Shown here: in pieces, positions 1 through 64,000 of the stretch
How positions within the stretch are numbered: position 1 is the first letter of the stretch
Layout: each line of letters begins with the position of its first letter
Assembly (NCBI GenBank): GCA_031271345.1
Contig: JAISVX010000001.1
Location: 186,001-250,000 of the forward strand
DNA from: Lactobacillaceae bacterium
Lineage (GTDB): Bacteria; Pseudomonadota; Alphaproteobacteria; RF32; CAG-239
Reading direction: 5' to 3'
DNA length: 64,000 nt
Program-made: the position numbers and the translations under genes
Notes under the pieces: model-generated
Database searches by the model: none
Told to the model about the DNA's origin: nothing
Seen by the model: only the letters and a program-made list of their open reading frames with translations

Positions 1-345
1 CAGGTCCTTTATAAACACCTCCATCTGCGCTTCATGGCAGATGTTGGGGTGATAGTAATAGCAGAGAACGAGCTGCCTGCCAGCGGTTGACACATGAAAA
101 TCCACATCGCCGCCTTCTTTTTCCACCATCTTAGCGACCTGGCTAAGAATGGAATGGAAAGAGCTTTTGGCGTTGTAAAAGGCTATTGAGCCTTCTTCTT
201 TTCCTGCATCGCGAATAACGCTCGGGAGCATTGTTAAATGCGCCGCATTGTAATCGCTGATGTTTTGCGCGGTTCTTACCACTTGGTTAATCTCGGGTAT
301 TTGACCACCAAACACCTTGAGAATCAATTCAGAATTTCCGTTCAT
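1..345 (-). CDS. Unknown protein, partial (N-terminal 115 residues)
   Basis: The reading frame starts at ATG 343-345 on the minus strand and runs off the left edge, so only the first 115 residues are visible. I do not recognise the family. There is no signal peptide or membrane segment; the visible part is a mix of helical and polar stretches, beginning MNGNSELILKVFGG. It lies 14 bases downstream of the stop of the gene at 360-1004, so the two are probably co-transcribed. The leader just before the ATG is A/T only (AAAACAAAAAATTT) and holds no Shine-Dalgarno sequence, as in several other unknown genes of this window. Confidence covers existence, not function. Confidence 0.6.
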   Translation of the reverse strand, partial: MNGNSELILKVFGGQIPEINQVVRTAQNISDYNAAHLTMLPSVIRDAGKEEGSIAFYNAKSSFHSILSQVAKMVEKEGGDVDFHVSTAGRQLVLCYYYHPNICHEAQMEVFIKDL

Positions 346-359
346 AAATTTTTTGTTTT

Positions 360-1004
360 TTAAATGTTTAACAATTCGTCGTATGCTTTTTCCGCATAAG
401 ATTTTATCGATTCTTCAAACTCTGGAACATAGTTAAAACAATGGGGGACGCCCAAAAGCTCCGCCAGCTCTTCAACCATTTCGGATCTGTCAAGCTCTCC
501 GACATTAATGTCTTCAAACGCCGCCCATTCATTGGAAAGCTTTGCCGGAGAAACATTGAGTTTACTGACCAGAATAACCTTACAGAGTTCGTAAATTTCT
601 TTTACAGCTTCTTTGTACGGAAGACTGGAAAGAAAAAAGGCTTTTCTCTCTGTAAGAAGCATGCCGGCAACAACAGCAAATTTCTTCATACGCTCTTCAG
701 AGGCAATGCGGTTATCCAGAAGATACAGCGATAACAGTGCTTTAGCCGCCGCAATCAACGCAGAGGGAAAATATTCGTCCCGATTACAGTTGTGGTAATC
801 CTGCTCGATAACCGAAAGCATCTGATCGTAGCTTGAAACGGCTTTTTCCGAGCAGCCGTTTTCAAGCAAATCTTTTAAATCAAGAAAATTCAGCTTTTCA
901 GTAATCACCGGGTCACTCACATTGTTTGCCAAAGCAAGCAATTCTTCTTTATCCGCTTTAACCCTTAAAAGGCTTTCAAAGATCTTTGGAATTTCAATAC
1001 TCAT
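360..1004 (-). CDS. Unknown 214-residue protein, paralogue of the neighbouring 1187-1825 gene
   Basis: This is a soluble, mostly helical acidic protein with no signal peptide or transmembrane segment. I do not recognise the family. Residues 97-109 carry D-N-x-[IL]-A-S-E-x-x-M-x-[KR]-F, found with identical spacing at residues 106-118 of the next gene. Both proteins are about 213 residues long and end in Asn-Ile, so they appear to be diverged paralogues. A promoter candidate lies at 1082-1110 and the gene at 1-345 follows 14 bases downstream. The leader before the ATG is U/A rich (TTTTAATGGTTT) with no Shine-Dalgarno sequence and closely resembles the leader of the 5615-6439 gene. Confidence 0.65.
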   Translation of the reverse strand: MSIEIPKIFESLLRVKADKEELLALANNVSDPVITEKLNFLDLKDLLENGCSEKAVSSYDQMLSVIEQDYHNCNRDEYFPSALIAAAKALLSLYLLDNRIASEERMKKFAVVAGMLLTERKAFFLSSLPYKEAVKEIYELCKVILVSKLNVSPAKLSNEWAAFEDINVGELDRSEMVEELAELLGVPHCFNYVPEFEESIKSYAEKAYDELLNI

Positions 1005-1081
1005 AAACCATTAAAATTTAAATTGTTAGAAAATCTATTTATTTTGGGGGAATAATATGCTCATAAGACTTAGTGTCGGGC

Positions 1082-1110
1082 ATTGTCCGATAAAAAGCCT
1101 CTTTTGTCAA
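1082..1110 (-). promoter_or_regulatory. Candidate sigma-70 promoter for the 360-1004 gene
   Basis: On the minus strand TTGACA (1105-1110) is followed after 17 bases by GACAAT (1082-1087), which matches four of six -10 positions. It lies just beyond the terminator of the preceding gene, so the 360-1004 gene has its own transcription start with a leader of roughly 70 bases. Confidence 0.5.
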
Positions 1111-1111
1111 G

Positions 1112-1155
1112 AACTTAAAAAAGAAAGAATCCTTATCTTTGGAAAGATAAGGATT
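1112..1155 (-). terminator. Rho-independent terminator after the 1187-1825 gene
   Basis: A 12-13 bp perfect stem (arms 1128-1140 and 1143-1155) is followed on the minus strand by a T-rich run read from 1127 down to about 1115. It separates the two paralogous genes transcriptionally. Confidence 0.75.
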
Positions 1156-1186
1156 CAATCTGCTGCTCAGTATGCCGAGAAAAACA

Positions 1187-1825
1187 TTAAATATTAAAAA
1201 TATCTCCGCATATACTGTCTACCACCGACGAAACAGTGTCGTCTTCATTAACGCTGAAGTCAAAAGGAAGGTTTAGAGTTTCGCATAAATAGTTTCGCAC
1301 ATAAATAAGGTCGATGGTGCTTACTAATTCGGCAAAAGTCTTGTCCTCGTTGTCTTCCGTTATAACAACGCGACCTTCGGCGAGCAGAGCTTCGTGTACA
1401 AGGTCCTCCACATAGTTGTAAAGGTCTTCTTCGGAAAGACAGAAAAAGTAGAAAGCCCTTATTGCCAATAAAAATCTTTCCATTTCTTTTTCCGATGCCA
1501 AAGTGTTATCAATAAAATAACACCCGAGGATCATCCTGATTAAGACGGCATAATCCACTGTAGATTTTGTTCCGACATCAGCTCTCGCAATTTGCAAAGC
1601 CTTCCTGAACTCCGCCGCTTTCTTGTCCCGGTCGCCAGATTCCATTAAAATGGTCTCAAACGAGCAGGCATTGTAAGCGGGTTTTTTCAAGTGTGCTGCA
1701 ATCACGCTCAACTCTTTTCTGCCAAAAGTCTTCCCACCGAGAAGATTTTGAATCTCAGGCATAAGTTTACGTTTCATACTGGTTTTTTTATTTAGTTTGT
1801 ATTTAGGGTTAGAATAACTGTTCAT
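1187..1825 (-). CDS. Unknown 212-residue protein, paralogue of the 360-1004 gene
   Basis: This is a predicted soluble helical protein of unknown function. It shares with the downstream gene the motif D-N-x-[IL]-A-S-E-x-x-M-x-[KR]-F (here residues 106-118), a similar length and a terminal Asn-Ile. Two starts are possible: the ATG at 1825, only about 10 bases from the predicted transcription start, and an internal ATG at 1777 that begins MKRKLMPEIQ. Neither has a Shine-Dalgarno sequence. The leader before the internal ATG contains AAACTAAATAAA, also seen before the 5615-6439 gene. The gene begins directly after mnmE on the same strand but has its own TTGACA box. Confidence 0.6.
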   Translation of the reverse strand: MNSYSNPKYKLNKKTSMKRKLMPEIQNLLGGKTFGRKELSVIAAHLKKPAYNACSFETILMESGDRDKKAAEFRKALQIARADVGTKSTVDYAVLIRMILGCYFIDNTLASEKEMERFLLAIRAFYFFCLSEEDLYNYVEDLVHEALLAEGRVVITEDNEDKTFAELVSTIDLIYVRNYLCETLNLPFDFSVNEDDTVSSVVDSICGDIFNI

Positions 1826-1842
1826 AATTTCAAAGATAGCTA

Positions 1843-1871
1843 ATTCTTAACCCTATTGACGTTTTTGTCAA
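1843..1871 (-). promoter_or_regulatory. Candidate promoter for the 1187-1825 gene
   Basis: On the minus strand TTGACA (1866-1871) abuts the mnmE stop codon and is followed after 17 bases by AAGAAT (1843-1848), four of six matches to the -10 consensus. It implies a leader of about 10 bases if translation starts at 1825, or about 60 bases if it starts at 1777. Confidence 0.45.
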
Positions 1872-3215
1872 CTATTTTCCAATACAAAAATCGCTAAATA
1901 TTTTATCTAAAACATCATCGACTTCTATTCTGCCAGTAATTTTTCCCAAAGCTCTGGCAGCCATTCTTATATCTTCCGCGGATAATTCTATTTGTTTATC
2001 CAGGCTGAATAAATTGAGATTTTCCAATACTTCCGTTAAATATTCTCTATATCTTGCCCTGGTGATTAAAAATCCTGAATTTGAATTGAACTTATCTTCA
2101 ATTATAGACGCGATTTTGCCTAACAGCGCGTCAATTCCAGAGTTGGTTTTTGCAGAAATTACCAGGCACCCCTGCTTTTCAAGCATGGCTGCCTGTTCCA
2201 TGCTTAAATTGTCGCTTTTATTCGCTATCATTATCGGATTGTGTTTGAACGATTTTTTTATTCCGTCAAAAACTTCTGGATTATCTTTTGAGGCATCGAA
2301 AAGACATAAAACCAAATCTGCATCATTAATTTTTCTTAAGGCGATTTCCATGCCTTTCTTTTCTATTTCTTCCATTGTTTCTCTTAAACCTGCGGTATCG
2401 GTAAAAACAATCGGATAGCCGTTGATGTCCAGATGAACATCTATTGCGTCTCTGGTGGTTCCCGCAATCTCCGAGACTATCGCGGCTTCTCTTTTTACCA
2501 GCGCATTCAACAAGCTTGATTTGCCGGCGTTGGGAGGACCGACTATCACAACCCTGAAACCCTCTCTCAATCTTTCACCTATGCTATCGCCGCTTATATG
2601 CTGTTTAATCTCCGAACCAAGTTTAAATACATTGTTCAAAAGCTTTGATGTAATGTCTTCAGGGATTTCTTCATCAGGAAAATCAACATAAGCTTCTATA
2701 TGGGCGAGAACTTTTATCAGTTCTTCTCTCCAGCCCTCATAAAGATTTTTTAAATTCCCGTCCATCTGACGGACCGCATATTTCTGCTGCTCTAAAGTTT
2801 CGGCATCAATTAAATCTGCAAGACCTTCAGCTTCGGTTAAATCCATTTTATTGTTATAAAACGCCCGTTTAGAAAATTCTCCAGGTTCAGCCATTCTAAA
2901 GTTTTCAATTGAGCTTAAGTTTTTTATCACGCTTGAAATCACGGCTTTTGAGCCATGAACCTGCAGCTCGACAACATCCTCGCCGGTAAAGGAAAGGGGA
3001 GCTTTAAAATATAAAAGAAGACATTTGTCTAATGTTTCGTATGTGATAATGTCTTTCAAGTCTAGGAAATATGCGTATCTTGGCTTAATATTATTAATAT
3101 TTAAGCCTGTCATTTTAATTACGGCGTCAAGCGAACTGCCGCCGGATATTCTTATTATGGCAACGCCAGATTTTCCATATACGGTTGATAATGCATAAAT
3201 TGTCTCTTTAGACAT
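1872..3215 (-). CDS. mnmE: tRNA uridine-5-carboxymethylaminomethyl modification GTPase MnmE
   Basis: MnmE works with MnmG (not in the window) to modify U34 in the wobble position of certain tRNAs, using GTP and a formyl-group donor bound by its N-terminal domain. The 447-residue length is normal. Visible landmarks are the N-terminal TrmE domain starting ETIYALST, a G domain with P-loop GPPNAGKSSL near residue 226, the switch motif GTTRD, DTAGL, NKSD, and the C-terminal Cys-Ile-Gly-Lys with the catalytic cysteine. An AAGGAG Shine-Dalgarno sequence precedes the ATG. In many alphaproteobacteria mnmE lies next to rho near the replication origin; here four genes separate them. Confidence 0.97.
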   Translation of the reverse strand: MSKETIYALSTVYGKSGVAIIRISGGSSLDAVIKMTGLNINNIKPRYAYFLDLKDIITYETLDKCLLLYFKAPLSFTGEDVVELQVHGSKAVISSVIKNLSSIENFRMAEPGEFSKRAFYNNKMDLTEAEGLADLIDAETLEQQKYAVRQMDGNLKNLYEGWREELIKVLAHIEAYVDFPDEEIPEDITSKLLNNVFKLGSEIKQHISGDSIGERLREGFRVVIVGPPNAGKSSLLNALVKREAAIVSEIAGTTRDAIDVHLDINGYPIVFTDTAGLRETMEEIEKKGMEIALRKINDADLVLCLFDASKDNPEVFDGIKKSFKHNPIMIANKSDNLSMEQAAMLEKQGCLVISAKTNSGIDALLGKIASIIEDKFNSNSGFLITRARYREYLTEVLENLNLFSLDKQIELSAEDIRMAARALGKITGRIEVDDVLDKIFSDFCIGK

Positions 3216-3288
3216 ATACTCTCCTTATTAATGAAAAATAAATTTTATGTTATTATAATTTTCTAAAGTCTATAAACAGGAAATCATA

Positions 3289-3858
3289 ATGGAATATTTA
3301 GCTTATACTATATACACGATTACATTAATTTTGCTAATAATTTTTAACGTATATATATACTACGCTATTTTTTCCAGCAAATTTGGCAAATATCCCCCTT
3401 ATGTGCCAACCAGCGTCAAAAGACGAAAAATCGTTTTAGCAAAAATCTCCGATTGTCTTAAAGATTCCAAAAAACCGTTAAATGTTATCGACGCTGGAAG
3501 CGGCACTGGAGATATGCTTATCCCTTTGGCAAAAAAATTTCACAGTCACAAATTCATCGGCATAGAATGGGGATATTGGGTATATTTGCTATCAAAGCTA
3601 AAATCTAAAAATTTGAACAATATAGAATTTATTCACAGCGATATATTTAAACAGAATTTTAACAACGCGGACATAATATATTGTTACATTGTTAAAGCTT
3701 TTGAAGAACCGTTGTCAAAAAAAATAATTAAGGAAGCAAAAAAATCATGCTTAATTATAACCAACGGTGCTTTATTTAAAAATATGGAATTGGTCGAAGA
3801 GATAAAAGTTTCGGATAGATGGCTTTCGGACAGCATTTATGTGCATAGAATAAAATAG
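3289..3858 (+). CDS. Membrane-anchored class I SAM-dependent methyltransferase
   Basis: The 189-residue protein has one hydrophobic segment (about residues 5-30), then a Rossmann-type methyltransferase core with motif I VIDAGSGTGDM near residue 65 and an acidic residue after the second strand (FIGIEWG). This supports S-adenosylmethionine binding; the substrate is unknown. The C-terminal part is short for the family, so substrate recognition may rely on the membrane or a partner. It is divergent from mnmE with a 73-base gap and has an AGGAAA Shine-Dalgarno sequence. The next gene, a HAD phosphatase on the same strand, starts 114 bases later with no clear terminator between them. Confidence 0.7.
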   Translation: MEYLAYTIYTITLILLIIFNVYIYYAIFSSKFGKYPPYVPTSVKRRKIVLAKISDCLKDSKKPLNVIDAGSGTGDMLIPLAKKFHSHKFIGIEWGYWVYLLSKLKSKNLNNIEFIHSDIFKQNFNNADIIYCYIVKAFEEPLSKKIIKEAKKSCLIITNGALFKNMELVEEIKVSDRWLSDSIYVHRIK

Positions 3859-3972
3859 GCGTTTTCCAGACTCTACAGAATCTTTTTGCTATTTCTGGAG
3901 GGTTGTATCAAGGATACCGGCGTTTTTCTCTGTACGGGCTTTATACGGGGTTGATTTTTTAAAGGAAAAGAC

Positions 3973-4635
3973 ATGAAAAAATTAATAATTTGGGATTTTG
4001 ACGGAGTTATCGCCGATACTGAAAAATTATGGGTCAGCGTTTGGCGCGAATATATGAATAAAAAATTTAATCTTGGCTGGGATGAAAAAAAAGCGCATGA
4101 GGTTTTTGCCGGCGTAAGCGTAAAAACAAAATTGGAAAGACTTTCAAAATTAGGATTATTTCCTTCCGAAGAAGATTTGGAAAATATACTATCCGGCGAA
4201 ATTGTCAAAATGAACAAAGAGATGATTATCACAAAAGATATTGTCGACATATTTAAGAATGCCAAAGTTAAACAGTGCATTGCAACAGGCGGCATATTGA
4301 GTAAAACAATGAAAAAAATCAAAATTCTCGGGCTTGAAGAATATTTTAATGAAAGCAATGTGTTTTGCGCCGATATGGTTGAGCATGGCAAGCCAGAGCC
4401 TGATTTGTTTCTTTTTGCCGCGCAAAAAATGGGATTTGAGCCAAAAGACTGCGTCATAATCGAAGATTCTTATGCCGGGATTACTGCAGCACAAAGAGCC
4501 GGTATTGATGTTATAGGGTTTGCAGAACATCAAAACCTTGATAAAGAAAGGTTCGTTAAAGATATAAAAGAGATGGGTGTTAGAAATATTGCACTAAACA
4601 TGCAGGAAGTAAAAACTATCTTGCTTAATATGTAA
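3973..4635 (+). CDS. HAD-superfamily phosphatase, beta-phosphoglucomutase-like
   Basis: This is a predicted cytosolic phosphatase or phosphomutase of 220 residues that uses an aspartyl-phosphate intermediate. Motif I is WDFDGVIADTE at residues 5-15, with nucleophile and acid-base aspartates at positions 7 and 9. Motif II threonine lies in CIATGG, the conserved lysine in HGKPEPD, and the motif IV acidic pair in VIIEDSYAG. The cap between motifs I and II is helical, as in subfamily IA enzymes that act on small sugar phosphates or nucleotides. The exact substrate cannot be read from sequence. AAAGGA precedes the start, and the secreted-protein gene follows 19 bases downstream. Confidence 0.85.
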   Translation: MKKLIIWDFDGVIADTEKLWVSVWREYMNKKFNLGWDEKKAHEVFAGVSVKTKLERLSKLGLFPSEEDLENILSGEIVKMNKEMIITKDIVDIFKNAKVKQCIATGGILSKTMKKIKILGLEEYFNESNVFCADMVEHGKPEPDLFLFAAQKMGFEPKDCVIIEDSYAGITAAQRAGIDVIGFAEHQNLDKERFVKDIKEMGVRNIALNMQEVKTILLNM

Positions 4636-4654
4636 AAATTTTCGGAGAAAAAAT

Positions 4655-5401
4655 ATGAAAAAGATAATTCTGTTAATGCTAAGCATAATACTATTCTCAT
4701 ATCAAGCTAAAGCTCAAGAAGCCGAATCTTATATGGATATTGACGAGGATTATTTTGCAAATCTTTCAGAGGAAGATTTATTAAAAATGGAAGAAGAATA
4801 TTTCAAATCTGTCGAAATAGAAGAAAAAGAATTTCAAAAAGCGATGCAGAAAAATAATGAAGATATACAAAAGTCTATGGAAAAGCTGAAAGCAGAATTA
4901 GATAATATAAAAATGCCTGATATAAGTGGGTTTATCAATACATTTCCTCCTGAAATGCAGTCTTTCTACAAAGATATGATTGCAGATGATTTTATTAAAA
5001 ATATTGCAACCTGTATTCCTTCAGAGTTCTCTTATTATAACCCTATTCATAAACAAAACATGAAAAGGATAATAAAAGGTATTAGGGATGATAAATGCGA
5101 GTATGAGGAAACATTTTATGGCGGCTCTACACTAAATTGCAAATATCCTAAAGACAAACTTACGGCTTTATCCAAAGAATATAAGAGTGATAAAGAAAAA
5201 CTACTTAAGCATTTGATGATGCCTCCTTCAGTGGACGGGCTTATTTTTAAATTTGTAAATGATGCAAATGTGTGCCGCTTAACATCAAGCGATGGAAGAG
5301 ATATAACTACATTAGAAGATGCTACAGAAGAAGATATTGATAATCTTTTTGATAGTATTTTGAATCCTATGGAAGAATATAAAAACAACATGAGTTTCTA
5401 G
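4655..5401 (+). CDS. Secreted or periplasmic protein of unknown function
   Basis: The 248-residue product has a clear N-terminal signal peptide (MKKIILLMLSIILFSYQ, then a probable cleavage after Ala-Lys-Ala). Residues 30-90 are very rich in Glu and Lys and probably helical or coiled coil. The second half holds a few cysteines (for example in ATCIPSEF, DDKCEYEE, TLNCKY and ANVCRL), an even number that could form disulfides in the periplasm. No family was recognised. It follows the HAD gene by 19 bases with a GGAG Shine-Dalgarno sequence and is closed by a strong hairpin terminator at 5480-5519. Confidence 0.7.
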   Translation: MKKIILLMLSIILFSYQAKAQEAESYMDIDEDYFANLSEEDLLKMEEEYFKSVEIEEKEFQKAMQKNNEDIQKSMEKLKAELDNIKMPDISGFINTFPPEMQSFYKDMIADDFIKNIATCIPSEFSYYNPIHKQNMKRIIKGIRDDKCEYEETFYGGSTLNCKYPKDKLTALSKEYKSDKEKLLKHLMMPPSVDGLIFKFVNDANVCRLTSSDGRDITTLEDATEEDIDNLFDSILNPMEEYKNNMSF

Positions 5402-5479
5402 AGAAATAAATGCAATATATCCTGCTTTACCGTTAATGATTTCATCGGGATACATTTTTCTCTAACAATCAAAAACCAA

Positions 5480-5519
5480 AAAATAGGACAATTTTTGTTG
5501 TCCTATTTTCATTTTTATT
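5480..5519 (+). terminator. Rho-independent terminator after the 4655-5401 gene
   Basis: A perfect 12 bp stem (5480-5491 with 5498-5509, TTGTCCTATTTT) is followed by a T-rich run to 5517. It lies directly upstream of the promoter for the 5615-6439 gene. Confidence 0.85.
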
Positions 5520-5529
5520 AATATAAAAC

Positions 5530-5557
5530 TTGACTTTTGTCTATTTTTGTATATAAT
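5530..5557 (+). promoter_or_regulatory. Strong candidate sigma-70 promoter for the 5615-6439 gene
   Basis: TTGACT (5530-5535) and a perfect TATAAT (5552-5557) are separated by 16 bases. The predicted start near 5564 gives a leader of about 50 bases that has no Shine-Dalgarno sequence. Confidence 0.75.
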
Positions 5558-5614
5558 TCTAGAACACACAGTATAATTTGCATGTATTCTAAACTAAATA
5601 AATTTTAATCGATT

Positions 5615-6439
5615 ATGGAAAAAGAAAAAAAGTCCAAAGAAGGTTTCCCTCAGTATGGAGGTGTAGGTATTTTTGCGTTTGTGCTTCTGGTTATCGGTAT
5701 TTTTACCTTTAGCTTATGGCACTTTCTCGCGGCTCTTGTCCTCGGCGGCGTATTTTTCGGCATTATTTATTATGTCGAAGAAGAGAGCTATGAAGGCGTT
5801 AATGTCTTGAATAACAATCCGATAAGGATATTGCTGAGCTGTATGTTATTCCTCGTTTTATGGGTAATCTTTCAAGCTCTCGGCGGCTTTTTCTGGTGTT
5901 TCCTCATCGGCGCCTGTATATGCGTATTCTTTCATATATGCAGACTGCCGCTTTGTATCGCTCTTTTTGATTTCAACCACAATGAGGATAAAGATTTCAA
6001 AAAGTGGAAAGTCTTTAACGAGGCGATAAAAGATGAGGACTCTTTCGACTTGTTTTTGGGCTACAATCTTTTGTACATCGGGATATGCATTCTGTTCTTT
6101 ATCATAGGATTGATAGCAAGTCCAGGCAAGCCTAAAGATGAAAGCCGGGTGAAAAGCAAAACCGAAACGGTATCCAGTTCGTCGTCAAGCGAGAATCGGA
6201 ACCGCTCCAGAGAAGAAAGCGAAGAAGCCAAGGTCTTTAGGGCAACGACACTCAAAGTTGTCAATCAGGTGGAAGACAATAACACCGTTTACTACATCGT
6301 CGTTCGTAAAGACACCCTGCGCTGTTCGCCCGGAACAGGAGCAATCTGGCTCAAACCTGAAGGAGGAGACGACATTAAGTATTCCTTCGAAGAAAGAAAA
6401 GGTCGACGGCAGGTTACTTACTTGGAAATCGTTCAGTAA
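5615..6439 (+). CDS. Polytopic membrane protein of unknown function
   Basis: The 274-residue protein has about five hydrophobic segments (roughly residues 17-35, 37-53, 70-89, 91-112 and 150-168). A serine-rich linker (five or more consecutive Ser near residue 190) follows, then a soluble C-terminal domain of about 75 residues that is probably beta rich. I do not recognise the family. It has its own promoter (5530-5557) and a bidirectional terminator (6465-6490), so it is a single-gene unit. The leader reads AATTTTAATCGATT before ATG, with no Shine-Dalgarno sequence, nearly identical to the leader of the 360-1004 gene. By eye it is richer in C-ending codons than its neighbours. Confidence 0.65.
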   Translation: MEKEKKSKEGFPQYGGVGIFAFVLLVIGIFTFSLWHFLAALVLGGVFFGIIYYVEEESYEGVNVLNNNPIRILLSCMLFLVLWVIFQALGGFFWCFLIGACICVFFHICRLPLCIALFDFNHNEDKDFKKWKVFNEAIKDEDSFDLFLGYNLLYIGICILFFIIGLIASPGKPKDESRVKSKTETVSSSSSSENRNRSREESEEAKVFRATTLKVVNQVEDNNTVYYIVVRKDTLRCSPGTGAIWLKPEGGDDIKYSFEERKGRRQVTYLEIVQ

Positions 6440-6454
6440 GAGTTTCATTAATCC

Positions 6455-6490
6455 ATTAAAAAAGAAGGGAGCCGCAAGGTTCCCTTTTTT
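6455..6490. terminator. Bidirectional terminator between the 5615-6439 gene and rho
   Basis: Stem AAGGGAGCC (6465-6473) pairs with GGTTCCCTT (6478-6486) including one G-T pair. A T-run follows on the plus strand and an A-run precedes it, so it can serve both the plus-strand membrane gene and the converging rho gene. Confidence 0.8.
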
Positions 6491-6493
6491 ATT

Positions 6494-7747
6494 TTAGCTG
6501 TTCATACTGCTGAAGAAATCATTATTATCTTTTGTATGAGACAATTTTTCCAATAAAAATTCCATACCGTCGGTAACACCCATCTGCATTAGAACGCGGC
6601 GCAGTACCCACATTTTTGATAAAGTGGCTTTGTCAACCAGCAGCTCTTCTTTACGAGTTCCCGAGCGGGTAACGTCAATCGTTGGGAAAATACGTTTATC
6701 GGTAAGCTTCCTATCAAGGATGATTTCAGAGTTGCCAGTGCCTTTAAATTCTTCAAAGATAACCTCATCCATTCTTGAGCCGGTATCGATAAGAGCTGTC
6801 GCAATAATAGTCAGCGAACCGCCTTCCTCAATATTTCTAGCAGCACCTAGAAGACGTTTCGGACGCTGCAAAGCGTTGGCGTCAACACCGCCGGTTAAAA
6901 CTTTTCCCGAAGACGGTACAACGGTATTATACGCTCTTCCAAGACGGGTTATTGAGTCTAAAAGAATTACGACGTCCTGCTTCATTTCAACAAGTCTTTT
7001 AGCTTTTTCAATAACCATTTCGGCTACTTGAACGTGGCGTGTTGCAGGTTCGTCAAAAGTTGAAGATATAACTTCTCCTTTAACGGAGCGAATCATGTCG
7101 GTAACTTCTTCCGGGCGCTCGTCAATAAGAAGCACCATTAAGTGAACCTCAGGATGTTTTACCGCAATTGCATGGGCTATGCTTTGAAGCATAACCGTTT
7201 TACCAGTTCTTGGCGGAGCGACTATCAGTCCGCGCTGACCTTTTCCCTGAGGCGCGATTAAATCTATTACTCTCGTAGTATAATCTTTTTCACCGTTAAT
7301 TATGTCAAAGTTTAATTTTCTCGTTGGATATAATGGAGTCAAGTTGTCAAAATTGATTCTAAGTCTGGATTTTTCCGGGTCGTCAAAATTTATTTTATTT
7401 ATTTTTGTCAAAGCAAAATAGCGTTCATTATCTTTTGGAGCTCTTATCTCGCCTTCTACAGTATCGCCGGTTCTTAGACCGAATTTTTTTACCTGCGAAG
7501 GAGATACGTAAATATCATCGGGACTTGCCAAATAGTTTGACTCGGCAGAACGTAAGAAACCAAAGCCGTCCTGCAAAACTTCTATTACGCCTTCTCCATA
7601 AATTATGTTGTCTTCTGAGGCAACTTTTTTTAGTATGGCAAAAACCAAATCCTGCACGCGCATGGAAGAAGCGTCTTCAATGCCTAAATTTTCTGCTTGT
7701 ATCAATAGTTCTTTAGGTGACTTTTCTTTAAGTTCTTTTAAATTCAT
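6494..7747 (-). CDS. rho: Transcription termination factor Rho
   Basis: Rho is the hexameric RNA helicase that ends transcription at rho-dependent sites. From the ATG at 7747 the product is 417 residues, the usual length, and begins [15 protein letters not shown] as expected. The frame is open for 30 more codons upstream, but AGGA lies eight bases before the 7747 start and the extra residues are not family-like. Landmarks are the N-terminal helical and OB-fold RNA-binding domain (GFGFLR), Walker [10 protein letters not shown], Walker [11 protein letters not shown] and the R-loop region around [10 protein letters not shown]. It is transcribed away from the proposed origin. Confidence 0.97.
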
Positions 7748-7930
7748 GTGATGTCCTGATAATGAAATTGAAAAATGCATTTGCCGGGAATAGGCAATTG
7801 ATGTTTTGTTTATATTATTTAAAATAAGAGATGTCAAAGAATAGTTTTGTTAACACCAAAAAGCCCCAAATAATACTTAAAAGAATGTAGTAGTAGGTAG
7901 TATATAAATGTTAGGATTGTTAATTAAATT

Positions 7931-7939
7931 TTATACACA
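7931..7939 (+). promoter_or_regulatory. DnaA box, exact consensus
   Basis: TTATACACA matches TTATNCACA exactly. A one-mismatch copy, TTATACATA, follows at 7943-7951, giving a closely spaced pair. Confidence 0.6.
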
Positions 7940-7993
7940 TTTTTATACATATATTTATGTTTGTTAGTAACACTGTTGAAAATGAAAATTTGC

Positions 7994-8008
7994 TTAACGG
8001 AATATTAA
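7994..8008. promoter_or_regulatory. CtrA-type half-site pair TTAA-N7-TTAA
   Basis: TTAA (7994-7997) and TTAA (8005-8008) are separated by exactly seven bases, the architecture bound by the alphaproteobacterial cell-cycle regulator CtrA, which represses initiation at the Caulobacter origin. The terminal C of the full consensus is missing here. Confidence 0.35.
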
Positions 8009-8054
8009 TATTTTTCATTATGTTAAAATATAAAAGCTATAATTTTGCTTATTG

Positions 8055-8070
8055 TTAATAAAATATTAAC
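8055..8070. promoter_or_regulatory. Full CtrA-type site TTAA-N7-TTAAC
   Basis: TTAA (8055-8058), seven bases, then TTAAC (8066-8070) matches the complete CtrA consensus. It overlaps a one-mismatch reverse-strand DnaA box at 8053-8061, an arrangement that could let the two regulators compete. Confidence 0.45.
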
Positions 8071-8176
8071 TAACATTTTTATTTAGGCTTGATAATATTT
8101 ATCAACTTGTTAGTAAGTTGGTATATATGATTTTCATAATGGGTATTAATTAGTATTATTTGAAAACAATAATAAG

Positions 8177-8185
8177 TTATGCACA
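8177..8185 (+). promoter_or_regulatory. DnaA box, exact consensus
   Basis: TTATGCACA matches TTATNCACA exactly, 37 bases before the coaE start. A reverse-oriented near match (TGTTAATAA) follows at 8191-8199. Confidence 0.6.
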
Positions 8186-8222
8186 CAAGCTGTTAATAAG
8201 ATAAAAAATTTTAGGAAAATCA

Positions 8223-8798
8223 ATGAGATTAGTAGCTATAACTGGTTCTATCGGAACAGGCAAAACAACATTAGCAAAAATTGTTCGGGATCTTGGCTAC
8301 AATGTTTATGATATAGACGCCTGGGTAAGAAGATTATATTATCGGAAAGAATTTATTGTAAAAATCGGTAAAATTTTCCCCGAAGTGATAGTAAAAAACA
8401 AAGTTAACAAAAGGGTGCTGAGAAATATAGTTTTTAATGATAATAAAGAGTTGAAAAAGCTTGAGGCTCTTATACATCCGTTTTTGGATAAGGAATTAAA
8501 AAATATAATAAATAAAACATCCCGTACGGATTATGTAAATTTTATAGATGTTGCTTTGCTGTTTGAAATGGGCTGGGACAAATATGTCGATTTAATTATT
8601 GTTACGGACGTTCCTTACGAAATTCAAAAAAACAGAGTTGTTAAGAGGGATAATGTGACGGTTGAGCATTTTGAACAAATCAATAAAGTTCAAATGAACA
8701 GCGAAAAGAAAAAAGAGCTGGCGGATGTCGTTATAAATACGGATAATGAGCTTAATCTTTTAAAACTGGCATTAATAGATATTATAGATAGTATATAG
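8223..8798 (+). CDS. coaE: Dephospho-CoA kinase
   Basis: CoaE phosphorylates the 3-prime hydroxyl of dephospho-CoA, the last step of coenzyme A synthesis. The 191-residue length is typical. The P-loop GSIGTGKTT is at residues 8-16, followed by YDIDAWV, matching the family pattern of aspartates after the second strand. The lid and CoA-binding region with IHPFL and DVALLFEMGWD are also present. The start has a TAGGAAAA Shine-Dalgarno sequence. In other alphaproteobacteria maf and aroE sit before coaE; here coaE is the first gene after the proposed origin. Three small membrane-protein genes separate it from dnaQ. Confidence 0.93.
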   Translation: MRLVAITGSIGTGKTTLAKIVRDLGYNVYDIDAWVRRLYYRKEFIVKIGKIFPEVIVKNKVNKRVLRNIVFNDNKELKKLEALIHPFLDKELKNIINKTSRTDYVNFIDVALLFEMGWDKYVDLIIVTDVPYEIQKNRVVKRDNVTVEHFEQINKVQMNSEKKKELADVVINTDNELNLLKLALIDIIDSI

Positions 8799-8813
8799 CA
8801 CTGGTGAAAAACA

Positions 8814-9299
8814 ATGGAAAAAGTAGAGATTTATTCTGATAAGGCAACGCTGACAATTTTTAGTCTGCTTTGTGCAGCGCTTATAGTTATGGGAATATAC
8901 TTTTTTGTTCAAGGGGTTAATAATCCGGCGATTAATCCTTTGACAAACGTTATATTTTTTATCGTATGGTTTGCAATATTTGATTATGCTCTTGTGTATT
9001 ATGTAATCAGGATTTTTTATAAACAGCCGCTGCTTGTTGTTACAACAGAATATTTCGAGCAAAAAAGCTTTTTCTTAAACAACACGGACAGAATATATTG
9101 GAAAGACGTGAGTTCGATAAAACCGATTAATTATAATTTTTATAATTCCGGTATTGCGGTAAATTTTGGAAAAGATTCAGTTAACAGCGTTGTTATCAAG
9201 ACAATTTCGCTGATGGGATATAATAAGGTCAATTTGAGCCAGCTGCTTAATAAATATTTGGACGAGTATAAACAAAATGGAACAAAACACAGTATTTGA
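8814..9299 (+). CDS. Two-TM membrane protein, first of three tandem paralogues (STM3941-like)
   Basis: The 161-residue protein has two hydrophobic segments (about residues 13-33 and 43-66), then a charged stretch with RIFYKQPLLVV and a beta-rich tail holding IYWKDVSSI. The layout of two helices, a turn with F-Y/R-K-x-P-x-L, then I-x-W-x-D-V matches the next two genes and resembles the STM3941-type family of bacterial inner-membrane proteins with a PH-like tail. The family function is not known to me. It starts 15 bases after coaE, and its 3-prime end overlaps the next gene by 23 bases, suggesting translational coupling. Confidence 0.65.
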   Translation: MEKVEIYSDKATLTIFSLLCAALIVMGIYFFVQGVNNPAINPLTNVIFFIVWFAIFDYALVYYVIRIFYKQPLLVVTTEYFEQKSFFLNNTDRIYWKDVSSIKPINYNFYNSGIAVNFGKDSVNSVVIKTISLMGYNKVNLSQLLNKYLDEYKQNGTKHSI

Positions 9300-9795
9300 G
9301 GAAAAAACTTATATCTATGGAGATAAAAAACAACTGCGTTTTTTGTTTATATTGTTCGTGGTTTTTTTGCCGCTAGTTTTATATTGTTTTGCGGTGACTG
9401 ATATTTGGAATGCGTCTTTAATATTTATTGTTTATGCGCAATTTATGTTCGGTGCGGGAATAAGATTGTTTAGAAAAGGTCCAGAGTTGGTTGTTTCTGA
9501 TTATGGAATCGGCTATTATAAATATTTTATATTCAAGGATGTAATATATTGGACGGATGTTTATGGATTTTCGCATGCAAAGACAAACGCAATAGTCGTT
9601 GAGCATAGAATTCATATTGATAAAAAAGGTTCTTTTTTATCAAAATTGAAAAGAATTTTTCCTGAAAGAAACATCGGTTTCAGTACGGTATTTCTGGAAA
9701 ACTATGACGATGAAAAACTTAAGGAACTGCTTTACGCAAGATATAAAAACCATCTTCTGCGGCTGAAAGAAGAAAAAAATGCTAAAAGAAAATAA
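9277..9795 (+). CDS. Two-TM membrane protein, second of three tandem paralogues
   Basis: The 172-residue protein shares the plan of its neighbours: a short charged N-terminus (KTYIYGDKKQLRFL), two hydrophobic helices (about residues 22-42 and 47-65), then FRKGPELVVSDYGIGYY and IYWTDVYGF before a beta-rich and basic tail. The tail ends in a Lys/Arg cluster. It overlaps both neighbours (23 and 17 bases), so the three products are probably made together and may form a hetero-oligomer; that is inference. Pairwise identity looks low by eye, so the duplications are old. No catalytic motif is visible. Confidence 0.6.
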   Translation: MEQNTVFEEKTYIYGDKKQLRFLFILFVVFLPLVLYCFAVTDIWNASLIFIVYAQFMFGAGIRLFRKGPELVVSDYGIGYYKYFIFKDVIYWTDVYGFSHAKTNAIVVEHRIHIDKKGSFLSKLKRIFPERNIGFSTVFLENYDDEKLKELLYARYKNHLLRLKEEKNAKRK

Positions 9796-10222
9796 TGAAA
9801 TAATGGTATACGGCAATAAATTTACAGCCTCTCTTTTTGGTCTATCTGCTTTATTAACCACGGTTCTTTGCGCTGGAATTTTTATGACTGGAAGAACGAA
9901 CTTTGTGGAAAAAGCAATTCTTGTTTTGTTGTCTTTGTATACGGTAATGTTAAGCGTATATTATTTAAGAAGAGCATTTTATAAAAAACCGATACTTATA
10001 ATTTATGATGACAGAATTATAATCGGCAATTATATATTGTCTAAAATGGATACGGTTTTTTATGATGATATAAAATTTGTTGCGGGCAAAACCAAAAAAA
10101 TTATAGACGTAGGATTAAGAATATATACCCAAAACAACAGAAGCTTTTATATTAATACGGCAGTATTAAAAGACTTAAAAAACAAAGAACTTTTAAGGTT
10201 TTTGGAAGCAAAAACAAAATAG
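9779..10222 (+). CDS. Two-TM membrane protein, third of three tandem paralogues
   Basis: The 147-residue protein has an N-terminus MLKENNEIMVYGNKF, two hydrophobic helices (about residues 19-36 and 43-62), FYKKPILIIYDDRIII and then VFYDDIKFV, matching the D-x-I/V region of the two upstream paralogues. It is the shortest of the three. It overlaps the upstream gene by 17 bases and is followed 10 bases later by dnaQ, so coaE, this trio and dnaQ form one apparent operon next to the proposed origin. No role in replication can be inferred from sequence alone. Confidence 0.6.
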   Translation: MLKENNEIMVYGNKFTASLFGLSALLTTVLCAGIFMTGRTNFVEKAILVLLSLYTVMLSVYYLRRAFYKKPILIIYDDRIIIGNYILSKMDTVFYDDIKFVAGKTKKIIDVGLRIYTQNNRSFYINTAVLKDLKNKELLRFLEAKTK

Positions 10223-10231
10223 GATGATATA

Positions 10232-10918
10232 ATGGTTAGAGAGATAGTATTTGATACGGAAACAACGGGTTTTAATCCTGAAGAAGGTCATCGACTGGTG
10301 GAGATTGGAGCTGTCGAGCTTATTAATCATGTTCCAACCGGAGCATATTTTCACTGTTATATAAATCCTGAAAGAGATATGCCGGAAGAAGCATATAAAG
10401 TGCATGGATTGTCGGAAGAATTTTTAAGGCAGCATAAAAAATTTAATGAAATTGCGGATGAATTTTTAGAATTTGTAGGCAGTGATGCTAACCTTGTTGC
10501 TCATAACGCCGCGTTTGATATGAATTTTCTCAACTATGAGCTTGCAAAAACAAACAGACCCAAGCTTGAATGGGGAAGAGTTGTTGATACTTTAGAGATG
10601 GCAAGGACTCTTTTTCCCGGTGCCAGAGCAAGTTTGGACGCTTTGTGCAGAAGGTTTAATATTGACGCTTCCGATAGAACAAAACACGGCGCATTAATTG
10701 ACTCTGAACTGCTTGCAAAAGTATATTTAGAACTGCTTGGCGGCATAGAGCCGAAACTTATTGATGAAAAAACTTCAAAAAGCAATAAAACGCTGTTCAG
10801 CGATGGAATTGGCAAAAAAGAATACAGAGAGCCAAGAAACTTTCCTTTATCGGAAGAAGAGTTAAAAGCTCACGAAAAGTTTCTTAAAGAAAAAATTGAA
10901 CTTGAAGAAGTTTGGTAG
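10232..10918 (+). CDS. dnaQ: DNA polymerase III epsilon subunit (3-prime to 5-prime proofreading exonuclease)
   Basis: DnaQ proofreads newly made DNA within the polymerase III core. The 228-residue protein carries the DEDDh exonuclease signature: DTETTGFNP at residues 8-16, the second aspartate in VAHNAAFDMNF, and the final His-Asp pair in KHGALIDSELL. The C-terminal tail after residue 175 would contact the alpha subunit. An AGGAT Shine-Dalgarno sequence precedes the ATG. Position close to coaE is conserved in alphaproteobacteria. The gene is closed by a terminator shared with the converging gene at 10947. Confidence 0.95.
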   Translation: MVREIVFDTETTGFNPEEGHRLVEIGAVELINHVPTGAYFHCYINPERDMPEEAYKVHGLSEEFLRQHKKFNEIADEFLEFVGSDANLVAHNAAFDMNFLNYELAKTNRPKLEWGRVVDTLEMARTLFPGARASLDALCRRFNIDASDRTKHGALIDSELLAKVYLELLGGIEPKLIDEKTSKSNKTLFSDGIGKKEYREPRNFPLSEEELKAHEKFLKEKIELEEVW

Positions 10919-10950
10919 AAAGAGGCTCTAAAAAGAGCCTCTTTCTTTAT
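10919..10950. terminator. Bidirectional terminator between dnaQ and the F420-ligase-like gene
   Basis: An 11 bp perfect stem, AAAGAGGCTCT (10919-10929) with AGAGCCTCTTT (10934-10944), starts one base after the dnaQ stop and is followed by a T-rich run. Its position between converging genes suits both. Confidence 0.85.
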
Positions 10951-12134
10951 TCTGTCGCATAGTCGTCAAAATATCCCTGGATAAGAACTATCGGCGTGCC
11001 TTTTTCTCCGCTGCCGCTTACGAGATCGCACAAGCTGCCGATTAAATCAATATATCTTCGAGGAGTTGTGCCGCCTTTTGACATATCGTTTAACGGGGTT
11101 GACCGTTTGTTTTTTATCGCATTTTTCATGTTTTTTTCTAATTCTTCTCCAGAATGTTCGGCAAATTTATTATCTGCGAGAAACTTGATTTTTAGTTCTG
11201 AAGGAGAACCCTCAAGACCTTTTGTATATCCCGGAGAGACAACAGGGTCGGCAAGCTCCCAGATACCGCATACAGGGTCTTTGAAACCGCCGTCGCCATA
11301 AATCATAACTTCAATGTTTTTGCCTGTTTTTTGTTTTAACGACTGCTGGATTTTATTTACGGTCTCAAAACCATTTCGAGGAAAAAGCTTGACCTTTTCA
11401 TCCGTCGCCATATTAGAGCCAAGCACTCCGAAATCTGGATTAAACCCGCTTTTGTTTATTGGTTTTGACAATATATCATCCATGGTTAAAACAATATTTG
11501 CGCCGGCGTTTTTCAGTGTTTTTCTGGTGCGTCTTCTTGTATGTATATCGGCGCACAGCACATCTTTTGTATAGTTTAGGATAAATGAAGGGTCGTTTGA
11601 GAGAATTATTTCAATATTGGGGGATATGCTTTTATAATATTTTATATAGTCAACGCCGGTAAATAAATGAGGATTCTCATCGCCGAAGATTTTGCAAAAT
11701 TCTTTTTCGCTTAAAGTGTCTTTATATGGATTTATGCCGGATTCATCAAGCTTATCTTGAGAGATTAAAGGGTTTCCAACCTCGTCAAAAGGGTAGGACA
11801 ACATTAGGTAGAGTTTGTCGACGCCTCTGGCAAAAGCCTTAAGCAGCAAAGCAAATCTGTTTCGGCTTAATATTGGATGGATTACGCCCATTGTGCCGTT
11901 GGGAAATTTTTGTTTTATATCAGCCGCTATATCGTCAAGTTTTGCATAATTGCCTTGCGCTCTTGCGACAACCGCCTCGGTGATTCCGACTATGTCTTTA
12001 TCGCCCAGTTTCAGGTTTCCGCTTTCCGCGGCTTCTATTACGGCATCCGTTACAAAGCTTATAATATCGTCGCCCTCTTTGATAATAGGCGCCCTAACTC
12101 CAACGGCGACAGTACCATATTTTCTTTTCGACAT
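10947..12134 (-). CDS. Coenzyme F420:L-glutamate ligase-like protein
   Basis: The start at 12134 (MSKRKYGTVAVG) has an AAAGGA Shine-Dalgarno sequence and gives 395 residues; the frame is open further upstream but without such a signal. The N-terminal third, with VGVRAPIIKEGDDI, DIVGITEAVVARAQG and later HPILSRNRF, resembles the F420-0:gamma-glutamyl ligase (CofE) fold. Later landmarks are MIYGDGGFKDP and SPGYTKGLEGSP. At about 395 residues it is longer than canonical CofE (about 250). No F420-synthesis genes are visible and F420 is not expected here, so it may glutamylate another acceptor. The family call is fairly confident, the substrate is not. Confidence 0.6.
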   Translation of the reverse strand: MSKRKYGTVAVGVRAPIIKEGDDIISFVTDAVIEAAESGNLKLGDKDIVGITEAVVARAQGNYAKLDDIAADIKQKFPNGTMGVIHPILSRNRFALLLKAFARGVDKLYLMLSYPFDEVGNPLISQDKLDESGINPYKDTLSEKEFCKIFGDENPHLFTGVDYIKYYKSISPNIEIILSNDPSFILNYTKDVLCADIHTRRRTRKTLKNAGANIVLTMDDILSKPINKSGFNPDFGVLGSNMATDEKVKLFPRNGFETVNKIQQSLKQKTGKNIEVMIYGDGGFKDPVCGIWELADPVVSPGYTKGLEGSPSELKIKFLADNKFAEHSGEELEKNMKNAIKNKRSTPLNDMSKGGTTPRRYIDLIGSLCDLVSGSGEKGTPIVLIQGYFDDYATE

Positions 12135-12191
12135 AGCTTTTCCTTTCAATTTGTTAACTGGCAAATAAAAAATGGACTTGCATAAGCCCAT

Positions 12192-12716
12192 TTATCTTTT
12201 TCTTCTTAAGAGAATTTGCAATGCACCTTCTCCGCCTAATTTTGCGTCGGGATGTATATATGATAATATAAACGGTCTTAATTCGTCAGAATTAAGCCAC
12301 CGAGGAACTCTTTCTTTTAAAATGCCCTTAGACAAGAAAATATCATCATCGGTTTTCCTAATGCCTTTTCCCGTGATTATGATGACGGAGCGTTTTCCAT
12401 AAGAATAAGAATTTTTAATAAAATTTATCACCGCATCATAAGCCATATCTTCTGTAAAACCATGAAGGTCAAGAGTTGCTTCAATGCCCATTTCTCCGCG
12501 TCGAAATTTTTTCGCAGTGTTTTTGTCGACATTATCAAAAGAACCAAGTTCCAAGCTTTCTTGGTTTTTGCTTATAGATATATTCGGTGTTTGGATATGT
12601 TTTTTTACTTTAAGTTCTTTGTTTGTATCTTTAAATACAGTGTTTTCACTTTCAATCTTTTTAATGCCTTTGGTATATTCTTTCCAAAGTTTTTCATCTT
12701 CAGATTTCTGGTTCAT
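12192..12716 (-). CDS. Smr-domain protein
   Basis: The 174-residue protein has a charged N-terminal half, then a Smr (small MutS-related) domain over about residues 85-170. Its signature DLHGFTEDMA is near residue 90 and the TGKGIRK loop near 128. Smr domains bind nucleic acid and some are endonucleases acting on branched DNA or on mRNA in stalled ribosomes. The alphaproteobacterial copy next to mltA has no settled role that I know. Its start overlaps the end of mltA by 17 bases. Order smr-mltA-Tim44-like with divergent secB is conserved in the class. Confidence 0.88.
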   Translation of the reverse strand: MNQKSEDEKLWKEYTKGIKKIESENTVFKDTNKELKVKKHIQTPNISISKNQESLELGSFDNVDKNTAKKFRRGEMGIEATLDLHGFTEDMAYDAVINFIKNSYSYGKRSVIIITGKGIRKTDDDIFLSKGILKERVPRWLNSDELRPFILSYIHPDAKLGGEGALQILLRRKR

Positions 12717-13947
12717 TTTCGTCTGTCTTTACACCATTGGGAATTAAGATAAAATATCTGCCGGAAGAGTTCATTTTTCCCGCTAAATCTAAAACCTCAT
12801 CATTGCCGGAACCCCAGAAATAATCGCCTCTTATCGGACCTTTTATTGCACTGCCGATATCTTGAGCAACAACAAGTTTTTCAATTTTTTCTTTGTTTGG
12901 ACCCGTTGTTTCCAGCCATATTAATGCTCCGAGAGGAATATACGCCCTATCGACGGCAATGCTTCTTCCCGCTCTCAGCGGTACACCCTGCGCTCCGATA
13001 GGTCCTTCGGCATTTATGATACGATGAAATATATATCTTTCGTTTTCAAGCATGTGATCAATTGCGTCTTCGCCTTTTTCTTTCAGCCACTTTTTTATTT
13101 GTCCCATAGACGCCTGTCCTGGTTCAATCAAGCCTTTGTTGAGCAGAATGCTGCCAATTCCAGTGAAAGGATGACCATTATTTTCGGCATATCCAACTCT
13201 TACATGCTGTCCGTTCTCTAAATATGCCACGGCAGAACCCTGAATTTGCATTACATATATATCTACCAAGTCATCCGCCCATAAAATTATTGGCGCATCT
13301 AAAACCTGCCAGTAGATTTCCGAGCGCGTATAATATTTTGTCAGCCTGTTGTCCTTGTCCGCCCTGCCGATAAGGGTTATGTTTGGCAATGAAGGATCGA
13401 AGTCTTTTAGTCTGACGTCAATTAAATCGCGGGGTTTTCCATAGACAGGATATTTGTATCTGTCGCTTCTTTCATAGGAGGCAAAGATTCTTGATTCATA
13501 ATATGAAGTAAACTTTCCCGAAGCGCTGCCCTCGGAAGTGACCAAATACGGAGTAAAATTTTTCTCGACAAAGTTTTTAAAGTTTACGGGAGTTATCGCA
13601 TATTTTAAGCACAACTCTTTATAAATATCCGTAGGAATTTTGACAACGGAATTATATAAATATTCTGTTCCAGAATGACTGATTTGATGACATGATTCTA
13701 AAAATGTTTCGCCGGCATCGGCAAAATTATCAGTCTGCCAATTTGCCAAATCCTTAAAATCGGTTTTAATCAACTTAATATCTTTCAGCTCCGGCTCTTT
13801 TTTTATCTCGGGAGTTTTCTCTACTTCTTTAATGACTTCGACTTCTTTGATAACCTCTTTTATTTCAATTATGGGTTTTCTTGTAAGCTCTCTATAAGTT
13901 ATAAAGCTGACAAGGACAAGGAGTATGAAAATTAGAATTTTTTTCAT
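12700..13947 (-). CDS. mltA: Membrane-bound lytic transglycosylase A
   Basis: MltA cleaves the glycan strands of peptidoglycan, leaving 1,6-anhydro-muropeptides. The ATG at 13947 overlaps the upstream stop as TAATG, which marks a coupled start; the product is 415 residues. A hydrophobic N-terminus (KKILIFILLVLVSF) acts as anchor or signal and no lipobox cysteine is visible. A Glu/Lys/Val-rich linker follows, then the MltA core (SGKFTSYYESRIF, YWQVLDAPI) and a C-terminal 3D domain with VAQDIGSAIKGPIRGDYFWG that includes the catalytic aspartate region. Its products would feed the AmpG-type permease at the right end of the window. Confidence 0.92.
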   Translation of the reverse strand: MKKILIFILLVLVSFITYRELTRKPIIEIKEVIKEVEVIKEVEKTPEIKKEPELKDIKLIKTDFKDLANWQTDNFADAGETFLESCHQISHSGTEYLYNSVVKIPTDIYKELCLKYAITPVNFKNFVEKNFTPYLVTSEGSASGKFTSYYESRIFASYERSDRYKYPVYGKPRDLIDVRLKDFDPSLPNITLIGRADKDNRLTKYYTRSEIYWQVLDAPIILWADDLVDIYVMQIQGSAVAYLENGQHVRVGYAENNGHPFTGIGSILLNKGLIEPGQASMGQIKKWLKEKGEDAIDHMLENERYIFHRIINAEGPIGAQGVPLRAGRSIAVDRAYIPLGALIWLETTGPNKEKIEKLVVAQDIGSAIKGPIRGDYFWGSGNDEVLDLAGKMNSSGRYFILIPNGVKTDENEPEI

Positions 13948-14603
13948 TATTTTTTCGTTGAAGCTAGTAGCCATTTAGGGCCTGTTGAGTTAATATTTTT
14001 TTCAAATGTCCAAATATCGGTTATATTCTGGATAAAATTTGCGTCTCCCTCAATAACTTCATCTCTGGCATTTTTCAGAATATTGACCTGCTCGGTAACA
14101 AATTTAATGCAGATTTTTGCAAGATTTTTGGTGACTTTTGCATCTTTGATTTCGGCTTGTTCAAAACCAATAAATTCGGTTTCGGCAATGAGACCTTCTT
14201 TTTTTCTTTCGTCAATTACTTCTTTGAACTTCTTATATAAAGCGGGGTTTAACAGGTCTTTCAAAGTCTCTGTATCGCCGGCGCTGAAAGCCGTTAGAAT
14301 AAGTTCAAAAGCTTTTTTTGAGTTATTGATAAATTTGTCTTTATCAAAGTTGGGAATAGAAAATAAAGTTTTTTCCAAATCGCTCATATTTTCCATATCA
14401 ATATTTGGCTGAATCTCACCTTTATCAACGGTTTCATCAGCCGCTTGTTCCGCTTCTTTTATAATAATGTCAAATATTTTCGCGACATTCTGTTCGGACA
14501 GCTTGGTTTTTTTAACCTCTGGTCTTGTTCCCAATACTCCTTTGAGCTTGGCGTATATTACCACAACCAAAACCAGAAGAATTATAACGTCTAAAAAATG
14601 CAT
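13947..14603 (-). CDS. Tim44-domain inner-membrane protein
   Basis: The 218-residue protein has one N-terminal transmembrane helix (about residues 5-20), a charged linker, then a Tim44-like domain (about residues 85-215) of alpha plus beta type. It resembles the bacterial relatives of mitochondrial Tim44, which bind membranes in the cytosol or periplasm. In alphaproteobacteria this gene reliably sits upstream of mltA and opposite secB, as here. The final codons overlap the mltA start in a TAATG junction, so the two are translationally coupled. Mitochondrial Tim44 serves protein import, but the bacterial function is not settled. Confidence 0.85.
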   Translation of the reverse strand: MHFLDVIILLVLVVVIYAKLKGVLGTRPEVKKTKLSEQNVAKIFDIIIKEAEQAADETVDKGEIQPNIDMENMSDLEKTLFSIPNFDKDKFINNSKKAFELILTAFSAGDTETLKDLLNPALYKKFKEVIDERKKEGLIAETEFIGFEQAEIKDAKVTKNLAKICIKFVTEQVNILKNARDEVIEGDANFIQNITDIWTFEKNINSTGPKWLLASTKK

Positions 14604-14734
14604 ATTTTCCTCTTTTCAACAACCTTCTTTTTATATATATAGTGTCAAACAAACTTATTATCAATAAGTAAATTACCCTTGAAAAAAGATTCTTATATGT
14701 TAGCTTATAGAACAAAATTAGTAAGGAGACAGTT

Positions 14735-15196
14735 ATGACAGAAAAAGAAAATTCTACCAAACAAGAGCAGCCGTCAATCGCGATTAATTCTCAATATATT
14801 AAGGATTTGTCTTTAGAAATTCCGTTTGCTCCAGAAATTTTTAAAGAATTGAATTCCAGCCCGGAGATGGATATAAAAATTGATGTTGACGCAAAACATC
14901 TTGAAGGAAATGTTTTCAATGTTGAGTTGAAAATGGAGATGAACTCCGATGTTAACGGCAAAAAGCTTTTTGTTTTAGAATTGACTTATGCGGCTGTGGC
15001 GGTTTTAAATGTTCCCAAAGAGCATGTCGAGCCGGTTTTATTGGTGGAAATTCCGCGCATTTTGTTCCCGTTTGCCCGCAGCATTATAACAAATACGCTG
15101 GTTGACGGCGGACTTCCTCCGTTTATGTTGAATCCGATTGATTTTGCCAGCATGTATGCGGCGCGTAAACAAGCGGAAACAGAAATAAAAAACTAA
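14735..15196 (+). CDS. secB: Protein-export chaperone SecB
   Basis: SecB keeps secretory preproteins unfolded and hands them to SecA. The 153-residue product has the normal length and fold pattern: an acidic, variable N-terminus, SQYIKDLSLEIPFAP, a central beta region, and the conserved FPFARSIITNTLVDGGLPP helix ending with a short tail. An AAGGAG Shine-Dalgarno sequence lies before the start. It is divergent from the Tim44-like gene across 131 bases and is closed by a hairpin shared with nth. Several proteins here with cleavable signals (LptD, SurA, the repeat protein) are plausible clients. Confidence 0.96.
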   Translation: MTEKENSTKQEQPSIAINSQYIKDLSLEIPFAPEIFKELNSSPEMDIKIDVDAKHLEGNVFNVELKMEMNSDVNGKKLFVLELTYAAVAVLNVPKEHVEPVLLVEIPRILFPFARSIITNTLVDGGLPPFMLNPIDFASMYAARKQAETEIKN

Positions 15197-15210
15197 TATA
15201 ACCAAGAAAT

Positions 15211-15241
15211 AAAAAAAAGCCCGATACTTCGGGCTTTTTTG
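15211..15241. terminator. Bidirectional terminator between secB and nth
   Basis: AAAGCCCGA (15216-15224) pairs with TCGGGCTTT (15229-15237). An A-run lies before it and a T-run after it, fitting the two converging genes. Confidence 0.88.
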
Positions 15242-15877
15242 TTATATTCTTTTATCCGAAGAGTGACATAATTTTGAAATAGGGCATGTTTCACATTCAG
15301 GCTTTTGAGCTTTGCAGGTATACCTGCCAAACAAAACGAGCAGATGATTTGCGAGCTTTCGATATTTTTCCGGGAGAATAGCCTCCAAATCTCTTTCTAT
15401 CTGCACAGGGTTTTGACTTTCTGTAAAGCCAAGCCTGTTGGCAATCCTAATGACGTGCGTATCGACAGCTATTACAGGCTGGTCGTAGATAACGTTTAGA
15501 AAAACATTGGCTGTTTTTCTTCCAACGCCCGCGAGGCTTTCCAAATCTTCTCTTGTGCCGGGAACCTCTCCATTATACTTGTTAACCAAATCTTGGCTCA
15601 TAAGTATAATGTTTTTGGCTTTGTTGTTGTATAAACCAATGGTTTTTATATAGTTTTTTAGATTATCCATGCCTAAATCAACCATTTTCCGCGGAGTATC
15701 GGCAGCTTTAAAAAGAGCTGGAGTAGCTTTGTTTACGCCTTTGTCAGTGCTTTGGGCGGATAAAATAACCGCGACAAGAAAAGTATATGGGTTTACATAA
15801 CTCAACTCCGTTATCGGATGCGGAATAGCTTTTTTTAAAATATCAAAAATTTCTAAAACTTCAGATTTCTTTCTCAT
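15242..15877 (-). CDS. nth: Endonuclease III (DNA glycosylase/AP lyase)
   Basis: Nth removes oxidised pyrimidines and nicks the resulting abasic site. I take the ATG at 15877 (MRKKSEVLEIF), giving 211 residues, the family norm; a TTG five codons upstream lies inside tsaD. Landmarks are LSAQSTDKGVN, the helix-hairpin-helix LESLAGVGRKTANVFLN with the catalytic lysine in GVGRKTA, the catalytic aspartate in VDTHVIRI, and a C-terminal iron-sulphur loop C-x6-C-x2-C-x5-C (CKAQKPECETCPISKLC). It is directly downstream of tsaD and probably co-transcribed with it. Confidence 0.95.
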   Translation of the reverse strand: MRKKSEVLEIFDILKKAIPHPITELSYVNPYTFLVAVILSAQSTDKGVNKATPALFKAADTPRKMVDLGMDNLKNYIKTIGLYNNKAKNIILMSQDLVNKYNGEVPGTREDLESLAGVGRKTANVFLNVIYDQPVIAVDTHVIRIANRLGFTESQNPVQIERDLEAILPEKYRKLANHLLVLFGRYTCKAQKPECETCPISKLCHSSDKRI

Positions 15878-15878
15878 T

Positions 15879-16928
15879 TTATTCAGACTCAATTTCTTCT
15901 AATGGCCAGCGGGGGCGTGGTTTAAAATCCAGCTTATTAATCAAACCTTTTTGGAATCTTTCCAGCCCTGCCCAGGCAATCATTACTCCATTGTCAGTGC
16001 ATAAGCGGATAGGAGGAGCGGAAAAAATCAAATCGTTTTTTTCGGCGGTTTGGAGAAGATGCGAACGCAGATACGTATTTGCGGCAACGCCTCCAGAAAC
16101 GACAGCGTCTTTTCCTGCGGGATAGTTTTTTTTGAAATATTTCATCGCCGTATCCAATTTTTTTGCCAGACAATCGGTAACGGCGGCTTGGAAACCAGCG
16201 CATAAATCTTCAGTGTCTTTAGGGCTTAGTATCGCATGCTCCATGGTTCCGTCTGGAGAAGAAGATTCAATAATTTTTCTTACGGCGGTTTTTAGACCGG
16301 AAAAAGACATATTAAAATCGCCGGAGTTAATCATTGGCCGCGGAAGAACAAAACGGTTGGCATCTCCTTTGTCCGCCATTTTTTCAATTATCGGACCTCC
16401 AGGGTAACCAAGATTGAGCATTTTTGCGACTTTATCAAAAGCTTCGCCAGCCGCGTCATCTATTGTTGAGCCAAGCTTTTCATAGCTTCCGACCCCTTTA
16501 ACAATCAGGATTTGACAGTGACCTCCGGAGGTTAAAAGCAAAAGATAAGGAAACGAAATGTCATTGCTTAAACGTGCGATTAGGGAGTGTCCTTCAAGGT
16601 GGTTTACGGCGATAAACGGTTTGTTTAAAGCCAAAGCAAGCGCTTTGGCTGCCATAACTCCAACCACTACTCCTCCTATTAAACCGGGACCGGCGGTGGC
16701 GGCAATCGCGTCAATGTCTTTAATGTTGACGCCGGATTTAGCTATGCAGTCTTCGATTATGTCGTCTATATGTTCAAGATGAGCGCGTGCGGCGATTTCG
16801 GGAACTACCCCGCCAAAAGCTTTATGCTCTTGCTGCGAAAGAAGAGTTTCGCTCAAAACTTCTTTTTTATCATTAACAATGGCAGCTGCGGTTTCATCAC
16901 AGCTACTTTCTATTCCAAGAACTATCAT
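15879..16928 (-). CDS. tsaD: tRNA N6-threonylcarbamoyladenosine synthase catalytic subunit TsaD
   Basis: TsaD transfers the threonylcarbamoyl group to A37 of ANN-decoding tRNAs, with TsaB and TsaE. The 349-residue protein starts MIVLGIESSCDETAAA, the hallmark N-terminus of the family. It has the metal-binding histidines in NHLEGH near residue 110, the ASKHA ATPase-fold motifs TSGGHCQIL and GSTIDDAAGEAFDK, and VSGGVAANTYLR near the C-terminal third. It is divergent from the Mic60-like gene, a neighbourhood seen in many alphaproteobacteria, though hemC and hemD are missing between them here. Confidence 0.96.
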   Translation of the reverse strand: MIVLGIESSCDETAAAIVNDKKEVLSETLLSQQEHKAFGGVVPEIAARAHLEHIDDIIEDCIAKSGVNIKDIDAIAATAGPGLIGGVVVGVMAAKALALALNKPFIAVNHLEGHSLIARLSNDISFPYLLLLTSGGHCQILIVKGVGSYEKLGSTIDDAAGEAFDKVAKMLNLGYPGGPIIEKMADKGDANRFVLPRPMINSGDFNMSFSGLKTAVRKIIESSSPDGTMEHAILSPKDTEDLCAGFQAAVTDCLAKKLDTAMKYFKKNYPAGKDAVVSGGVAANTYLRSHLLQTAEKNDLIFSAPPIRLCTDNGVMIAWAGLERFQKGLINKLDFKPRPRWPLEEIESE

Positions 16929-17014
16929 GTCAATATTCCAAGTAAATATATTGAAAGTTTTTTTTATTTATATACACTATCAAAAGACATTATGCAAAGG
17001 AAAAGGTGATTAAG

Positions 17015-18034
17015 ATGGCGAAGAGCAAAGAAAATAAAGAAGCGGCGGAAATCATAAAGGCAGATGTTGCGGAGCCAAAAACGCAGCCAAAAAAATTTAG
17101 CAGATTTTTGAAAAAAGTTTGGAATTTTATCTTTGGTCTTTTTGTTATCACCGTTTTGCTTGCAACTGTTTTCATTGTCATACAGCACCCGGAGATAAAA
17201 GAATATTATGAGGAAGTTATAACAGGGAAAAACCGTCAGGAAGTTATACGCCTTACGGAAGAGTTGGAAAGCCTTAAAAAAGCCGTGGGATATAACACTT
17301 CTTCCCGGGTGATGGTAAGCGAAATTAATGAAAGCCTTTTGGCTTTGAAAGAACGATATGATGTTTTGGAAGAAAACAATCTCAACACTATTCGCTCAAA
17401 AGCTGATGTAAGCCTTGTTTTGGGTATGATAGGGCGTCTTGACAACATAGAAAACAAAGTTAATGAGGCGGCAAAAGTCTCTGATAGAGGAGCCTTGATT
17501 GCGATGGCGACGGGGCTTGTTAAAGAAGCTTGGGAAAGAGGCGGGGATTTTACCTATGAAATGTCTGTTCTTGACCAGATTACGCGGGAAGAAACAAGAA
17601 TTAGACCATACATTGAAGTCTTAAATAAACATTCCGAGGGAATTGTTTATAACGAAACTTTATTAACCGGCGATTTTGAAAAAATCTATAACATGTATTT
17701 TCTTCAAGATGATGAAGAGATTACGGATGACAGCGACTGGAGAGCAAAGTTTAATAAAAAGTTCGGCAAGCTTCTTACAATAAAAATCAGAAGAACACCA
17801 GAAGAAAAAGAGGAAGTTAATCTTGATAAGACCCTGTCTTTGATAAAAGAGGGAGAATTTAATAAAGCGGTCGAAGAGCTTAATAAAGGAAAATATGCCG
17901 ATATAGTTAAAGACAATTCCGAACTTAAAGATTGGCTGCATCAAGCAAATGCGAGAGTGGAGTTTGTCTCCGCATTATCAAAAGTTTCAGCTTATTCATT
18001 GGCGGTTATGAAGGTTAATGAGTTTCAAAAATAG
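17015..18034 (+). CDS. Mic60 (mitofilin)-like inner-membrane protein
   Basis: From the ATG at 17015 (an upstream GTG at 17006 is an alternative) the product is 339 residues: a Lys-rich N-terminus, one transmembrane helix at about residues 34-56, a coiled coil at about 65-150, and a helical C-terminal domain. That domain carries a pattern typical of alphaproteobacterial mitofilin (EAWERGGDF then IRPYIEVLNKHSEGI, a Lys/Arg-rich KIRRTPEEKEE patch, EGEFNKAVEELNKGK and a final helix). Mic60 shapes intracytoplasmic membranes in Alphaproteobacteria and cristae in mitochondria. In relatives it usually lies between hemD and hemY; here neither is present. Confidence 0.7.
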   Translation: MAKSKENKEAAEIIKADVAEPKTQPKKFSRFLKKVWNFIFGLFVITVLLATVFIVIQHPEIKEYYEEVITGKNRQEVIRLTEELESLKKAVGYNTSSRVMVSEINESLLALKERYDVLEENNLNTIRSKADVSLVLGMIGRLDNIENKVNEAAKVSDRGALIAMATGLVKEAWERGGDFTYEMSVLDQITREETRIRPYIEVLNKHSEGIVYNETLLTGDFEKIYNMYFLQDDEEITDDSDWRAKFNKKFGKLLTIKIRRTPEEKEEVNLDKTLSLIKEGEFNKAVEELNKGKYADIVKDNSELKDWLHQANARVEFVSALSKVSAYSLAVMKVNEFQK

Positions 18035-18042
18035 GAGTTTAC

Positions 18043-19446
18043 ATGAGCTTAGAAGATTTAAAAAAGAACTGGACGGAAAATTATAAAACTGTTCCAGAAA
18101 GTTTGGGCAATGTAAAAAAAATTAAAACTGCGGCAACGGCTTTTAATGCCAATGTTGACGCGGTGATAAAAATATCGGGAAAAAAGCTTTTAGAATATAT
18201 CAATGAATATAAAATTTCTTTTGCCGAGCTGACAAATATAAAAAACTTTAGGCTTGACGAGCCGAGGGATGTTATAAAAGGCATTTTTAGATGTTTCAGC
18301 AAAGGTATAGGCGAGGAGTGGATTAGCGAAGATATTAAAGTTTATGACTGGATGGTTGAAAATATCGGTTATGACAGAATTCAAATGGGCGGGCAGGGCG
18401 GCATTGTCGCCAATATACTTGCGGTTGCGGGAATCGAAAGGGTATATGCCCATACAAACTCTTTGCCTAAGCTTCAAGCCAAGCAGTTTCTGCATTTAAA
18501 AAATCTCCTGTCTTTTAATGAAAAGGGCGAAGAAGCACCGGCTTATGAAATTGACAGGACAACTGACATTCCGTTAATACACTGGATTATAGAATTTGAT
18601 ATTGGCGATAGTTTGGAATTGGAAGGAAAAGTGATTGCCTGTCCGAAATCCAACAGGTTTATCGCTACTTATGACCCATTAAATCTTAACCTGATTAAAG
18701 ACGAGCCTTTTGTGAAGAAGCTGATAGAGACCCCTATGGATTTTATCGTCCTCTCAGGGTTTCATGCGCTAATCGAGGGTAATAATGGACTTAAGCTTGT
18801 TGAAGAAACCGTTCCGGCGATAAAAAAATGGAAAAATAAAAGCAGGGACGGTATTCTGCACCTAGAAATAGCTTCAACTCAAGACAAGGTTGTCAGGAAA
18901 GCCATAGTCGATAGAATTGCGGCAATTGTAGATTCAATAGGGGTTAATGAAAGAGAAACCATTGATATTTTAGAAGTTATAGGACAGGAAAAGCTTGCGC
19001 GGGAATGTGAAAAAAACGCTCACAGCGTTAATCTTTTTAAAGGCGTTATGGAGATAAAAAAATATACAAAATGTCCAAGAATACAAATGCATATATTTGG
19101 TCTGTATTTAACTGTTCAAAACAAAGATTTTAAGGTTTCCGCAGAGGCAAATTTGCGCGGAATGGAGTTAGCTGCAGTTGTTGCCGCAAGCAAGGCAGGC
19201 ACGGGTCATGTCAACGAAGAGAAAAATCTGCTTTGGGCTTATGGCAGAGAAGTTTCTGACATCGGTCTCTCAGAGCTGTCAGATTTGGCTCAATATATCG
19301 GAGATGATAATATTCTTAAGTCGGGAATTTCCGAATATGATGGTTTTGATATTATAGCTGTTCCGACGATTTTGATTGAAAAGCCGAAAACGCTTGTTGG
19401 TATGGGGGACACAATATCTTCGGTATCTTTAATAGGTACAATATAA
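18043..19446 (+). CDS. ADP-dependent sugar kinase (glucokinase/phosphofructokinase family)
   Basis: The 467-residue protein matches the ADP-dependent glucokinase/phosphofructokinase family, ribokinase-fold enzymes that use ADP instead of ATP and are best known from Euryarchaeota and animals. Visible landmarks are FNANVDAV at residues 34-41 (substrate side), MGGQGGIVAN at 115-124, SGFHALIEGN, HLEIASTQ, VDSIGVNERE, and the C-terminal GMGDTISS whose Asp456 is at the catalytic-base position. It starts 8 bases after the Mic60-like gene, and a histidine-phosphatase gene follows by 23 bases. Whether it acts on glucose, fructose-6-phosphate or another sugar cannot be told from sequence. Confidence 0.8.
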   Translation: MSLEDLKKNWTENYKTVPESLGNVKKIKTAATAFNANVDAVIKISGKKLLEYINEYKISFAELTNIKNFRLDEPRDVIKGIFRCFSKGIGEEWISEDIKVYDWMVENIGYDRIQMGGQGGIVANILAVAGIERVYAHTNSLPKLQAKQFLHLKNLLSFNEKGEEAPAYEIDRTTDIPLIHWIIEFDIGDSLELEGKVIACPKSNRFIATYDPLNLNLIKDEPFVKKLIETPMDFIVLSGFHALIEGNNGLKLVEETVPAIKKWKNKSRDGILHLEIASTQDKVVRKAIVDRIAAIVDSIGVNERETIDILEVIGQEKLARECEKNAHSVNLFKGVMEIKKYTKCPRIQMHIFGLYLTVQNKDFKVSAEANLRGMELAAVVAASKAGTGHVNEEKNLLWAYGREVSDIGLSELSDLAQYIGDDNILKSGISEYDGFDIIAVPTILIEKPKTLVGMGDTISSVSLIGTI

Positions 19447-19469
19447 AACGTATTTTATGGAGGCAAAAC

Positions 19470-20021
19470 ATGGCTATTAAAATTATATTTGAATCTCACT
19501 CCACAACGATAGATAATGAAAATCATGTATCTACGGGACACCATGATATAGAGCTTTCAGAAACAGGCGTCAAGCAGGCAAAAGACATGGGCAAAAGATA
19601 TATGGGCGTGGCTTTAAATACAGTGTATTGCTCAGATTTACAAAGGTCGTATAAAACAGCGGAAATAGCGTTTTTGGGTCGCGATGACATAAAGATAATC
19701 AAAGATAAAAGGCTTCGAGAATGCGATTACGGGGATTATACCCGCTTTCCCTCGCAAGAAGTGACAGCTCAAAAAGAAATTAGAATTGAAAAGCCTTTTC
19801 CTAACGGAGAAAGCTATGAAGATTGTTCGATAAGAATGAAAACTTTTTTAGACGACATAAAAAACGCCCATAAAGACGGTGATGTTATTATTATTGTAGG
19901 TCATCGCGCGACTCAATATGGTTTAGACCACTGGTTGTTGGGAAAGACTTTATATAAATCTGTTACCGACCCTTGGAAGTGGCAGCCTGGATGGGAATAT
20001 GAGCTGAAACAAGAATTTTAA
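19470..20021 (+). CDS. Histidine phosphatase superfamily protein
   Basis: The 183-residue protein has the fold of phosphoglycerate-mutase-like phosphatases: an N-terminal strand ending in ESHSTTID with the presumed phosphorylated histidine at residue 10, YCSDLQRSYKTAEIA, an acidic LRECDYGDYTRFP segment, NGESYEDC, and a second histidine in VGHRATQYG. The usual Arg-His-Gly is Ser-His-Ser here, so the first active-site arginine is replaced; activity or substrate may differ. It closely follows the ADP-dependent kinase gene, suggesting a linked role in sugar-phosphate metabolism. It is closed by the terminator at 20033-20062. Confidence 0.8.
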   Translation: MAIKIIFESHSTTIDNENHVSTGHHDIELSETGVKQAKDMGKRYMGVALNTVYCSDLQRSYKTAEIAFLGRDDIKIIKDKRLRECDYGDYTRFPSQEVTAQKEIRIEKPFPNGESYEDCSIRMKTFLDDIKNAHKDGDVIIIVGHRATQYGLDHWLLGKTLYKSVTDPWKWQPGWEYELKQEF

Positions 20022-20032
20022 ATACAGTGTTT

Positions 20033-20062
20033 AAAAGGGAAGCTTATTCCCTTTTATTTTTT
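20033..20062. terminator. Terminator between the histidine phosphatase gene and corC
   Basis: AAAAGGGAA (20033-20041) pairs with TTCCCTTTT (20047-20055), followed by a T-run. The right arm overlaps the last codons of the converging corC gene. Confidence 0.8.
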
Positions 20063-20895
20063 AGTTCGGTAATTTTTATTAAACTCAACTGGTTTTTGTG
20101 TTTTTTAATCACTTCAAATTTTAAACCGTCAAAGACAAACTTCTGTCCTTCGTTTGGTATTGTGCGGGTCATATCAAGCAAATATCCGGCGATGGTTACC
20201 ATATTGTCGTCATTGATGTTCCATCCGTACTTGCGGTTTATGTCGCGGATTGTTGCTTCGCCGTCTATCAGATATGACGAGTTTTCGCCCTGGCGTTTCA
20301 GGCTTACATCGCCGGAAGTTACAACGTCGCTTTCGTCATTGATGTCGCCGACGATTTCTTCAAGAATGTCCTCCAGAGTGATAATGCCTTGAAGCTCGCC
20401 ATATTCGTCAACCACAATTGCAAAATGTTCTCTGCGTTCCTTAAATAGTTTCAGCTGATGTAAAAGATTGGTGCTGTCTGGTATAAACCATGGCTTAATC
20501 ATCAAATTGCCGATGTGGATTTTTGAGTAATCGTTATCGTTTTCGACGCAGGCTTTAAGAAGGTTTTTTACAATTAAAACTCCGACAATATTATCCGGCT
20601 CGTCCTTAAAAACAGGAACCCTTGAAAACGGACTGTTTTTTATTTTTTTAACCATAAGGTCTATCGGCGTGTCAATATCAACGGAAAAAAGGTTTTTGCG
20701 GTGGTTCATTACGTCATAAACCTCGACGTCGGCTAAATCCAAAATGCCTTTAAGCATTTCTTTTTCTTCTTTTATTTCTGAGCCGCTATACATATTAATC
20801 GCGTCGCGAATTTCTGATATTGCGCTGTTGTCATCAAGCTCCGCGGTTTTGTTAAGCGTGAATATTTTTAGTATAAAGTTTATAAGTTTTTGCAA
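20044..20895 (-). CDS. CBS-domain protein of the CorC/HlyC family
   Basis: The 283-residue cytosolic protein has a short N-terminal segment, a tandem CBS pair (about residues 60-185, with SPFSRVPVF, DNIVGVL and FAIVVDEYGELQGIITLEDILEEIVGDI signatures) and a C-terminal transporter-associated domain ending near residue 278. It lacks the four-helix DUF21 membrane domain, so it is the soluble CorC type linked to magnesium and cobalt export or to membrane-protein regulation, and not a true hemolysin. It lies three bases after aroK on the same strand. In other alphaproteobacteria aroB usually sits between these two genes. Confidence 0.85.
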   Translation of the reverse strand: MQKLINFILKIFTLNKTAELDDNSAISEIRDAINMYSGSEIKEEKEMLKGILDLADVEVYDVMNHRKNLFSVDIDTPIDLMVKKIKNSPFSRVPVFKDEPDNIVGVLIVKNLLKACVENDNDYSKIHIGNLMIKPWFIPDSTNLLHQLKLFKERREHFAIVVDEYGELQGIITLEDILEEIVGDINDESDVVTSGDVSLKRQGENSSYLIDGEATIRDINRKYGWNINDDNMVTIAGYLLDMTRTIPNEGQKFVFDGLKFEVIKKHKNQLSLIKITELKNKRE

Positions 20896-20898
20896 TCT

Positions 20899-21438
20899 TT
20901 AACCCTTTTTTGCAAAGCCGCTTATGGCTTCAATAACTCTGTTAACCGTGTTATCTACAAGCTCTTCCTTTGTTTCGACAATAATGTCCGCCTCGGAGTA
21001 GTATGGGTATTCTTCCTGAATGTATTTTTCAAGCTTGTTTTTAAGCCTGTCGTCACTTTCCATTAAAAACGGGCGGTGTTTCCTTCCTGCGGTACGCGTA
21101 TATAACACATCGACATCAGCTTTGAGCCATACGGTAATGGCTTTCTTTTTTGCCAAATCTCTGGTTTGTTCAGCGACAAAAGAACCGCCGCCAGACGCAA
21201 GAACGCAGGGGGAACCTTGCAGCAGCCGCTTCATCACCCGCTGCTCTCCCGCTCTGTATTCCTCTTCTCCAAAGCATTTTAAAACATCGACAAGCGACAA
21301 TCCAGACGCTTTTTCAATTTCTTGATCGCCGTCAATAAACGGCAATTGAAGCTTTTTGGCAAGTCTTTTGCCGACGCTGGTTTTGCCGCTTCCCATCAAG
21401 CCTACTAGAAGTACTATTTTATCTAATTTTAATGTCAT
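20899..21438 (-). CDS. aroK: Shikimate kinase
   Basis: AroK phosphorylates shikimate in the chorismate pathway. The 179-residue protein carries the P-loop GLMGSGKTSVGKRLA (about residues 13-27), the shikimate-binding aspartate and arginine in FIDGDQEIE and FGEEEYRAGE, the GGG motif in LASGGGSFV, and the lid arginine in RKHRPFL. It is divergent from the small gene that precedes xerD, a conserved alphaproteobacterial arrangement. The normal downstream partner aroB is absent at this locus, and aroE is likewise absent near coaE. Completeness of the pathway cannot be judged from this window. Confidence 0.93.
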   Translation of the reverse strand: MTLKLDKIVLLVGLMGSGKTSVGKRLAKKLQLPFIDGDQEIEKASGLSLVDVLKCFGEEEYRAGEQRVMKRLLQGSPCVLASGGGSFVAEQTRDLAKKKAITVWLKADVDVLYTRTAGRKHRPFLMESDDRLKNKLEKYIQEEYPYYSEADIIVETKEELVDNTVNRVIEAISGFAKKG

Positions 21439-21524
21439 TTTTTTATTTTTAATTAAGTAAATTATGTTAAGTTATTATAATTGTTTTTCATTTTATTAAT
21501 ACAAATTTGTAGGATTTATACACT

Positions 21525-21674
21525 ATGAGACAGAAAAAATCAAAAAAAATCTTATACATTCTGCTGGCGGCTGCAATCGTTGTGGCGGCGCTGGTTTTAT
21601 CGCGGGATATAAGCGTGAATTTCGAGCATGTTGAAGAAGTTGTTGATAACGATTTTCTGACGAGCAAAAAATGA
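21525..21674 (+). CDS. Small single-TM protein (49 residues) coupled to xerD
   Basis: This short reading frame encodes a 49-residue protein: a Lys-rich N-terminus (MRQKKSKK), one hydrophobic helix at about residues 9-26 (ILYILLAAAIVVAALVL) and an acidic tail with FEHVEEVVDND. Its stop overlaps the xerD start in an ATGA junction, which is strong evidence that it is translated. A TAGGA sequence lies 12 bases before the ATG. I do not recognise a family. It may be a small membrane protein or mainly a coupling leader for xerD. Confidence 0.6.
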   Translation: MRQKKSKKILYILLAAAIVVAALVLSRDISVNFEHVEEVVDNDFLTSKK

Positions 21675-22585
21675 AAGACCTGATAAAAAACTTTTTGGAG
21701 ACGATGTCGGCTGAGAAAGGAGCTTCTCAAAATACGATTTCTTCATACAAAAATGATTTATCTCAGTTTTTAGAACATATTAAAAAAAACGATGTCAGAA
21801 AAATTAGTTCGGAAGATATATCGGCTTATGTTCAATATCTAAGCAGGCAAGAGTTTGCTTCCAAAACCATCTCGCATAAGCTGTCGGCTTTAAGAGAGTT
21901 TTTTAAATTTTTATTTTCGGAAAAAGAAATAAAAGAAAACCCCTGTATAAACATTACGTCTCCCAAATTAGACAAGAGCCTGCCAAAATTTTTGACAATT
22001 GATGAAATGAAAGAAATTATCAGCGCCGCAAAAAGCCGCGAAGAGATAAGCGGCAGAAGAACGGCGGTTATGCTTGAATTAATGTATGCGTGCGGACTAA
22101 GGGTTACCGAGCTTGTGACGCTGCATGAAAACAGCATAAATTTTGATAAAAAGCAGGTTCTCGTAAAAGGAAAAGGCAGCAAAGAAAGAATAGTCCCGGT
22201 TGCTTCTTCCGCGCTGAAATCGGTTTTGGATTATTTGCCGTATAGAGATAATTTTATAAAAGCCAGGGCAAAATCTTCCTGGATGTTTCCGTCTTTGACA
22301 TCTGTTTCCGGGCATATAACCAGAGACGCCTTTTTTAAAAACATAAAAAAGATGGCTGTTTTGACCGGGATTTCTCCATCAAGGGTTTCTCCCCATGTTT
22401 TAAGGCATTCTTTTGCCACTCATCTGCTTAATAATGACGCGGATTTAAGAAGCGTTCAAAAAATGCTGGGGCATGAAGATATTTCCACAACAGAAATATA
22501 TACCCATATAACTTCTGAAAGACTAATGGAAATTGTCAGAAAAAAACATCCGTTAGAACATAAAAAAAGTGCGCCAAAAAGTTAA
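21671..22585 (+). CDS. xerD: Site-specific tyrosine recombinase XerD
   Basis: The 304-residue recombinase would act with XerC and FtsK (encoded at 31845-34100) at dif to resolve chromosome dimers. It has an N-terminal SAM-like DNA-binding domain (EKGASQNTISSYKNDL) and a C-terminal catalytic domain with Arg in CGLRVTELV, HVLRHSFATHLL, GHEDISTTEIY and the nucleophilic tyrosine in EIYTHI. Position opposite aroK is where alphaproteobacteria keep xerD, which is why I prefer XerD over XerC. It is a core housekeeping enzyme, not evidence for a mobile element. A long low-GC gap of 52 bases precedes lptF. Confidence 0.88.
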   Translation: MKDLIKNFLETMSAEKGASQNTISSYKNDLSQFLEHIKKNDVRKISSEDISAYVQYLSRQEFASKTISHKLSALREFFKFLFSEKEIKENPCINITSPKLDKSLPKFLTIDEMKEIISAAKSREEISGRRTAVMLELMYACGLRVTELVTLHENSINFDKKQVLVKGKGSKERIVPVASSALKSVLDYLPYRDNFIKARAKSSWMFPSLTSVSGHITRDAFFKNIKKMAVLTGISPSRVSPHVLRHSFATHLLNNDADLRSVQKMLGHEDISTTEIYTHITSERLMEIVRKKHPLEHKKSAPKS

Positions 22586-22637
22586 TATCTTTAAGATATT
22601 AGTTTTCTAATTTTATAAATTGTTTATAATCCGAAGC

Positions 22638-23762
22638 ATGAAAAAGCTTAATGTTTATATAATAAAACAATTGTTTGCGGGATTTGTGCTGGTGACATTT
22701 TCGTTAATGTCTATACTTTGGCTTACCCAATCGCTGAGATTTATTGAACTTATAACAAATAAAGGACTGTCAATAAGCATATTTGTCGAGCTGACATCTT
22801 TGTTAATGCCGAGGCTTTTTTCTTTAATTTCTCCCATAGCAATATTTGTCGGAACACTGTTTGTATATAATAAAATGCTTTCGGACAGGGAACTTGTTGC
22901 AGTTAAGGCGGCAGGTATCAGCCCTATGCAGATTGCCAAGCCGGTTTTCTTTGCAAGTTTTGTCATCTCGCTGTTTTGCCTTTATGTTAATACCGTTGGA
23001 ATCCCCAGGGCTGAAAAAGCTTTCAGCGAACTTGAGTGGAAAGTTAAAAGCGATGTGTCTCACCTTATGTTTAGAGAAGGGGAGTTTAGCAATATACAGC
23101 CTAATCTGACTATTTTTGTCGGCGCTCACGAAAGAGACGGCTCTATTTCAAACATTATGATTAACGACGAGCGAAAACCCGGCTTAAAAAGCACTATCTC
23201 TGCGGAAAGAGGTTTGGTCGCTTATACGGAAAAAGGTCCGAGGATTTTGCTTGTTAACGGTGTCAGGCAGGAAGTTAATGATAAAAAAAATCAGTTTATT
23301 TCAATCTCGTTTGATAAATATTCTGTTGATGTCGGAACTATAAACTCGGGCAAAAAGAAAGCCGAAGGAGCCAGAGAAAAAACTTTAGGCGAATTGTTGA
23401 CCGCCCTTGATGACGACAGCTTATCGGATAGAGAGAAAAACAGATATTTTACAGAAGGAAATAAAAGGCTGGTATCTCCGTTTTTTAATGTTGTTTTTGC
23501 CTTAATGGCCTGCACCGGGCTTATTGTCGGAAGCTTTAACAGAAGGGGGCAGGTAAAGATTATACTATCGTCTCTTTCCGCTATGGTAGTTGTTCAGGCG
23601 GGAGATTTGGCTTATACAAATCTTGCGGTGAAAGATATAATGTTCCTTTTTCTTTATTATGCAAACCTGGCGCTTCCATTTTTAATTTGTGTTTATTTGC
23701 TGTTGTTCTATAATCCCGCAAAATCTACAAAAAGAAAAAAGGAAATAGATATTAATGTATAA
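22638..23762 (+). CDS. lptF: LPS export ABC transporter permease LptF
   Basis: LptF is one of two permeases that, with LptB, extract lipopolysaccharide from the inner membrane. The start at 22638 (MKKLNVYI) gives 374 residues; a TTG further upstream is less likely. It has paired helices at each end (about residues 13-35, 50-75, 98-118 and three at the C-terminus) around a periplasmic beta-jellyroll domain. WLTQSLRFIELI and LSDRELVAVKAAGIS fit LptF better than LptG. In relatives lptG follows; here lptD overlaps lptF by 8 bases, so lptG is missing from the expected site. Confidence 0.82.
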   Translation: MKKLNVYIIKQLFAGFVLVTFSLMSILWLTQSLRFIELITNKGLSISIFVELTSLLMPRLFSLISPIAIFVGTLFVYNKMLSDRELVAVKAAGISPMQIAKPVFFASFVISLFCLYVNTVGIPRAEKAFSELEWKVKSDVSHLMFREGEFSNIQPNLTIFVGAHERDGSISNIMINDERKPGLKSTISAERGLVAYTEKGPRILLVNGVRQEVNDKKNQFISISFDKYSVDVGTINSGKKKAEGAREKTLGELLTALDDDSLSDREKNRYFTEGNKRLVSPFFNVVFALMACTGLIVGSFNRRGQVKIILSSLSAMVVVQAGDLAYTNLAVKDIMFLFLYYANLALPFLICVYLLLFYNPAKSTKRKKEIDINV

Positions 23763-26016
23763 GGATTTGGAAAAATGTTTGCTTTTGGCGGCTGTTGCGG
23801 GGACTGCTCTTTTCCCCGCTGCCGCTAAATCTGATATTTTTGACGCCCTGCCCAAAGGGCTTTTCAGTGAAACTCCTTATAAGGCGGACCTTGAGCCGGA
23901 TATTAATCTTACCGCCATTGTTTCTAAGCCGAAAGACGTGGCGGTAAAAAACAACGAAATAGAATTTAGCGCGGATGAAATAGAAACGGATACGGGAAGC
24001 GGCATAATAAAAGCCAAAGGAAATGTTGAAATTGTAAGAGACGACTTGATATTGAAAGCGGATGAAATTGTTTATAACCAAAAAGAAGATATAATAACCG
24101 CAAACGGAAACATTTCTCTTTTAGAAGCCTCTGGCAATATGATTTATGCGGAAAATGTAAATCTTGAAGATAAAATGGACAGGATTGACATGGAAAATAT
24201 AAAAGTTGTTCTTAAAGACCAGTCTCACATGGCGGCAAGAAGCTTTAGAAAATATAAAAATGATAATAAGCTATTGGAAAATGTCGTTTATTCTCCCTGT
24301 GATTTGTGTGAAAAAGACGACCCATTGTGGCAGATAAAAGCCAGAAAAGTAAGGCATAATGCGGAAATGCAGGATATAAACTATAATGACGCTTTTTTAG
24401 AGATTAAAGGCGTTCCCATTATGTATATGCCCTTTTTCTCTCATCCAGACCCGTCGGTAAAGAGGCGTTCAGGCGTTCTTCCGCCGAGTTTTAATTCCAA
24501 TAACTATTTTGGAGCAAGAATTACGGGCAAATATTTTTGGAGCATTTCCGACAACGAAAGCGTTCTTATCAGTCCGGGAATAAGCTCAAAAATTGGTCCG
24601 ATATTATCCGTTGATTACGATAAATATGTTTATAACGGCGAGCTTAGGTTAAGCGGAAGCTATTTGAAGGATAATAAAAATGATGATTACGGCAATGGCG
24701 ACCGCGGAAGCTTATATTTGAGCGGACGCTATGAGATAAATGACAACTGGGTTGCCGACACTGATTTTAAATATGTCTCGGACCGAACATTTTTAAAAGA
24801 TATGTCTTTAAAAGAAAAAGATGACGCATGGTTAAATTCGGTTTTAAGATTTCAGGGTTTCTTTGGCAGAAACTACGCTTCAATAGAGACATATTATTAT
24901 AAGCAGATAAGCTATGATTTAAAACATGAAGACAAACCGTTTATAGTTCCTTTGATGATGTATGAGCATATTGGCGAAACGAATAAATATGGATTTTATA
25001 ATAAAAATGAGTTCAGCGCGGCGTCAATATACCGCGAGGAAGATGATTCAAGCTACAGAACAACAATGATAAATTCCTGGATTTTGCCGTCGACAACATC
25101 TTACGGCGCAAAGACAAAGCTTATGGCGTCAATAAAGACAGACTTTTATTATATTGATAACTACACGAATCAGAATCAGGAAAATTTCGACGGCGGGGTT
25201 GCGAGAGTTTTTCCTCAATTGTCTTATGAGTGGCGCCTGCCTTTTGTTAAGGCGTCCGAATATTCCAGACAGATTATCGAACCGATAGTTGTTGCGGCGC
25301 TGTCTCCAGACAGCGGCGGTAAAGAAAACGAGATTCCCAATAACGACAGCAGAAACCCAAGGCTTGACGATACAAATGTTTTAGATGTGAACAGGTATGC
25401 CGGGTATGATATAAATGATTCGGGAAGCCGCATAAGCTATGGCGTAAACTGGAGTTCTTACGGAGATATAACCGGGCGTTCGTCGTTTTTGCTTGCCCAA
25501 AGCTATAAATTTGAAAGAGGATATTCTTTTTCTGAAGAAGGAGAAGAAAAAGGTTATTTTAGCGATTATATCGGAAGATTATATGCGAATCCGCATAAAT
25601 ATGTTGATTTTAACTACCGTTTTATTGTTGACAGAGAAGATTATGAGCTGGAATACAGCGAGCTTTCAACAAAGCTTGGATCAGAGGTTTTAAATACGGA
25701 AATCGCGTATATTTACCTTAAAGACGACAATGTTGATGCAGTGTCTATTTCTAACGTTGGAGAAAGAAAAGAGCTGTACATGTCACTAAATATGGCTCTT
25801 GCCAAATATTGGTCGCTGAGCCTTTACAACAGGCAGGATTTGACAAGAAACGGAGGTTCCTTGGAGCATGGAGGAAGCTTGATATATGAAGACGAATGTT
25901 TAATTTTGTCGGGAAATATTAAGAAAGATAATTCTAACGACCCTCAGTATAAAGGAAGTTACGAGTTTAGCGTGGATTTCTTTCTGAAAACATTGGGCGG
26001 CGTTGGCGCTAACTAA
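23755..26016 (+). CDS. lptD: LPS-assembly outer-membrane protein LptD
   Basis: LptD forms the outer-membrane barrel that places LPS on the cell surface. The 753-residue protein has a signal-like N-terminus (CLLLAAVAGTALFPAAA), an OstA/LptA-like beta-jellyroll domain at about residues 65-175 (IIKAKGNVEIVRDD, GNISLLEASG), a conserved C-x-x-C at residues 183-186 (SPCDLCEKDDP) suited to disulfide formation, and then a long beta-barrel region. MYMPFFSHPDPSVKRRSG is a family hallmark at the start of the barrel. It overlaps lptF by 8 bases and is followed by surA, whose product helps fold it. Confidence 0.92.
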   Translation: MYKDLEKCLLLAAVAGTALFPAAAKSDIFDALPKGLFSETPYKADLEPDINLTAIVSKPKDVAVKNNEIEFSADEIETDTGSGIIKAKGNVEIVRDDLILKADEIVYNQKEDIITANGNISLLEASGNMIYAENVNLEDKMDRIDMENIKVVLKDQSHMAARSFRKYKNDNKLLENVVYSPCDLCEKDDPLWQIKARKVRHNAEMQDINYNDAFLEIKGVPIMYMPFFSHPDPSVKRRSGVLPPSFNSNNYFGARITGKYFWSISDNESVLISPGISSKIGPILSVDYDKYVYNGELRLSGSYLKDNKNDDYGNGDRGSLYLSGRYEINDNWVADTDFKYVSDRTFLKDMSLKEKDDAWLNSVLRFQGFFGRNYASIETYYYKQISYDLKHEDKPFIVPLMMYEHIGETNKYGFYNKNEFSAASIYREEDDSSYRTTMINSWILPSTTSYGAKTKLMASIKTDFYYIDNYTNQNQENFDGGVARVFPQLSYEWRLPFVKASEYSRQIIEPIVVAALSPDSGGKENEIPNNDSRNPRLDDTNVLDVNRYAGYDINDSGSRISYGVNWSSYGDITGRSSFLLAQSYKFERGYSFSEEGEEKGYFSDYIGRLYANPHKYVDFNYRFIVDREDYELEYSELSTKLGSEVLNTEIAYIYLKDDNVDAVSISNVGERKELYMSLNMALAKYWSLSLYNRQDLTRNGGSLEHGGSLIYEDECLILSGNIKKDNSNDPQYKGSYEFSVDFFLKTLGGVGAN

Positions 26017-26032
26017 CTAGAGGATTTTAACT

Positions 26033-27061
26033 ATGTTAAAAAGAATTGGATTTTTTTCATTAATCGTAAGCTTTTTGCTTTCACATACAGCAATGGCGCA
26101 GTTTGTTTCGCAGGAAGCTGAACAAAAAGCCAGAGGTTCGGTAATGTTTTCAGAGGAGCCTCAGGAGATACAGATACCTAGAGGTCCAGCTCCATATACG
26201 CCGGAAACCGCTTTCAAAATAGCGATAATCGTTAATGGCGAAATGATTACTGCCGAAGATATTAACAGCCGTATAAAAGCATTTTCTTTTAATACGCGTA
26301 TACCGTTAAACATGGATACGGCAGAGATGATTAAAAATAGAGTAATTCAAAATACGATTGATGAGAAAATAAAATTGCAGGAGGCGGCAAAAGAAGGAAT
26401 TATTATAACCGAAAAAGAAGTTGACGACGCTGTAGAAAACTTTGCGGAATCAAATAAAGTGACATCAGACGAGCTGCAGGAGGCGCTGAAATCGGAGGGC
26501 GTCAGCGCAGATGTTTTCCGCGATCAGATGAAATCGGACTTATCGTGGCTGAGGCTGGTCCGCAAAAAAACAGCGGGCGAAATTGAGCCGAGCCAAAAAG
26601 AAATAAACCGAGCTATTGAACAGTTGAAAAAAGATTCTGAATCTGAAAGATATATGATTTCTGAAATTGTTATAAGCAAAAAAACCGCTAAAAACCTTGA
26701 CGATTTAGTATACAATCTTCGAAACGATCCCCGTTTTGCCTTGTATGCCATGCAGTTTTCCGAAGTTCCAAGCGCGTCCAGAGGCGGCAGCCTTGGCTGG
26801 GTAAGCAGGGACAAGCTTTATCCTCAGCTGCAAAATGCTTTGAAAAATATGAGTTCTGGAGATGTTTCAGAGCCGATAGAAGTCAATGACGACTACTATG
26901 TGCTGAAACTGGAGAAAAAATATGACCCTGAAACTGATAAAGCGGCGATACCAAGCGAAAATGAAGCTAAAAATATGATAGAAGGCAAAAGGCTGGAAGA
27001 ATTTGCGGGAAACTATATTAATAAGCTGCGTCAAAGAGCAATAATAGAAATTAAAGAGTAA
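26033..27061 (+). CDS. surA: Periplasmic chaperone/peptidyl-prolyl isomerase SurA
   Basis: SurA escorts outer-membrane proteins such as LptD through the periplasm. The 342-residue protein has a signal peptide ending in HTAMAQ, an N-terminal SurA domain (IAIIVNGEMITAEDINSRI), and a single parvulin-type isomerase domain at about residues 205-310, with RGGSLGWVSRDKLYP and VSEPIEVNDDYYVLKL. Most gammaproteobacterial SurA has two parvulin domains; a single one is common in alphaproteobacteria. AGAGGA precedes the start. It sits between lptD and rsmA; the usual pdxA between surA and rsmA is absent. Confidence 0.9.
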   Translation: MLKRIGFFSLIVSFLLSHTAMAQFVSQEAEQKARGSVMFSEEPQEIQIPRGPAPYTPETAFKIAIIVNGEMITAEDINSRIKAFSFNTRIPLNMDTAEMIKNRVIQNTIDEKIKLQEAAKEGIIITEKEVDDAVENFAESNKVTSDELQEALKSEGVSADVFRDQMKSDLSWLRLVRKKTAGEIEPSQKEINRAIEQLKKDSESERYMISEIVISKKTAKNLDDLVYNLRNDPRFALYAMQFSEVPSASRGGSLGWVSRDKLYPQLQNALKNMSSGDVSEPIEVNDDYYVLKLEKKYDPETDKAAIPSENEAKNMIEGKRLEEFAGNYINKLRQRAIIEIKE

Positions 27062-27064
27062 GCA

Positions 27065-27913
27065 ATGAATTTATCGGAAATCATGGATACTTTGCCTTCA
27101 TTAAAAGCTACGGTAGATGCTTATGGTTTGATGGCAAAAAAATCGCTTGGTCAAAATTTTCTTTTGGATAGGAATATAACTGACAAGATAATAAAAATGT
27201 CTTTAGATGCTCAGGGTAAAAAAGATTTTTCTGACGATTATGTTTTTGAAGTAGGTCCGGGTCCGGGTGGGCTGACCCGCTCGGTTCTTTCGCAAAATCC
27301 TAAAAAGCTTACTGTCATTGAGATGGATGAGCGCTGCATAAAAATAATGGAAGACATCAAAAGCAAAGTCGGCGACAGGCTTGAGATTATCAGCGGAGAT
27401 GCGATGAAGCAGAATTTTGCTCTAATGGACGCAAAGCCGAGACATATTGTCAGCAATCTTCCATATAATATATCGGTTCATTTGCTTTTTGGCTGGCTTA
27501 AAAGTATCGAAGCCTTTAACAGCATGACTTTGATGTTTCAAAAAGAAGTTGCAGACAGAATCCTGGCAAAAACAAGTACAAAAGACTATGGCAGGATTTC
27601 AATCCTTTCCCAGCTTTTGTGTAAAGTTGACAAGTTGTTTGATATAAACCCAAACTGTTTTGTTCCCGCTCCAAAAATCTGGTCTACGGTTCTTGTTTTT
27701 CGTCCCCTGCACAGCGGTTTGACAGAGAAACAAATCTCCAATATAGAAAAAATAACAGCTGCTGCGTTTGGTCAGCGACGTAAAATGATACGTCATAGTT
27801 TGAAATCAATAGCGAATATTGATGAGATACTGTCTTGTTTAAATATAGGAAATAATCTGCGGGCAGAGGAGCTTAATCCGCTACAATTTCTACAAATTGC
27901 CGATAAAATTTAA
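27065..27913 (+). CDS. rsmA: 16S rRNA dimethyladenosine transferase (KsgA)
   Basis: RsmA/KsgA dimethylates two adjacent adenosines near the 3-prime end of 16S rRNA (A1518 and A1519 in E. coli numbering) during small-subunit assembly. The 282-residue product has KKSLGQNFLLDRNI at its N-terminus, the SAM-binding motif FEVGPGPGGLTRSVL near residue 62, an acidic residue in VIEMDERCI, and the catalytic motif IV NLPYNIS near residue 137. The C-terminal helical domain includes AAFGQRRKMIRHSLK. It starts 3 bases after surA. A candidate promoter for the next gene lies within the A/T-rich 100 bases downstream. Confidence 0.95.
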   Translation: MNLSEIMDTLPSLKATVDAYGLMAKKSLGQNFLLDRNITDKIIKMSLDAQGKKDFSDDYVFEVGPGPGGLTRSVLSQNPKKLTVIEMDERCIKIMEDIKSKVGDRLEIISGDAMKQNFALMDAKPRHIVSNLPYNISVHLLFGWLKSIEAFNSMTLMFQKEVADRILAKTSTKDYGRISILSQLLCKVDKLFDINPNCFVPAPKIWSTVLVFRPLHSGLTEKQISNIEKITAAAFGQRRKMIRHSLKSIANIDEILSCLNIGNNLRAEELNPLQFLQIADKI

Positions 27914-28014
27914 AAAATACTTTTTTGTCTAAAATTTAACTTGCAAGATTTTTATCATTGTGATAATTTTATGCTATAAGAATCTTATTAATTAACTTCA
28001 AATACATTATAATT

Positions 28015-28467
28015 ATGACAGCACTTTTAATGACACCAAGAAGAGCTAAAGAATTGTTTATCGCAGAATTCGGTTCTTTGGCAAGATTGTTCAACCCGTC
28101 TTCGCTTGCATATGACGGCTATAAGTTTGCAAAAAAACTTATCCTCATCGCAGGGAAAACGATGGTAGCCCAGGTTGCTTGGAATACCGACAAGGAAAAT
28201 TTGGCAATCGTGTCTTACGACGGAGAGTATGTCGACATGGTCGACTATGATGCCGTAAAAATCTATGATTGCTCCGAACTTGGCGCGAAAGAACTGTTTC
28301 AGTTCTTTTTCCCTACTTTGTGGGCGATTTTTAACCCGGCGGATGTTTGTTACGCCTGCGCGGGGTTTAACGAAACCGAAGGCGGCTTCTCGGCGGTTGA
28401 CTTTACGGGTCAGCATCGGTTCGTGGTTCCCAACAGCGGAGAGCCTTACATAACCGACCCGGCCTGA
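28015..28467 (+). CDS. Unknown soluble protein (150 residues), stand-alone orphan gene
   Basis: The product is a soluble alpha/beta protein of 150 residues without signal or membrane segment; I do not recognise it. Features are basic MTALLMTPRRAKELF at the start, a tyrosine- and aspartate-rich middle (VSYDGEYVDMVDYDAVKIYDC) and a C-terminal half with FNPADVCYACAGFNETEGG. The leader is U/A rich with no Shine-Dalgarno sequence. A weak promoter (TTGCAA 27941-27946, GATAAT 27962-27967, 15-base spacer) precedes it and a strong terminator follows. Codons look richer in GC than in rsmA. It belongs to the group of SD-less orphan genes noted in this window. Confidence 0.55.
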   Translation: MTALLMTPRRAKELFIAEFGSLARLFNPSSLAYDGYKFAKKLILIAGKTMVAQVAWNTDKENLAIVSYDGEYVDMVDYDAVKIYDCSELGAKELFQFFFPTLWAIFNPADVCYACAGFNETEGGFSAVDFTGQHRFVVPNSGEPYITDPA

Positions 28468-28491
28468 GTTAGCTAACCCCCGGAAAACACA

Positions 28492-28530
28492 AGAGACTGT
28501 CCTTTTTAAGGATAGTCTCTATGTTTTTTA
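28492..28530 (+). terminator. Rho-independent terminator after the 28015-28467 gene
   Basis: A 13 bp stem with one G-T pair, AGAGACTGTCCTT (28492-28504) with AAGGATAGTCTCT (28508-28520), is followed by a T-run at 28524-28529. Confidence 0.85.
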
Positions 28531-28536
28531 AATTAT

Positions 28537-28562
28537 AAAAGCCGGATAATTCCGGCTTTTTA
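28537..28562. terminator. Terminator for fabG
   Basis: AAAAGCCGGA (28537-28546) pairs with TCCGGCTTTT (28551-28560). It lies just past the fabG stop on the minus strand and can act in both directions. Confidence 0.8.
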
Positions 28563-28582
28563 TTTATTCTATTGAAAGAAAA

Positions 28583-29320
28583 TTAAATCATTATCATTCC
28601 GCCATTAATGTTAATGGTTTGACCGGTGATATAATTTGCTTCGTCAGAGCTTAAGAAAGCAACGACATTGGCAATATCCTGAGCTTCGCCCAAAGCGCCT
28701 GTCGGGATTTTTCCTAATAATGCTTTTTTAACGTCGTCGCTTAAAACATCTGTCATAGGAGTTCTAATGAAGCCAGGAGCAATTGAGTTTACGGTAATGC
28801 CGCGGCTGGCAACTTCCTGAGCCAGACATTTGTTCATTGCAATCATACCGGCCTTTGACGCGGAATAGTTTGCTTGTCCGGCATTGCCCATAACGCCGAC
28901 AACTGAAGCCATGCCGATAATGCGTCCAAAACGTCTTTTCATCATGCCGCGGATAGCTGCGCGCGCTAATTTGAAGCCAGCCGTTAAGTTAACGTCAATA
29001 ACCAGCTGCCATTCTTCGTCAGACATACGCATAAATAAATTGTCGCGGGTTAAGCCGGCGTTGTTTACCAAAATATCTATACGCTCTAATTTTTCTTCAA
29101 CGTTCTTTACCAGATTGTTAACATCTTCGCTGTTAGTTAAGTTAGCAACAAATACATAAGCTCTGTCGCCTAATTCTGCCGCTAATTTTTCCATTGGTTC
29201 AGCGCGCATATCTGTTAAAGCAACAGTAGCGCCCTGAGAGTATAATGTGCGAGCGATTTTCTCGCCGATACCGCCGGCAGCGCCAGTAATTAAAGCTACT
29301 TTTCCATCCAATCTAAACAT
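28583..29320 (-). CDS. fabG: 3-oxoacyl-ACP reductase FabG
   Basis: FabG reduces 3-oxoacyl-ACP with NADPH in the fatty-acid elongation cycle. The 245-residue protein is a classical short-chain dehydrogenase: cofactor loop TGAAGGIGEKIA (residues 12-23), LVNNAGLTRD, catalytic Ser in MASVVGVMGN, and the YSASK motif near residue 152, with GFIRTPMT after it. The C-terminal Ile-Gly pattern GQTININGGM is typical of FabG. AAGGA precedes the start. It lies 41 bases after fabD on the same strand, giving a two-gene fatty-acid operon; acpP and fabF are not adjacent here. Confidence 0.94.
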   Translation of the reverse strand: MFRLDGKVALITGAAGGIGEKIARTLYSQGATVALTDMRAEPMEKLAAELGDRAYVFVANLTNSEDVNNLVKNVEEKLERIDILVNNAGLTRDNLFMRMSDEEWQLVIDVNLTAGFKLARAAIRGMMKRRFGRIIGMASVVGVMGNAGQANYSASKAGMIAMNKCLAQEVASRGITVNSIAPGFIRTPMTDVLSDDVKKALLGKIPTGALGEAQDIANVVAFLSSDEANYITGQTININGGMIMI

Positions 29321-29361
29321 CTGTTTATTCCTTCTTATTTTGACCTAAAATTAAGTCGGGT

Positions 29362-30306
29362 TTATAAATTTTTTGCTAATTCTTCTATTTCCGCCGCATT
29401 GCCGACAGAAACGGCGTTTATATCTTTGTCGCTTCTTTTTACAATGCCGGACAATACTTTGCCGGCGCCCAGCTCAACTATGTCGGTGACGCCGTTGTCT
29501 TTCATAAACAGCACAGACTCCCGCCAACGAACGGGACCGGTTACCTGCTCGATGAGCCTTTTGATTATTTCTTTGTTGTCGGTGATTGCATAAGCCAAAA
29601 CATTAGAAATCAGCGGTATTTCAGCTTTATGAGACTCAACTTCCATAAAAGCCCTTGCCATAATGTCAGCCGCAGGCTGCATTAGGGGACTGTGCGCAGG
29701 AACGCTGACAGGAAGTTTAATGCTCTTCTTGGCTCCAAATTCTGGAGCAATTTCGACAGCTTTATTAATAGCCGTCATGTGACCGGACAATACGACTTGT
29801 CCGTCAGAATTATCGTTTGCCGCAACGCATACTGCGTCTTCGTTTGAACAGGCTTCGACCAAAGCCGCGACGTCTTTATATGAAATGCCCAAAATAGCCG
29901 CCATTCCGCCTGTTCCTACAGGCACGGCATCCTGCATTGCGTTGCCGCGGATACGTAAAAGCTTTGCGGTATCTTCGAGCGAAAATACTCCAGCTGCGCA
30001 GGCAGCCGAGTATTCGCCTAAAGAGTGACCGGCAACAAAAGCCGCCTTATCTTTTAGTTTTATGCCGAAATCTTTATCAAGAACCCTGACGATTGCCATA
30101 GAGTGAGCCATTAACGCTGGTTGGGCATTATATGTTAATGTAAGCTCGCTTTCCGAACCCTCTGTCATAATCTTGAAAAGATTTTGGGAAAGAGCTTCAT
30201 TAACTTCTTCGAAAACCTCTTTTGCCGATTTAAAGTTATCGGCCAGGTCTTTTCCCATTCCAACGAATTGCGAACCTTGTCCTGGGAATACGAAAGTATA
30301 TTTCAT
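29362..30306 (-). CDS. fabD: Malonyl-CoA:ACP transacylase FabD
   Basis: FabD loads malonyl groups onto acyl carrier protein. The 314-residue product starts with FVFPGQGSQFVGMGKDL, has the nucleophile serine in AGHSLGEYSA near residue 93, the malonyl-binding arginine in RIRGNAMQ, and the catalytic histidine in VPAHSPLMQ near residue 202. AAGGAA lies before the start. It is the first gene of a leftward operon with fabG, divergent from the glycosyltransferase at 30463 across an AT-rich gap of 156 bases. Its malonyl-CoA substrate depends on the AccA-containing carboxylase encoded at 61150. Confidence 0.95.
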   Translation of the reverse strand: MKYTFVFPGQGSQFVGMGKDLADNFKSAKEVFEEVNEALSQNLFKIMTEGSESELTLTYNAQPALMAHSMAIVRVLDKDFGIKLKDKAAFVAGHSLGEYSAACAAGVFSLEDTAKLLRIRGNAMQDAVPVGTGGMAAILGISYKDVAALVEACSNEDAVCVAANDNSDGQVVLSGHMTAINKAVEIAPEFGAKKSIKLPVSVPAHSPLMQPAADIMARAFMEVESHKAEIPLISNVLAYAITDNKEIIKRLIEQVTGPVRWRESVLFMKDNGVTDIVELGAGKVLSGIVKRSDKDINAVSVGNAAEIEELAKNL

Positions 30307-30462
30307 ATATGTTTCCTTGCAGTTAAAATATTTGCTAAAGTTATTTATAAACTATTGATTAAAAAGTCAATCTTTAAAAAGTTTTTATCAAGTTCTAATA
30401 TGTTGCTAAATATTGATATTTATGCTAAATTGCAGGCATGATAAATATTAGCGAGAAAAAAA

Positions 30463-31281
30463 ATGAGCGAAGAAGATAAAATATCGATTATAACGCCGGC
30501 ATATAATTGTGAAAAATATCTCGAATCAACCATAAAATCTGTTCTTAAGCAAACGTATAAAAACTGGGAAATGATAATAGTTGACGATAAATCAACTGAT
30601 AATACGTACAATGTCGCAATGGAGTATGCGAAAAAAGACCCGAGAATAAAGGTTATCAAAGCGGAGGAAAACGGCGGTCCCGGCGCGGCAAGAAATATTG
30701 CTTTTGATAATGCGGCAGGGAGATACTATGCGTTTATCGACGCGGACGATATATGGGCGCCGGAAAGGCTGGAAAAGCAGCATGGGTTTATGAAAGATAA
30801 CGGTTATGCGCTTTCTCATTCCAGTTTCATCTTTATAGATGAAAACAATAATCCTAAAAAAGGATATATGAAGGCAAGCGATTTGGATTATAAAAGCTAT
30901 ATGAAAGATACTCAGATAAGTCTGGATGCGTTTATGATGGATGTTTCAAAAACCGGCAGACCGCCAATGCCTAAGGAGCGCGGCGTCAGGGAAGATTTGG
31001 AAATGCACTTGGCTTTGCTTAAACGCGGGTTTACATCTTATGCTCTGGATGAGGTTTTATCTTTTTATCGAATCAGAGGAAACCAGGAAAGCGCGAATAA
31101 AGCGACTATGGCGCGAATGATGTTAAAAAGATATATGCAGGAGAAAAATCTTGCCCCTCATAAAAGACTGCTCAGGTTTGGACACTATGCAGTCAATGCG
31201 GTCGCAAAGAGGATTAAAGACAATAAAAATGTAAATTTTAATAAAAGTATTTTGGAAGAATTAAAAAATAAGGAGAGATAA
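30463..31281 (+). CDS. Family 2 glycosyltransferase
   Basis: The 272-residue protein has a GT-A fold catalytic domain: ISIITPAYNCEKYLE at the N-terminus, IIVDDKSTDNT as the nucleotide-binding aspartate region, GGPGAARNIAF, and the metal-binding FIDADDIW at about residues 91-98. The C-terminal third, with RGVREDLEMHLALLKRGF and LSFYRIRGNQES, carries the presumed acceptor-side E-D motif. No membrane helix is evident. It most likely adds a sugar to a surface polysaccharide or lipid. It has only a weak GAGAAA ribosome site and is followed 2 bases later by the HIT gene. Confidence 0.88.
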   Translation: MSEEDKISIITPAYNCEKYLESTIKSVLKQTYKNWEMIIVDDKSTDNTYNVAMEYAKKDPRIKVIKAEENGGPGAARNIAFDNAAGRYYAFIDADDIWAPERLEKQHGFMKDNGYALSHSSFIFIDENNNPKKGYMKASDLDYKSYMKDTQISLDAFMMDVSKTGRPPMPKERGVREDLEMHLALLKRGFTSYALDEVLSFYRIRGNQESANKATMARMMLKRYMQEKNLAPHKRLLRFGHYAVNAVAKRIKDNKNVNFNKSILEELKNKER

Positions 31282-31283
31282 TA

Positions 31284-31751
31284 ATGTTTGAATTAGTTCC
31301 CGGCTTGGCAAAAAAAGACCATATAATTGACTTAAAATTATGCAAGGTTTTGTTTGAAAACAATGCGTATTATCCATGGGTGTTTTTGGTGCCGATGAGA
31401 GAAGACGTTAAAAATATGACATTTTTAAATATGGAAGACAGGCTGCAGCTGATGAGAGAAATGGCGCTGGTTGAAGAAGTTATGACCGAAAATTTTGAAC
31501 ATAAGCAAACTAACGTTGCGATGATAGGCAACATGACCCCCCAGCTGCATGTTCATATTCTTTGCCGCAAAGAAGGCGACCCGGATTGGCCGACAACCGT
31601 ATGGAACAATCATAGCGAGCCTTATAAAGAGCAAGATAAAAAAGCGGTTATTGAAAAGATCAAGAAAGCGATAGAAACTAAAATGCTAGATCCTAAATTT
31701 GCGCAGAAAGCTCATGTTTTTAGAGGTGTAGACGGGCAGGCAATAAGATAA
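31284..31751 (+). CDS. HIT-family protein
   Basis: The 155-residue protein is a histidine-triad family member, a fold that hydrolyses nucleotide phosphoramidates or transfers nucleotides. The active-site strand reads QLHVHILCRKEGDPDWP near residue 88, so the first two histidines of the triad are present and the third position is Leu; this is the usual form of this short alphaproteobacterial branch, but residual activity is uncertain. YYPWVFLVPMRE is the typical N-terminal strand. It is coupled to the GT2 gene, 2 bases upstream, with AAGGAGAG before the start. Confidence 0.85.
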   Translation: MFELVPGLAKKDHIIDLKLCKVLFENNAYYPWVFLVPMREDVKNMTFLNMEDRLQLMREMALVEEVMTENFEHKQTNVAMIGNMTPQLHVHILCRKEGDPDWPTTVWNNHSEPYKEQDKKAVIEKIKKAIETKMLDPKFAQKAHVFRGVDGQAIR

Positions 31752-31804
31752 GGGCATCGGCGGAAATAAATCAAAAATTAACTCAATTTTGATGATTTAG
31801 ATAT

Positions 31805-31841
31805 AAAATACCCAGATACTGAAAAATTCTGGGTATTTTAA
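31805..31841 (+). terminator. Hairpin between the HIT gene and ftsK
   Basis: A 12 bp perfect stem (31805-31816 with 31828-31839) ends five bases before the ftsK ATG. It has only the T-tract within its own right arm, so it may be a weak terminator or a structure controlling ftsK translation. Confidence 0.5.
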
Positions 31842-31844
31842 GTT

Positions 31845-34100
31845 ATGGCAAAGAAAACAGAGAAAATAAAAAAAACTGAATCGCTTTTTAGAGAGACATT
31901 ATACCGCCTTTGGGGCATTATGCTGTTGGTCTTTTGCGCGTTGGCGGTTATCAGTGTCTTATCATATAATCCGACCGACAGCTCTTTTAATGTCGCGTCT
32001 TCAGACGGAATAAAAAACATATTGGGTTCTTTCGGGTCTTATACGGCGGATGTCATTTTAAGAAGTTTTGGTTTTGCGTTAATAGTCTTTGTTTTTGCTC
32101 CATTGGTTTGGGGCTATGAGCTTACTTTTGGCAAAGAAAGAATAAATTATCCGACAAGAGTATTTGCTTTTATCATTGGCGTTATCAGCTTTTCGATGTT
32201 TTTAGCCATGCTGCCGGATTATATTGAAAACTTTGCGCTGGGCGGCGTTATCGGGAAGCGGCTTTCTGGAAAATCTTTGAGTTTTATAAACAGTTTTGCC
32301 AGAGATAAATATACTAATCTTGGAGTTGCCGGGGTTTTCTTAGTTTTAAGTGTTTTAGGGTTTAATTATGCGGCGGGAATTACGTATAAAAGCTGGGTGT
32401 CTCTGGTAAAATATACTATAGGATTTTTCAAAAAGATATTTAGCGTTTTATCTTATCCGTTTTCAAAATTTAGGAAGGGCGGAGAAGAAGTTCACGAACG
32501 CCCAAAAAGAAAAACCAAAGAGCGTGTTGAACCAAAACTTGAGACTTCGGCTCCTAAAAAAGAATCCGTGCAGATTAAAAAACCAGCTAAGGTAATCCGA
32601 CATGAAAGCGGCTATAGAGTCCCTGATGTCGGGTTGCTTTCTAAACCAGAAAAATCAAAGTCCGGCAATGATTTAAGCCAAAAAGATTTGGAAAATATCG
32701 CGCTTAATTTGGAAAATGTTCTTCAGGAGTTTGGTGTAAACGGCAAAATTGTAAAAATCAGACCAGGTCCTGTCGTCACTTTATATGAGCTTGAGCCGGC
32801 GCCGGGAACCAAAACCGCAAGGGTTATCGGTCTGTCTGACGATATTGCGCGTTCAATGTCGGTGTCTTCCGTGCGTATTGCCGTTGTTCCCGGGTCAAAT
32901 ACTATCGGCATTGAAATGCCGAACAAAACAAGAGACATTGTGTGGTTAAGAGAGTTGATTGAGGATGATAATTTTACAGACTCAAGAAATTCGCTAAACA
33001 TTGTTTTAGGCAAGGATATTGGCGGTAAAAATGTTTATGCTGATCTTGCGAAAATGCCCCATCTTTTAGTTGCCGGCACGACCGGCTCGGGTAAATCCGT
33101 GGGTATAAACTCAATGATATTGTCCATACTTTATAAGATGAGTCCAGATGAGTGCAAGATGATAATGATAGATCCCAAAATGCTGGAGCTTTCGGTTTAT
33201 AACGATATTCCGCACCTTCTTACGCCGGTTATAACTGATCCGGGAAAGGCGGTTGTCGGCTTAAAATGGGCGGTTAGAGAAATGGAAGACCGATACCGCG
33301 TGATGGCGAAAGTAAATGTTCGAAATATTCAAGGCTATAATAAAAAACTTGAAGAGCTTAAAGAATCTAACGAAAAAATGACCAGAACAATTCAAACGGG
33401 GTTTGATGAAGACGGCAGACCTATTTATGAAGAGCAGGAGTTAGATCTGACGCCGCTGCCGTATATAATAGTTGTTGTTGACGAGATGGCTGATTTAATG
33501 CTTGTCGCCGGTAAAGAAGTTGAAGCGGCGATACAGCGTTTGGCGCAGATGGCGCGCGCCGCCGGCATCCATCTTATTATGGCGACCCAGCGTCCGTCGG
33601 TCGATGTTATTACAGGCACAATTAAGGCAAACTTCCCAACCCGCATAAGTTTTCAGGTTACATCAAAAATTGACAGCCGCACAATTTTAGGCGAACAGGG
33701 AGCGGAGCAGCTTTTAGGCATGGGCGACATGCTTTATATGCCGGCAGGTCTGAGACCAATCCGTATACACGGCAGCTTTGTTAAAGACAGCGAAGTTGAA
33801 AGAGTGGTCGAGTTTCTTAAAAACCAGATGGTCCCGGAATATGTCGAAGGTATTACCGAGGGTGAGCTTAATGATAAGGGCGGCGCTATATTTGATAATG
33901 GAAGCTTTGTCGGCGGCAGTGATGACGATTTATATAATCAGGCGCTGGCAATTGTGCAGAGAGACAAAAAAGCGTCTACCAGCTACATTCAGCGCAAGCT
34001 GCGTATCGGATATAACCGCGCCGCTTCCATAATCGACAGAATGGAAGAAGAGGGCATTGTTACCGCCGCGGATCACGTGGGGCGCCGAGAAGTAATATAG
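31845..34100 (+). CDS. ftsK: DNA translocase FtsK
   Basis: FtsK pumps chromosomal DNA through the closing septum and activates XerCD at dif. The 751-residue protein has four N-terminal transmembrane helices (about residues 26-46, 65-90, 102-122 and 153-175), a basic linker, the motor domain with Walker A AGTTGSGKSVGINSM at about residues 408-422 and Walker B IVVVDEMADLML, and a C-terminal gamma winged-helix domain (SYIQRKLRIGYNRAA) that reads KOPS sites. There is no Shine-Dalgarno sequence; instead a stable hairpin ends five bases before the ATG. XerD is encoded at 21671-22585. Confidence 0.95.
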   Translation: MAKKTEKIKKTESLFRETLYRLWGIMLLVFCALAVISVLSYNPTDSSFNVASSDGIKNILGSFGSYTADVILRSFGFALIVFVFAPLVWGYELTFGKERINYPTRVFAFIIGVISFSMFLAMLPDYIENFALGGVIGKRLSGKSLSFINSFARDKYTNLGVAGVFLVLSVLGFNYAAGITYKSWVSLVKYTIGFFKKIFSVLSYPFSKFRKGGEEVHERPKRKTKERVEPKLETSAPKKESVQIKKPAKVIRHESGYRVPDVGLLSKPEKSKSGNDLSQKDLENIALNLENVLQEFGVNGKIVKIRPGPVVTLYELEPAPGTKTARVIGLSDDIARSMSVSSVRIAVVPGSNTIGIEMPNKTRDIVWLRELIEDDNFTDSRNSLNIVLGKDIGGKNVYADLAKMPHLLVAGTTGSGKSVGINSMILSILYKMSPDECKMIMIDPKMLELSVYNDIPHLLTPVITDPGKAVVGLKWAVREMEDRYRVMAKVNVRNIQGYNKKLEELKESNEKMTRTIQTGFDEDGRPIYEEQELDLTPLPYIIVVVDEMADLMLVAGKEVEAAIQRLAQMARAAGIHLIMATQRPSVDVITGTIKANFPTRISFQVTSKIDSRTILGEQGAEQLLGMGDMLYMPAGLRPIRIHGSFVKDSEVERVVEFLKNQMVPEYVEGITEGELNDKGGAIFDNGSFVGGSDDDLYNQALAIVQRDKKASTSYIQRKLRIGYNRAASIIDRMEEEGIVTAADHVGRREVI

Positions 34101-34212
34101 TTTTTGTCCCAAAAGCAATTGATTAATTTTTGAATACATGGTATTTTATAATCTACAAAATATCAGTATTTGGCTTTGCCATAAGAATTAATTAATTAAA
34201 AACTTTGTTATT

Positions 34213-34734
34213 ATGAAAAAGATTAGCGGAACGGCAATTACTGTTGGGATAATAGTGGCTGCTTTTGGACTGGGCGTTTTGTTTTCATCGAAAATCATCA
34301 TGATCCTTTTCATCGCTATATTGACACTGTGTTTCGCCTTAAGCGTACATAGATCAATACAAGACATTAAAGAACACAAAGCCGGCAAAACGTACATGAG
34401 CTGGACGTATGGGGTAAGCAAAGGCTGGATAATTACGGCTTCCGTAATGCTTCCTATCGCTTTTGTCGCTACTCTGTTTATCCTCAGAGGCTGTATTGAG
34501 CCTATTCTTGCTCTTAAAGGTTTAACCTTTATGGGTAAGATGTTTTTTGGAGTTCTTGTTTTGATACTCTGCTGCGTTTTTTTAGCGGGACTGTTTGGTT
34601 CGGTTAGCAACTTTAGAGACCGCATTATGGGTTACCGTGCATGCGATCAAGAAGTTTATGCTATCGCCGGATCTCTTGTTCCCGTTATTGTGTGTGTAGT
34701 CATGTTTTGGCTTCACGGGCATATCGTTATGTAG
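34213..34734 (+). CDS. Four-TM membrane protein of unknown function, orphan gene
   Basis: The 173-residue protein has about four hydrophobic segments (residues 8-25, 27-47, 73-95 and 104-128) and another near the C-terminus (about 150-167). No family was recognised. The gene stands alone: a TATAAT lies at 34147-34152 without an obvious -35 box, and a strong hairpin terminator follows 17 bases after the stop. Its leader is A/T only (repeated TTAATTAATTAA, then TTTGTTATT before ATG) with no Shine-Dalgarno sequence. It belongs to the same SD-less orphan class as 5615-6439, another membrane protein. Confidence 0.55.
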   Translation: MKKISGTAITVGIIVAAFGLGVLFSSKIIMILFIAILTLCFALSVHRSIQDIKEHKAGKTYMSWTYGVSKGWIITASVMLPIAFVATLFILRGCIEPILALKGLTFMGKMFFGVLVLILCCVFLAGLFGSVSNFRDRIMGYRACDQEVYAIAGSLVPVIVCVVMFWLHGHIVM

Positions 34735-34750
34735 TGTTAAATCTTTTAGT

Positions 34751-34785
34751 AAAAGGGTTTCGTAAGAAACCCTTTTATCTTTTTA
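34751..34785 (+). terminator. Rho-independent terminator after the 34213-34734 gene
   Basis: AAAAGGGTTTC (34751-34761) pairs with GAAACCCTTTT (34766-34776), followed by ATCTTTTT. Confidence 0.87.
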
Positions 34786-34847
34786 AAACTTGATATGTTT
34801 ATGGTTATAAAGTAGTCTGAAAAATATCTTATAATAAGGAAAAAACT

Positions 34848-35327
34848 ATGGAGAAAATAGCAAGTTTTACCGTTAATCATTTGGATTTGCTTCCGGGTAT
34901 TTATGTTTCAAGAAAAGATTATGTCGCCGGCAATACAATAACGACATTTGATTTAAGAATGACCGCGCCCAACAGGGAGCCGGTTATGAACACTGCGGAA
35001 GTTCATACGATAGAGCATTTGGGGGCGACTTTTTTAAGAAATGACAAAGAGTGGAAAGATAAGGTAATATATTTTGGTCCGATGGGCTGCAGGACGGGTT
35101 TTTATCTTCTTTTAGCGGGAGATTATGTATCCGAAGACGTTGTTCAATTAGTGAAAAAAATGTATGAATTTATCCGCGATTTTAACGGAGATGTTCCTGG
35201 CGCACACCCGAAAGACTGCGGCAATTATCTTGACATGAATCTTCCAATGGCAAAATATTGGGGAAGGAAATTTGTTGAAGGTGTTTTGGATAATATAAAA
35301 GAAAACAGGCTGAACTATCCTAAATAA
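34848..35327 (+). CDS. luxS: S-ribosylhomocysteine lyase LuxS
   Basis: LuxS splits S-ribosylhomocysteine into homocysteine and DPD, the precursor of autoinducer-2, thereby detoxifying the by-product of SAM-dependent methylation. The 159-residue protein is full length. Metal ligands are His53 and His57 in HTIEH and Cys124 in KDCGN, with Glu56 and Cys81 (MGCRTG) at the catalytic positions. The start has an AAGGAAA Shine-Dalgarno sequence. It lies 12 bases before the malic enzyme gene. LuxS is common in Firmicutes and gammaproteobacteria but rare in alphaproteobacteria, so horizontal acquisition is likely. Confidence 0.95.
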   Translation: MEKIASFTVNHLDLLPGIYVSRKDYVAGNTITTFDLRMTAPNREPVMNTAEVHTIEHLGATFLRNDKEWKDKVIYFGPMGCRTGFYLLLAGDYVSEDVVQLVKKMYEFIRDFNGDVPGAHPKDCGNYLDMNLPMAKYWGRKFVEGVLDNIKENRLNYPK

Positions 35328-35339
35328 AAAGAGGCTGGT

Positions 35340-36512
35340 ATGGATTATAAACGAGAGGCGCTTAAAGCCCATAAAAAATGGCATGGAAAACTTAAAATTG
35401 AACCGAAAATGGCGATAGAATCTAAAGACGATTTGTCTTTGGCATATACGCCGGGGGTTGCGTATCCGTGTCTTGAAATAAGCAAAGACCCCGAATTAAG
35501 CTATGAATATACAGGGCGCTGGAATACGGTTGCCGTAATTTCAGACGGAACGGCAGTGCTTGGGCTTGGCGATATAGGTCCTGAAGCCGGCATGCCCGTT
35601 ATGGAGGGCAAAGCCGTTTTGTTTAAAATATTTGGCGGTATTGACGCTGTTCCGCTATGTGTAAAATCGAAAAACGTTGATGAAATTGTAAACACCATCG
35701 CTTTGCTGGAAGGAAGCTTTGGCGGAATTAATCTTGAAGATATTTCCGCTCCGCGCTGCTTTGAAATTGAACGAAGGCTCAAGGAAAGGTGCAGTATTCC
35801 TGTTTTTCATGACGACCAACACGGTACCGCTGTCGTTACGTTGTCCGCGATGATAAACGCGCTTAAATTTACGAAAAAAGACCTGAAAAATATCGGCGTG
35901 GTTATAAGCGGAGCTGGCGCCGCGGGAATAGCCATTGCAAAGCTCCTTATCTTTGCGGGTCTTAAAAATGTTGTAATGTGCGACAGCAAAGGCGCTATAT
36001 ATAAAGGTCGGGAAAACTTAAACAAAGAAAAAGAAGAAATCGCGGCAATTTCCAACGAGGATATGAAAAAAGGCGGCTTGGAGGATATTATTAAAGGTGC
36101 GGATGTGTTTATAGGAGTTTCTAAACCAGGGATATTGACTAAAAAAATGGTTAAGACAATGGCGGAAAATCCGATTGTTTTCGCAATGGCGAACCCTGTT
36201 CCCGAGATTCTGCCGAATTTAGCCAAAGCAGCCGGTGTCGCGGTTGTAGGAACCGGTCGCAGCGATTTTCCCAACCAGATTAATAATGTGCTGGCATTTC
36301 CTGGAATCTTCCGCGGTGCGCTTGACGCAAGAGCAAGCGATATTAATGATGAAATGAAAATTGCCGCGGCTTATGCCATAGCAAAACTTGTCTCAAAAGA
36401 AGACTTGAGAGCAGATTATATAATTCCTTCCATATTTGATGAGAGAATTAAAAATGCGGTTGCTAAAGCGGTTGTAAAAGCGGCAAGAAAAACCGGCGTT
36501 GTAAAAAAATGA
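35340..36512 (+). CDS. Malic enzyme, short form (malate to pyruvate and CO2)
   Basis: The 390-residue protein oxidatively decarboxylates malate with NAD or NADP. It has the catalytic Tyr-Thr-Pro-Gly-Val (LAYTPGVAYP) near residue 37, LGLGDIGPEAGMPVMEGK with the catalytic lysine region, the metal-binding FHDDQHGTAVV near residue 165, and the dinucleotide site VVISGAGAAGIAIAK. It lacks the phosphotransacetylase-like C-terminal domain (about 330 residues) found in most proteobacterial MaeB, so it is the short form more typical of Gram-positives. It follows luxS by 12 bases, an unusual pairing. The gene ends 6 bases from the converging grpE gene. Confidence 0.9.
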   Translation: MDYKREALKAHKKWHGKLKIEPKMAIESKDDLSLAYTPGVAYPCLEISKDPELSYEYTGRWNTVAVISDGTAVLGLGDIGPEAGMPVMEGKAVLFKIFGGIDAVPLCVKSKNVDEIVNTIALLEGSFGGINLEDISAPRCFEIERRLKERCSIPVFHDDQHGTAVVTLSAMINALKFTKKDLKNIGVVISGAGAAGIAIAKLLIFAGLKNVVMCDSKGAIYKGRENLNKEKEEIAAISNEDMKKGGLEDIIKGADVFIGVSKPGILTKKMVKTMAENPIVFAMANPVPEILPNLAKAAGVAVVGTGRSDFPNQINNVLAFPGIFRGALDARASDINDEMKIAAAYAIAKLVSKEDLRADYIIPSIFDERIKNAVAKAVVKAARKTGVVKK

Positions 36513-36518
36513 AACTTT

Positions 36519-37088
36519 TTATTTTCCGCCCGTAGTTACAATAACCATTGCTTCGCGTAAAATTCTGTCATTAATCATATAGCCGGACTGAAGTTCCGCA
36601 ATTACCGTTCCCGCAGGTTTTGTTTTATCTTCCACCTGTTGGACGACCTGATGAAAATTAGGGTCGAATACCTTGCCAATAATATCCATCTTAACCACGC
36701 CGAATTTTGCAAAAACCTTATGTAATTCTTCTTGCGTAAGCTCGACGCCTTTTAACAGGGTTTCGCAGTTTGAGGCGGTTTCATTATTAACGCTGTCAAT
36801 TGCCCTTTGCAGATTGTCGGCTACTCCAAGCAAATTTTTTGCAAAGCTTGCTATGGCATATTTATTGTTTTTTTCAATTTCTTGCAGGCATCTTTTTTTA
36901 GTGTTTTCTGAGTCCGCGTAAGCTCTAAGGAAATCTTCTTTGAGTTTTTTATTTTCAGCAATAAGGAGATCAATATTTATAACATCTTCCTCTTCGCCGC
37001 TGTCTTTGACGGCTTCTTCCTGCTCTTTGCCGCTATTTGCGGTTTCTTCAATATCTTCATCTAATTCTTCGTCAATATCGTTTTTCAT
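36519..37088 (-). CDS. grpE: Nucleotide-exchange factor GrpE
   Basis: GrpE releases ADP from DnaK. The 189-residue protein has a strongly acidic N-terminus (about residues 1-40), a long coiled coil from about residue 42 to 90, and a C-terminal beta domain with GVVKMDIIGKVFDPNFHQ and GYMINDRILREAMVIV. AGAGGAAA precedes the start. No CIRCE repeat (TTAGCACTC-N9-GAGTGCTAA) is visible upstream and hrcA is not adjacent, so control is more likely by a heat-shock sigma factor than by HrcA. It is divergent from the glycogen synthase gene across about 200 bases. Confidence 0.93.
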   Translation of the reverse strand: MKNDIDEELDEDIEETANSGKEQEEAVKDSGEEEDVINIDLLIAENKKLKEDFLRAYADSENTKKRCLQEIEKNNKYAIASFAKNLLGVADNLQRAIDSVNNETASNCETLLKGVELTQEELHKVFAKFGVVKMDIIGKVFDPNFHQVVQQVEDKTKPAGTVIAELQSGYMINDRILREAMVIVTTGGK

Positions 37089-37290
37089 AGATTTCCTCTT
37101 TAATTTAGTTTTAATAAAGGCTTGTTATATTAAACTTAGTAGCTAATTATGTACAAGTCAAGAGACGTGGCTTTATAATATAGCGTATTTATAACAAAGT
37201 TTTGGTACATAGCCTATTGTAAAATAAGAATGTTTATGCTAGTTTACTGAAAATTTTTTATTGCTGTTTTTTATTAAAGAAAGACGTGTT

Positions 37291-39321
37291 ATGGTTCCGA
37301 TGCCGCCAGAATTAGAGAGTAAAAATATTTTAGGGTTATTGCCAGATAACTTTAATAAATCTAAGTTTTCAATTACTTATGGAATAGTAAACAGTCCGTT
37401 GCTAAAAGAGATTCAGAATCTCGGAAGAAACCAGTGTTTGGGAAAATGCGGATGGCCGCATATTGAAAAAATAGACGCATGGATGATTACTGCGGAAACA
37501 GCTACATTCATGAAAATAGGCGGCTTGGGAATGATAGCCTCGGAGCTTCCCGAAGCTTTTAACGAAACTTATACAGACGAAAAAATGACCGTTGTAACGC
37601 CTTTGTATCTTGGCGATACAAAGAAGAAAAAAGCCGCTTTTGACAAAGATGTTTATCTTGGAAGCGAAAGCGAAAATATAAAATTGACCAAGCTGAAAAG
37701 CATAGATGTAGTTTTTGCGGGCAAAAAAGGAACTTTAATTAATCATAAGGTTCAAATTTTTACAGGCGAGCTTAAAGGCGTTAGATACATCTTTCTTGAT
37801 AATGACAGATTTTTTTCGATAAATCCGCATAAAAATAATAAGCCTTCTCAACAGGGGTGTTATGTTCTTAATGAAGACGGCGTAGACGAAGTGGAGAGAT
37901 TTGCGTTTTTCTCCAAGGCTGTTTATGTTCTTCTTAAAGGGATATGCGAGGGAAAAATAAAAGATATAGGCAAGCCCAATATTTTGGTTGCCAACGATTG
38001 GCACAGCGGTGCTTTATCCGGCTTAACAAAATATTTAACCACGGCGCAAAACTTTACCGGCGAAATGACGGCGGATTTGGCGGAAGAAATTAAGGCTGTT
38101 CCAGTTATTCATATTGCTCACCATCTGGGGTATCAGGGCTGGGACTACAACAACACTTCAAAGATACTAAATTCTTTGTATGAAAATGTCGCCAGTCTGG
38201 TGTTTAAGAACGCGAGAGCGATAAAAAACACTAATCCGCGCACAACAAATACTTTAATTGTTTATGACTGTTATAATCAGGCGTCATGCAATTTTCATCT
38301 TGCCGACAGAGTTGTCACCGTATCAAAAAATTATCTTGAAGAAGTTTCAAAAAATTTGAAGTTTGGCTATGATTTTCGCGATATTTTAAAAATCCGCAAA
38401 GATCACCGCAATTTTTTTGGAATTGTAAACGGTTATGATAAAGATTTAATATCTCCAAACGAAGAAAAAATAAAACATATCAACGAATATTTTGGAGATA
38501 CGGATTTCAGGGTATATTCTGAGAAGGATGCCGCAACGAAAAACCATAATAAAAATGAGTTTGTAAAACTGATTTCAAAAATTGCAAAAGACCTGGAATA
38601 TAAGCAAAAAGTTATCCCTTTGATTGATATATATAAGTTCTCGGATTTATCAAAAAAAGTAAAACATGCGGAAAATGTCGCCATCTTTTCCGCAACAAGC
38701 AGGCTGGTTGAGCAAAAAGGTTATGACATTGCCGCGGAAGCGATTATAAAAGTTATTGACGGGGCGCCAAAAATTGATGATTTGCCGATATTTATATTAG
38801 GCGGCGCGGGTGAAGACGCCCAATTTGAAATTCTTCGAAAACTTAAAGACAAAGTAATGAAAATAAACCCAAAAATCGGGGAAAGAGTTTTTGTGTTCCA
38901 TGGTTACAGAGACCAGTTTGCTTATGTAATTCAGTTGGCGTCAGATTTTTATATGATGCCGAGCCGTTTTGAACCGTGCGGTTTGACTCAGATGGAAGCT
39001 CTGGCGAAAGGCGCTCTTCCTATTGTTACATCAACAGGCGGGCTTGTTGATACGATAGACGAGAATATCGACGGTTTTAAAACGGAAGTTTTTTTTGTTG
39101 ATAAGACCAGAGTTTTCGGCAGCAATTTAACTGCGCAACGACTAAAAAACAATACAAACGCTTATGCGGAAACATTGTTGAAAGCTCTTAACACTTTTTA
39201 TGAAGATAAAAAGAAAATAGAAGAGATGAAGGTAAACGCCATGCATAAAGACTTTAGCTGGGATGTTGAAAAAGGCGCGCTGTCGAAATATTATCAGTTG
39301 TTTAAAACCGGGCATATCTAA
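37291..39321 (+). CDS. glgA: Glycogen/starch synthase (GT5), unusually long
   Basis: This GT5 enzyme would extend alpha-1,4-glucan from ADP-glucose. I take the ATG at 37291 (676 residues); the frame is open 10 codons upstream from a TTG. The sugar-nucleotide loop FMKIGGLG is at residues 73-80. The active site includes HIAHHLGYQGWDY, a Rossmann nucleotide domain with EQKGYDIAAEA and the E-x7-E motif in PSRFEPCGLTQMEALAKG. It is about 200 residues longer than E. coli GlgA, with roughly 60 extra N-terminal residues and inserts in the acceptor domain. No other glycogen gene is adjacent. The start has only a weak AGAAAG ribosome site. Confidence 0.82.
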   Translation: MVPMPPELESKNILGLLPDNFNKSKFSITYGIVNSPLLKEIQNLGRNQCLGKCGWPHIEKIDAWMITAETATFMKIGGLGMIASELPEAFNETYTDEKMTVVTPLYLGDTKKKKAAFDKDVYLGSESENIKLTKLKSIDVVFAGKKGTLINHKVQIFTGELKGVRYIFLDNDRFFSINPHKNNKPSQQGCYVLNEDGVDEVERFAFFSKAVYVLLKGICEGKIKDIGKPNILVANDWHSGALSGLTKYLTTAQNFTGEMTADLAEEIKAVPVIHIAHHLGYQGWDYNNTSKILNSLYENVASLVFKNARAIKNTNPRTTNTLIVYDCYNQASCNFHLADRVVTVSKNYLEEVSKNLKFGYDFRDILKIRKDHRNFFGIVNGYDKDLISPNEEKIKHINEYFGDTDFRVYSEKDAATKNHNKNEFVKLISKIAKDLEYKQKVIPLIDIYKFSDLSKKVKHAENVAIFSATSRLVEQKGYDIAAEAIIKVIDGAPKIDDLPIFILGGAGEDAQFEILRKLKDKVMKINPKIGERVFVFHGYRDQFAYVIQLASDFYMMPSRFEPCGLTQMEALAKGALPIVTSTGGLVDTIDENIDGFKTEVFFVDKTRVFGSNLTAQRLKNNTNAYAETLLKALNTFYEDKKKIEEMKVNAMHKDFSWDVEKGALSKYYQLFKTGHI

Positions 39322-39325
39322 ATAG

Positions 39326-39357
39326 AATTAAGAGAGACCTGCCTCTCTTAATTTTTG
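39326..39357 (+). terminator. Rho-independent terminator after glgA
   Basis: AATTAAGAGAG (39326-39336) pairs with CTCTCTTAATT (39343-39353), followed by a T-run. Confidence 0.85.
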
Positions 39358-39370
39358 TCTAAATACTGTA

Positions 39371-39399
39371 TGTACAAGATGTGTATTATATGATATAAT
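39371..39399 (+). promoter_or_regulatory. Candidate promoter for the 39455-40357 gene
   Basis: TGTACA (39371-39376, four of six -35 matches), 17 bases, then a perfect TATAAT (39394-39399). The predicted leader is about 50 bases. Confidence 0.55.
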
Positions 39400-39454
39400 A
39401 TGGATGTTTTTTATAAATTGTAAATTATTAGTCATCCTTTAAAATTCTTTTTAT

Positions 39455-40357
39455 ATGAGAGCATTTAAATGTTTTTTCGCAGCAGTTCTTTTGCTGACAT
39501 CGGTATTAACAGCATCCGCTCAAAACGACAGTTTGCGGTTTTCTTCTAACTTCGGGGCGCTTTTCCAGGCGGAAGGAATGTATGATAAAACTTCGCATGC
39601 CTTGGGGCAGGTGATGTTGAGCGGGGATATTAAGGCGGAGTACAACAAGTTCTTTGCTGGAGCGCGGGTTAACATCTACACGGGAAATGATACGCCGGAT
39701 GAAAAGTTCGACTATTTCCTTTCTCAGCTTAAACTCTTTGTCGGGTATAACATCGGCAGGAACGAACTGAGATTAAGTGTTGGAAAACTCCGCAGGCGGG
39801 AGCTTCAAACTTCGGTTTACACCATGACGGGTACGGCAACCAGCCAAAACCGTTCGCTGACAATGGGGCTTTTTGCCACTGCGCCAAAAGCGGCGATGTT
39901 GGAGTTTGGCGGTGAGAAATTTAAGATTTTCACCGGCTACTATGAAGCGGAACGGGACTTCCTTTTGAAGTTCTATGGAGGCGGGACCTACTTTGCGGGG
40001 GGAGAAGCCAACCTTTTCAAGAACATGCTTCATGTTTCTGGAGGGATGGATATAAGGTCTGGAGAATATTCGGGCTTTGCATCCGTAAAACTCTCTTTGA
40101 GAAGCACCGCCGTTATGGTTGAAGGTTCTCAGATAGGTGTTAAAGGAGGTGAAACTTTGGTCGCCAACATCAACCAAAAGGTTGGTAAATATGCGTTTGT
40201 GCTGGAGGGACACTTTATGAAAGACTTTACAAGAGGTCTTGCTTCATTCCACCTGCCCAACGGTTTGTGGATTGGGAGCGGTTATCAGGATATTGCCGGA
40301 GAAACATCGCCGGTTTTATCTGTCGGTATAACCAAGTTTTTCAGTCTAGCGAAATAA
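39455..40357 (+). CDS. Putative outer-membrane beta-barrel protein, orphan gene
   Basis: The 300-residue protein has a signal peptide (about residues 1-22, ending TASAQ) and then alternating polar-hydrophobic strands with many glycines and aromatics (for example KLFVGYNIGRNELRLSVGK, GGEANLFKNMLHVSGGMDI). It ends SVGITKFFSLAK, consistent with a small outer-membrane barrel of perhaps 12-14 strands. I do not recognise the family. The Ser-Ala-Gln cleavage region resembles Bacteroidetes-type exported proteins. The leader lacks a Shine-Dalgarno sequence, the gene has its own promoter and terminator, and by eye its GC content (near half) is clearly above its neighbours. Transfer from another phylum is plausible but unproven. 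Confidence 0.6.
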   Translation: MRAFKCFFAAVLLLTSVLTASAQNDSLRFSSNFGALFQAEGMYDKTSHALGQVMLSGDIKAEYNKFFAGARVNIYTGNDTPDEKFDYFLSQLKLFVGYNIGRNELRLSVGKLRRRELQTSVYTMTGTATSQNRSLTMGLFATAPKAAMLEFGGEKFKIFTGYYEAERDFLLKFYGGGTYFAGGEANLFKNMLHVSGGMDIRSGEYSGFASVKLSLRSTAVMVEGSQIGVKGGETLVANINQKVGKYAFVLEGHFMKDFTRGLASFHLPNGLWIGSGYQDIAGETSPVLSVGITKFFSLAK

Positions 40358-40372
40358 TCTTGGCTGAAAGAT

Positions 40373-40411
40373 AGCAAAGGGGTTCTGACAAGAACCCCTT
40401 TGCTGTTTTAA
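40373..40411 (+). terminator. Rho-independent terminator after the 39455-40357 gene
   Basis: A 14 bp perfect stem, AGCAAAGGGGTTCT (40373-40386) with AGAACCCCTTTGCT (40391-40404), is followed by GTTTTA. Confidence 0.85.
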
Positions 40412-40501
40412 AATAGTCTGCAAACCGCAAAAATGTCCTTGCTAGTCTTAGTCTTTTGGCTTATTTTTATTTTAGGTTTTTGAATAATAAAAGGTATGAA
40501 A

Positions 40502-41215
40502 ATGAGATATTTGCAAAGACAAAATGACGAGCTGAGAAATGTTGAAATAATAACGGGGTATAATCCTTATGCCGAAGGCTCTTGTTTTATAAAATTTGGC
40601 AATACGCACGTAATCTGCACAGCCAGCGTTGAAGAAAAGCTCCCGCAGTGGCTGAAAGGTCAAAATAAAGGCTGGATTACCGCCGAGTACGGCATGCTTC
40701 CGCGCTCTACGCAAACTAGAATGTCGAGGGAAACCAAGCAGATTTCCGGGCGTACTCAGGAAATTCAGCGCCTTGTCGGCAGAGCCTTAAGGGCTGCGGT
40801 TGATTTGACCAGGATAAAAGACTTGTCGATATGTATCGACTGCGATGTCATTCAGGCGGACGGCGGCACCCGAACAGCGTCGATTACGGGAGGCTTTGTC
40901 GCTCTTTATCTGGCGATTGAAAAGCTTCTGAAAGAAGGAAAAATAAAAATAAATCCGATAAAAGAATTTGTTGCCGCGGTTTCATGCGGGATTTATGAAG
41001 GCAGGAAAATACTTGACGTTGATTATATTGAAGATTCATCCGCGCAGGCGGATATGAACTTTGTTCTTACTGAAAGCGGCGGGATTGTCGAGATTCAGGG
41101 AACGGCAGAGGAAAATCCTTTTAATGAAGAAGAATATCAAGAACTTTTTTCTCTTGCAAAAAAAGGTGTTGCAGAACTAATAGAAAAACAAAAACAAGCA
41201 TTGGGGCTTGCATAG
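40502..41215 (+). CDS. rph: Ribonuclease PH
   Basis: RNase PH trims tRNA 3-prime ends by phosphorolysis. Of two in-frame ATGs six bases apart (40496 and 40502) I choose the second, because AAGG sits seven bases before it but only one base before the first. The product is 237 residues: [11 protein letters not shown] at the start, the phosphate-binding arginines in [40 protein letters not shown], and the catalytic aspartates in [15 protein letters not shown]. Order rph-rdgB is conserved. GrpE, usually next to rph in alphaproteobacteria, is 3.4 kb away, separated by glgA and an orphan gene. Confidence 0.95.
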
Positions 41216-41247
41216 CCGGCTAACAATACAAAAATTTAGGATGAAAA

Positions 41248-41838
41248 ATGAAAAAAATTTTAATCGCAAGCCATAACGAAGGCAAAATTAAAGAATTTAG
41301 AGATATTCTCGAACCCTTGGGGCTGGAGGTTGTTTCCGCTGCGGAGCTGAATGTTTCTGATGTTGAAGAAACAGGCAAAACATTTGAAGAAAATGCTGCG
41401 CTTAAAGCTGAAGCAATGACAAGAGAAACGGGTTTTGCATGTATTGCCGATGATTCTGGGCTGTGTGTAAATGCTTTAAGCGGAAGACCGGGGGTTTATT
41501 CCGCAAGATATGCTCCCGACAGGGACTTTGGCAAGGGTATGGATATGATTTTGGAAGAAATCGCCGCGACGGGAAGCGAAGATCGTTCGGCATATTTTAT
41601 GTGCGTTTTGGCTTTGGCGGTTCCAGGGGGCGAAGTTTATACCTTTGAGGGAAAAGTTGATGGAAATATCTCTTTAGAAAAAAGAGGAGACAGAGGCTTT
41701 GGTTATGATAAAATATTTGTTCCGAAAGGCTATGACCTTACTTTTGGCGAACTTTCCAAAGAAGAGAAAAACGCCCTGTCTCATAGAGGCAGAGCATTGC
41801 AAAAATTTGTAGAATTTATGAAAACAAAAAATGGCTAA
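41248..41838 (+). CDS. rdgB: XTP/dITP pyrophosphatase RdgB
   Basis: RdgB removes deaminated purine nucleotides from the precursor pool, preventing their use in DNA and RNA. The 196-residue product has the family N-terminus KKILIASHNEGKIKEF, the catalytic GKTFEENAALKAEA with the metal-binding glutamates, ADDSGLCVNALSGRPGVYSARYA with the conserved aspartate pair, and FGYDKIFVP plus SHRGRALQKF at the C-terminus. AGGAT precedes the start. It follows rph by 32 bases and overlaps addB by 8 bases, so nucleotide-pool cleaning and double-strand-break repair genes lie in one operon. Confidence 0.95.
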   Translation: MKKILIASHNEGKIKEFRDILEPLGLEVVSAAELNVSDVEETGKTFEENAALKAEAMTRETGFACIADDSGLCVNALSGRPGVYSARYAPDRDFGKGMDMILEEIAATGSEDRSAYFMCVLALAVPGGEVYTFEGKVDGNISLEKRGDRGFGYDKIFVPKGYDLTFGELSKEEKNALSHRGRALQKFVEFMKTKNG

Positions 41839-44716
41839 GATTTATAACATTCCATCAAGCTGCTCGTTTGTTGATACTTTGGCAGAAAAATTTGTTAAAG
41901 AATATCAGGATAATGCGCTGAGTTTGGTGGACGTTATGTTTTTAATGCCGAACAGGAGAGCCTGCGGCGCATTGAAAGAGGCGTTTATCAGGGTCAGGGG
42001 CTTAGAGCCTTTAATGCTTCCCAAGATTGCGCCGATTGGAGATGTTGAAGAAGACGAAATATTGATTTCTGGATTTGATGTTTTTGAGGATATGAAGAAT
42101 ATTTCTCCCGCGATTGATAAAACAGAAAGAATCCTCCTTTTTACTAAAATAATTTTATCCAAACCCAAAGATTTTGGCTTGGAAAGGATGAGCGCGCGGC
42201 AAGCGGCATTCCTTGCTAATGAATTGGCGAATCTTATAGATATTGCGAATTATGAAGGATTATCTTTTGCAAATCTTAAAAACCTGGCGCCGGAAGAATA
42301 TGCGGAACATTGGCAGGAAACATTAAAGTTTTTGGAAATCATTACAAAATATTGGCCGGATATTTTGCAAGAGCGTGGTTTGGTTGATCCGAGCTTTCGA
42401 TATAATCAGCTGCTAAATGCGCAAAGCGAACTATGGAAACAAACAAAAACAAATAAAAGAATAGTTATTGCAGGCGGTGTTGCTAATTTTCCGGCAATAA
42501 AAAACCTGGTAAAAACAGTTTTGGCTCTTCCTAACGGAGAGTTTTATATTAATGGGCTGGATAAATATCTGGATGAAGAAAGCTGGGATGTTTTAGATGA
42601 ATCTCACCCGGAATATGATATGAAGCTTTTGTTAGAAGGCGTCGGCATAAAAAGAGGCGCTGTAAAAGATTTAGTTTTACCGCAAAACCCATACCGCGAA
42701 CGACTGGCTTCCGAAGTTATGAGACCGGCGCGGACAAGCGATAAATGGAGAAATATAAAAGAGAAGAATCTCTCTCATCTTGCATGGAGAGGGGTGTCTG
42801 TTGTTGAGTGCGACACTTCTCAGGAAGAAGCTCTGGCGGTATCGCTGATTATGAGAGAAGTTCTGGAAACGCCTGAAAAAACGGCGGCTCTGGTTACGTC
42901 GGATAGAAATCTTGCAAGGCGCGTTGCCGTAGAGTTGGAACGCTGGGGGATTAAGGTTGACGACTCGGCGGGCAGACCGCTGTCATTGACGCCGGCGGGG
43001 GTTTATTTTCGGCTGATTATTGAAGCCTGTACCAGCAGCTTTGCTCCAGTGGAATTTCTCAGCCTGCTTAAGCATCCGTTTACGGCTGGTGGATTCGGCT
43101 ATGGCGAGTTTAGAAGTCTTGTCAGAGATTATGAGCATAAAATGCGCCAGAATCCGCCGCAAAAAAGCGAAAAGCTGGATAATTTTATTAATAGGATAAA
43201 AGCAAAGCTTGAGTCTTTATGCACGGAATTAAACAAGGAAAAAAGCGATTTAGCAAATATTATAAAGCTGCATGTCCAAGCGGCGGAAGAGCTTGCCGCG
43301 GCTTCCGGGCAGAATGGAAGCCAGATTTTGTGGAAAAACGAAGATGGAGAATCTTTGGCAAAGTTTATTGCCAATCTTTATGAGAAAGCGCCAGTTTTAG
43401 AAAACATTGCCTGCGATGAATATTTGGGCTTTTTAGAATCTTTAATGATTAATGTTACGGTCAGGACGCTTTATGGAACTCATCCAAGATTGAAAATATT
43501 AGGACCAATTGAAGCAAGATTAAATAGTTTTGATACCGTTATAATCGGCGGAGTCAACGAAGGCATTTGGCCGAAGCTTGCCTCTGCCGACCCGTGGATG
43601 TCTCGTCCGATGAAACGAGATTTTGGGTTTCCGCTGCCGGAGAAGAATATCGGGATTTTGGCAAAAGACTTTGCCAGCCTGCTTGCCAACAGAGAAGTTT
43701 ATTTGACTCACGCAAACAGGGTTGACGGTGCGCCGATGATAAAATCCCGCTGGTTGATGAGGCTGGAAACCGTGATAGCGGCGCTTGGGATAAATATTGA
43801 AGAAATTGAAAACTCCGTTTACAGCCAGTGGGCGAAAAAATTTAATGAGGTAAAAGAATATAAAAAGCTTCTTCCGCCCGAGCCAAGACCTCCCGTTTCA
43901 TCCCGCCCGAGAAAACTGTCGGCAAGCGGTATCGACGCCCTTATCCGTGATCCTTATATTGTTTTTGCCCGTTATATTTTAAGGCTGAAACCTCTTGCTG
44001 AGTTAAACCCCGATTTAACGGCGGCTGATTATGGGAATATAATTCATGACATATTGAACGAGTTTAACAAAACCTATCCGACAACATACCCAGAAAACTC
44101 CAAGGGAGAGTTACTAAGAATAGGCGGTAAATATTTTGAAGAAAATGCTGTGGCTTTAGAAACCAGAGCTTTTTGGTGGCCGAAGTTTGAAAAAACGGTT
44201 GACTGGCTGGTCGAGCAGGAAAAGGCTTATAGAAAAGATATTGTTAGAGTTCACAGCGAAGTCGAAGGTTTGGCGGAACTGGACGCGCCTGCTGGAAAAT
44301 TTGTTATAACCGCCAAAGCCGACCGAATTGATGAAACCAAAAACAGCGGACTTAATGTGATTGATTATAAAACCGGGCAGGCGGGAACAAAAAAACAAAT
44401 TGAGGAAGGCTATGCTCCTCAGCTGCCGATAGAAGGATTTATTGCGTCAAGCGGCGGCTATGAAGATATTCCTCCGAAAGAAATTGAAAATCTGATTTAC
44501 TGGAAGCTCAATGACAAAGACATAGTGGTTGATGAAAGCGTTGAAGAGATAATAGATGACAATATTGAAAAAATCAAAAGCTTAATCGCTCTGTTTGATT
44601 TTGAAACAACGCCGTACATGTCAAAGCCCAATCCTAAATATGTTACTGCGAACAAGGATTACGAGCATTTAGCGCGGGTCAGCGAGTGGTCGGTTACGGG
44701 AGGTTCGGATGATTAA
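41831..44716 (+). CDS. addB: Double-strand break repair protein AddB (alphaproteobacterial type)
   Basis: AddB is the partner of AddA in the helicase-nuclease that processes double-strand ends for recombination. The 961-residue protein starts with a degenerate helicase-like domain (VMFLMPNRRACGALKEAF). It carries the class-typical NPYRERLASEVMRPA region, IIGGVNEGIWPK, and a C-terminal RecB-type nuclease domain with YGNIIHDILNEF, AKADRIDE and LNVIDYKTGQAG, the last two giving the catalytic Asp and Lys. It overlaps rdgB by 8 bases and addA by 8 bases. In many relatives tsaE and a nucleotidyltransferase precede addB; here rph-rdgB do. Confidence 0.92.
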   Translation: MAKIYNIPSSCSFVDTLAEKFVKEYQDNALSLVDVMFLMPNRRACGALKEAFIRVRGLEPLMLPKIAPIGDVEEDEILISGFDVFEDMKNISPAIDKTERILLFTKIILSKPKDFGLERMSARQAAFLANELANLIDIANYEGLSFANLKNLAPEEYAEHWQETLKFLEIITKYWPDILQERGLVDPSFRYNQLLNAQSELWKQTKTNKRIVIAGGVANFPAIKNLVKTVLALPNGEFYINGLDKYLDEESWDVLDESHPEYDMKLLLEGVGIKRGAVKDLVLPQNPYRERLASEVMRPARTSDKWRNIKEKNLSHLAWRGVSVVECDTSQEEALAVSLIMREVLETPEKTAALVTSDRNLARRVAVELERWGIKVDDSAGRPLSLTPAGVYFRLIIEACTSSFAPVEFLSLLKHPFTAGGFGYGEFRSLVRDYEHKMRQNPPQKSEKLDNFINRIKAKLESLCTELNKEKSDLANIIKLHVQAAEELAAASGQNGSQILWKNEDGESLAKFIANLYEKAPVLENIACDEYLGFLESLMINVTVRTLYGTHPRLKILGPIEARLNSFDTVIIGGVNEGIWPKLASADPWMSRPMKRDFGFPLPEKNIGILAKDFASLLANREVYLTHANRVDGAPMIKSRWLMRLETVIAALGINIEEIENSVYSQWAKKFNEVKEYKKLLPPEPRPPVSSRPRKLSASGIDALIRDPYIVFARYILRLKPLAELNPDLTAADYGNIIHDILNEFNKTYPTTYPENSKGELLRIGGKYFEENAVALETRAFWWPKFEKTVDWLVEQEKAYRKDIVRVHSEVEGLAELDAPAGKFVITAKADRIDETKNSGLNVIDYKTGQAGTKKQIEEGYAPQLPIEGFIASSGGYEDIPPKEIENLIYWKLNDKDIVVDESVEEIIDDNIEKIKSLIALFDFETTPYMSKPNPKYVTANKDYEHLARVSEWSVTGGSDD

Positions 44717-47700
44717 CGAAGATATAGAAGCTTCTCGCAAATTAAGCGGAGAAAGGGCTTCAAGGCAGCAAAGAAAGGCGTCGAATCCTCATAATTCCGT
44801 ATGGGTTCAGGCTTCTGCGGGGACAGGAAAGACCAAAGTTTTATCAGACAGAGTTTTAAGGCTGCTGCTAAATGATGTCAAGCCGGAAAGAATCCTCTGT
44901 CTGACTTATACCAAAGCCGCCGCCGTTGAAATGAGTTCGCGTATTGCGGGAAGACTAAGCCGCTGGGCGGTTCTTGAGCAGGATAAACTTTGCAAAGAAC
45001 TGGAAACTTTGCTGGGAGAGCTTCCAACGGATGTTGTTGAACTTGAGGCAAAGGCAAGAAAGCTTTTTGCAATGCTTTTAGACACTCCCGGCGGTATGAA
45101 AATTCAGACTATTCACAGTTTTTGTCAGGAAATATTAAAGAGGTTTCCTTTGGAGGCAAAAATTTCGCCATATTTTGAAGTTATGGATGATAGAACCGCG
45201 AATGAAGCGTTAATAGAAATAAAAGATAATCTCATAAAACATATAGAATATAATCCCGACAGCAATGTCGCAAAAGCTTTGGCGTATCTTACGAAGAATG
45301 TAAGCGAATACAGCTTTCCAAAAATTATGAATTCTATTACGGATAACCGCAATAAAATATCTAAGCTTTTTGATAAATATGACGATATTGAAGGGTTGGT
45401 TTCTGATGTTGCGGCAAGCTTGGGAATCGGGCGGAAAGATACAAAAGAAACTCTGATTACAGAGTTTTTTGCAAGCCAAAATGAGATTTTGGCGAGAGAC
45501 ATTATGAACGCCTGGTTTAACGGCTCCGACGTCAATAAAAAACTTGGTGAAATATTATCGTCAATTTTATCATCCAAAGATAAAAAGTCTCATTACTCAG
45601 AATATAAAAATTTGTTTTTGGATGGAAAGAACAATATTCGCAAAAAGTTTGGCAATAAAGATGCCGTAATCTTCTTTCCAGATTTGGAAATCGCTTTTTA
45701 TGAAGAGGCGGAAAGGGTTCTTGAGCTGGAGAGCAGGCTGAATTCTTTGGATGTTTTGGCGTCAACAAAAGCGGTGTTGATGTTGGCGGACGATTTAATC
45801 AGAGGCTATAATGATTATAAAAATAAACGCTCAAAAATGGATTATGAAGACTTAATTGTTTTAACCAAAGATCTCTTGGAAAATAAATCTGTGGCGGACT
45901 GGGTTTTGTTCAAGCTTGACGGCGGTATTGACCACATACTTATTGATGAGGCGCAGGACACGTCTCCCAGCCAGTGGCAGATTGTAAAAGCTTTAACAGG
46001 AGAGTTTTTTTCCGGCAAAGGAGCAAAAGACGTTGTCAGAACAGTATTTGCCGTGGGCGATAGAAAGCAGTCGATTTACAGTTTTCAGGGAGCGGACCCG
46101 AAAGAGTTTGAAAAATCTCGGGAACATTTTGCCTCTATAACAAATAAATTTGAAAATATCAGGCTGGAAATTTCGTTTCGTTCGACATCGACGGTGCTTG
46201 ATTTGGTTAATCATGTTTTTGCTGATGATATGGCGAAAAAAGGCGTTGTTTTAGAAGGCGAAGATATTACGCATATTCCGTTTCGAATGGGCGATGGCGG
46301 CAGTATAGAGCTTTGGCCTATTGTGGAGGCTGATAATCAGGAAAACGGCGGATATGAGGCTCCGATAAGGAGAAAAAGCATAGAATCGAGCAGCACCAAA
46401 CTTGCCCGCGAGATTGCTCGAAATATAAAAAATACGGTTGAGAAAAAAGAGATATTGGTTTCTCAAAACAGACCAGTTCAATATAAAGATTTTTTAGTTT
46501 TGGTGCAGAGAAGAAACAGCTTTGTTGAAGAACTTATAAGGGAATGCAAAAATATTGATGTTAATATTGCGGGTATTGATAAAATTAAGCTTTTAGAGCA
46601 GATTGCAATTCAGGATTTAATCGCAATAGGTCAGTTTCTTCTTCTTCCTGCAGACGATTTAATATTGGCAACAATATTAAAATCGCCGATTTTTGGGCTG
46701 GATGACGATGATTTGTTCAAGCTCTGCTATAACCGCGGCGGACAGTCTTTGTTTCAAAGGCTCGCGGGTCATGATGATTATGCGGAAGCTGCAAGCCAGC
46801 TGAAAGAGCTTTTAAATAAAACCGATTTCTTAAGACCTTTCGAGCTTTATTCTTATATCTTAAATAGTCTTAACGGCAGAAAAAAGTTTATTGAAAGAAT
46901 GGGTTTTGATGTAATTGACGGCATTGAAGAATTTGTAAACCTGACCTTGAAATATGAGCAGGAACATATCCCAAATCTGCAGGGGTTTATAGACTGGATT
47001 ACAAAAGACGAAGTTGAAATTAAGCGGGAGCAGGAGCAAAGCGAAATCGACGCCGTAAGAATTATGACGGTGCATGGCTCAAAGGGTCTTCAGGCTCCGA
47101 TAGTTATTCTTCCCGATACGGTGAGAGTGGTTTCCGCAAAAAAAGAATCCGGCATATTGTGGGACGATTTGTTTTATTATCCGTTAAGCTCCAGTAAATA
47201 TGATAAGAAATGCAGCGAAATAAAAACCAAAGAAAACGAGCTTTCTTTAGAAGAATACCGACGGCTGCTTTATGTCGCCCTTACCAGAGCGGAAGACAGG
47301 CTGTGTATCTGCGGATATGACAATAGAGGAAACGCGTCGGATAGTTCCTGGTATAATATTCTTTCGCGGAAAATCTCCGAGATTGGCACAAAGAAAGAAA
47401 ATGGAAAAATAATATATCAAACAGAACAGAAGTTTGAAGCTTTGAAAAAGCAGGAAAAAGAATTTATGAGCTTGTCTCTGCCAAGGTTTGAGTGGATTAG
47501 TAAACCAGCCGAGGCTGAGAGTCCGCTCTCAAAACCTTTCAGACCGTCGGTTGATGAAGACGCCGATAATACGGTCCTTATTTCGCCTTTGGGGAACAGA
47601 GGAGAGAACAGGTACAGGAGAGGTTTGATTATTCATAAGCTTCTTCAGTTTCTGCCCTCTGCGGATTTTTCTGACAGAAGAGATATTATTGATGAGTTTA

Positions 47701-48068
47701 TAAATAAAAACGCGCCGGATATTTATGGAAAAGAGCAGATAACTGAAGAAATTTTGAGACTGTTTAAAGACGACAGATTTACAGTTTTATTTGGACCTAA
47801 TTCTCGGGAAGAAGTTCCGATTATGGGCGAGGTTGACGGGAAAATTATTTCGGCGCAAATTGACCGATTGGTTGTTTTAGAAGATAAAATTATGGTCGTC
47901 GATTTTAAAACAAACCGTCCAGCCGCAAAAGACGTTGCCGATGTTCCGGCGGCTTATTTGAAGCAGCTGGCGCTTTATGAAAAGCTCTTGGCAAAAATTT
48001 ATCCCGATAAAAATATCGAAAGCTATATTTTATGGACGGATATTGCGGAGTTGATGAAAATAGCTTAA
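44709..48068 (+). CDS. addA: Double-strand break repair helicase-nuclease AddA
   Basis: AddA is the UvrD-like motor and nuclease of the AddAB complex. The 1119-residue protein has helicase motif I VQASAGTGKTKVLSDR near residue 32, motif Ia LCLTYTKAAAVEM, motif II HILIDEAQDTSPSQW, motif III VGDRKQSIYSFQGADP, motif V VMTVHGSKGLQAPIV (starts IMTVHG), motif VI LLYVALTRAEDRL, and a C-terminal nuclease domain with ISAQIDRLVV and MVVDFKTNRP. GGGAGG lies before the start, which overlaps the end of addB. trxA follows after 70 bases, the usual alphaproteobacterial order addB-addA-trxA. Confidence 0.95.
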   Translation: MINEDIEASRKLSGERASRQQRKASNPHNSVWVQASAGTGKTKVLSDRVLRLLLNDVKPERILCLTYTKAAAVEMSSRIAGRLSRWAVLEQDKLCKELETLLGELPTDVVELEAKARKLFAMLLDTPGGMKIQTIHSFCQEILKRFPLEAKISPYFEVMDDRTANEALIEIKDNLIKHIEYNPDSNVAKALAYLTKNVSEYSFPKIMNSITDNRNKISKLFDKYDDIEGLVSDVAASLGIGRKDTKETLITEFFASQNEILARDIMNAWFNGSDVNKKLGEILSSILSSKDKKSHYSEYKNLFLDGKNNIRKKFGNKDAVIFFPDLEIAFYEEAERVLELESRLNSLDVLASTKAVLMLADDLIRGYNDYKNKRSKMDYEDLIVLTKDLLENKSVADWVLFKLDGGIDHILIDEAQDTSPSQWQIVKALTGEFFSGKGAKDVVRTVFAVGDRKQSIYSFQGADPKEFEKSREHFASITNKFENIRLEISFRSTSTVLDLVNHVFADDMAKKGVVLEGEDITHIPFRMGDGGSIELWPIVEADNQENGGYEAPIRRKSIESSSTKLAREIARNIKNTVEKKEILVSQNRPVQYKDFLVLVQRRNSFVEELIRECKNIDVNIAGIDKIKLLEQIAIQDLIAIGQFLLLPADDLILATILKSPIFGLDDDDLFKLCYNRGGQSLFQRLAGHDDYAEAASQLKELLNKTDFLRPFELYSYILNSLNGRKKFIERMGFDVIDGIEEFVNLTLKYEQEHIPNLQGFIDWITKDEVEIKREQEQSEIDAVRIMTVHGSKGLQAPIVILPDTVRVVSAKKESGILWDDLFYYPLSSSKYDKKCSEIKTKENELSLEEYRRLLYVALTRAEDRLCICGYDNRGNASDSSWYNILSRKISEIGTKKENGKIIYQTEQKFEALKKQEKEFMSLSLPRFEWISKPAEAESPLSKPFRPSVDEDADNTVLISPLGNRGENRYRRGLIIHKLLQFLPSADFSDRRDIIDEFINKNAPDIYGKEQITEEILRLFKDDRFTVLFGPNSREEVPIMGEVDGKIISAQIDRLVVLEDKIMVVDFKTNRPAAKDVADVPAAYLKQLALYEKLLAKIYPDKNIESYILWTDIAELMKIA

Positions 48069-48138
48069 AAATAGTTTGAATTAATATTTTAGACACTATA
48101 TTATTACTTAATGACATTAAGAAAGGAAGGAAATTAAG

Positions 48139-48450
48139 ATGAAATCCATAAAGGACAATGAGTTCCAAAAAGAAGTATTAAGTAAAAAAGGTTTGGTTTT
48201 AGTTGATTTCTGGGCAGAATGGTGCGGTCCATGCCGTCAATTGGGTCCAATTCTTGAAGAAATCGCAAAAGAAAACAGCGATATTGAAGTTATAAAAATG
48301 AATGTTGATGAAACGCCGGGAAAAGCCGCGGAATTTGGCATTAGAAGCATCCCGACAATGCTTCTTTTCAAAAATGGCGAACTTGTGGATACTAAAATCG
48401 GCTTTAGTTCAAAAGATTCGATAACCTCATGGATTACGTCAAAGAAATAA
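48139..48450 (+). CDS. trxA: Thioredoxin
   Basis: Thioredoxin reduces protein disulfides in the cytosol and is kept reduced by thioredoxin reductase. The 103-residue protein is a standard single-domain thioredoxin: LVLVDFWAEWCGPC with the redox pair Cys29 and Cys32, the buried aspartate in VDFWAEW, and the cis-proline in RSIPTMLLF near residue 73. A GGAAGGA ribosome site lies before the ATG. It follows addA by 70 bases and ends in a strong hairpin at 48465-48493. It is the most recognisable end of the rph-rdgB-addB-addA-trxA run. Confidence 0.97.
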   Translation: MKSIKDNEFQKEVLSKKGLVLVDFWAEWCGPCRQLGPILEEIAKENSDIEVIKMNVDETPGKAAEFGIRSIPTMLLFKNGELVDTKIGFSSKDSITSWITSKK

Positions 48451-48464
48451 GGCTTAAACATTAA

Positions 48465-48495
48465 AAAACCTCCGCTTTTAGCGGAGGTTTTTGTT
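48465..48495. terminator. Bidirectional terminator between trxA and the cysteine-rich gene
   Basis: AAAACCTCCGC (48465-48475) pairs with GCGGAGGTTTT (48481-48491), with A-run before and T-run after. It separates two converging genes. Confidence 0.88.
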
Positions 48496-49230
48496 TTAGT
48501 TGTAGCCGCAGTCTTTATAACAGTAAGAATTTCCGACTTTAACCTGTTTACATTTTTGTCCTACCGGCACATAAGTTAAATAGCCGTAATCAGCGCATGT
48601 TTCCGTTACGGATGTATGGCATGCGGAATATTTGACCACGCCGTTTTCTTCTCTACACGCTATAGCGCTTGGATCCGGGTTGTCGTCACAAGTGCTGAAA
48701 CTGTCGGGACATTTGCATGACATATATTTTCCGCCGCATTCAGAAGAACTTCCCTGCAGAGGATAACTGCATGTATACGAATATTTGGGCGGGCATTTAC
48801 AGCTTTCATACAAACCGTTGCATTGCGCTCCCGAAAGCATTTTAGGACTTTCACAGTTTGCTGTGGAAAAAGCATATTTTGAGGCGCATTCGCAGGCTTC
48901 AAATTTTTCATCGCATTTCCTGCCTTTAAGCACTTTGGTTCCAGTGCAGTTTGTTCTATCATACGCAAATACTTTAGGGTTGCATTGGCAGGATTTAAAA
49001 TACGCGCCGTTAGACGGGCAGAAATATCTTGGAGATTTATTTTCTGGACACGATTTTAAAGTATATCCTCTTTCAGGGCAGGTTTTTGGTCTGGATGGAA
49101 GTTTTGCTCCCGAACCGGCGGTGCTTCCGCTGTCTCCTAAAAACTTAATTGCTGCGCTGACATTTGCCGGCGCCAGGCTGAAAGCGGTTAAAAAGGCGGT
49201 CATAAAAATTATTTTAGATAGGTTTCTCAT
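48496..49230 (-). CDS. Secreted cysteine-rich repeat protein
   Basis: The 244-residue protein has a signal peptide (about residues 1-26, ending NVSAA) followed by a region with some 27 cysteines. Three tandem modules of about 32-35 residues share the pattern C-x-C, an aromatic, C, a Gly, C-x3-[FY]-x2-C-x-C: they begin CQCNPKVFAYD, CECASKYAFS and CKCPPKYSY. The even spacing implies a disulfide-bonded extracytoplasmic protein. No enzymatic motif or known family was recognised. A shorter cysteine-rich stretch of similar flavour occurs in the large secreted protein at 50453-53449. A stop-to-stop gap of 45 bases and a terminator separate it from trxA. Confidence 0.7.
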   Translation of the reverse strand: MRNLSKIIFMTAFLTAFSLAPANVSAAIKFLGDSGSTAGSGAKLPSRPKTCPERGYTLKSCPENKSPRYFCPSNGAYFKSCQCNPKVFAYDRTNCTGTKVLKGRKCDEKFEACECASKYAFSTANCESPKMLSGAQCNGLYESCKCPPKYSYTCSYPLQGSSSECGGKYMSCKCPDSFSTCDDNPDPSAIACREENGVVKYSACHTSVTETCADYGYLTYVPVGQKCKQVKVGNSYCYKDCGYN

Positions 49231-49300
49231 ATTTGTCTCTCCAAGGGCAAAATAGCGATTTGGTTTATGTTATTATTGTTTTAATATTTTTACAATACTT

Positions 49301-50386
49301 TTAACCAAAGATTTCACTTAATACATAATTCAATAAATTTCGACCGTCTTTGGTCAGCTTAAATCTTGTATCGCCGTCTAATACTAATTTTTGTTTTATC
49401 ATGTTCTGTACTTTTTGTGAATTTACAAAATTGTTAAATGCAATTCCCGTTTTATCAAAGAAAGCCCGTTTATTGATACCGTTTTCCAGCCTTAATCCCA
49501 TTATCAAAAGTTCTTCCGCGCGCTCTTCGGGAGTAAGATTTTCTATATTTCTGCAGTGCGTTGTTGCAAGCAGTCCGATACGCCCGTGAGCGGATTTTCC
49601 AACACCGATATAATCATGCCCCTCCCAGTAGGCAAGATTATGTCTTGCTTCAAAACCATTTTTGGCAAAATTAGAAATCTCATAATGCTCATAACCTTTA
49701 CTGTTCAGAAAATCGGATGTCAGATTATATATTTCAATTGCTTTATTTTCTTCCATTGCATTAATTTTTTTTGCGTAAAAAGCTGTGCTGTCTTCAATAG
49801 TCAGCTGGTATAAAGAAAGATGTTTGAAGCTGAAGCCGGTTATTTTTTCCAAATCCTGCCGCCATGAATTTATGTTTTGATGGGGCAAAGCGTAAATCAT
49901 ATCCATTGAGTGATTGTCAAAAGTCCTTATAACATCGTCTGCCGCAGCTAATGCTTCTTTTGAGCTATGGGTCCTTCCCAAAAATTTTAAGTCTTCATCG
50001 TTTAATGATTGAACACCTAAAGAAAGACGGTTTATGCCCGCTTTTTTAAGCTCTGAGAACATATTTTTATGATTGGTATTAGGATTGGCTTCAAGGGAGA
50101 TTTCGATGTCCTCGGCGCATTTCCATTTGTTTTTTATATGGGAGATTATTTTCTCAATATTTTGCGGTTTGATTAAGGACGGAGTTCCTCCGCCAAAAAA
50201 AATGCTTGTTACTTTTTGGTTGTCTGTAAGGTTGTGATAAAAGTCTAAATCGGAGATATATTCGTTAATAATATCATCTTGAGGAATATTTTTTTTAATC
50301 TGGCTGAAAAAGTCGCAGTATGGACATTTTGATAAGCAAAACGGCCAATGTATATAAATGCCAAATTTTTGAGAAGGGTTTGTCAT
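49301..50386 (-). CDS. hemW: Radical-SAM heme chaperone HemW
   Basis: HemW is a radical-SAM-fold protein related to oxygen-independent coproporphyrinogen oxidase but acting in heme transfer; many genomes label it HemN. The 361-residue protein has the iron-sulphur loop WPFCLSKCPYCDFF near residue 14 (C-x3-C-x2-C), FFGGGTPSLI, GVQSLNDEDLKFLGR and MDMIYALPHQ. Its length is nearer HemW (about 380) than true HemN (about 460), and the HemN-type extension is missing. In many alphaproteobacteria it follows rdgB; here it is 7.5 kb away on the other strand. No hemE, hemC or hemD is visible in their usual places in this window. Confidence 0.9.
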   Translation of the reverse strand: MTNPSQKFGIYIHWPFCLSKCPYCDFFSQIKKNIPQDDIINEYISDLDFYHNLTDNQKVTSIFFGGGTPSLIKPQNIEKIISHIKNKWKCAEDIEISLEANPNTNHKNMFSELKKAGINRLSLGVQSLNDEDLKFLGRTHSSKEALAAADDVIRTFDNHSMDMIYALPHQNINSWRQDLEKITGFSFKHLSLYQLTIEDSTAFYAKKINAMEENKAIEIYNLTSDFLNSKGYEHYEISNFAKNGFEARHNLAYWEGHDYIGVGKSAHGRIGLLATTHCRNIENLTPEERAEELLIMGLRLENGINKRAFFDKTGIAFNNFVNSQKVQNMIKQKLVLDGDTRFKLTKDGRNLLNYVLSEIFG

Positions 50387-50408
50387 TATCTTAGACTTTC
50401 TTTCCTCA

Positions 50409-50436
50409 GAAAAAGGCTCCTAAATAGGAGCCTTAA
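50409..50436 (-). terminator. Terminator after the 50453-53449 gene
   Basis: AAGGCTCC (50413-50420) pairs with GGAGCCTT (50427-50434). On the minus strand it is followed by a T-run from 50414 to 50411, suiting the large leftward gene. Confidence 0.8.
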
Positions 50437-50452
50437 ATTTTTGCGTCAAAAC

Positions 50453-53449
50453 CTATTTTACTTCTTCTTCCGCTATAGCCTTTGGAGCCTTTGGAGCTTT
50501 ATAGTTGTCTATAGCTTTTGAAACAGGCGTTGTTGATCTTTCATACCAAGGGATAGGAGTTTGCTCAGGAAACGCTTTTCCACAGATTGATACGCCGACA
50601 CTTTTAAGCGCGCTTGTAATCGGCAGGAATAAGTCATTGCCGTCATCTGTGCCGATTGATGTGTGGCTGATGCCGCTTATTGTTCCGTAGTCGTCGATTA
50701 ATGCGCCGCCAATAGTTGATTTTTGAACGTCAGTATTAACGATAATCTCCGCGCCGATGTCATCGGTATATCTGTAGCCGGCGATTCTTGCTTTATCTTC
50801 AAGCTTACCTTTGATTGTTTCCTGATTAAGCATTCCAAGGGTCAAGTAGCCGCCTCTTCCTGTTTGTGGCAGATATAGGTTGAGTGGAAGCGGATTGTAT
50901 CTGGTTTTTTCATTCAAGACCAACAAGGCTGTATTTTTATTTGGATTAATTCTAAACGCGCTTGCTTTTAGCTTAATGCCGTTAATTGTTTCAATATCAT
51001 AACTGTTGTTAGTTTTTACAATTAAGTCGGCAGAAGTTAGAATGAAGTAGTTAGATATAATCAAACCAGCGCCGGCTTTGCCGTTTGCATTTGTAATGTT
51101 TACAACGGAAGATCTAATCTTATAAACATTTTCAGCTGATAATGTTTCATAAGGCGCTCTGTCAACGATGCACAAATCATCGCTGCCTTCTATGTCTCCG
51201 GTTTCTCCAGTATACGCAAGGGCAACCGCGCCGTTGTCGACAGGCAGGTCAATCCATAGTTCGTCGGTAAATGCGCCGGAAGACAGGCTTCCGCTGTTTT
51301 CGCCAATGCCGGATGATAGTATGCCGCTGTTTTCATCAATTACGTTTTCGACAACTTCAAAAGTAATTGTCTCGCCAATACCGCCGGAACCAGATGATAA
51401 TATTCCGCTGGTTTCGTCAATTATGGTTTCTGTTCTGGTTGTGGTAATTGTTTCGCCGATACCTCCCTGACCAGACGATAATACGCCGCTGTTCTCATCA
51501 ATTATGGTTTCGGTTACCGTTGTTTTTGTAATTTCCTCATGAATAGCGCCCTGACCAGATGAAAGCACGCCGCTGTCTTCGTCAATTACAGTTTTAGTTA
51601 TAACCTCTTTTACAATCTCTTCATGAATAGCGCCTTGACCGGGAGATAGTATTCCGCTGTCTTCGTCAATAACGGTTTTGGTTATAGTTTCTTCTATAAT
51701 CTCCTCATGAATAGCACCCTGACCAGATGAGAGTACGCCGCTGTCTTCGTCAATGATGGTTTTGGTTATAGTTTCTTCTATAATTTCTTCATGAATAGCG
51801 CCTTGTCCAGACGAGCTTACGCCGCTGTCCTCGGTTATTTCGATAATGTCTTTTTCTATTGTTACCGAAGCTGTAGAATTGCTTCCTCCATCTTCAGTTA
51901 CTGTTATAACCTCTTTTATAATCTCTTTGTCTTTAACTTTTGTAGTTGTTTCTCCCGTGCATGTGTCAATGTCGACGCATACGGTTTTAACGCTGCATTC
52001 TTTTACGATTTTGATTTCTTCCTGGAACTGGCATTTAGCAGGATTGGCAATTTTTTCCAGCTCAATTAATTCTTGACGCTGGCGCGCTAAATCTTCGGCG
52101 CTGACTCTTTTAGCCAGCTGGTCTTCAAACCCTGGAAGCTGACGTAAAGTGTTGACCGCATCGGCAAAAGCTCTTTCAAGAAGAACAATCTCGCCGTTAT
52201 ATTCGCCGTCATCAAGCTCAGCATAGCCGGTGGTTTCGCCTTTCCACATTACTTTTGAGCCGGTGGCATTTGTTAAACGCCAAGTGACGGTCATTTCAGA
52301 AGAACCTGTGCGCAGGTTTTCTTTCTTCGCGTCGTCCCAGCTGTATTTGTCGCACACGTTCATAAAATAGTCGGTGATTTCAGCCGTTAAAACATATTCT
52401 GGAAGCGGTTCTTTATTTTCCGGGCTGCATAAATCTTCAGGAGTTTTAACAATGTTTAAACAGTCGCTGACCATATCTTCAAAAATACGGATAAACTGCA
52501 AGTCTTTTTGAATGACGCGACCCTGGTTTAGCATTGCATGCTTGTCAAAACGACGACAGCCAAAAATTCTGAAACGGTAATTGCCCAGCCTTTCAGAGAA
52601 TCCAGTATGCGATCTGTCTTTTTTGATTCTAAAATCAACATATTTAAGTTCCAGAGGAGCCAAATCTTTACATTTATGAATCGCGTCATAAACTTCGTCT
52701 TGCTGCTTAACAATATAGTCTTGTAAAAATACGGTTTGATATACCTCTTGTTCTTCGGCAACTCTTACTTCATTGCATTTAAAGCATGGCTTGCATGACT
52801 GTTCACAGGATTTGGTCATCGGGCTGCCGCAATTTTGTTTGCAGCTCCTCATGCATTTGTTTTTAGGAATACTGCATCCGCCGCCAAATATACTGCCGTC
52901 TTTGTTGCAGTTTCCATTATCGCAGCGTCCGCCCGGGAACATGCTTCCGTCTTTTGGGTTGTAATATCCGTCGGCAGTAGAGATTCTTTGAGGCTGCTGA
53001 TTATCATAATATCTTTGGGAGACGGCATTATCTGAATTAGCGCCTTGAACATATCTTGGAGCAGAGTCTTTTTGTGGCACAGGAGCATATTTGGGAGCTT
53101 GTCCTGTATAGGCTTTTAAGATTCTGTCTTCCCTGGAAGTGACATATTCTTCGGATTGAGAGTATGCGCTGTCCCTGCTGTTATGAGAAGCTCTTCTTGG
53201 ATAGCTGCCATAGCTTTCATTAGACTGATAAGCCGCGGGAGCAGTTCTGGCTTCCCTTTCTCTATAATGTTTTTCAAGAGCGGTTTCTTGTTCTTCATTA
53301 TAGTAGAAGTCAGGTCTTTGCTGTTCAATCACTCGCGAAGAGAAGTTTGTGCAGCCTTCTCCTGTTTGAGGATTGCATGCGGCATGCGCGCTTGGTCCCA
53401 ATAAAGCGGTCAGCGCAAATAAGAAAATTGAAAATTTTACAGCTCTCAT
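50453..53449 (-). CDS. Large secreted protein with tandem repeats and an inactive trypsin-like domain
   Basis: The start at 53449 (MRAVKFSIFLF) gives 998 residues; the open frame continues upstream without a signal peptide. Order of regions: signal peptide 1-23; Gln/Tyr/Ser-rich 40-170; cysteine-rich 176-225; a mixed alpha/beta domain 230-465; a repeat block 540-725 of about 28-residue units (consensus EDSGVLSSGQGAIHEE plus a Thr/Ile-rich half); and a trypsin-like fold at 770-955. In the last, the catalytic His is Asp808 (LTSAD), the Asp is Asn839 (NTALL) and the Ser is Ile913 (STIGGAL), so it should be inactive. It follows comM by 19 bases. No known full-length homologue was recognised. Confidence 0.75.
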   Translation of the reverse strand: MRAVKFSIFLFALTALLGPSAHAACNPQTGEGCTNFSSRVIEQQRPDFYYNEEQETALEKHYREREARTAPAAYQSNESYGSYPRRASHNSRDSAYSQSEEYVTSREDRILKAYTGQAPKYAPVPQKDSAPRYVQGANSDNAVSQRYYDNQQPQRISTADGYYNPKDGSMFPGGRCDNGNCNKDGSIFGGGCSIPKNKCMRSCKQNCGSPMTKSCEQSCKPCFKCNEVRVAEEQEVYQTVFLQDYIVKQQDEVYDAIHKCKDLAPLELKYVDFRIKKDRSHTGFSERLGNYRFRIFGCRRFDKHAMLNQGRVIQKDLQFIRIFEDMVSDCLNIVKTPEDLCSPENKEPLPEYVLTAEITDYFMNVCDKYSWDDAKKENLRTGSSEMTVTWRLTNATGSKVMWKGETTGYAELDDGEYNGEIVLLERAFADAVNTLRQLPGFEDQLAKRVSAEDLARQRQELIELEKIANPAKCQFQEEIKIVKECSVKTVCVDIDTCTGETTTKVKDKEIIKEVITVTEDGGSNSTASVTIEKDIIEITEDSGVSSSGQGAIHEEIIEETITKTIIDEDSGVLSSGQGAIHEEIIEETITKTVIDEDSGILSPGQGAIHEEIVKEVITKTVIDEDSGVLSSGQGAIHEEITKTTVTETIIDENSGVLSSGQGGIGETITTTRTETIIDETSGILSSGSGGIGETITFEVVENVIDENSGILSSGIGENSGSLSSGAFTDELWIDLPVDNGAVALAYTGETGDIEGSDDLCIVDRAPYETLSAENVYKIRSSVVNITNANGKAGAGLIISNYFILTSADLIVKTNNSYDIETINGIKLKASAFRINPNKNTALLVLNEKTRYNPLPLNLYLPQTGRGGYLTLGMLNQETIKGKLEDKARIAGYRYTDDIGAEIIVNTDVQKSTIGGALIDDYGTISGISHTSIGTDDGNDLFLPITSALKSVGVSICGKAFPEQTPIPWYERSTTPVSKAIDNYKAPKAPKAIAEEEVK
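51277..51832 (-). repeat. In-frame 84-bp tandem repeats within the large secreted protein
   Basis: Four 28-residue (84-base) units at residues 540-567, 568-595, 596-623 and 624-651 are followed by two 27-residue units (652-678, 679-705) and two truncated ones (706-716 and 717 onward). Copies share EDSG-x-x-S-x-GQGAI and a Thr/Ile-rich second half. Lengths stay multiples of three, showing selection for an open frame. The block probably expands and contracts by recombination. Confidence 0.9.
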
Positions 53450-53468
53450 AAAACATATCTCCCAATAT

Positions 53469-54986
53469 TTATAATGAAGCAATAAATCGACGATACGATA
53501 TTGCTTCGGCTACGTGTATATTAATAACTTTTATTTCATTTTGCAAGTCTGCAATTGTCCTCGCGACCCTTAAAATGCGATGATATGCCCTTGCGGACAT
53601 ATTCATTTTGTTTGCGACGTCGATTAAAAAGCTTTTTGTGGAGCTGTCCAGGCATGTTGCTGTCTCAAGCAAATCGCCGGTTAGCTCAGAATTTGTCCGT
53701 AAGTTTTTTATTCCAAATTCTTCAAATCTTTTTTTCTGAATTTCTCGCGCTTTTGTTACCCTTTTTAAAATTTCTGCGGAAGACTCGCCTTTTTTTGTGT
53801 TCGAAATGTCCCAAGGACTAACGGCAGGTACTTCAATCTGCATATCAATCCTGTCTAATAAAGGTCCAGATATTTTTGCCTGATATTCTTCGGCGCATTT
53901 TGGCGCTTTGCTGCATTCGAGTTTCGTACTGCCCAAGTTTCCGCACCTGCATGGGTTCATTGCGGCTATCAGCTGAAACTTTGCCGGATATTTTGTATGC
54001 GCGCTGACTCTCGAAATCGAGACTTCGCCGTTTTCTAAAGGCTGACGGAGAGCTTCAAGCGTTGGGCGGGCAAATTCTGGAAGCTCGTCCAAAAACAAAA
54101 CGCCGTTATGCGATAAAGAAATCTCTCCGGGCTGCCCTTTTCTTCCTCCTCCGACCAGCGCGGGGGTCGAAGCATTGTGGTGAGGGTTGCGGTATGGTCT
54201 GGAAAAATCCAGTTTTCCGTTTTTTAATTCTCCCGCAATAGAGTGGATTATGCTTGTTTCCAAGGCTTCTTCCGTACTCATGGACGGCAATATCGATGTA
54301 AGCCTTGATGCCAGCATAGATTTGCCCGAGCCGGGAGGTCCTATCATCAAAAGATTATGGGCGCCAGCCGCCGCTATTTCCAAAGCTCTTTTTGCGGTTT
54401 CCTGTCCTTTAACATCAGCCATATCTAAAAGGCTGTTTTTCCCGCTTTCTTTTTCTGTTTGCGGATATGGTATGATTTGAGAGCCTTTAAAATGGTTGAT
54501 TATCGACAAGAGGCTGTCGGCTGCGATAATATCTTTTAGTCCAGACCACGCGGCTTCGCCGCCGCAGGCTTGTGGACAGATTAAACCCATATTTTTTGAG
54601 TTTGCATGTATTGCAACAGGCAGAATGCCGTTTATTTTAATTATTCCACCGTCTAAGCCGAGTTCTCCGGCGGCAATATAGTTATTTAGTTCTTCCTGCG
54701 GCAAAACTCCAATCCCGACAAGCAGGGATAAGGCAACGGGAAGGTCATAATGAGAGCCTTCCTTTAATAAATCCGCAGGAGCAAGGTTTATGGTTATTCT
54801 TTTTGCCGGCAGGCTCAGTCCCAAAGAGTTTAAGGCTGCGCGGACTCTTTCTTTGCTCTCCGCCACAGCTTTGTCTGGAAGCCCCACAATTGTAAAAGCG
54901 GGCAGACCTGACGATATTTGGATTTGCAAATCGACATCAAGTATTTCTAATCCGTTAAAAGCTATAGTGTTGATTTTTGCGAGCAT
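53469..54986 (-). CDS. comM: YifB/ComM-family AAA+ ATPase
   Basis: The 505-residue protein belongs to the Mg-chelatase-like YifB/ComM family; ComM is a hexameric helicase that extends heteroduplex during natural transformation in some bacteria, while other members are of unknown use. An N-terminal Lon-like domain (residues 1-170, starting MLAKINTIAFNG) precedes the AAA+ core with Walker A MIGPPGSGKSMLASRL and Walker B VLFLDELPEF. A zinc-binding insert with CRCGNLG and later cysteines, and a C-terminal domain with MSARAYHRILRVARTIADL, complete it. The gene starts after an AAGG sequence overlapping the end of the lipoprotein gene. Confidence 0.93.
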   Translation of the reverse strand: MLAKINTIAFNGLEILDVDLQIQISSGLPAFTIVGLPDKAVAESKERVRAALNSLGLSLPAKRITINLAPADLLKEGSHYDLPVALSLLVGIGVLPQEELNNYIAAGELGLDGGIIKINGILPVAIHANSKNMGLICPQACGGEAAWSGLKDIIAADSLLSIINHFKGSQIIPYPQTEKESGKNSLLDMADVKGQETAKRALEIAAAGAHNLLMIGPPGSGKSMLASRLTSILPSMSTEEALETSIIHSIAGELKNGKLDFSRPYRNPHHNASTPALVGGGRKGQPGEISLSHNGVLFLDELPEFARPTLEALRQPLENGEVSISRVSAHTKYPAKFQLIAAMNPCRCGNLGSTKLECSKAPKCAEEYQAKISGPLLDRIDMQIEVPAVSPWDISNTKKGESSAEILKRVTKAREIQKKRFEEFGIKNLRTNSELTGDLLETATCLDSSTKSFLIDVANKMNMSARAYHRILRVARTIADLQNEIKVINIHVAEAISYRRFIASL

Positions 54987-54989
54987 AAA

Positions 54990-55313
54990 CTACCACCTTG
55001 GGCTTGCTTCTCCTTCACGCCAGCGGCGCGTTGGATAAGTGTCCTTTGTCAAAAAATCATATTTAGCCGGTTTGTGCGGAATGTCCTTAAATCTTACATA
55101 ACCTTTTTCTTCGAACATTTGAGCGCAAAATTCAGCCGGCTGGTATTCGTTTGGATAACATCTGACTATAACGCGCGTTTTTGGCTCCCTCAGAGATATT
55201 ACGTTTTCTTCGTTTGCATAAGTTTCTCTTTGTGTTTGTCCGTTGCCGGATGACGAGCATGCGGTCAGAAACGCCAGCAATGCCAAAATCATTAAAATTC
55301 TAAATTTATTCAT
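54990..55313 (-). CDS. Small putative lipoprotein
   Basis: The ATG at 55313 has AAGGA ten bases upstream and gives 107 residues; a TTG three codons earlier is too close to that site. The N-terminus MNKFRILMILALLAFLTAC is a lipoprotein signal with lipobox Leu-Thr-Ala-Cys and the lipidated Cys19. The mature part has two further cysteines (VRCYPNEYQPAEFC) and a basic, aromatic tail rich in Arg and Trp (RRWREGEASPRW). I do not recognise the family. It is the first gene of a leftward run with comM and the large repeat protein, divergent from rpsF. Confidence 0.7.
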   Translation of the reverse strand: MNKFRILMILALLAFLTACSSSGNGQTQRETYANEENVISLREPKTRVIVRCYPNEYQPAEFCAQMFEEKGYVRFKDIPHKPAKYDFLTKDTYPTRRWREGEASPRW

Positions 55314-55420
55314 CGTTATCAATTCCTTATATAGACCTCTGTTCAGTCTATATCAGAAATGTTAAAAATAGTTAAATGTTTTTTATTTAAATGGTTTTTG
55401 GAAAGTTAGAATAAAAATGC

Positions 55421-55448
55421 TTGCAAAATTAAAGTTTTAAGATATATT
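55421..55448 (+). promoter_or_regulatory. Candidate promoter of the rpsF operon
   Basis: TTGCAA (55421-55426), 16 bases, then TATATT (55443-55448). Transcription would start near 55455, giving a leader of about 90 bases before rpsF. Confidence 0.6.
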
Positions 55449-55454
55449 TGCCCT

Positions 55455-55547
55455 CGTCCTTGCTAGGTTCTTTTATGGAACTTAGCTATACAAACTAATC
55501 AGGGTGTGAAAGCCCATTTGTTGAGAATCCGTAAGGGGAAAAGAAAA
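55455..55547 (+). promoter_or_regulatory. Structured leader of rpsF, possible S6:S18 autoregulatory element
   Basis: The leader can form a 9 bp hairpin (GCTAGGTTC 55463-55471 with GAACTTAGC 55478-55486, one G-T pair) and a second short stem around GGGTGTGAAAGCCC, followed by GAGAATCCG just before the ribosome site. S6:S18 complexes bind an rpsF leader containing a CCG motif in many bacteria; position and a downstream CCG fit, but I cannot confirm the exact fold. Confidence 0.35.
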
Positions 55548-55889
55548 ATGACAAATTATGAAAGCGTGATTATCGCGCGTCAAGATTTGGCTTCTAATCA
55601 ATTGAATACTATCATTTCTGATATGAGTGAAATTATTTCAAAAAACGGCGGCCAAATTGTTAGAGTTGATAGCTGGGGCTTAAAAAACCTTGCTTATCGT
55701 ATTAAGAAAAACCGCAAAGGTCACTACTTCCTTCTGAACATTTCCGCGCCAGCTAAGGCTGTTGCCGAGTATCAAAGAATTTTAGGTCTTAATGAAGATG
55801 TAATTCGTTTCATGACTATTAAAGTTGACGAATTTTCTAAAGCAGGCGCTGAAGATTCTAAAGAAACTAATGAAGTTGAGGGAGAATAA
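55548..55889 (+). CDS. rpsF: 30S ribosomal protein S6
   Basis: S6 binds S18 on the platform of the small subunit. The ATG at 55548 ([14 protein letters not shown]) has an AAGGGGAAAAG ribosome site, giving 113 residues; a GTG 14 codons upstream is rejected because it lies in the structured leader. Conserved features are [11 protein letters not shown], the [21 protein letters not shown] core that contacts rRNA, and [17 protein letters not shown]. The tail after residue 100 is acidic as is usual. It is the first gene of rpsF-rpsR-rplI, the standard proteobacterial order without priB. Confidence 0.96.
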
Positions 55890-55891
55890 TA

Positions 55892-56116
55892 ATGGCTAAG
55901 CAATCATTCTTTAAAAAGAAAAAATTATGTCCTTTCTGCGGCGAAAACGCGCCAAAAATTGACTACAAGAACGTTAAGCTTTTGTCTCGTTATGTTTCAG
56001 AGAAAGGAAAGATTATTCCTAGTCGTATAACTGCTGTTTCCGCTAAGAAGCAAAGAGAATTAGCCCGCGCCATCAAACGCGCCCGTGCAATTGCTTTGCT
56101 GCCTTATGCAAACTAA
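55892..56116 (+). CDS. rpsR: 30S ribosomal protein S18
   Basis: S18 pairs with S6 on the 30S platform. The 74-residue protein has a short basic N-terminus ([11 protein letters not shown]) including a Cys-x-x-Cys pair, then [19 protein letters not shown], which is the S18 signature, and the conserved [28 protein letters not shown] tail written here as [12 protein letters not shown]. It starts 2 bases after the rpsF stop. Length and composition are normal. Two cysteines in the N-terminal region could bind zinc, as in some S18 (C-plus) forms, though only two are visible. Confidence 0.95.
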
Positions 56117-56130
56117 TAGGAGGAATGACA

Positions 56131-56616
56131 ATGGAAATAATTCTTTTAGAACATATTGATAAATTAGGTAAAATGGGCGAGAAAGTAACCGTTAAAGACG
56201 GTTATGCCCGCAATTACCTTCTTCCTTCAAAGAAAGCTCTTCGCGCTACAGCAGCAAACGTTGCTTATTTCGAAAAGCAAAAAGCTGAGTTAGAAGCTCA
56301 CAATAAAGGTTTATTGGAAACTGCAAAATCCAAAGCAGAATCTTTGAAAGGTTTCACAGCGGTACTTATTCGTCAAGCTGCGGAAACCGGTCAATTGTAC
56401 GGTTCTGTTACTATTCGCGATATTGCTGACCTGGTTAAAAGCTCCGGCTTTGAAGTTGAGCGTCGTCAAGTTCAATTAGACAAGCCAATCAAAGATCTAG
56501 GTATCTATGAAGTAAGCCTAAGACTTCATCCAGAAGTTACTCAGAGAGTTTACGTCAATGTTGCAAGAACTGAGGATGAGGCCAGGAAACAAGAGAAAGC
56601 CTTCAACAAAGAATAA
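56131..56616 (+). CDS. rplI: 50S ribosomal protein L9
   Basis: L9 lies at the L1 side of the large subunit and helps keep the reading frame. Two in-frame ATGs are 6 bases apart; I choose 56131 because the strong AGGAGG (56118-56123) is then seven bases away and the product starts MEIILLEHIDKLG, the family form. The 161-residue protein has the N-terminal rRNA-binding domain with GYARNYLLPSKKALRA, a helical linker, and the C-terminal domain with YGSVTIRDIADLVKSSG. It ends the rpsF-rpsR-rplI operon before the terminator at 56725-56754. Confidence 0.96.
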   Translation: MEIILLEHIDKLGKMGEKVTVKDGYARNYLLPSKKALRATAANVAYFEKQKAELEAHNKGLLETAKSKAESLKGFTAVLIRQAAETGQLYGSVTIRDIADLVKSSGFEVERRQVQLDKPIKDLGIYEVSLRLHPEVTQRVYVNVARTEDEARKQEKAFNKE

Positions 56617-56724
56617 AAATGCTAAATTAGCATCATACTTGTAATTTTTTTGCTCATTTACTAATTTTGTAAACTTCGCTCAAAAATTACTTCGTAGCAT
56701 ACTAATTTATCAAATTTATATTTT

Positions 56725-56754
56725 GCCCTTAGTAAACTTATTAAGGGCTTTTTT
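56725..56754 (+). terminator. Rho-independent terminator of the rpsF-rpsR-rplI operon
   Basis: GCCCTTAGTAA (56725-56735) pairs with TTATTAAGGGC (56738-56748), with one G-T pair and a tight loop, followed by a T-run. Confidence 0.8.
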
Positions 56755-56825
56755 ATGTTGAATATTTTGGTCTAATATGTTAAATGTACAATAATTTCAT
56801 ATTATTTACTTCTAATTTTATTCTT

Positions 56826-56960
56826 ATGGCAAGTAACAGAATTACTCCTGAAGAAAAAAAAGAGATGCGGAGCGCTGAAAACTTAGCAGATCACGCCGGT
56901 CGCATTCTTTTTGTTGTGATTTTTTTGGTTTTGCTTATTTTAGGAGCTTTAGGTGTTTAA
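56826..56960 (+). CDS. Small single-TM protein (44 residues), orphan gene
   Basis: This 44-residue frame encodes a charged N-terminus (MASNRITPEEKKEMRSAE), a short amphipathic stretch and one hydrophobic helix at about residues 26-43 (RILFVVIFLVLLILGALG). It stands between the rplI terminator and its own hairpin near 57015-57052. The leader is U-rich (TAATTTTATTCTT before ATG) with no Shine-Dalgarno sequence, the same style as the other orphan genes. No family was recognised. Coding potential rests on the sensible N-terminus, the clean membrane helix and the flanking terminators. Confidence 0.5.
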   Translation: MASNRITPEEKKEMRSAENLADHAGRILFVVIFLVLLILGALGV

Positions 56961-57014
56961 TAACAATCAAAAAAATCAGAGTTATTAAGAGAAGTTTTTT
57001 CCCATGTGCCATTT

Positions 57015-57053
57015 AAACCGTTCACCTTTTAGGGTTAACGGTTTTCTTTTTTA
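57015..57053. terminator. Terminator between the small orphan gene and yejB
   Basis: AAACCGTT (57015-57022) pairs with AACGGTTT (57037-57044), extended by ACC with GGGT, and a T-run follows on the plus strand to about 57052. It overlaps the 3-prime end of the converging yejB gene. Confidence 0.75.
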
Positions 57054-58124
57054 AAGTTTATCAAAATTTATTCTCGGGTCGACTAATGAATAGGTTAAGT
57101 CACTGATAAGTTTTAATACCAGCCCAAGCAATGCAAAAATGTATAATGTTCCGAAGATTACGGAATAGTCTCTGGTTATAATCGCCTCATATCCAAGCAG
57201 ACCTATGCCGTTTAGCGAAAAAATTACTTCAACCAGTAAAGAGCCGGTAAACAGCATTTTTATTAAGAGCGATGGGAAACCCGCAATTACGATAAGCATG
57301 GCATTTCTGAAAACATGCCCGTAAAGAACCTGATGTTGATTTAGCCCTTTGGCTTTTGCCGTTAAGACATACTGCTTGTTTATTTCATCCAGGAAAGAGT
57401 TTTTTGTCAGCATGGTCAGACTGGCAAAGCCTCCGATAAACATCGTAATTACCGGCAATGTTATATGCCAGAAATAGTCTTTAAGTTTGCCTATAGCCGA
57501 TAGTTCGCTCCAATTGTCGGAGGTCAAGCCCCTAAGAGGAAACCATTGCAAATATGTTCCTCCGGCAAAAAACACAATTAAGAAAACGGCAAATAAAAAT
57601 ACTGGAATTGCAGAGCCGAGAACAACGATAAAAGATGACCATATATCCATTTTTGAGCCGTCGTTTACCGCTTTTCTTATTCCTAAAGGGATTGCGACAA
57701 GATAAATGATAAGAGTAGACCATAAGCCTAAAGAAATTGAAACCGGCATTCTTTCCACAATTAACTGCCCTACTGATTTATCTTTATAATAGCTTTTGCC
57801 AAAGTCAAAAAATAAGTAGTCTTTTATCATTTTGAAATATCTGACATGTATTGGTTTGTCAAAGCCAAACTGTTTTTCCAGTTCTTTAACCAAATCTTCG
57901 GATACGCCTCTTGCTCCCTGATATTTGCTGGCGGAGGTTTCCATATTCATCTGTGCCGCGGAAGATAAAGAAGAGGTTGCGTCGGTGTTCATTCCCTGAT
58001 ACTGGGCAAGTATATGTTCGACTGGTCCGCCCGGCGCAAGCTGAACGATAAAAAAGTTGATGGTTAAAATACCCAGCAATGTCAGGGGAATCAACAGCAG
58101 CCTTTTTATTATATAGTTTTTCAT
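57051..58124 (-). CDS. Peptide ABC transporter permease, YejB-like
   Basis: The 357-residue inner-membrane protein belongs to the DppB/OppB permease family. It has six predicted helices: one at residues 8-29 ([19 protein letters not shown]), a long periplasmic loop, then five around 130-340. The cytosolic EAA loop with the ATPase-contact glycine is in [22 protein letters not shown]. The loop after helix 1 with [17 protein letters not shown] (here [14 protein letters not shown]) matches YejB. It overlaps the solute-binding gene by 4 bases. The second permease (yejE) and ATPase (yejF) that normally follow are absent; rplI converges from the other side. Confidence 0.85.
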
Positions 58125-59953
58125 TTTTTATTTATTCCCTTCAGACTCTTCATCCACCATGTGTGAGGCTGAAACCCGATTTTCAAATCGGTATGTTTAT
58201 GTTCAAATTTATCCCAGTAAGCAACCCGGTCAAAAGGAGAATACCATTGCGGAATCATATAATGCCCGTTTAATAAAACCCTGTCCAAAGCTTTAACATA
58301 CGCGGCGTATTCTTCTTTGTTTTCCGCTCGGACCACGCCGGAGATAAGCTTGTCAACGATTTCGTTTTCAATGCCGATTTTATTATAAGAGCCTTTTACG
58401 TTCGCAGACTGGCTGCCCCAAAGTTCTCTTTGCTCGTTGCCGGGAGACTGGCTCATTGCATAAGACATTATTGCCATGTCAAAATCAAAATTATCCAGTC
58501 TGTTTTTGAAAACATTTATTTCTAATGTTCGAAAAGACGCGTTTATGCCGATTTTTTTTAAGTTGTCAATAAAAGGCAGCATAACGCGGGTAAATGTCGA
58601 CCCGTTTGCAGAGTTTCCAAAAACTTCAAATTCTAAAGGCTCTTTTGTTTCTAAATTTATCATTTTGCCGTCAACAAAGTCATACCCGGCTTCTTTTAGT
58701 AAAGAAACCGCTTTTTTTAGATTTTCTCTGGTTTCGTCATTGTTCTTATTTGAGGGCAGAGCCGGCTCTTTAGTAAAGACTTCTTCAGGCAGAGCGTCTC
58801 GGAATTTATTAAGAATCTCAAGCTCTTTGCCGGCTGGCAGTCCAGTTGCTTCCATGCCGGTATTGGTGAAATAGCTGTAAATTCTTTTATACTGGTTATA
58901 AAACAGCTTTTCGTTTGCCCAGTCAAAATTAAAAGCCAGTCCGACAGCCTCTCTTACTCTTTTATCTTTAAATTTGTTTTTTCTAATGTTAAACGCGAAA
59001 TGCTGCAGCGTTGCCGCGTTATTGTGGTTTATTTCGTCTTTGATTATTTTTCCCGACTTTACAATTTCGTTATTATACCCGGTCACCCATATTTTTGCGA
59101 CATATTCCGTTCTTGTGTCAATGTTGCCGGCAAATAAAGCCTGCTGGGTTACGGTTGTATCTTGATAGTAGTCGTATCTGATTTCATCAAAATTATACAT
59201 GCCTTTTACGCTTGGCATATCTTTTGCCCAATAGTCTTTGCTGCGTTTAAATGCGACGTATTTGCCCGCTTCAAATTTATCAACAACATAAGGACCGCTG
59301 CCAAGAGGAGGGGTCAGGCTTGGCTTGTCAAACTCTTTTCCCGCGAAATCTTTTTCGGAGAAAATGCTTATCTGTGAAATTATAAGCGGCAGCTCGCGGT
59401 TGTTTGTGCCTTCTTTGAAAATGAACCTTACATGGTGGTCGGAGATTTTCTCGACTCTTTCGACATCGGAGTAATATATTTTATAAATAGGGGAGCCTTT
59501 TTGCGTAATAGCGTTGAAACTGAAAATCACGTCATCCGCGGTTACGCTGCTTCCATCGGAAAACCTTGCGTTTTCATCAATAAAAAACCCAACAAAAGAC
59601 TTATCTTCCGGCAGTTCAAATTTTTTTGCAATCATCGGGTAAACCGTTGTGCTGTCATCGACAGCCTGAACGCCTAAGGTATCTAAAGTAAGCCCGGCGG
59701 TTTCTGCCGAAGCTGTTCCTTTAAGAATATACGGATTAAAATTGTCGAACCCGCCGTAAGCCGGCATGACAATTTTTCCGCCTTTGGGGGCGTTGGGATT
59801 TACATAGTCAAAACTTGTAAACCCCTTATCATATTTTATGGCGTCGTATAAAGGAATTGCGTCAGCAATAGATACATCACGCGCAAAAGCGCAAAAACAA
59901 ATTAAAGACATCAAAAGAGACAAAGAAGCGGTTTTGATTGTTCTTTGCATCAT
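58121..59953 (-). CDS. Extracellular solute-binding protein, YejA-like
   Basis: The 610-residue protein is a family 5 (peptide/nickel) solute-binding protein. It has a signal peptide (about residues 1-24, [13 protein letters not shown]). Domain signatures include [27 protein letters not shown] typical of YejA ([11 protein letters not shown]), [36 protein letters not shown], and a C-terminal [14 protein letters not shown] region. YejA-type systems import peptides, including microcin C in enterobacteria. The start directly follows the stop of the upstream gene (TAAATG) with AAGG nine bases before it. The second ATG, one codon later, is equally possible. Confidence 0.88.
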
Positions 59954-60958
59954 TTAGTCGACCTTTTTATTGTTCAGCTCTTCATTGCCGGAAACAAAAG
60001 GGTCTTTACGAATTTCGTCGTCTTTTTTGGTTTTTGCGGCAAACATATAAAAAGAATCTCTGTCAATAACAGGGGCTTCTTTTACCGAAGCTTTTATTTC
60101 TTCTTCTTTTTTGCCGTCAAAGATTTTTGACATCCATTTATTTTTACCCTCTTCAAGATTTGCATTGGAAGACACTTGCAAAGGCTCTTCTTTTTTAGAC
60201 GGCTTTGCTTCTTTCTTTGCCTCAAACTTTGGTTCAATGACGGGAGCTTTTATTTCTTCTTCGACCTTCACCGTGTCATAAGCGGGATATAAAAGAGTAT
60301 TGATATTTCCGAGAACGCCGTTTTCGATGATGTTTAAGAAGAATCTGTCTTTATCGTGCTTTTCGAACGCCGCTAAAATTATTTTATAATATGCGCAGTA
60401 TTTGATTATTGGCGCCGTAAGGCTGTCGTCAACTTTTATCATGTGGATTAAGTCTTTGGCAAATTTTGGGCTTTTGCCGCTTATTTCTAAAAGAATTTTG
60501 CCAAAAACCCATTTTTCTCCTTTTGCCGAACGCGCCCATGCATCATTAACCTTTTGTTCTGAAGTTCCAAGCTGCTTTACAATTTCAGCAATAATCTCAT
60601 TCATCTCGGACACATAAAGGTCAAACTTGCTGAGAATAAACCCGGCTTTTATGTCGCTGTCATTTTGTATCAAGGCGCGGGCGATTAAATCGCTGTATTC
60701 CTGGTTTCTTTTGGTCGTCTCAAGAATGGCGTTTAATCTTTTGGCAGCGGTGCGGTTGCCAAGAAATGAGCCGATATGCCCAAAAACTATCCAGATAATT
60801 AATATTGGCATCACTATAATTGTGGTAAAGACAAGAACGTCAATAACGCCTAAATTGATAAATTTAAGCCCGTGAAGTTTGTCGTTGATATAAATATAGC
60901 AGAATATAAACCAGCTGCAGCTTGAAAAAATCGATAAGAAAAATGCAAAATTAATCAC
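59954..60958 (-). CDS. Two-TM membrane protein of unknown function
   Basis: The 334-residue protein has two hydrophobic helices (about residues 2-24 and 38-64), then a helical domain of about 150 residues (NQEYSDLIARALIQNDSDIKAG and so on), and a long Lys/Glu-rich low-complexity tail from residue 235 with repeated EEEIKA motifs. I do not recognise the family. It lies in the inner membrane with most of the protein in the cytosol by the positive-inside pattern. It is the first gene of a leftward run with yejA and yejB, divergent from accA across an AT-rich gap of 191 bases. Confidence 0.6.
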   Translation of the reverse strand: MINFAFFLSIFSSCSWFIFCYIYINDKLHGLKFINLGVIDVLVFTTIIVMPILIIWIVFGHIGSFLGNRTAAKRLNAILETTKRNQEYSDLIARALIQNDSDIKAGFILSKFDLYVSEMNEIIAEIVKQLGTSEQKVNDAWARSAKGEKWVFGKILLEISGKSPKFAKDLIHMIKVDDSLTAPIIKYCAYYKIILAAFEKHDKDRFFLNIIENGVLGNINTLLYPAYDTVKVEEEIKAPVIEPKFEAKKEAKPSKKEEPLQVSSNANLEEGKNKWMSKIFDGKKEEEIKASVKEAPVIDRDSFYMFAAKTKKDDEIRKDPFVSGNEELNNKKVD

Positions 60959-61036
60959 TGTAAACTCCTGTATTATGATTTGGTTGCCAAATGATGATTT
61001 ATTTTATTATAAAACGAATCATTTGCAAGTAATTAC

Positions 61037-61063
61037 TTGAATATTGTTATTTTGCTTTATAAA
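61037..61063 (+). promoter_or_regulatory. Candidate promoter of accA
   Basis: TTGAAT (61037-61042), 15 bases, then TATAAA (61058-61063), giving a leader of about 80 bases. The spacing is short, so confidence is limited. Confidence 0.4.
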
Positions 61064-61149
61064 GATTAATAAAGTGAAAATAAGAGTCGAAATTTTGATG
61101 AATATGTGCTAATTAATCTACCAGATAAAAAAATTGGAGATGAAATTTC

Positions 61150-62136
61150 ATGGAAAAATCTGGAGCAGTTATTTTAGACTTTGAAAAAAACATTGTTGAA
61201 ATTGAAGCAAAGATTGAATCATTAAAAATCCTTGCTAAAGATGAGGATGTTAATATTGATGAAGAGCTTACAAGGCTTCAAAAAAAGTTAGAAAAACAAG
61301 TCGCAATATCATACAGCAGTTTAACTCCTTGGCAGAAAGCTCAAATTGCCAGACATCCAGACCGCCCGCAGTGTCTGGATTATGTTCATACTTTGATTGA
61401 AGATTTTACTCCGTTAAGCGGAGATCGACGCTTTGCCGACGATAAAACAATGATTGCCGGTATCGGTCGCTTTCATGGAATGTCCGTTGCTATCCTGGGT
61501 CAGCAAAAAGGCAAAGATCTGGAAACGCGCGTTAAATACAACTTTGGCATGGCGAAACCTGAAGGATACCGCAAAGCCCAGAGAATTATGGATTTGGCGG
61601 GTAAATTTCAGCTTCCAATCCTTGTGTTTGTCGATACGGACGGCGCTTATCCGGGTATTGACGCGGAAGCCCGCGGTCAGGCGGAGGCAATTGCCGCAGG
61701 AATTGAAAAATGCCTGCAGGTTAAGACGCCTATAGTTTCAACAATTATCGGCATGGGAGGTTCCGGCGGAGCGATTGCAATCGCGACAGCCGACAAAATT
61801 CTTATGCTGGAAAACTCTATTTATTCAGTAATCTCTCCAGAAGGCTGCGCTTCTATTTTATGGCGCTCCGCCGATAAAGTGAAAGAAGCAGCCGAGGCTT
61901 TAAAGCTGACAGCTCAGGATTTGAAAAAACTGAAGGTTATCGACGAAATAATCCCCGAGCCAACCGGCGGCGCCCACCGCGACAGAGAAGCCATAATAAA
62001 TAAAGTCGGCGAAGCAATTTTCAAAAATCTGAAAGAACTTATTGATGTCGACGGCGAAACAATTAAAAAACAGCGCACAGAAAAGTTTTTGGCGATGACA
62101 AGAAATATTTCAGAAAAAGAGAAAAAAGGAAAATAA
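61150..62136 (+). CDS. accA: Acetyl-CoA carboxylase carboxyltransferase alpha subunit
   Basis: AccA, with AccD, moves the carboxyl group from carboxybiotin to acetyl-CoA, making malonyl-CoA for FabD. The 328-residue product has an N-terminal helical segment (FEKNIVEIEAKIESLK), the carboxylase signature QIARHPDRPQCLDYV, DRRFADDKTMIAGIGRF, and the oxyanion region GMGGSGGAIAIA and IYSVISPEGCASILWR. GGAG precedes the start. RmuC follows 3 bases after its stop, a less usual neighbour. A GC-like codon shift was not obvious by eye. AccD, AccB and AccC are not in the window. Confidence 0.95.
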   Translation: MEKSGAVILDFEKNIVEIEAKIESLKILAKDEDVNIDEELTRLQKKLEKQVAISYSSLTPWQKAQIARHPDRPQCLDYVHTLIEDFTPLSGDRRFADDKTMIAGIGRFHGMSVAILGQQKGKDLETRVKYNFGMAKPEGYRKAQRIMDLAGKFQLPILVFVDTDGAYPGIDAEARGQAEAIAAGIEKCLQVKTPIVSTIIGMGGSGGAIAIATADKILMLENSIYSVISPEGCASILWRSADKVKEAAEALKLTAQDLKKLKVIDEIIPEPTGGAHRDREAIINKVGEAIFKNLKELIDVDGETIKKQRTEKFLAMTRNISEKEKKGK

Positions 62137-62139
62137 ACA

Positions 62140-63285
62140 ATGCCTTTAGAGCTGGACTTAAATTTACTCCTTATAATCGGGGCTGGTATATTTGGGGTTC
62201 TGTTTCTGTTTGTCATTTTGTATTTTGCGTTTGGAAAAAAAGAAAAGATAAGCCTTTCAGATGTCGCGGAAAACATGTTTCGCGCGCAGGCAGAGCTGGC
62301 TGGGCGTATTGCGCAAATGTCTGAAAGCAGCTTAAATCAGCAGGCAAAAATCGCAGAGGCGATTAATGAGCAGAAAATCTCCGTTCTTCAGATGGTCGAC
62401 GAGAAACTTCTTCAGGTGACGAAAAATGTCGGAGAAGGATTGCAGCAGTCAACGACCAAAACTACGGAAACTTTGAACGATTTACGCGAAAGGCTGGCAA
62501 AGATTGATGTCGCTCAGCAGAAAATCTCTTCTCTTTCAGAGCAGGTTGTTTCTTTGCAGGAAGTTCTTAACAACAAACAGGCAAGAGGCGCTTTCGGGGA
62601 GATTCAGCTTAATGATATAGTAATCTCCGCGCTTCCTCCTTCGGCTTATTCTTTTCAGGTCACTTTAAGCAATCAGAAAAGAGCGGACTGTGTTCTTAAT
62701 CTGCCCAACCCTCCAGGCATGATAATTATTGACTCGAAGTTTCCTCTGGAAAGCTATCAGGCTCTGAGAAATGCCGAAAGCGAGAGAGAAAAACTGGAGG
62801 CCGCAAGATTTTTTAAAACCTCGGTTTTAAAGCATATAAAAGATGTTGCGGAAAAATATATTATTCAAGGCGAGACCGCGGAGTCGGCCTTAATGTTCCT
62901 GCCTTCGGAATCGATATATGCCGAGCTTCACGCAAACTTTGTCGATGTGGTTGAGACCTCGTATCGAAGCAAAGTCTGGATTGTTTCGCCAACAACCCTG
63001 ATGGCAACGTTAAATACTGTCAGAGCGGTGCTGAAAGATGCGCGTATGCGCGAGCAGGCTGGAGTTATACAAAAAGAGGTCGGCTATCTTATTGAAGACA
63101 TAGCGCGTCTTGACGATAGAATTGAAAACTTATCAAGGCACTTTGACCAGGCGGGAAGGGATATTGGCGAGATTAAAATCTCTTCGGGAAAAATATCTAA
63201 AAGAATCGGAACAATTGAAGATATTCAGCTTGGCGATGATGCAAAAGTTTTGGAACAGAACCCCGCAAAGCTGCTGTCGGAATAA
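62140..63285 (+). CDS. rmuC: DNA recombination protein RmuC
   Basis: The 381-residue RmuC-family protein limits recombination between inverted repeats and may be a nuclease. It has an N-terminal transmembrane helix (about residues 9-29), a long coiled coil with LNQQAKIAEAINEQKISVLQ and LRERLAKIDVAQQKISSL, the conserved ARGAFGEIQLNDIV segment near residue 150, a restriction-endonuclease-like core with MIIIDSKFPLESYQ, and FLPSESIYAELHA. It follows accA by 3 bases, so the two are co-transcribed. The membrane anchor would place the nuclease domain in the cytosol. Confidence 0.93.
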   Translation: MPLELDLNLLLIIGAGIFGVLFLFVILYFAFGKKEKISLSDVAENMFRAQAELAGRIAQMSESSLNQQAKIAEAINEQKISVLQMVDEKLLQVTKNVGEGLQQSTTKTTETLNDLRERLAKIDVAQQKISSLSEQVVSLQEVLNNKQARGAFGEIQLNDIVISALPPSAYSFQVTLSNQKRADCVLNLPNPPGMIIIDSKFPLESYQALRNAESEREKLEAARFFKTSVLKHIKDVAEKYIIQGETAESALMFLPSESIYAELHANFVDVVETSYRSKVWIVSPTTLMATLNTVRAVLKDARMREQAGVIQKEVGYLIEDIARLDDRIENLSRHFDQAGRDIGEIKISSGKISKRIGTIEDIQLGDDAKVLEQNPAKLLSE

Positions 63286-63351
63286 ATTTTATAAATAAAT
63301 TAACCTATTTGGTTTAGTGTAATCAGCAAAGATTTTAGGCAAAGGCTGGTT

Positions 63352-64000
63352 ATGTTTTTACAATGGATTAAAGCAGGCAAAGTATATTTGGATAGAAGGA
63401 TGATAGTAATGACCCTGTTGGGCTTTGCCAGCGGGTTCCCGATGTCTTTGGTTACTTCGACGCTTAGTCTCTGGCTTAATAAATCGGATATTTCAAAAAA
63501 AACCATAGGTTTGTTTTCGCTGGTAAAAACCCCCTATAGCTTTAAATGGCTGTGGGCGCCGGTAGTTGACAGGATTGGCATTCCGTTTTTTCATAAAATG
63601 GGCAGACGCAGAAGCTGGGCGGTTTTTACGCAGATACTGCTTCTGCTTTCCATACTTGGAATGTCGCGGATTGACCCGAAAGCGCATATATATCTTCTCG
63701 CATTTTTTGCTGTTTTGGTAGTGATTGCGTCGGCGTCTCAGGATATTGTTTTGGACGCGTACCGTATAGAAACTTTTGCCCCAAAAGAGCAGGGCGCGGG
63801 AACGGCGATGTTTGTGCTGGGGTATAGGATTGGAATGTTGTTTTCCGGGGCGGGTGCCTTATGGTTTATTCATGCGACAAATCTGGGGTGGAACAGCGTT
63901 TATCTTCTTGTGGCAACTGGTTCGTTTGTCGGTATTTTTACAATCTTATTTATCAAAGAACCTGAGGGAGAACCTGCCGTACCGATAAAAGGCGCGGACT
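63352..64000 (+). CDS. ampG: AmpG-like muropeptide permease (partial, N-terminal part)
   Basis: The frame starts at ATG 63352 with AAAGG six bases before it and runs off the right edge, leaving 216 residues. It has about five or six predicted membrane helices and the AmpG hallmarks GFASGFPMSLVTSTLSLWL and SLVKTPYSFKWLWAPVVDR, with ASASQDIVLDAYRIE in the middle of the half-molecule. AmpG, a major-facilitator transporter, imports anhydro-muropeptides made by lytic transglycosylases such as the MltA encoded at 12700. Its C-terminal half is outside the window. Assignment to AmpG rather than another MFS branch rests on these motifs. Confidence 0.85.
   Translation, partial: MFLQWIKAGKVYLDRRMIVMTLLGFASGFPMSLVTSTLSLWLNKSDISKKTIGLFSLVKTPYSFKWLWAPVVDRIGIPFFHKMGRRRSWAVFTQILLLLSILGMSRIDPKAHIYLLAFFAVLVVIASASQDIVLDAYRIETFAPKEQGAGTAMFVLGYRIGMLFSGAGALWFIHATNLGWNSVYLLVATGSFVGIFTILFIKEPEGEPAVPIKGAD

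Follow-up and report, generated by a model that had tools for sequence, protein, structure and literature searches.

Phosphorylation of hexoses with ADP is usually presented as a speciality of archaea and animals, and the kinase family PF04587 has been described as archaeal and animal, with bacterial reports (PMC7948494). In the sugar site of AncMsPFK, residues K179, N181 and R212 are important for fructose-6-phosphate (F6P); they are conserved in phosphofructokinases (PFK) and bifunctional enzymes only, N181 being replaced by His in the specific Thermococcus glucokinase (GK), whereas N32, D36 and R206 are conserved throughout the family (Munoz et al., PMC7948494). ADP-dependent enzymes are also found among the PFK-As of cyanobacteria and some alphaproteobacteria, where GGDGSxxI is their mark (Shen et al. 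2024, PMC11609450). The corresponding motif is GGDGSxxG in ATP enzymes and GG(D/E)D in those using PPi, and ADP-only activity was measured for the PFK-As of Synechocystis and Azospirillum brasilense, among others (PMC11609450).

Here we describe a PF04587 gene in an alphaproteobacterial genome of 1,504,945 bases (5 contigs, 99.8% complete). It probably encodes an ADP-dependent glucokinase (ADP-GK) of ribokinase fold, which would act together with the PFK-A of the same genome. The window, that is, the whole stretch of DNA analysed, spans 64,000 nucleotides.

The kinase gene and its locus

The kinase open reading frame starts with ATG (Table 1). In a profile search against PF04587 its translation scored 222.5 bits (curated cut-off 27; E 1.1e-65) and matched the 430-position profile from position 3 to 429, confirming full-length family membership and the initial annotation's proposal of an ADP-dependent sugar kinase homologue. 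The motifs named there occur in order and contain residues of the catalytic set: FNANVDAV (N35/D39), MGGQGG (116-118), NERE (the NXXE motif, N302/E305) and GMGD (D456). No second PF04587 gene was found by profile search of the whole genome. The solved relatives retrieved from the PDB with the kinase sequence were exclusively ADP-PFK and ADP-GK enzymes or reconstructed ancestors, the top match being an ADP-PFK, AncMsPFK (6c8z; E 6e-56). As expected of a divergent clade, the kinase stayed below the NCBIfam equivalog cut-offs both for ADP-GK (NF010642, 202.8 bits against 387; NF010641, 174.5 against 554) and for ADP-PFK (TIGR02045, 202.6 against 408.1). By the NCBIfam rule its sequence thus classes as a divergent family member and not as an equivalog; it adds a new member to a family already known.

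Table 1. Features of the window discussed in the text
Feature	Coordinates	Strand	Evidence
F420-0:gamma-glutamyl ligase family protein, 414 aa	10947..12191	-	PF01996, 178 bits; NCBIfam CofE models cover N-terminal part only, far below cut-off
tsaD, syntenic left flank	15879..16928	-	Pfam E 4.8e-93; conserved synteny
Conserved hypothetical, left flank, directly upstream of kinase	17006..18034	+	Without Pfam match; synteny
Predicted ADP-glucokinase (PF04587), 467 aa	18043..19446	+	Pfam, PDB relatives, pocket, AlphaFold model
Histidine phosphatase branch 1 (PF00300, His_Phos_1)	19470..20021	+	Pfam E 6.9e-31; 23 bp downstream of kinase
CBS/CorC_HlyC protein, syntenic right flank	20044..20895	-	Pfam; adjoins empty site in kinase-free genomes
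Malic enzyme, 390 aa	35340..36512	+	First half of 764-aa MaeB-type model only
Glycogen synthase GlgA	37261..39321	+	NCBIfam TIGR02095 E 3.6e-64, Pfam PF08323; 18 kb from kinase

In the order, the kinase usually sits in a block ordered nth, tsaD, hypothetical, kinase, CBS/CorC, aroK, xerD, with insertions and some rearrangements. Many relatives have a homologue of the hypothetical gene on the left side of the kinase, and one also flanks the empty site on that side. In four kinase-free genomes (L167, L170, L171 and L168) the hypothetical and CBS genes are separated by 1-9 bp or share an overlap of 4 bp. Such clean absence would most simply reflect loss, since the kinase is retained at that site in other genomes of the genus (G454, G387). 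Assembly contamination was rejected, since dozens of independent MAGs show this locus with conserved synteny.

The initial annotation had linked the kinase to a histidine phosphatase and a glycogen synthase. Both genes exist; the proposed links fared less well. No homologue of the phosphatase was found beside the kinase in the loci of 80 relatives and 9 extra regions searched, and a functional pairing was therefore rejected, the phosphatase being no conserved partner in those relatives. For the distant glycogen synthase the link is one of co-presence alone.

Several other genes at or around the locus deserve mention. The hypothetical protein has an N-terminal hydrophobic segment, and in CAG:239 (L015) the gene after its homologue encodes a TPR protein that weakly matches HemY_N. 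This neighbour suggests that the hypothetical gene may be a divergent Mic60/mitofilin-like gene. Elsewhere in the window, the PF01996 protein seems unusual for an alphaproteobacterium, and the malic enzyme lacks the phosphotransacetylase-like half, as its partial MaeB match indicates.

Sugar pocket, fold and choice of substrate

We aligned 113 bacterial rows (the window protein and 112 others, among them some duplicate records of one genome and the own genome's copy) with six archaeal or ancestral references. The catalytic set of the family is intact in the kinase: N35, D39, GGQ (116-118), R205, HXE (H273/E275), NXXE (N302/E305) and D456. The Mg-ADP motifs HXE and NXXE and D456 of GXGD are invariant in the alignment, and so is R205. 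At the positions of AncMsPFK K179, N181 and R212 the kinase reads L178, H180 and D211, and two Pyrococcus ADP-GKs read C/H/D there, the same class. H180 and D211 are present in 113/113 bacterial rows, none of which has Lys at the K179 position. E92, the counterpart of AncMsPFK E90 and common to bifunctional enzymes and GKs, is kept. The kinase thus shows the ADP-GK pattern, with the Glu retained, N181 changed to His, and K179 and R212 lost (AncMsPFK numbering), and the predicted glucokinase-type pocket is common to all 113 rows. Because the F6P residues are replaced, the kinase is predicted to be an ADP-GK and not an ADP-PFK, a choice that the initial annotation had left open. The glucose-contacting residues of the archaeal enzymes, D39, E92, G116, G117, Q118, H180 and D456, are also all kept, and it is from the residues of the pocket that we infer specificity for glucose.

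An AlphaFold2 model built on 38 family members (pLDDT 93.1, pTM 0.89) displayed the two-domain ribokinase-like fold. The three best VIA-align matches were ADP-GKs, namely 5o0j (Z 49.5; rmsd 1.9 over 440), 4b8s (48.4) and 1ua4 (47.5), followed by AncMsPFK (45.5 and 45.1), the Mj PFK/GK (44.4) and mouse ADPGK (33). All top 17 matches were ADP-dependent kinases (Z 32.6-49.5), and the next, other ribokinase-like proteins, scored 23. VIA-align therefore favours the GKs but Foldseek, ranked by E-value, places 6c8z first, so that structure alone does not decide the substrate.

It is improbable that the kinase is an ADP-PFK or a bifunctional ADP-PFK/GK. The best PDB sequence match, AncMsPFK, and the retained E92 speak for such an activity; however, all three F6P residues are replaced, the GK-type His and Asp occur in every bacterial row, the GKs fit better in structure, and the genome already encodes a PFK. 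ADP-dependent phosphorylation of another hexose or a sugar analogue appears just as doubtful. The bacterial clade is separated from the characterised enzymes by a long branch (2.77), which counts against the ADP-GK assignment in that substrate or donor may possibly have changed along it. Moreover, almost every bacterial row has Q114 where the archaeal enzymes have R112, and the same genome encodes an ATP-type glucokinase. Retention of every glucose-contacting residue argues against this alternative. A switch to ATP is very improbable: donor specificity is not certain from an alignment, and limited ATP use by some archaeal ADP-PFKs is noted in a review (PMC12965863), but the Mg-ADP-linked R205, HXE and NXXE are invariant and none of the solved relatives found is named as an ATP enzyme. 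An ADP-GK thus remains our preferred assignment, with donor, substrate and metabolic role as predictions.

Possible partner enzymes in upper glycolysis

Glycolytic enzymes of the genome were inventoried by single-family searches. Its sole PF00365 protein is of PFK-A type (C2:760063-760968; L136 3037-4128), with PRK14071 as its best NCBIfam match, above generic ATP-PFK models. The donor site, GGDGSMNI, fits GGDGSxxI, and by this signature the enzyme is predicted to be ADP-dependent. The same signature was found in 31/32 main PFKs sampled in the order, the remaining one having GGDGSxxV, and in 28 of the 30 PFKs that scored highest in the class sample; Anoxybacillus PfkA, taken as a control, reads GGDGSYQG. 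GGDGSxxI is a predictor and not proof of ADP use, because an Ilyobacter protein outside the clade has it too. An Acaryochloris homologue with GGDGSxxI is labelled 'ATP-dependent' in public records. PFK is present in 109/125 genomes of the order, including this one, and its replacement by the PF04587 kinase was therefore rejected.

A full-length pyruvate, phosphate dikinase (PPDK) is encoded at C5:82138-84744, and PPDK was found in all 21 genomes tested, in pieces in two of them. The genome also contains a second, N-terminal piece of PPDK (C1:113128-114663; 539 aa open frame, 768 bits). Since pyruvate kinase is present as well, PPDK need not run catabolically, and flux toward ATP from AMP, PPi and PEP is what we infer.

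Given the ADP-PFK-A signature and the presence of PPDK, a composite ADP-dependent upper glycolysis is the best hypothesis for this genome. The kinase would convert glucose and ADP to glucose-6-phosphate and AMP, and the single PFK would convert F6P and ADP to FBP and AMP; glycolysis would then draw on ADP at each of its two investment steps. AMP would be recycled by PPDK (PEP + AMP + PPi to pyruvate + ATP + Pi) or by adenylate kinase. The modified sugar-phosphate route suggested in the initial annotation becomes plausible in this form, since the sole PFK carries the ADP-PFK-A signature. Extension of this scheme to the whole order, as a horizontally acquired ribokinase-fold ADP-GK combined with a non-homologous ADP-dependent PFK-A of a kind widespread in alphaproteobacteria and AMP recycling by PPDK, is a proposal to which we give even chances.

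The kinase is not the sole candidate for glucose phosphorylation and not strictly essential, because the genome encodes a PF02685 glucokinase (C4:67328-68242, 211 bits), whose best NCBIfam matches are glucokinase models, below cut-off. Full-length ROK kinases were found in 26/33 PF04587-negative and 26/92 PF04587-positive genomes (Fisher p 8e-7), a contrast that comes mainly from one genus (p 0.09 within g2, 0.65 outside). As this effect stems from one genus, NCBIfam matches do not settle the substrate of the ROK proteins, and the genome keeps its PF02685 glucokinase, these data hint only weakly that the ADP kinase might replace ATP glucokinases. A short ROK kinase is encoded in genomes of genus g286; in L142 its gene (3216-4007) overlaps a downstream anhydro-N-acetylmuramic acid kinase-like gene (3992-5269), which suggests a role in amino-sugar rather than glucose metabolism.

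Distribution, origin and comparison with known systems

PF04587 was detected in 5/385 genomes of a class-wide sample and in 92 of the 125 genomes of the order. The rarity in Alphaproteobacteria initially expected thus holds across the class but not within the order, where the gene is common. The kinase is therefore a lineage trait of its order and no isolated oddity. A scan of GTDB contigs, which picks up close relatives only, recovered proteins sharing ∼47-67% identity with the kinase. They came from MAGs labelled alphaproteobacterial or 'proteobacterium', many of these from animal guts where the record title states the source, and from Bacteroidota, Ignavibacteriota and a single Spirochaetales MAG. 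The nearest relatives outside, in Bacteroidota, Ignavibacteriota and Spirochaetota, share about 47-53% identity.

In the kinase tree the named Pseudomonadota rows formed one clade (SH-aLRT 99) and the Bacteroidota, Ignavibacteriota and Spirochaetota rows a second (SH-aLRT 98). When haloarchaeal rows were included, the long branch set off the bacterial clade (support 100/100) in trees that took in few archaeal sequences and where the bacterial stem is long. In G050 (L082), from another alphaproteobacterial family, the kinase joins neither clade firmly, and the PFK is sister to those of the order. A horizontal origin of the kinase is likely. The plasmid collection held haloarchaeal PF04587 members only, at 25-27% identity, and a plasmid-borne origin was rejected.

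No bacterial ADP-GK of the PF04587 family is listed in the available parts of two recent reviews (PMC12696579, PMC12965863), and a literature search covering titles and the starts of abstracts returned no report of an ADP-dependent glucokinase in Alphaproteobacteria or Bacteroidetes. A bacterial clade with a glucokinase-type pocket, found at one locus in most of a largely host-associated order, together with a predicted ADP-PFK of unrelated fold, makes the old question of why glycolysis is started with ADP and not ATP testable in bacteria, with the lineages that lost the kinase as natural controls. If the proposal is true, metabolic models of these gut bacteria, which count energy in ATP, would have to be corrected; the composite upper glycolysis would be the surprising part, if confirmed by assay.

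The kinase shares its fold with animal ADPGK (5ccf, 5ck7; Z about 33), from which it differs in sequence (18-20% identity) and in that the animal enzyme is ER-localised. Fold, catalytic motifs and the best E-value (6e-56) relate it to the ADP-PFK and ADP-PFK/GK enzymes of Methanosarcinales and Methanococcales (6c8z, 6xio, 5od2), whose F6P residues it lacks. The cyanobacterial and alphaproteobacterial ADP-PFK-As (PMC11609450) resemble the kinase in their choice of donor, but at the investment step that follows. Their signature GGDGSxxI is carried by the genome's PFK, the product of a separate gene, whose PFK-A fold is unrelated to the ribokinase fold of the kinase. With the archaeal ADP-GKs of Pyrococcus and Thermococcus (5o0j, 1ua4, 4b8s) the kinase has in common the fold (Z 47.5-49.5), the catalytic motifs and a glucose-type pocket with His, Asp and no Lys. 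Unlike them, it has a bacterial host, only 26-30% identity, QMGGQ in place of RMGGQ, and a position in a separate long-branch clade. If true, the proposed pathway of these small-genome gut alphaproteobacteria would represent a bacterial counterpart, reached by convergence, to that of Pyrococcus.
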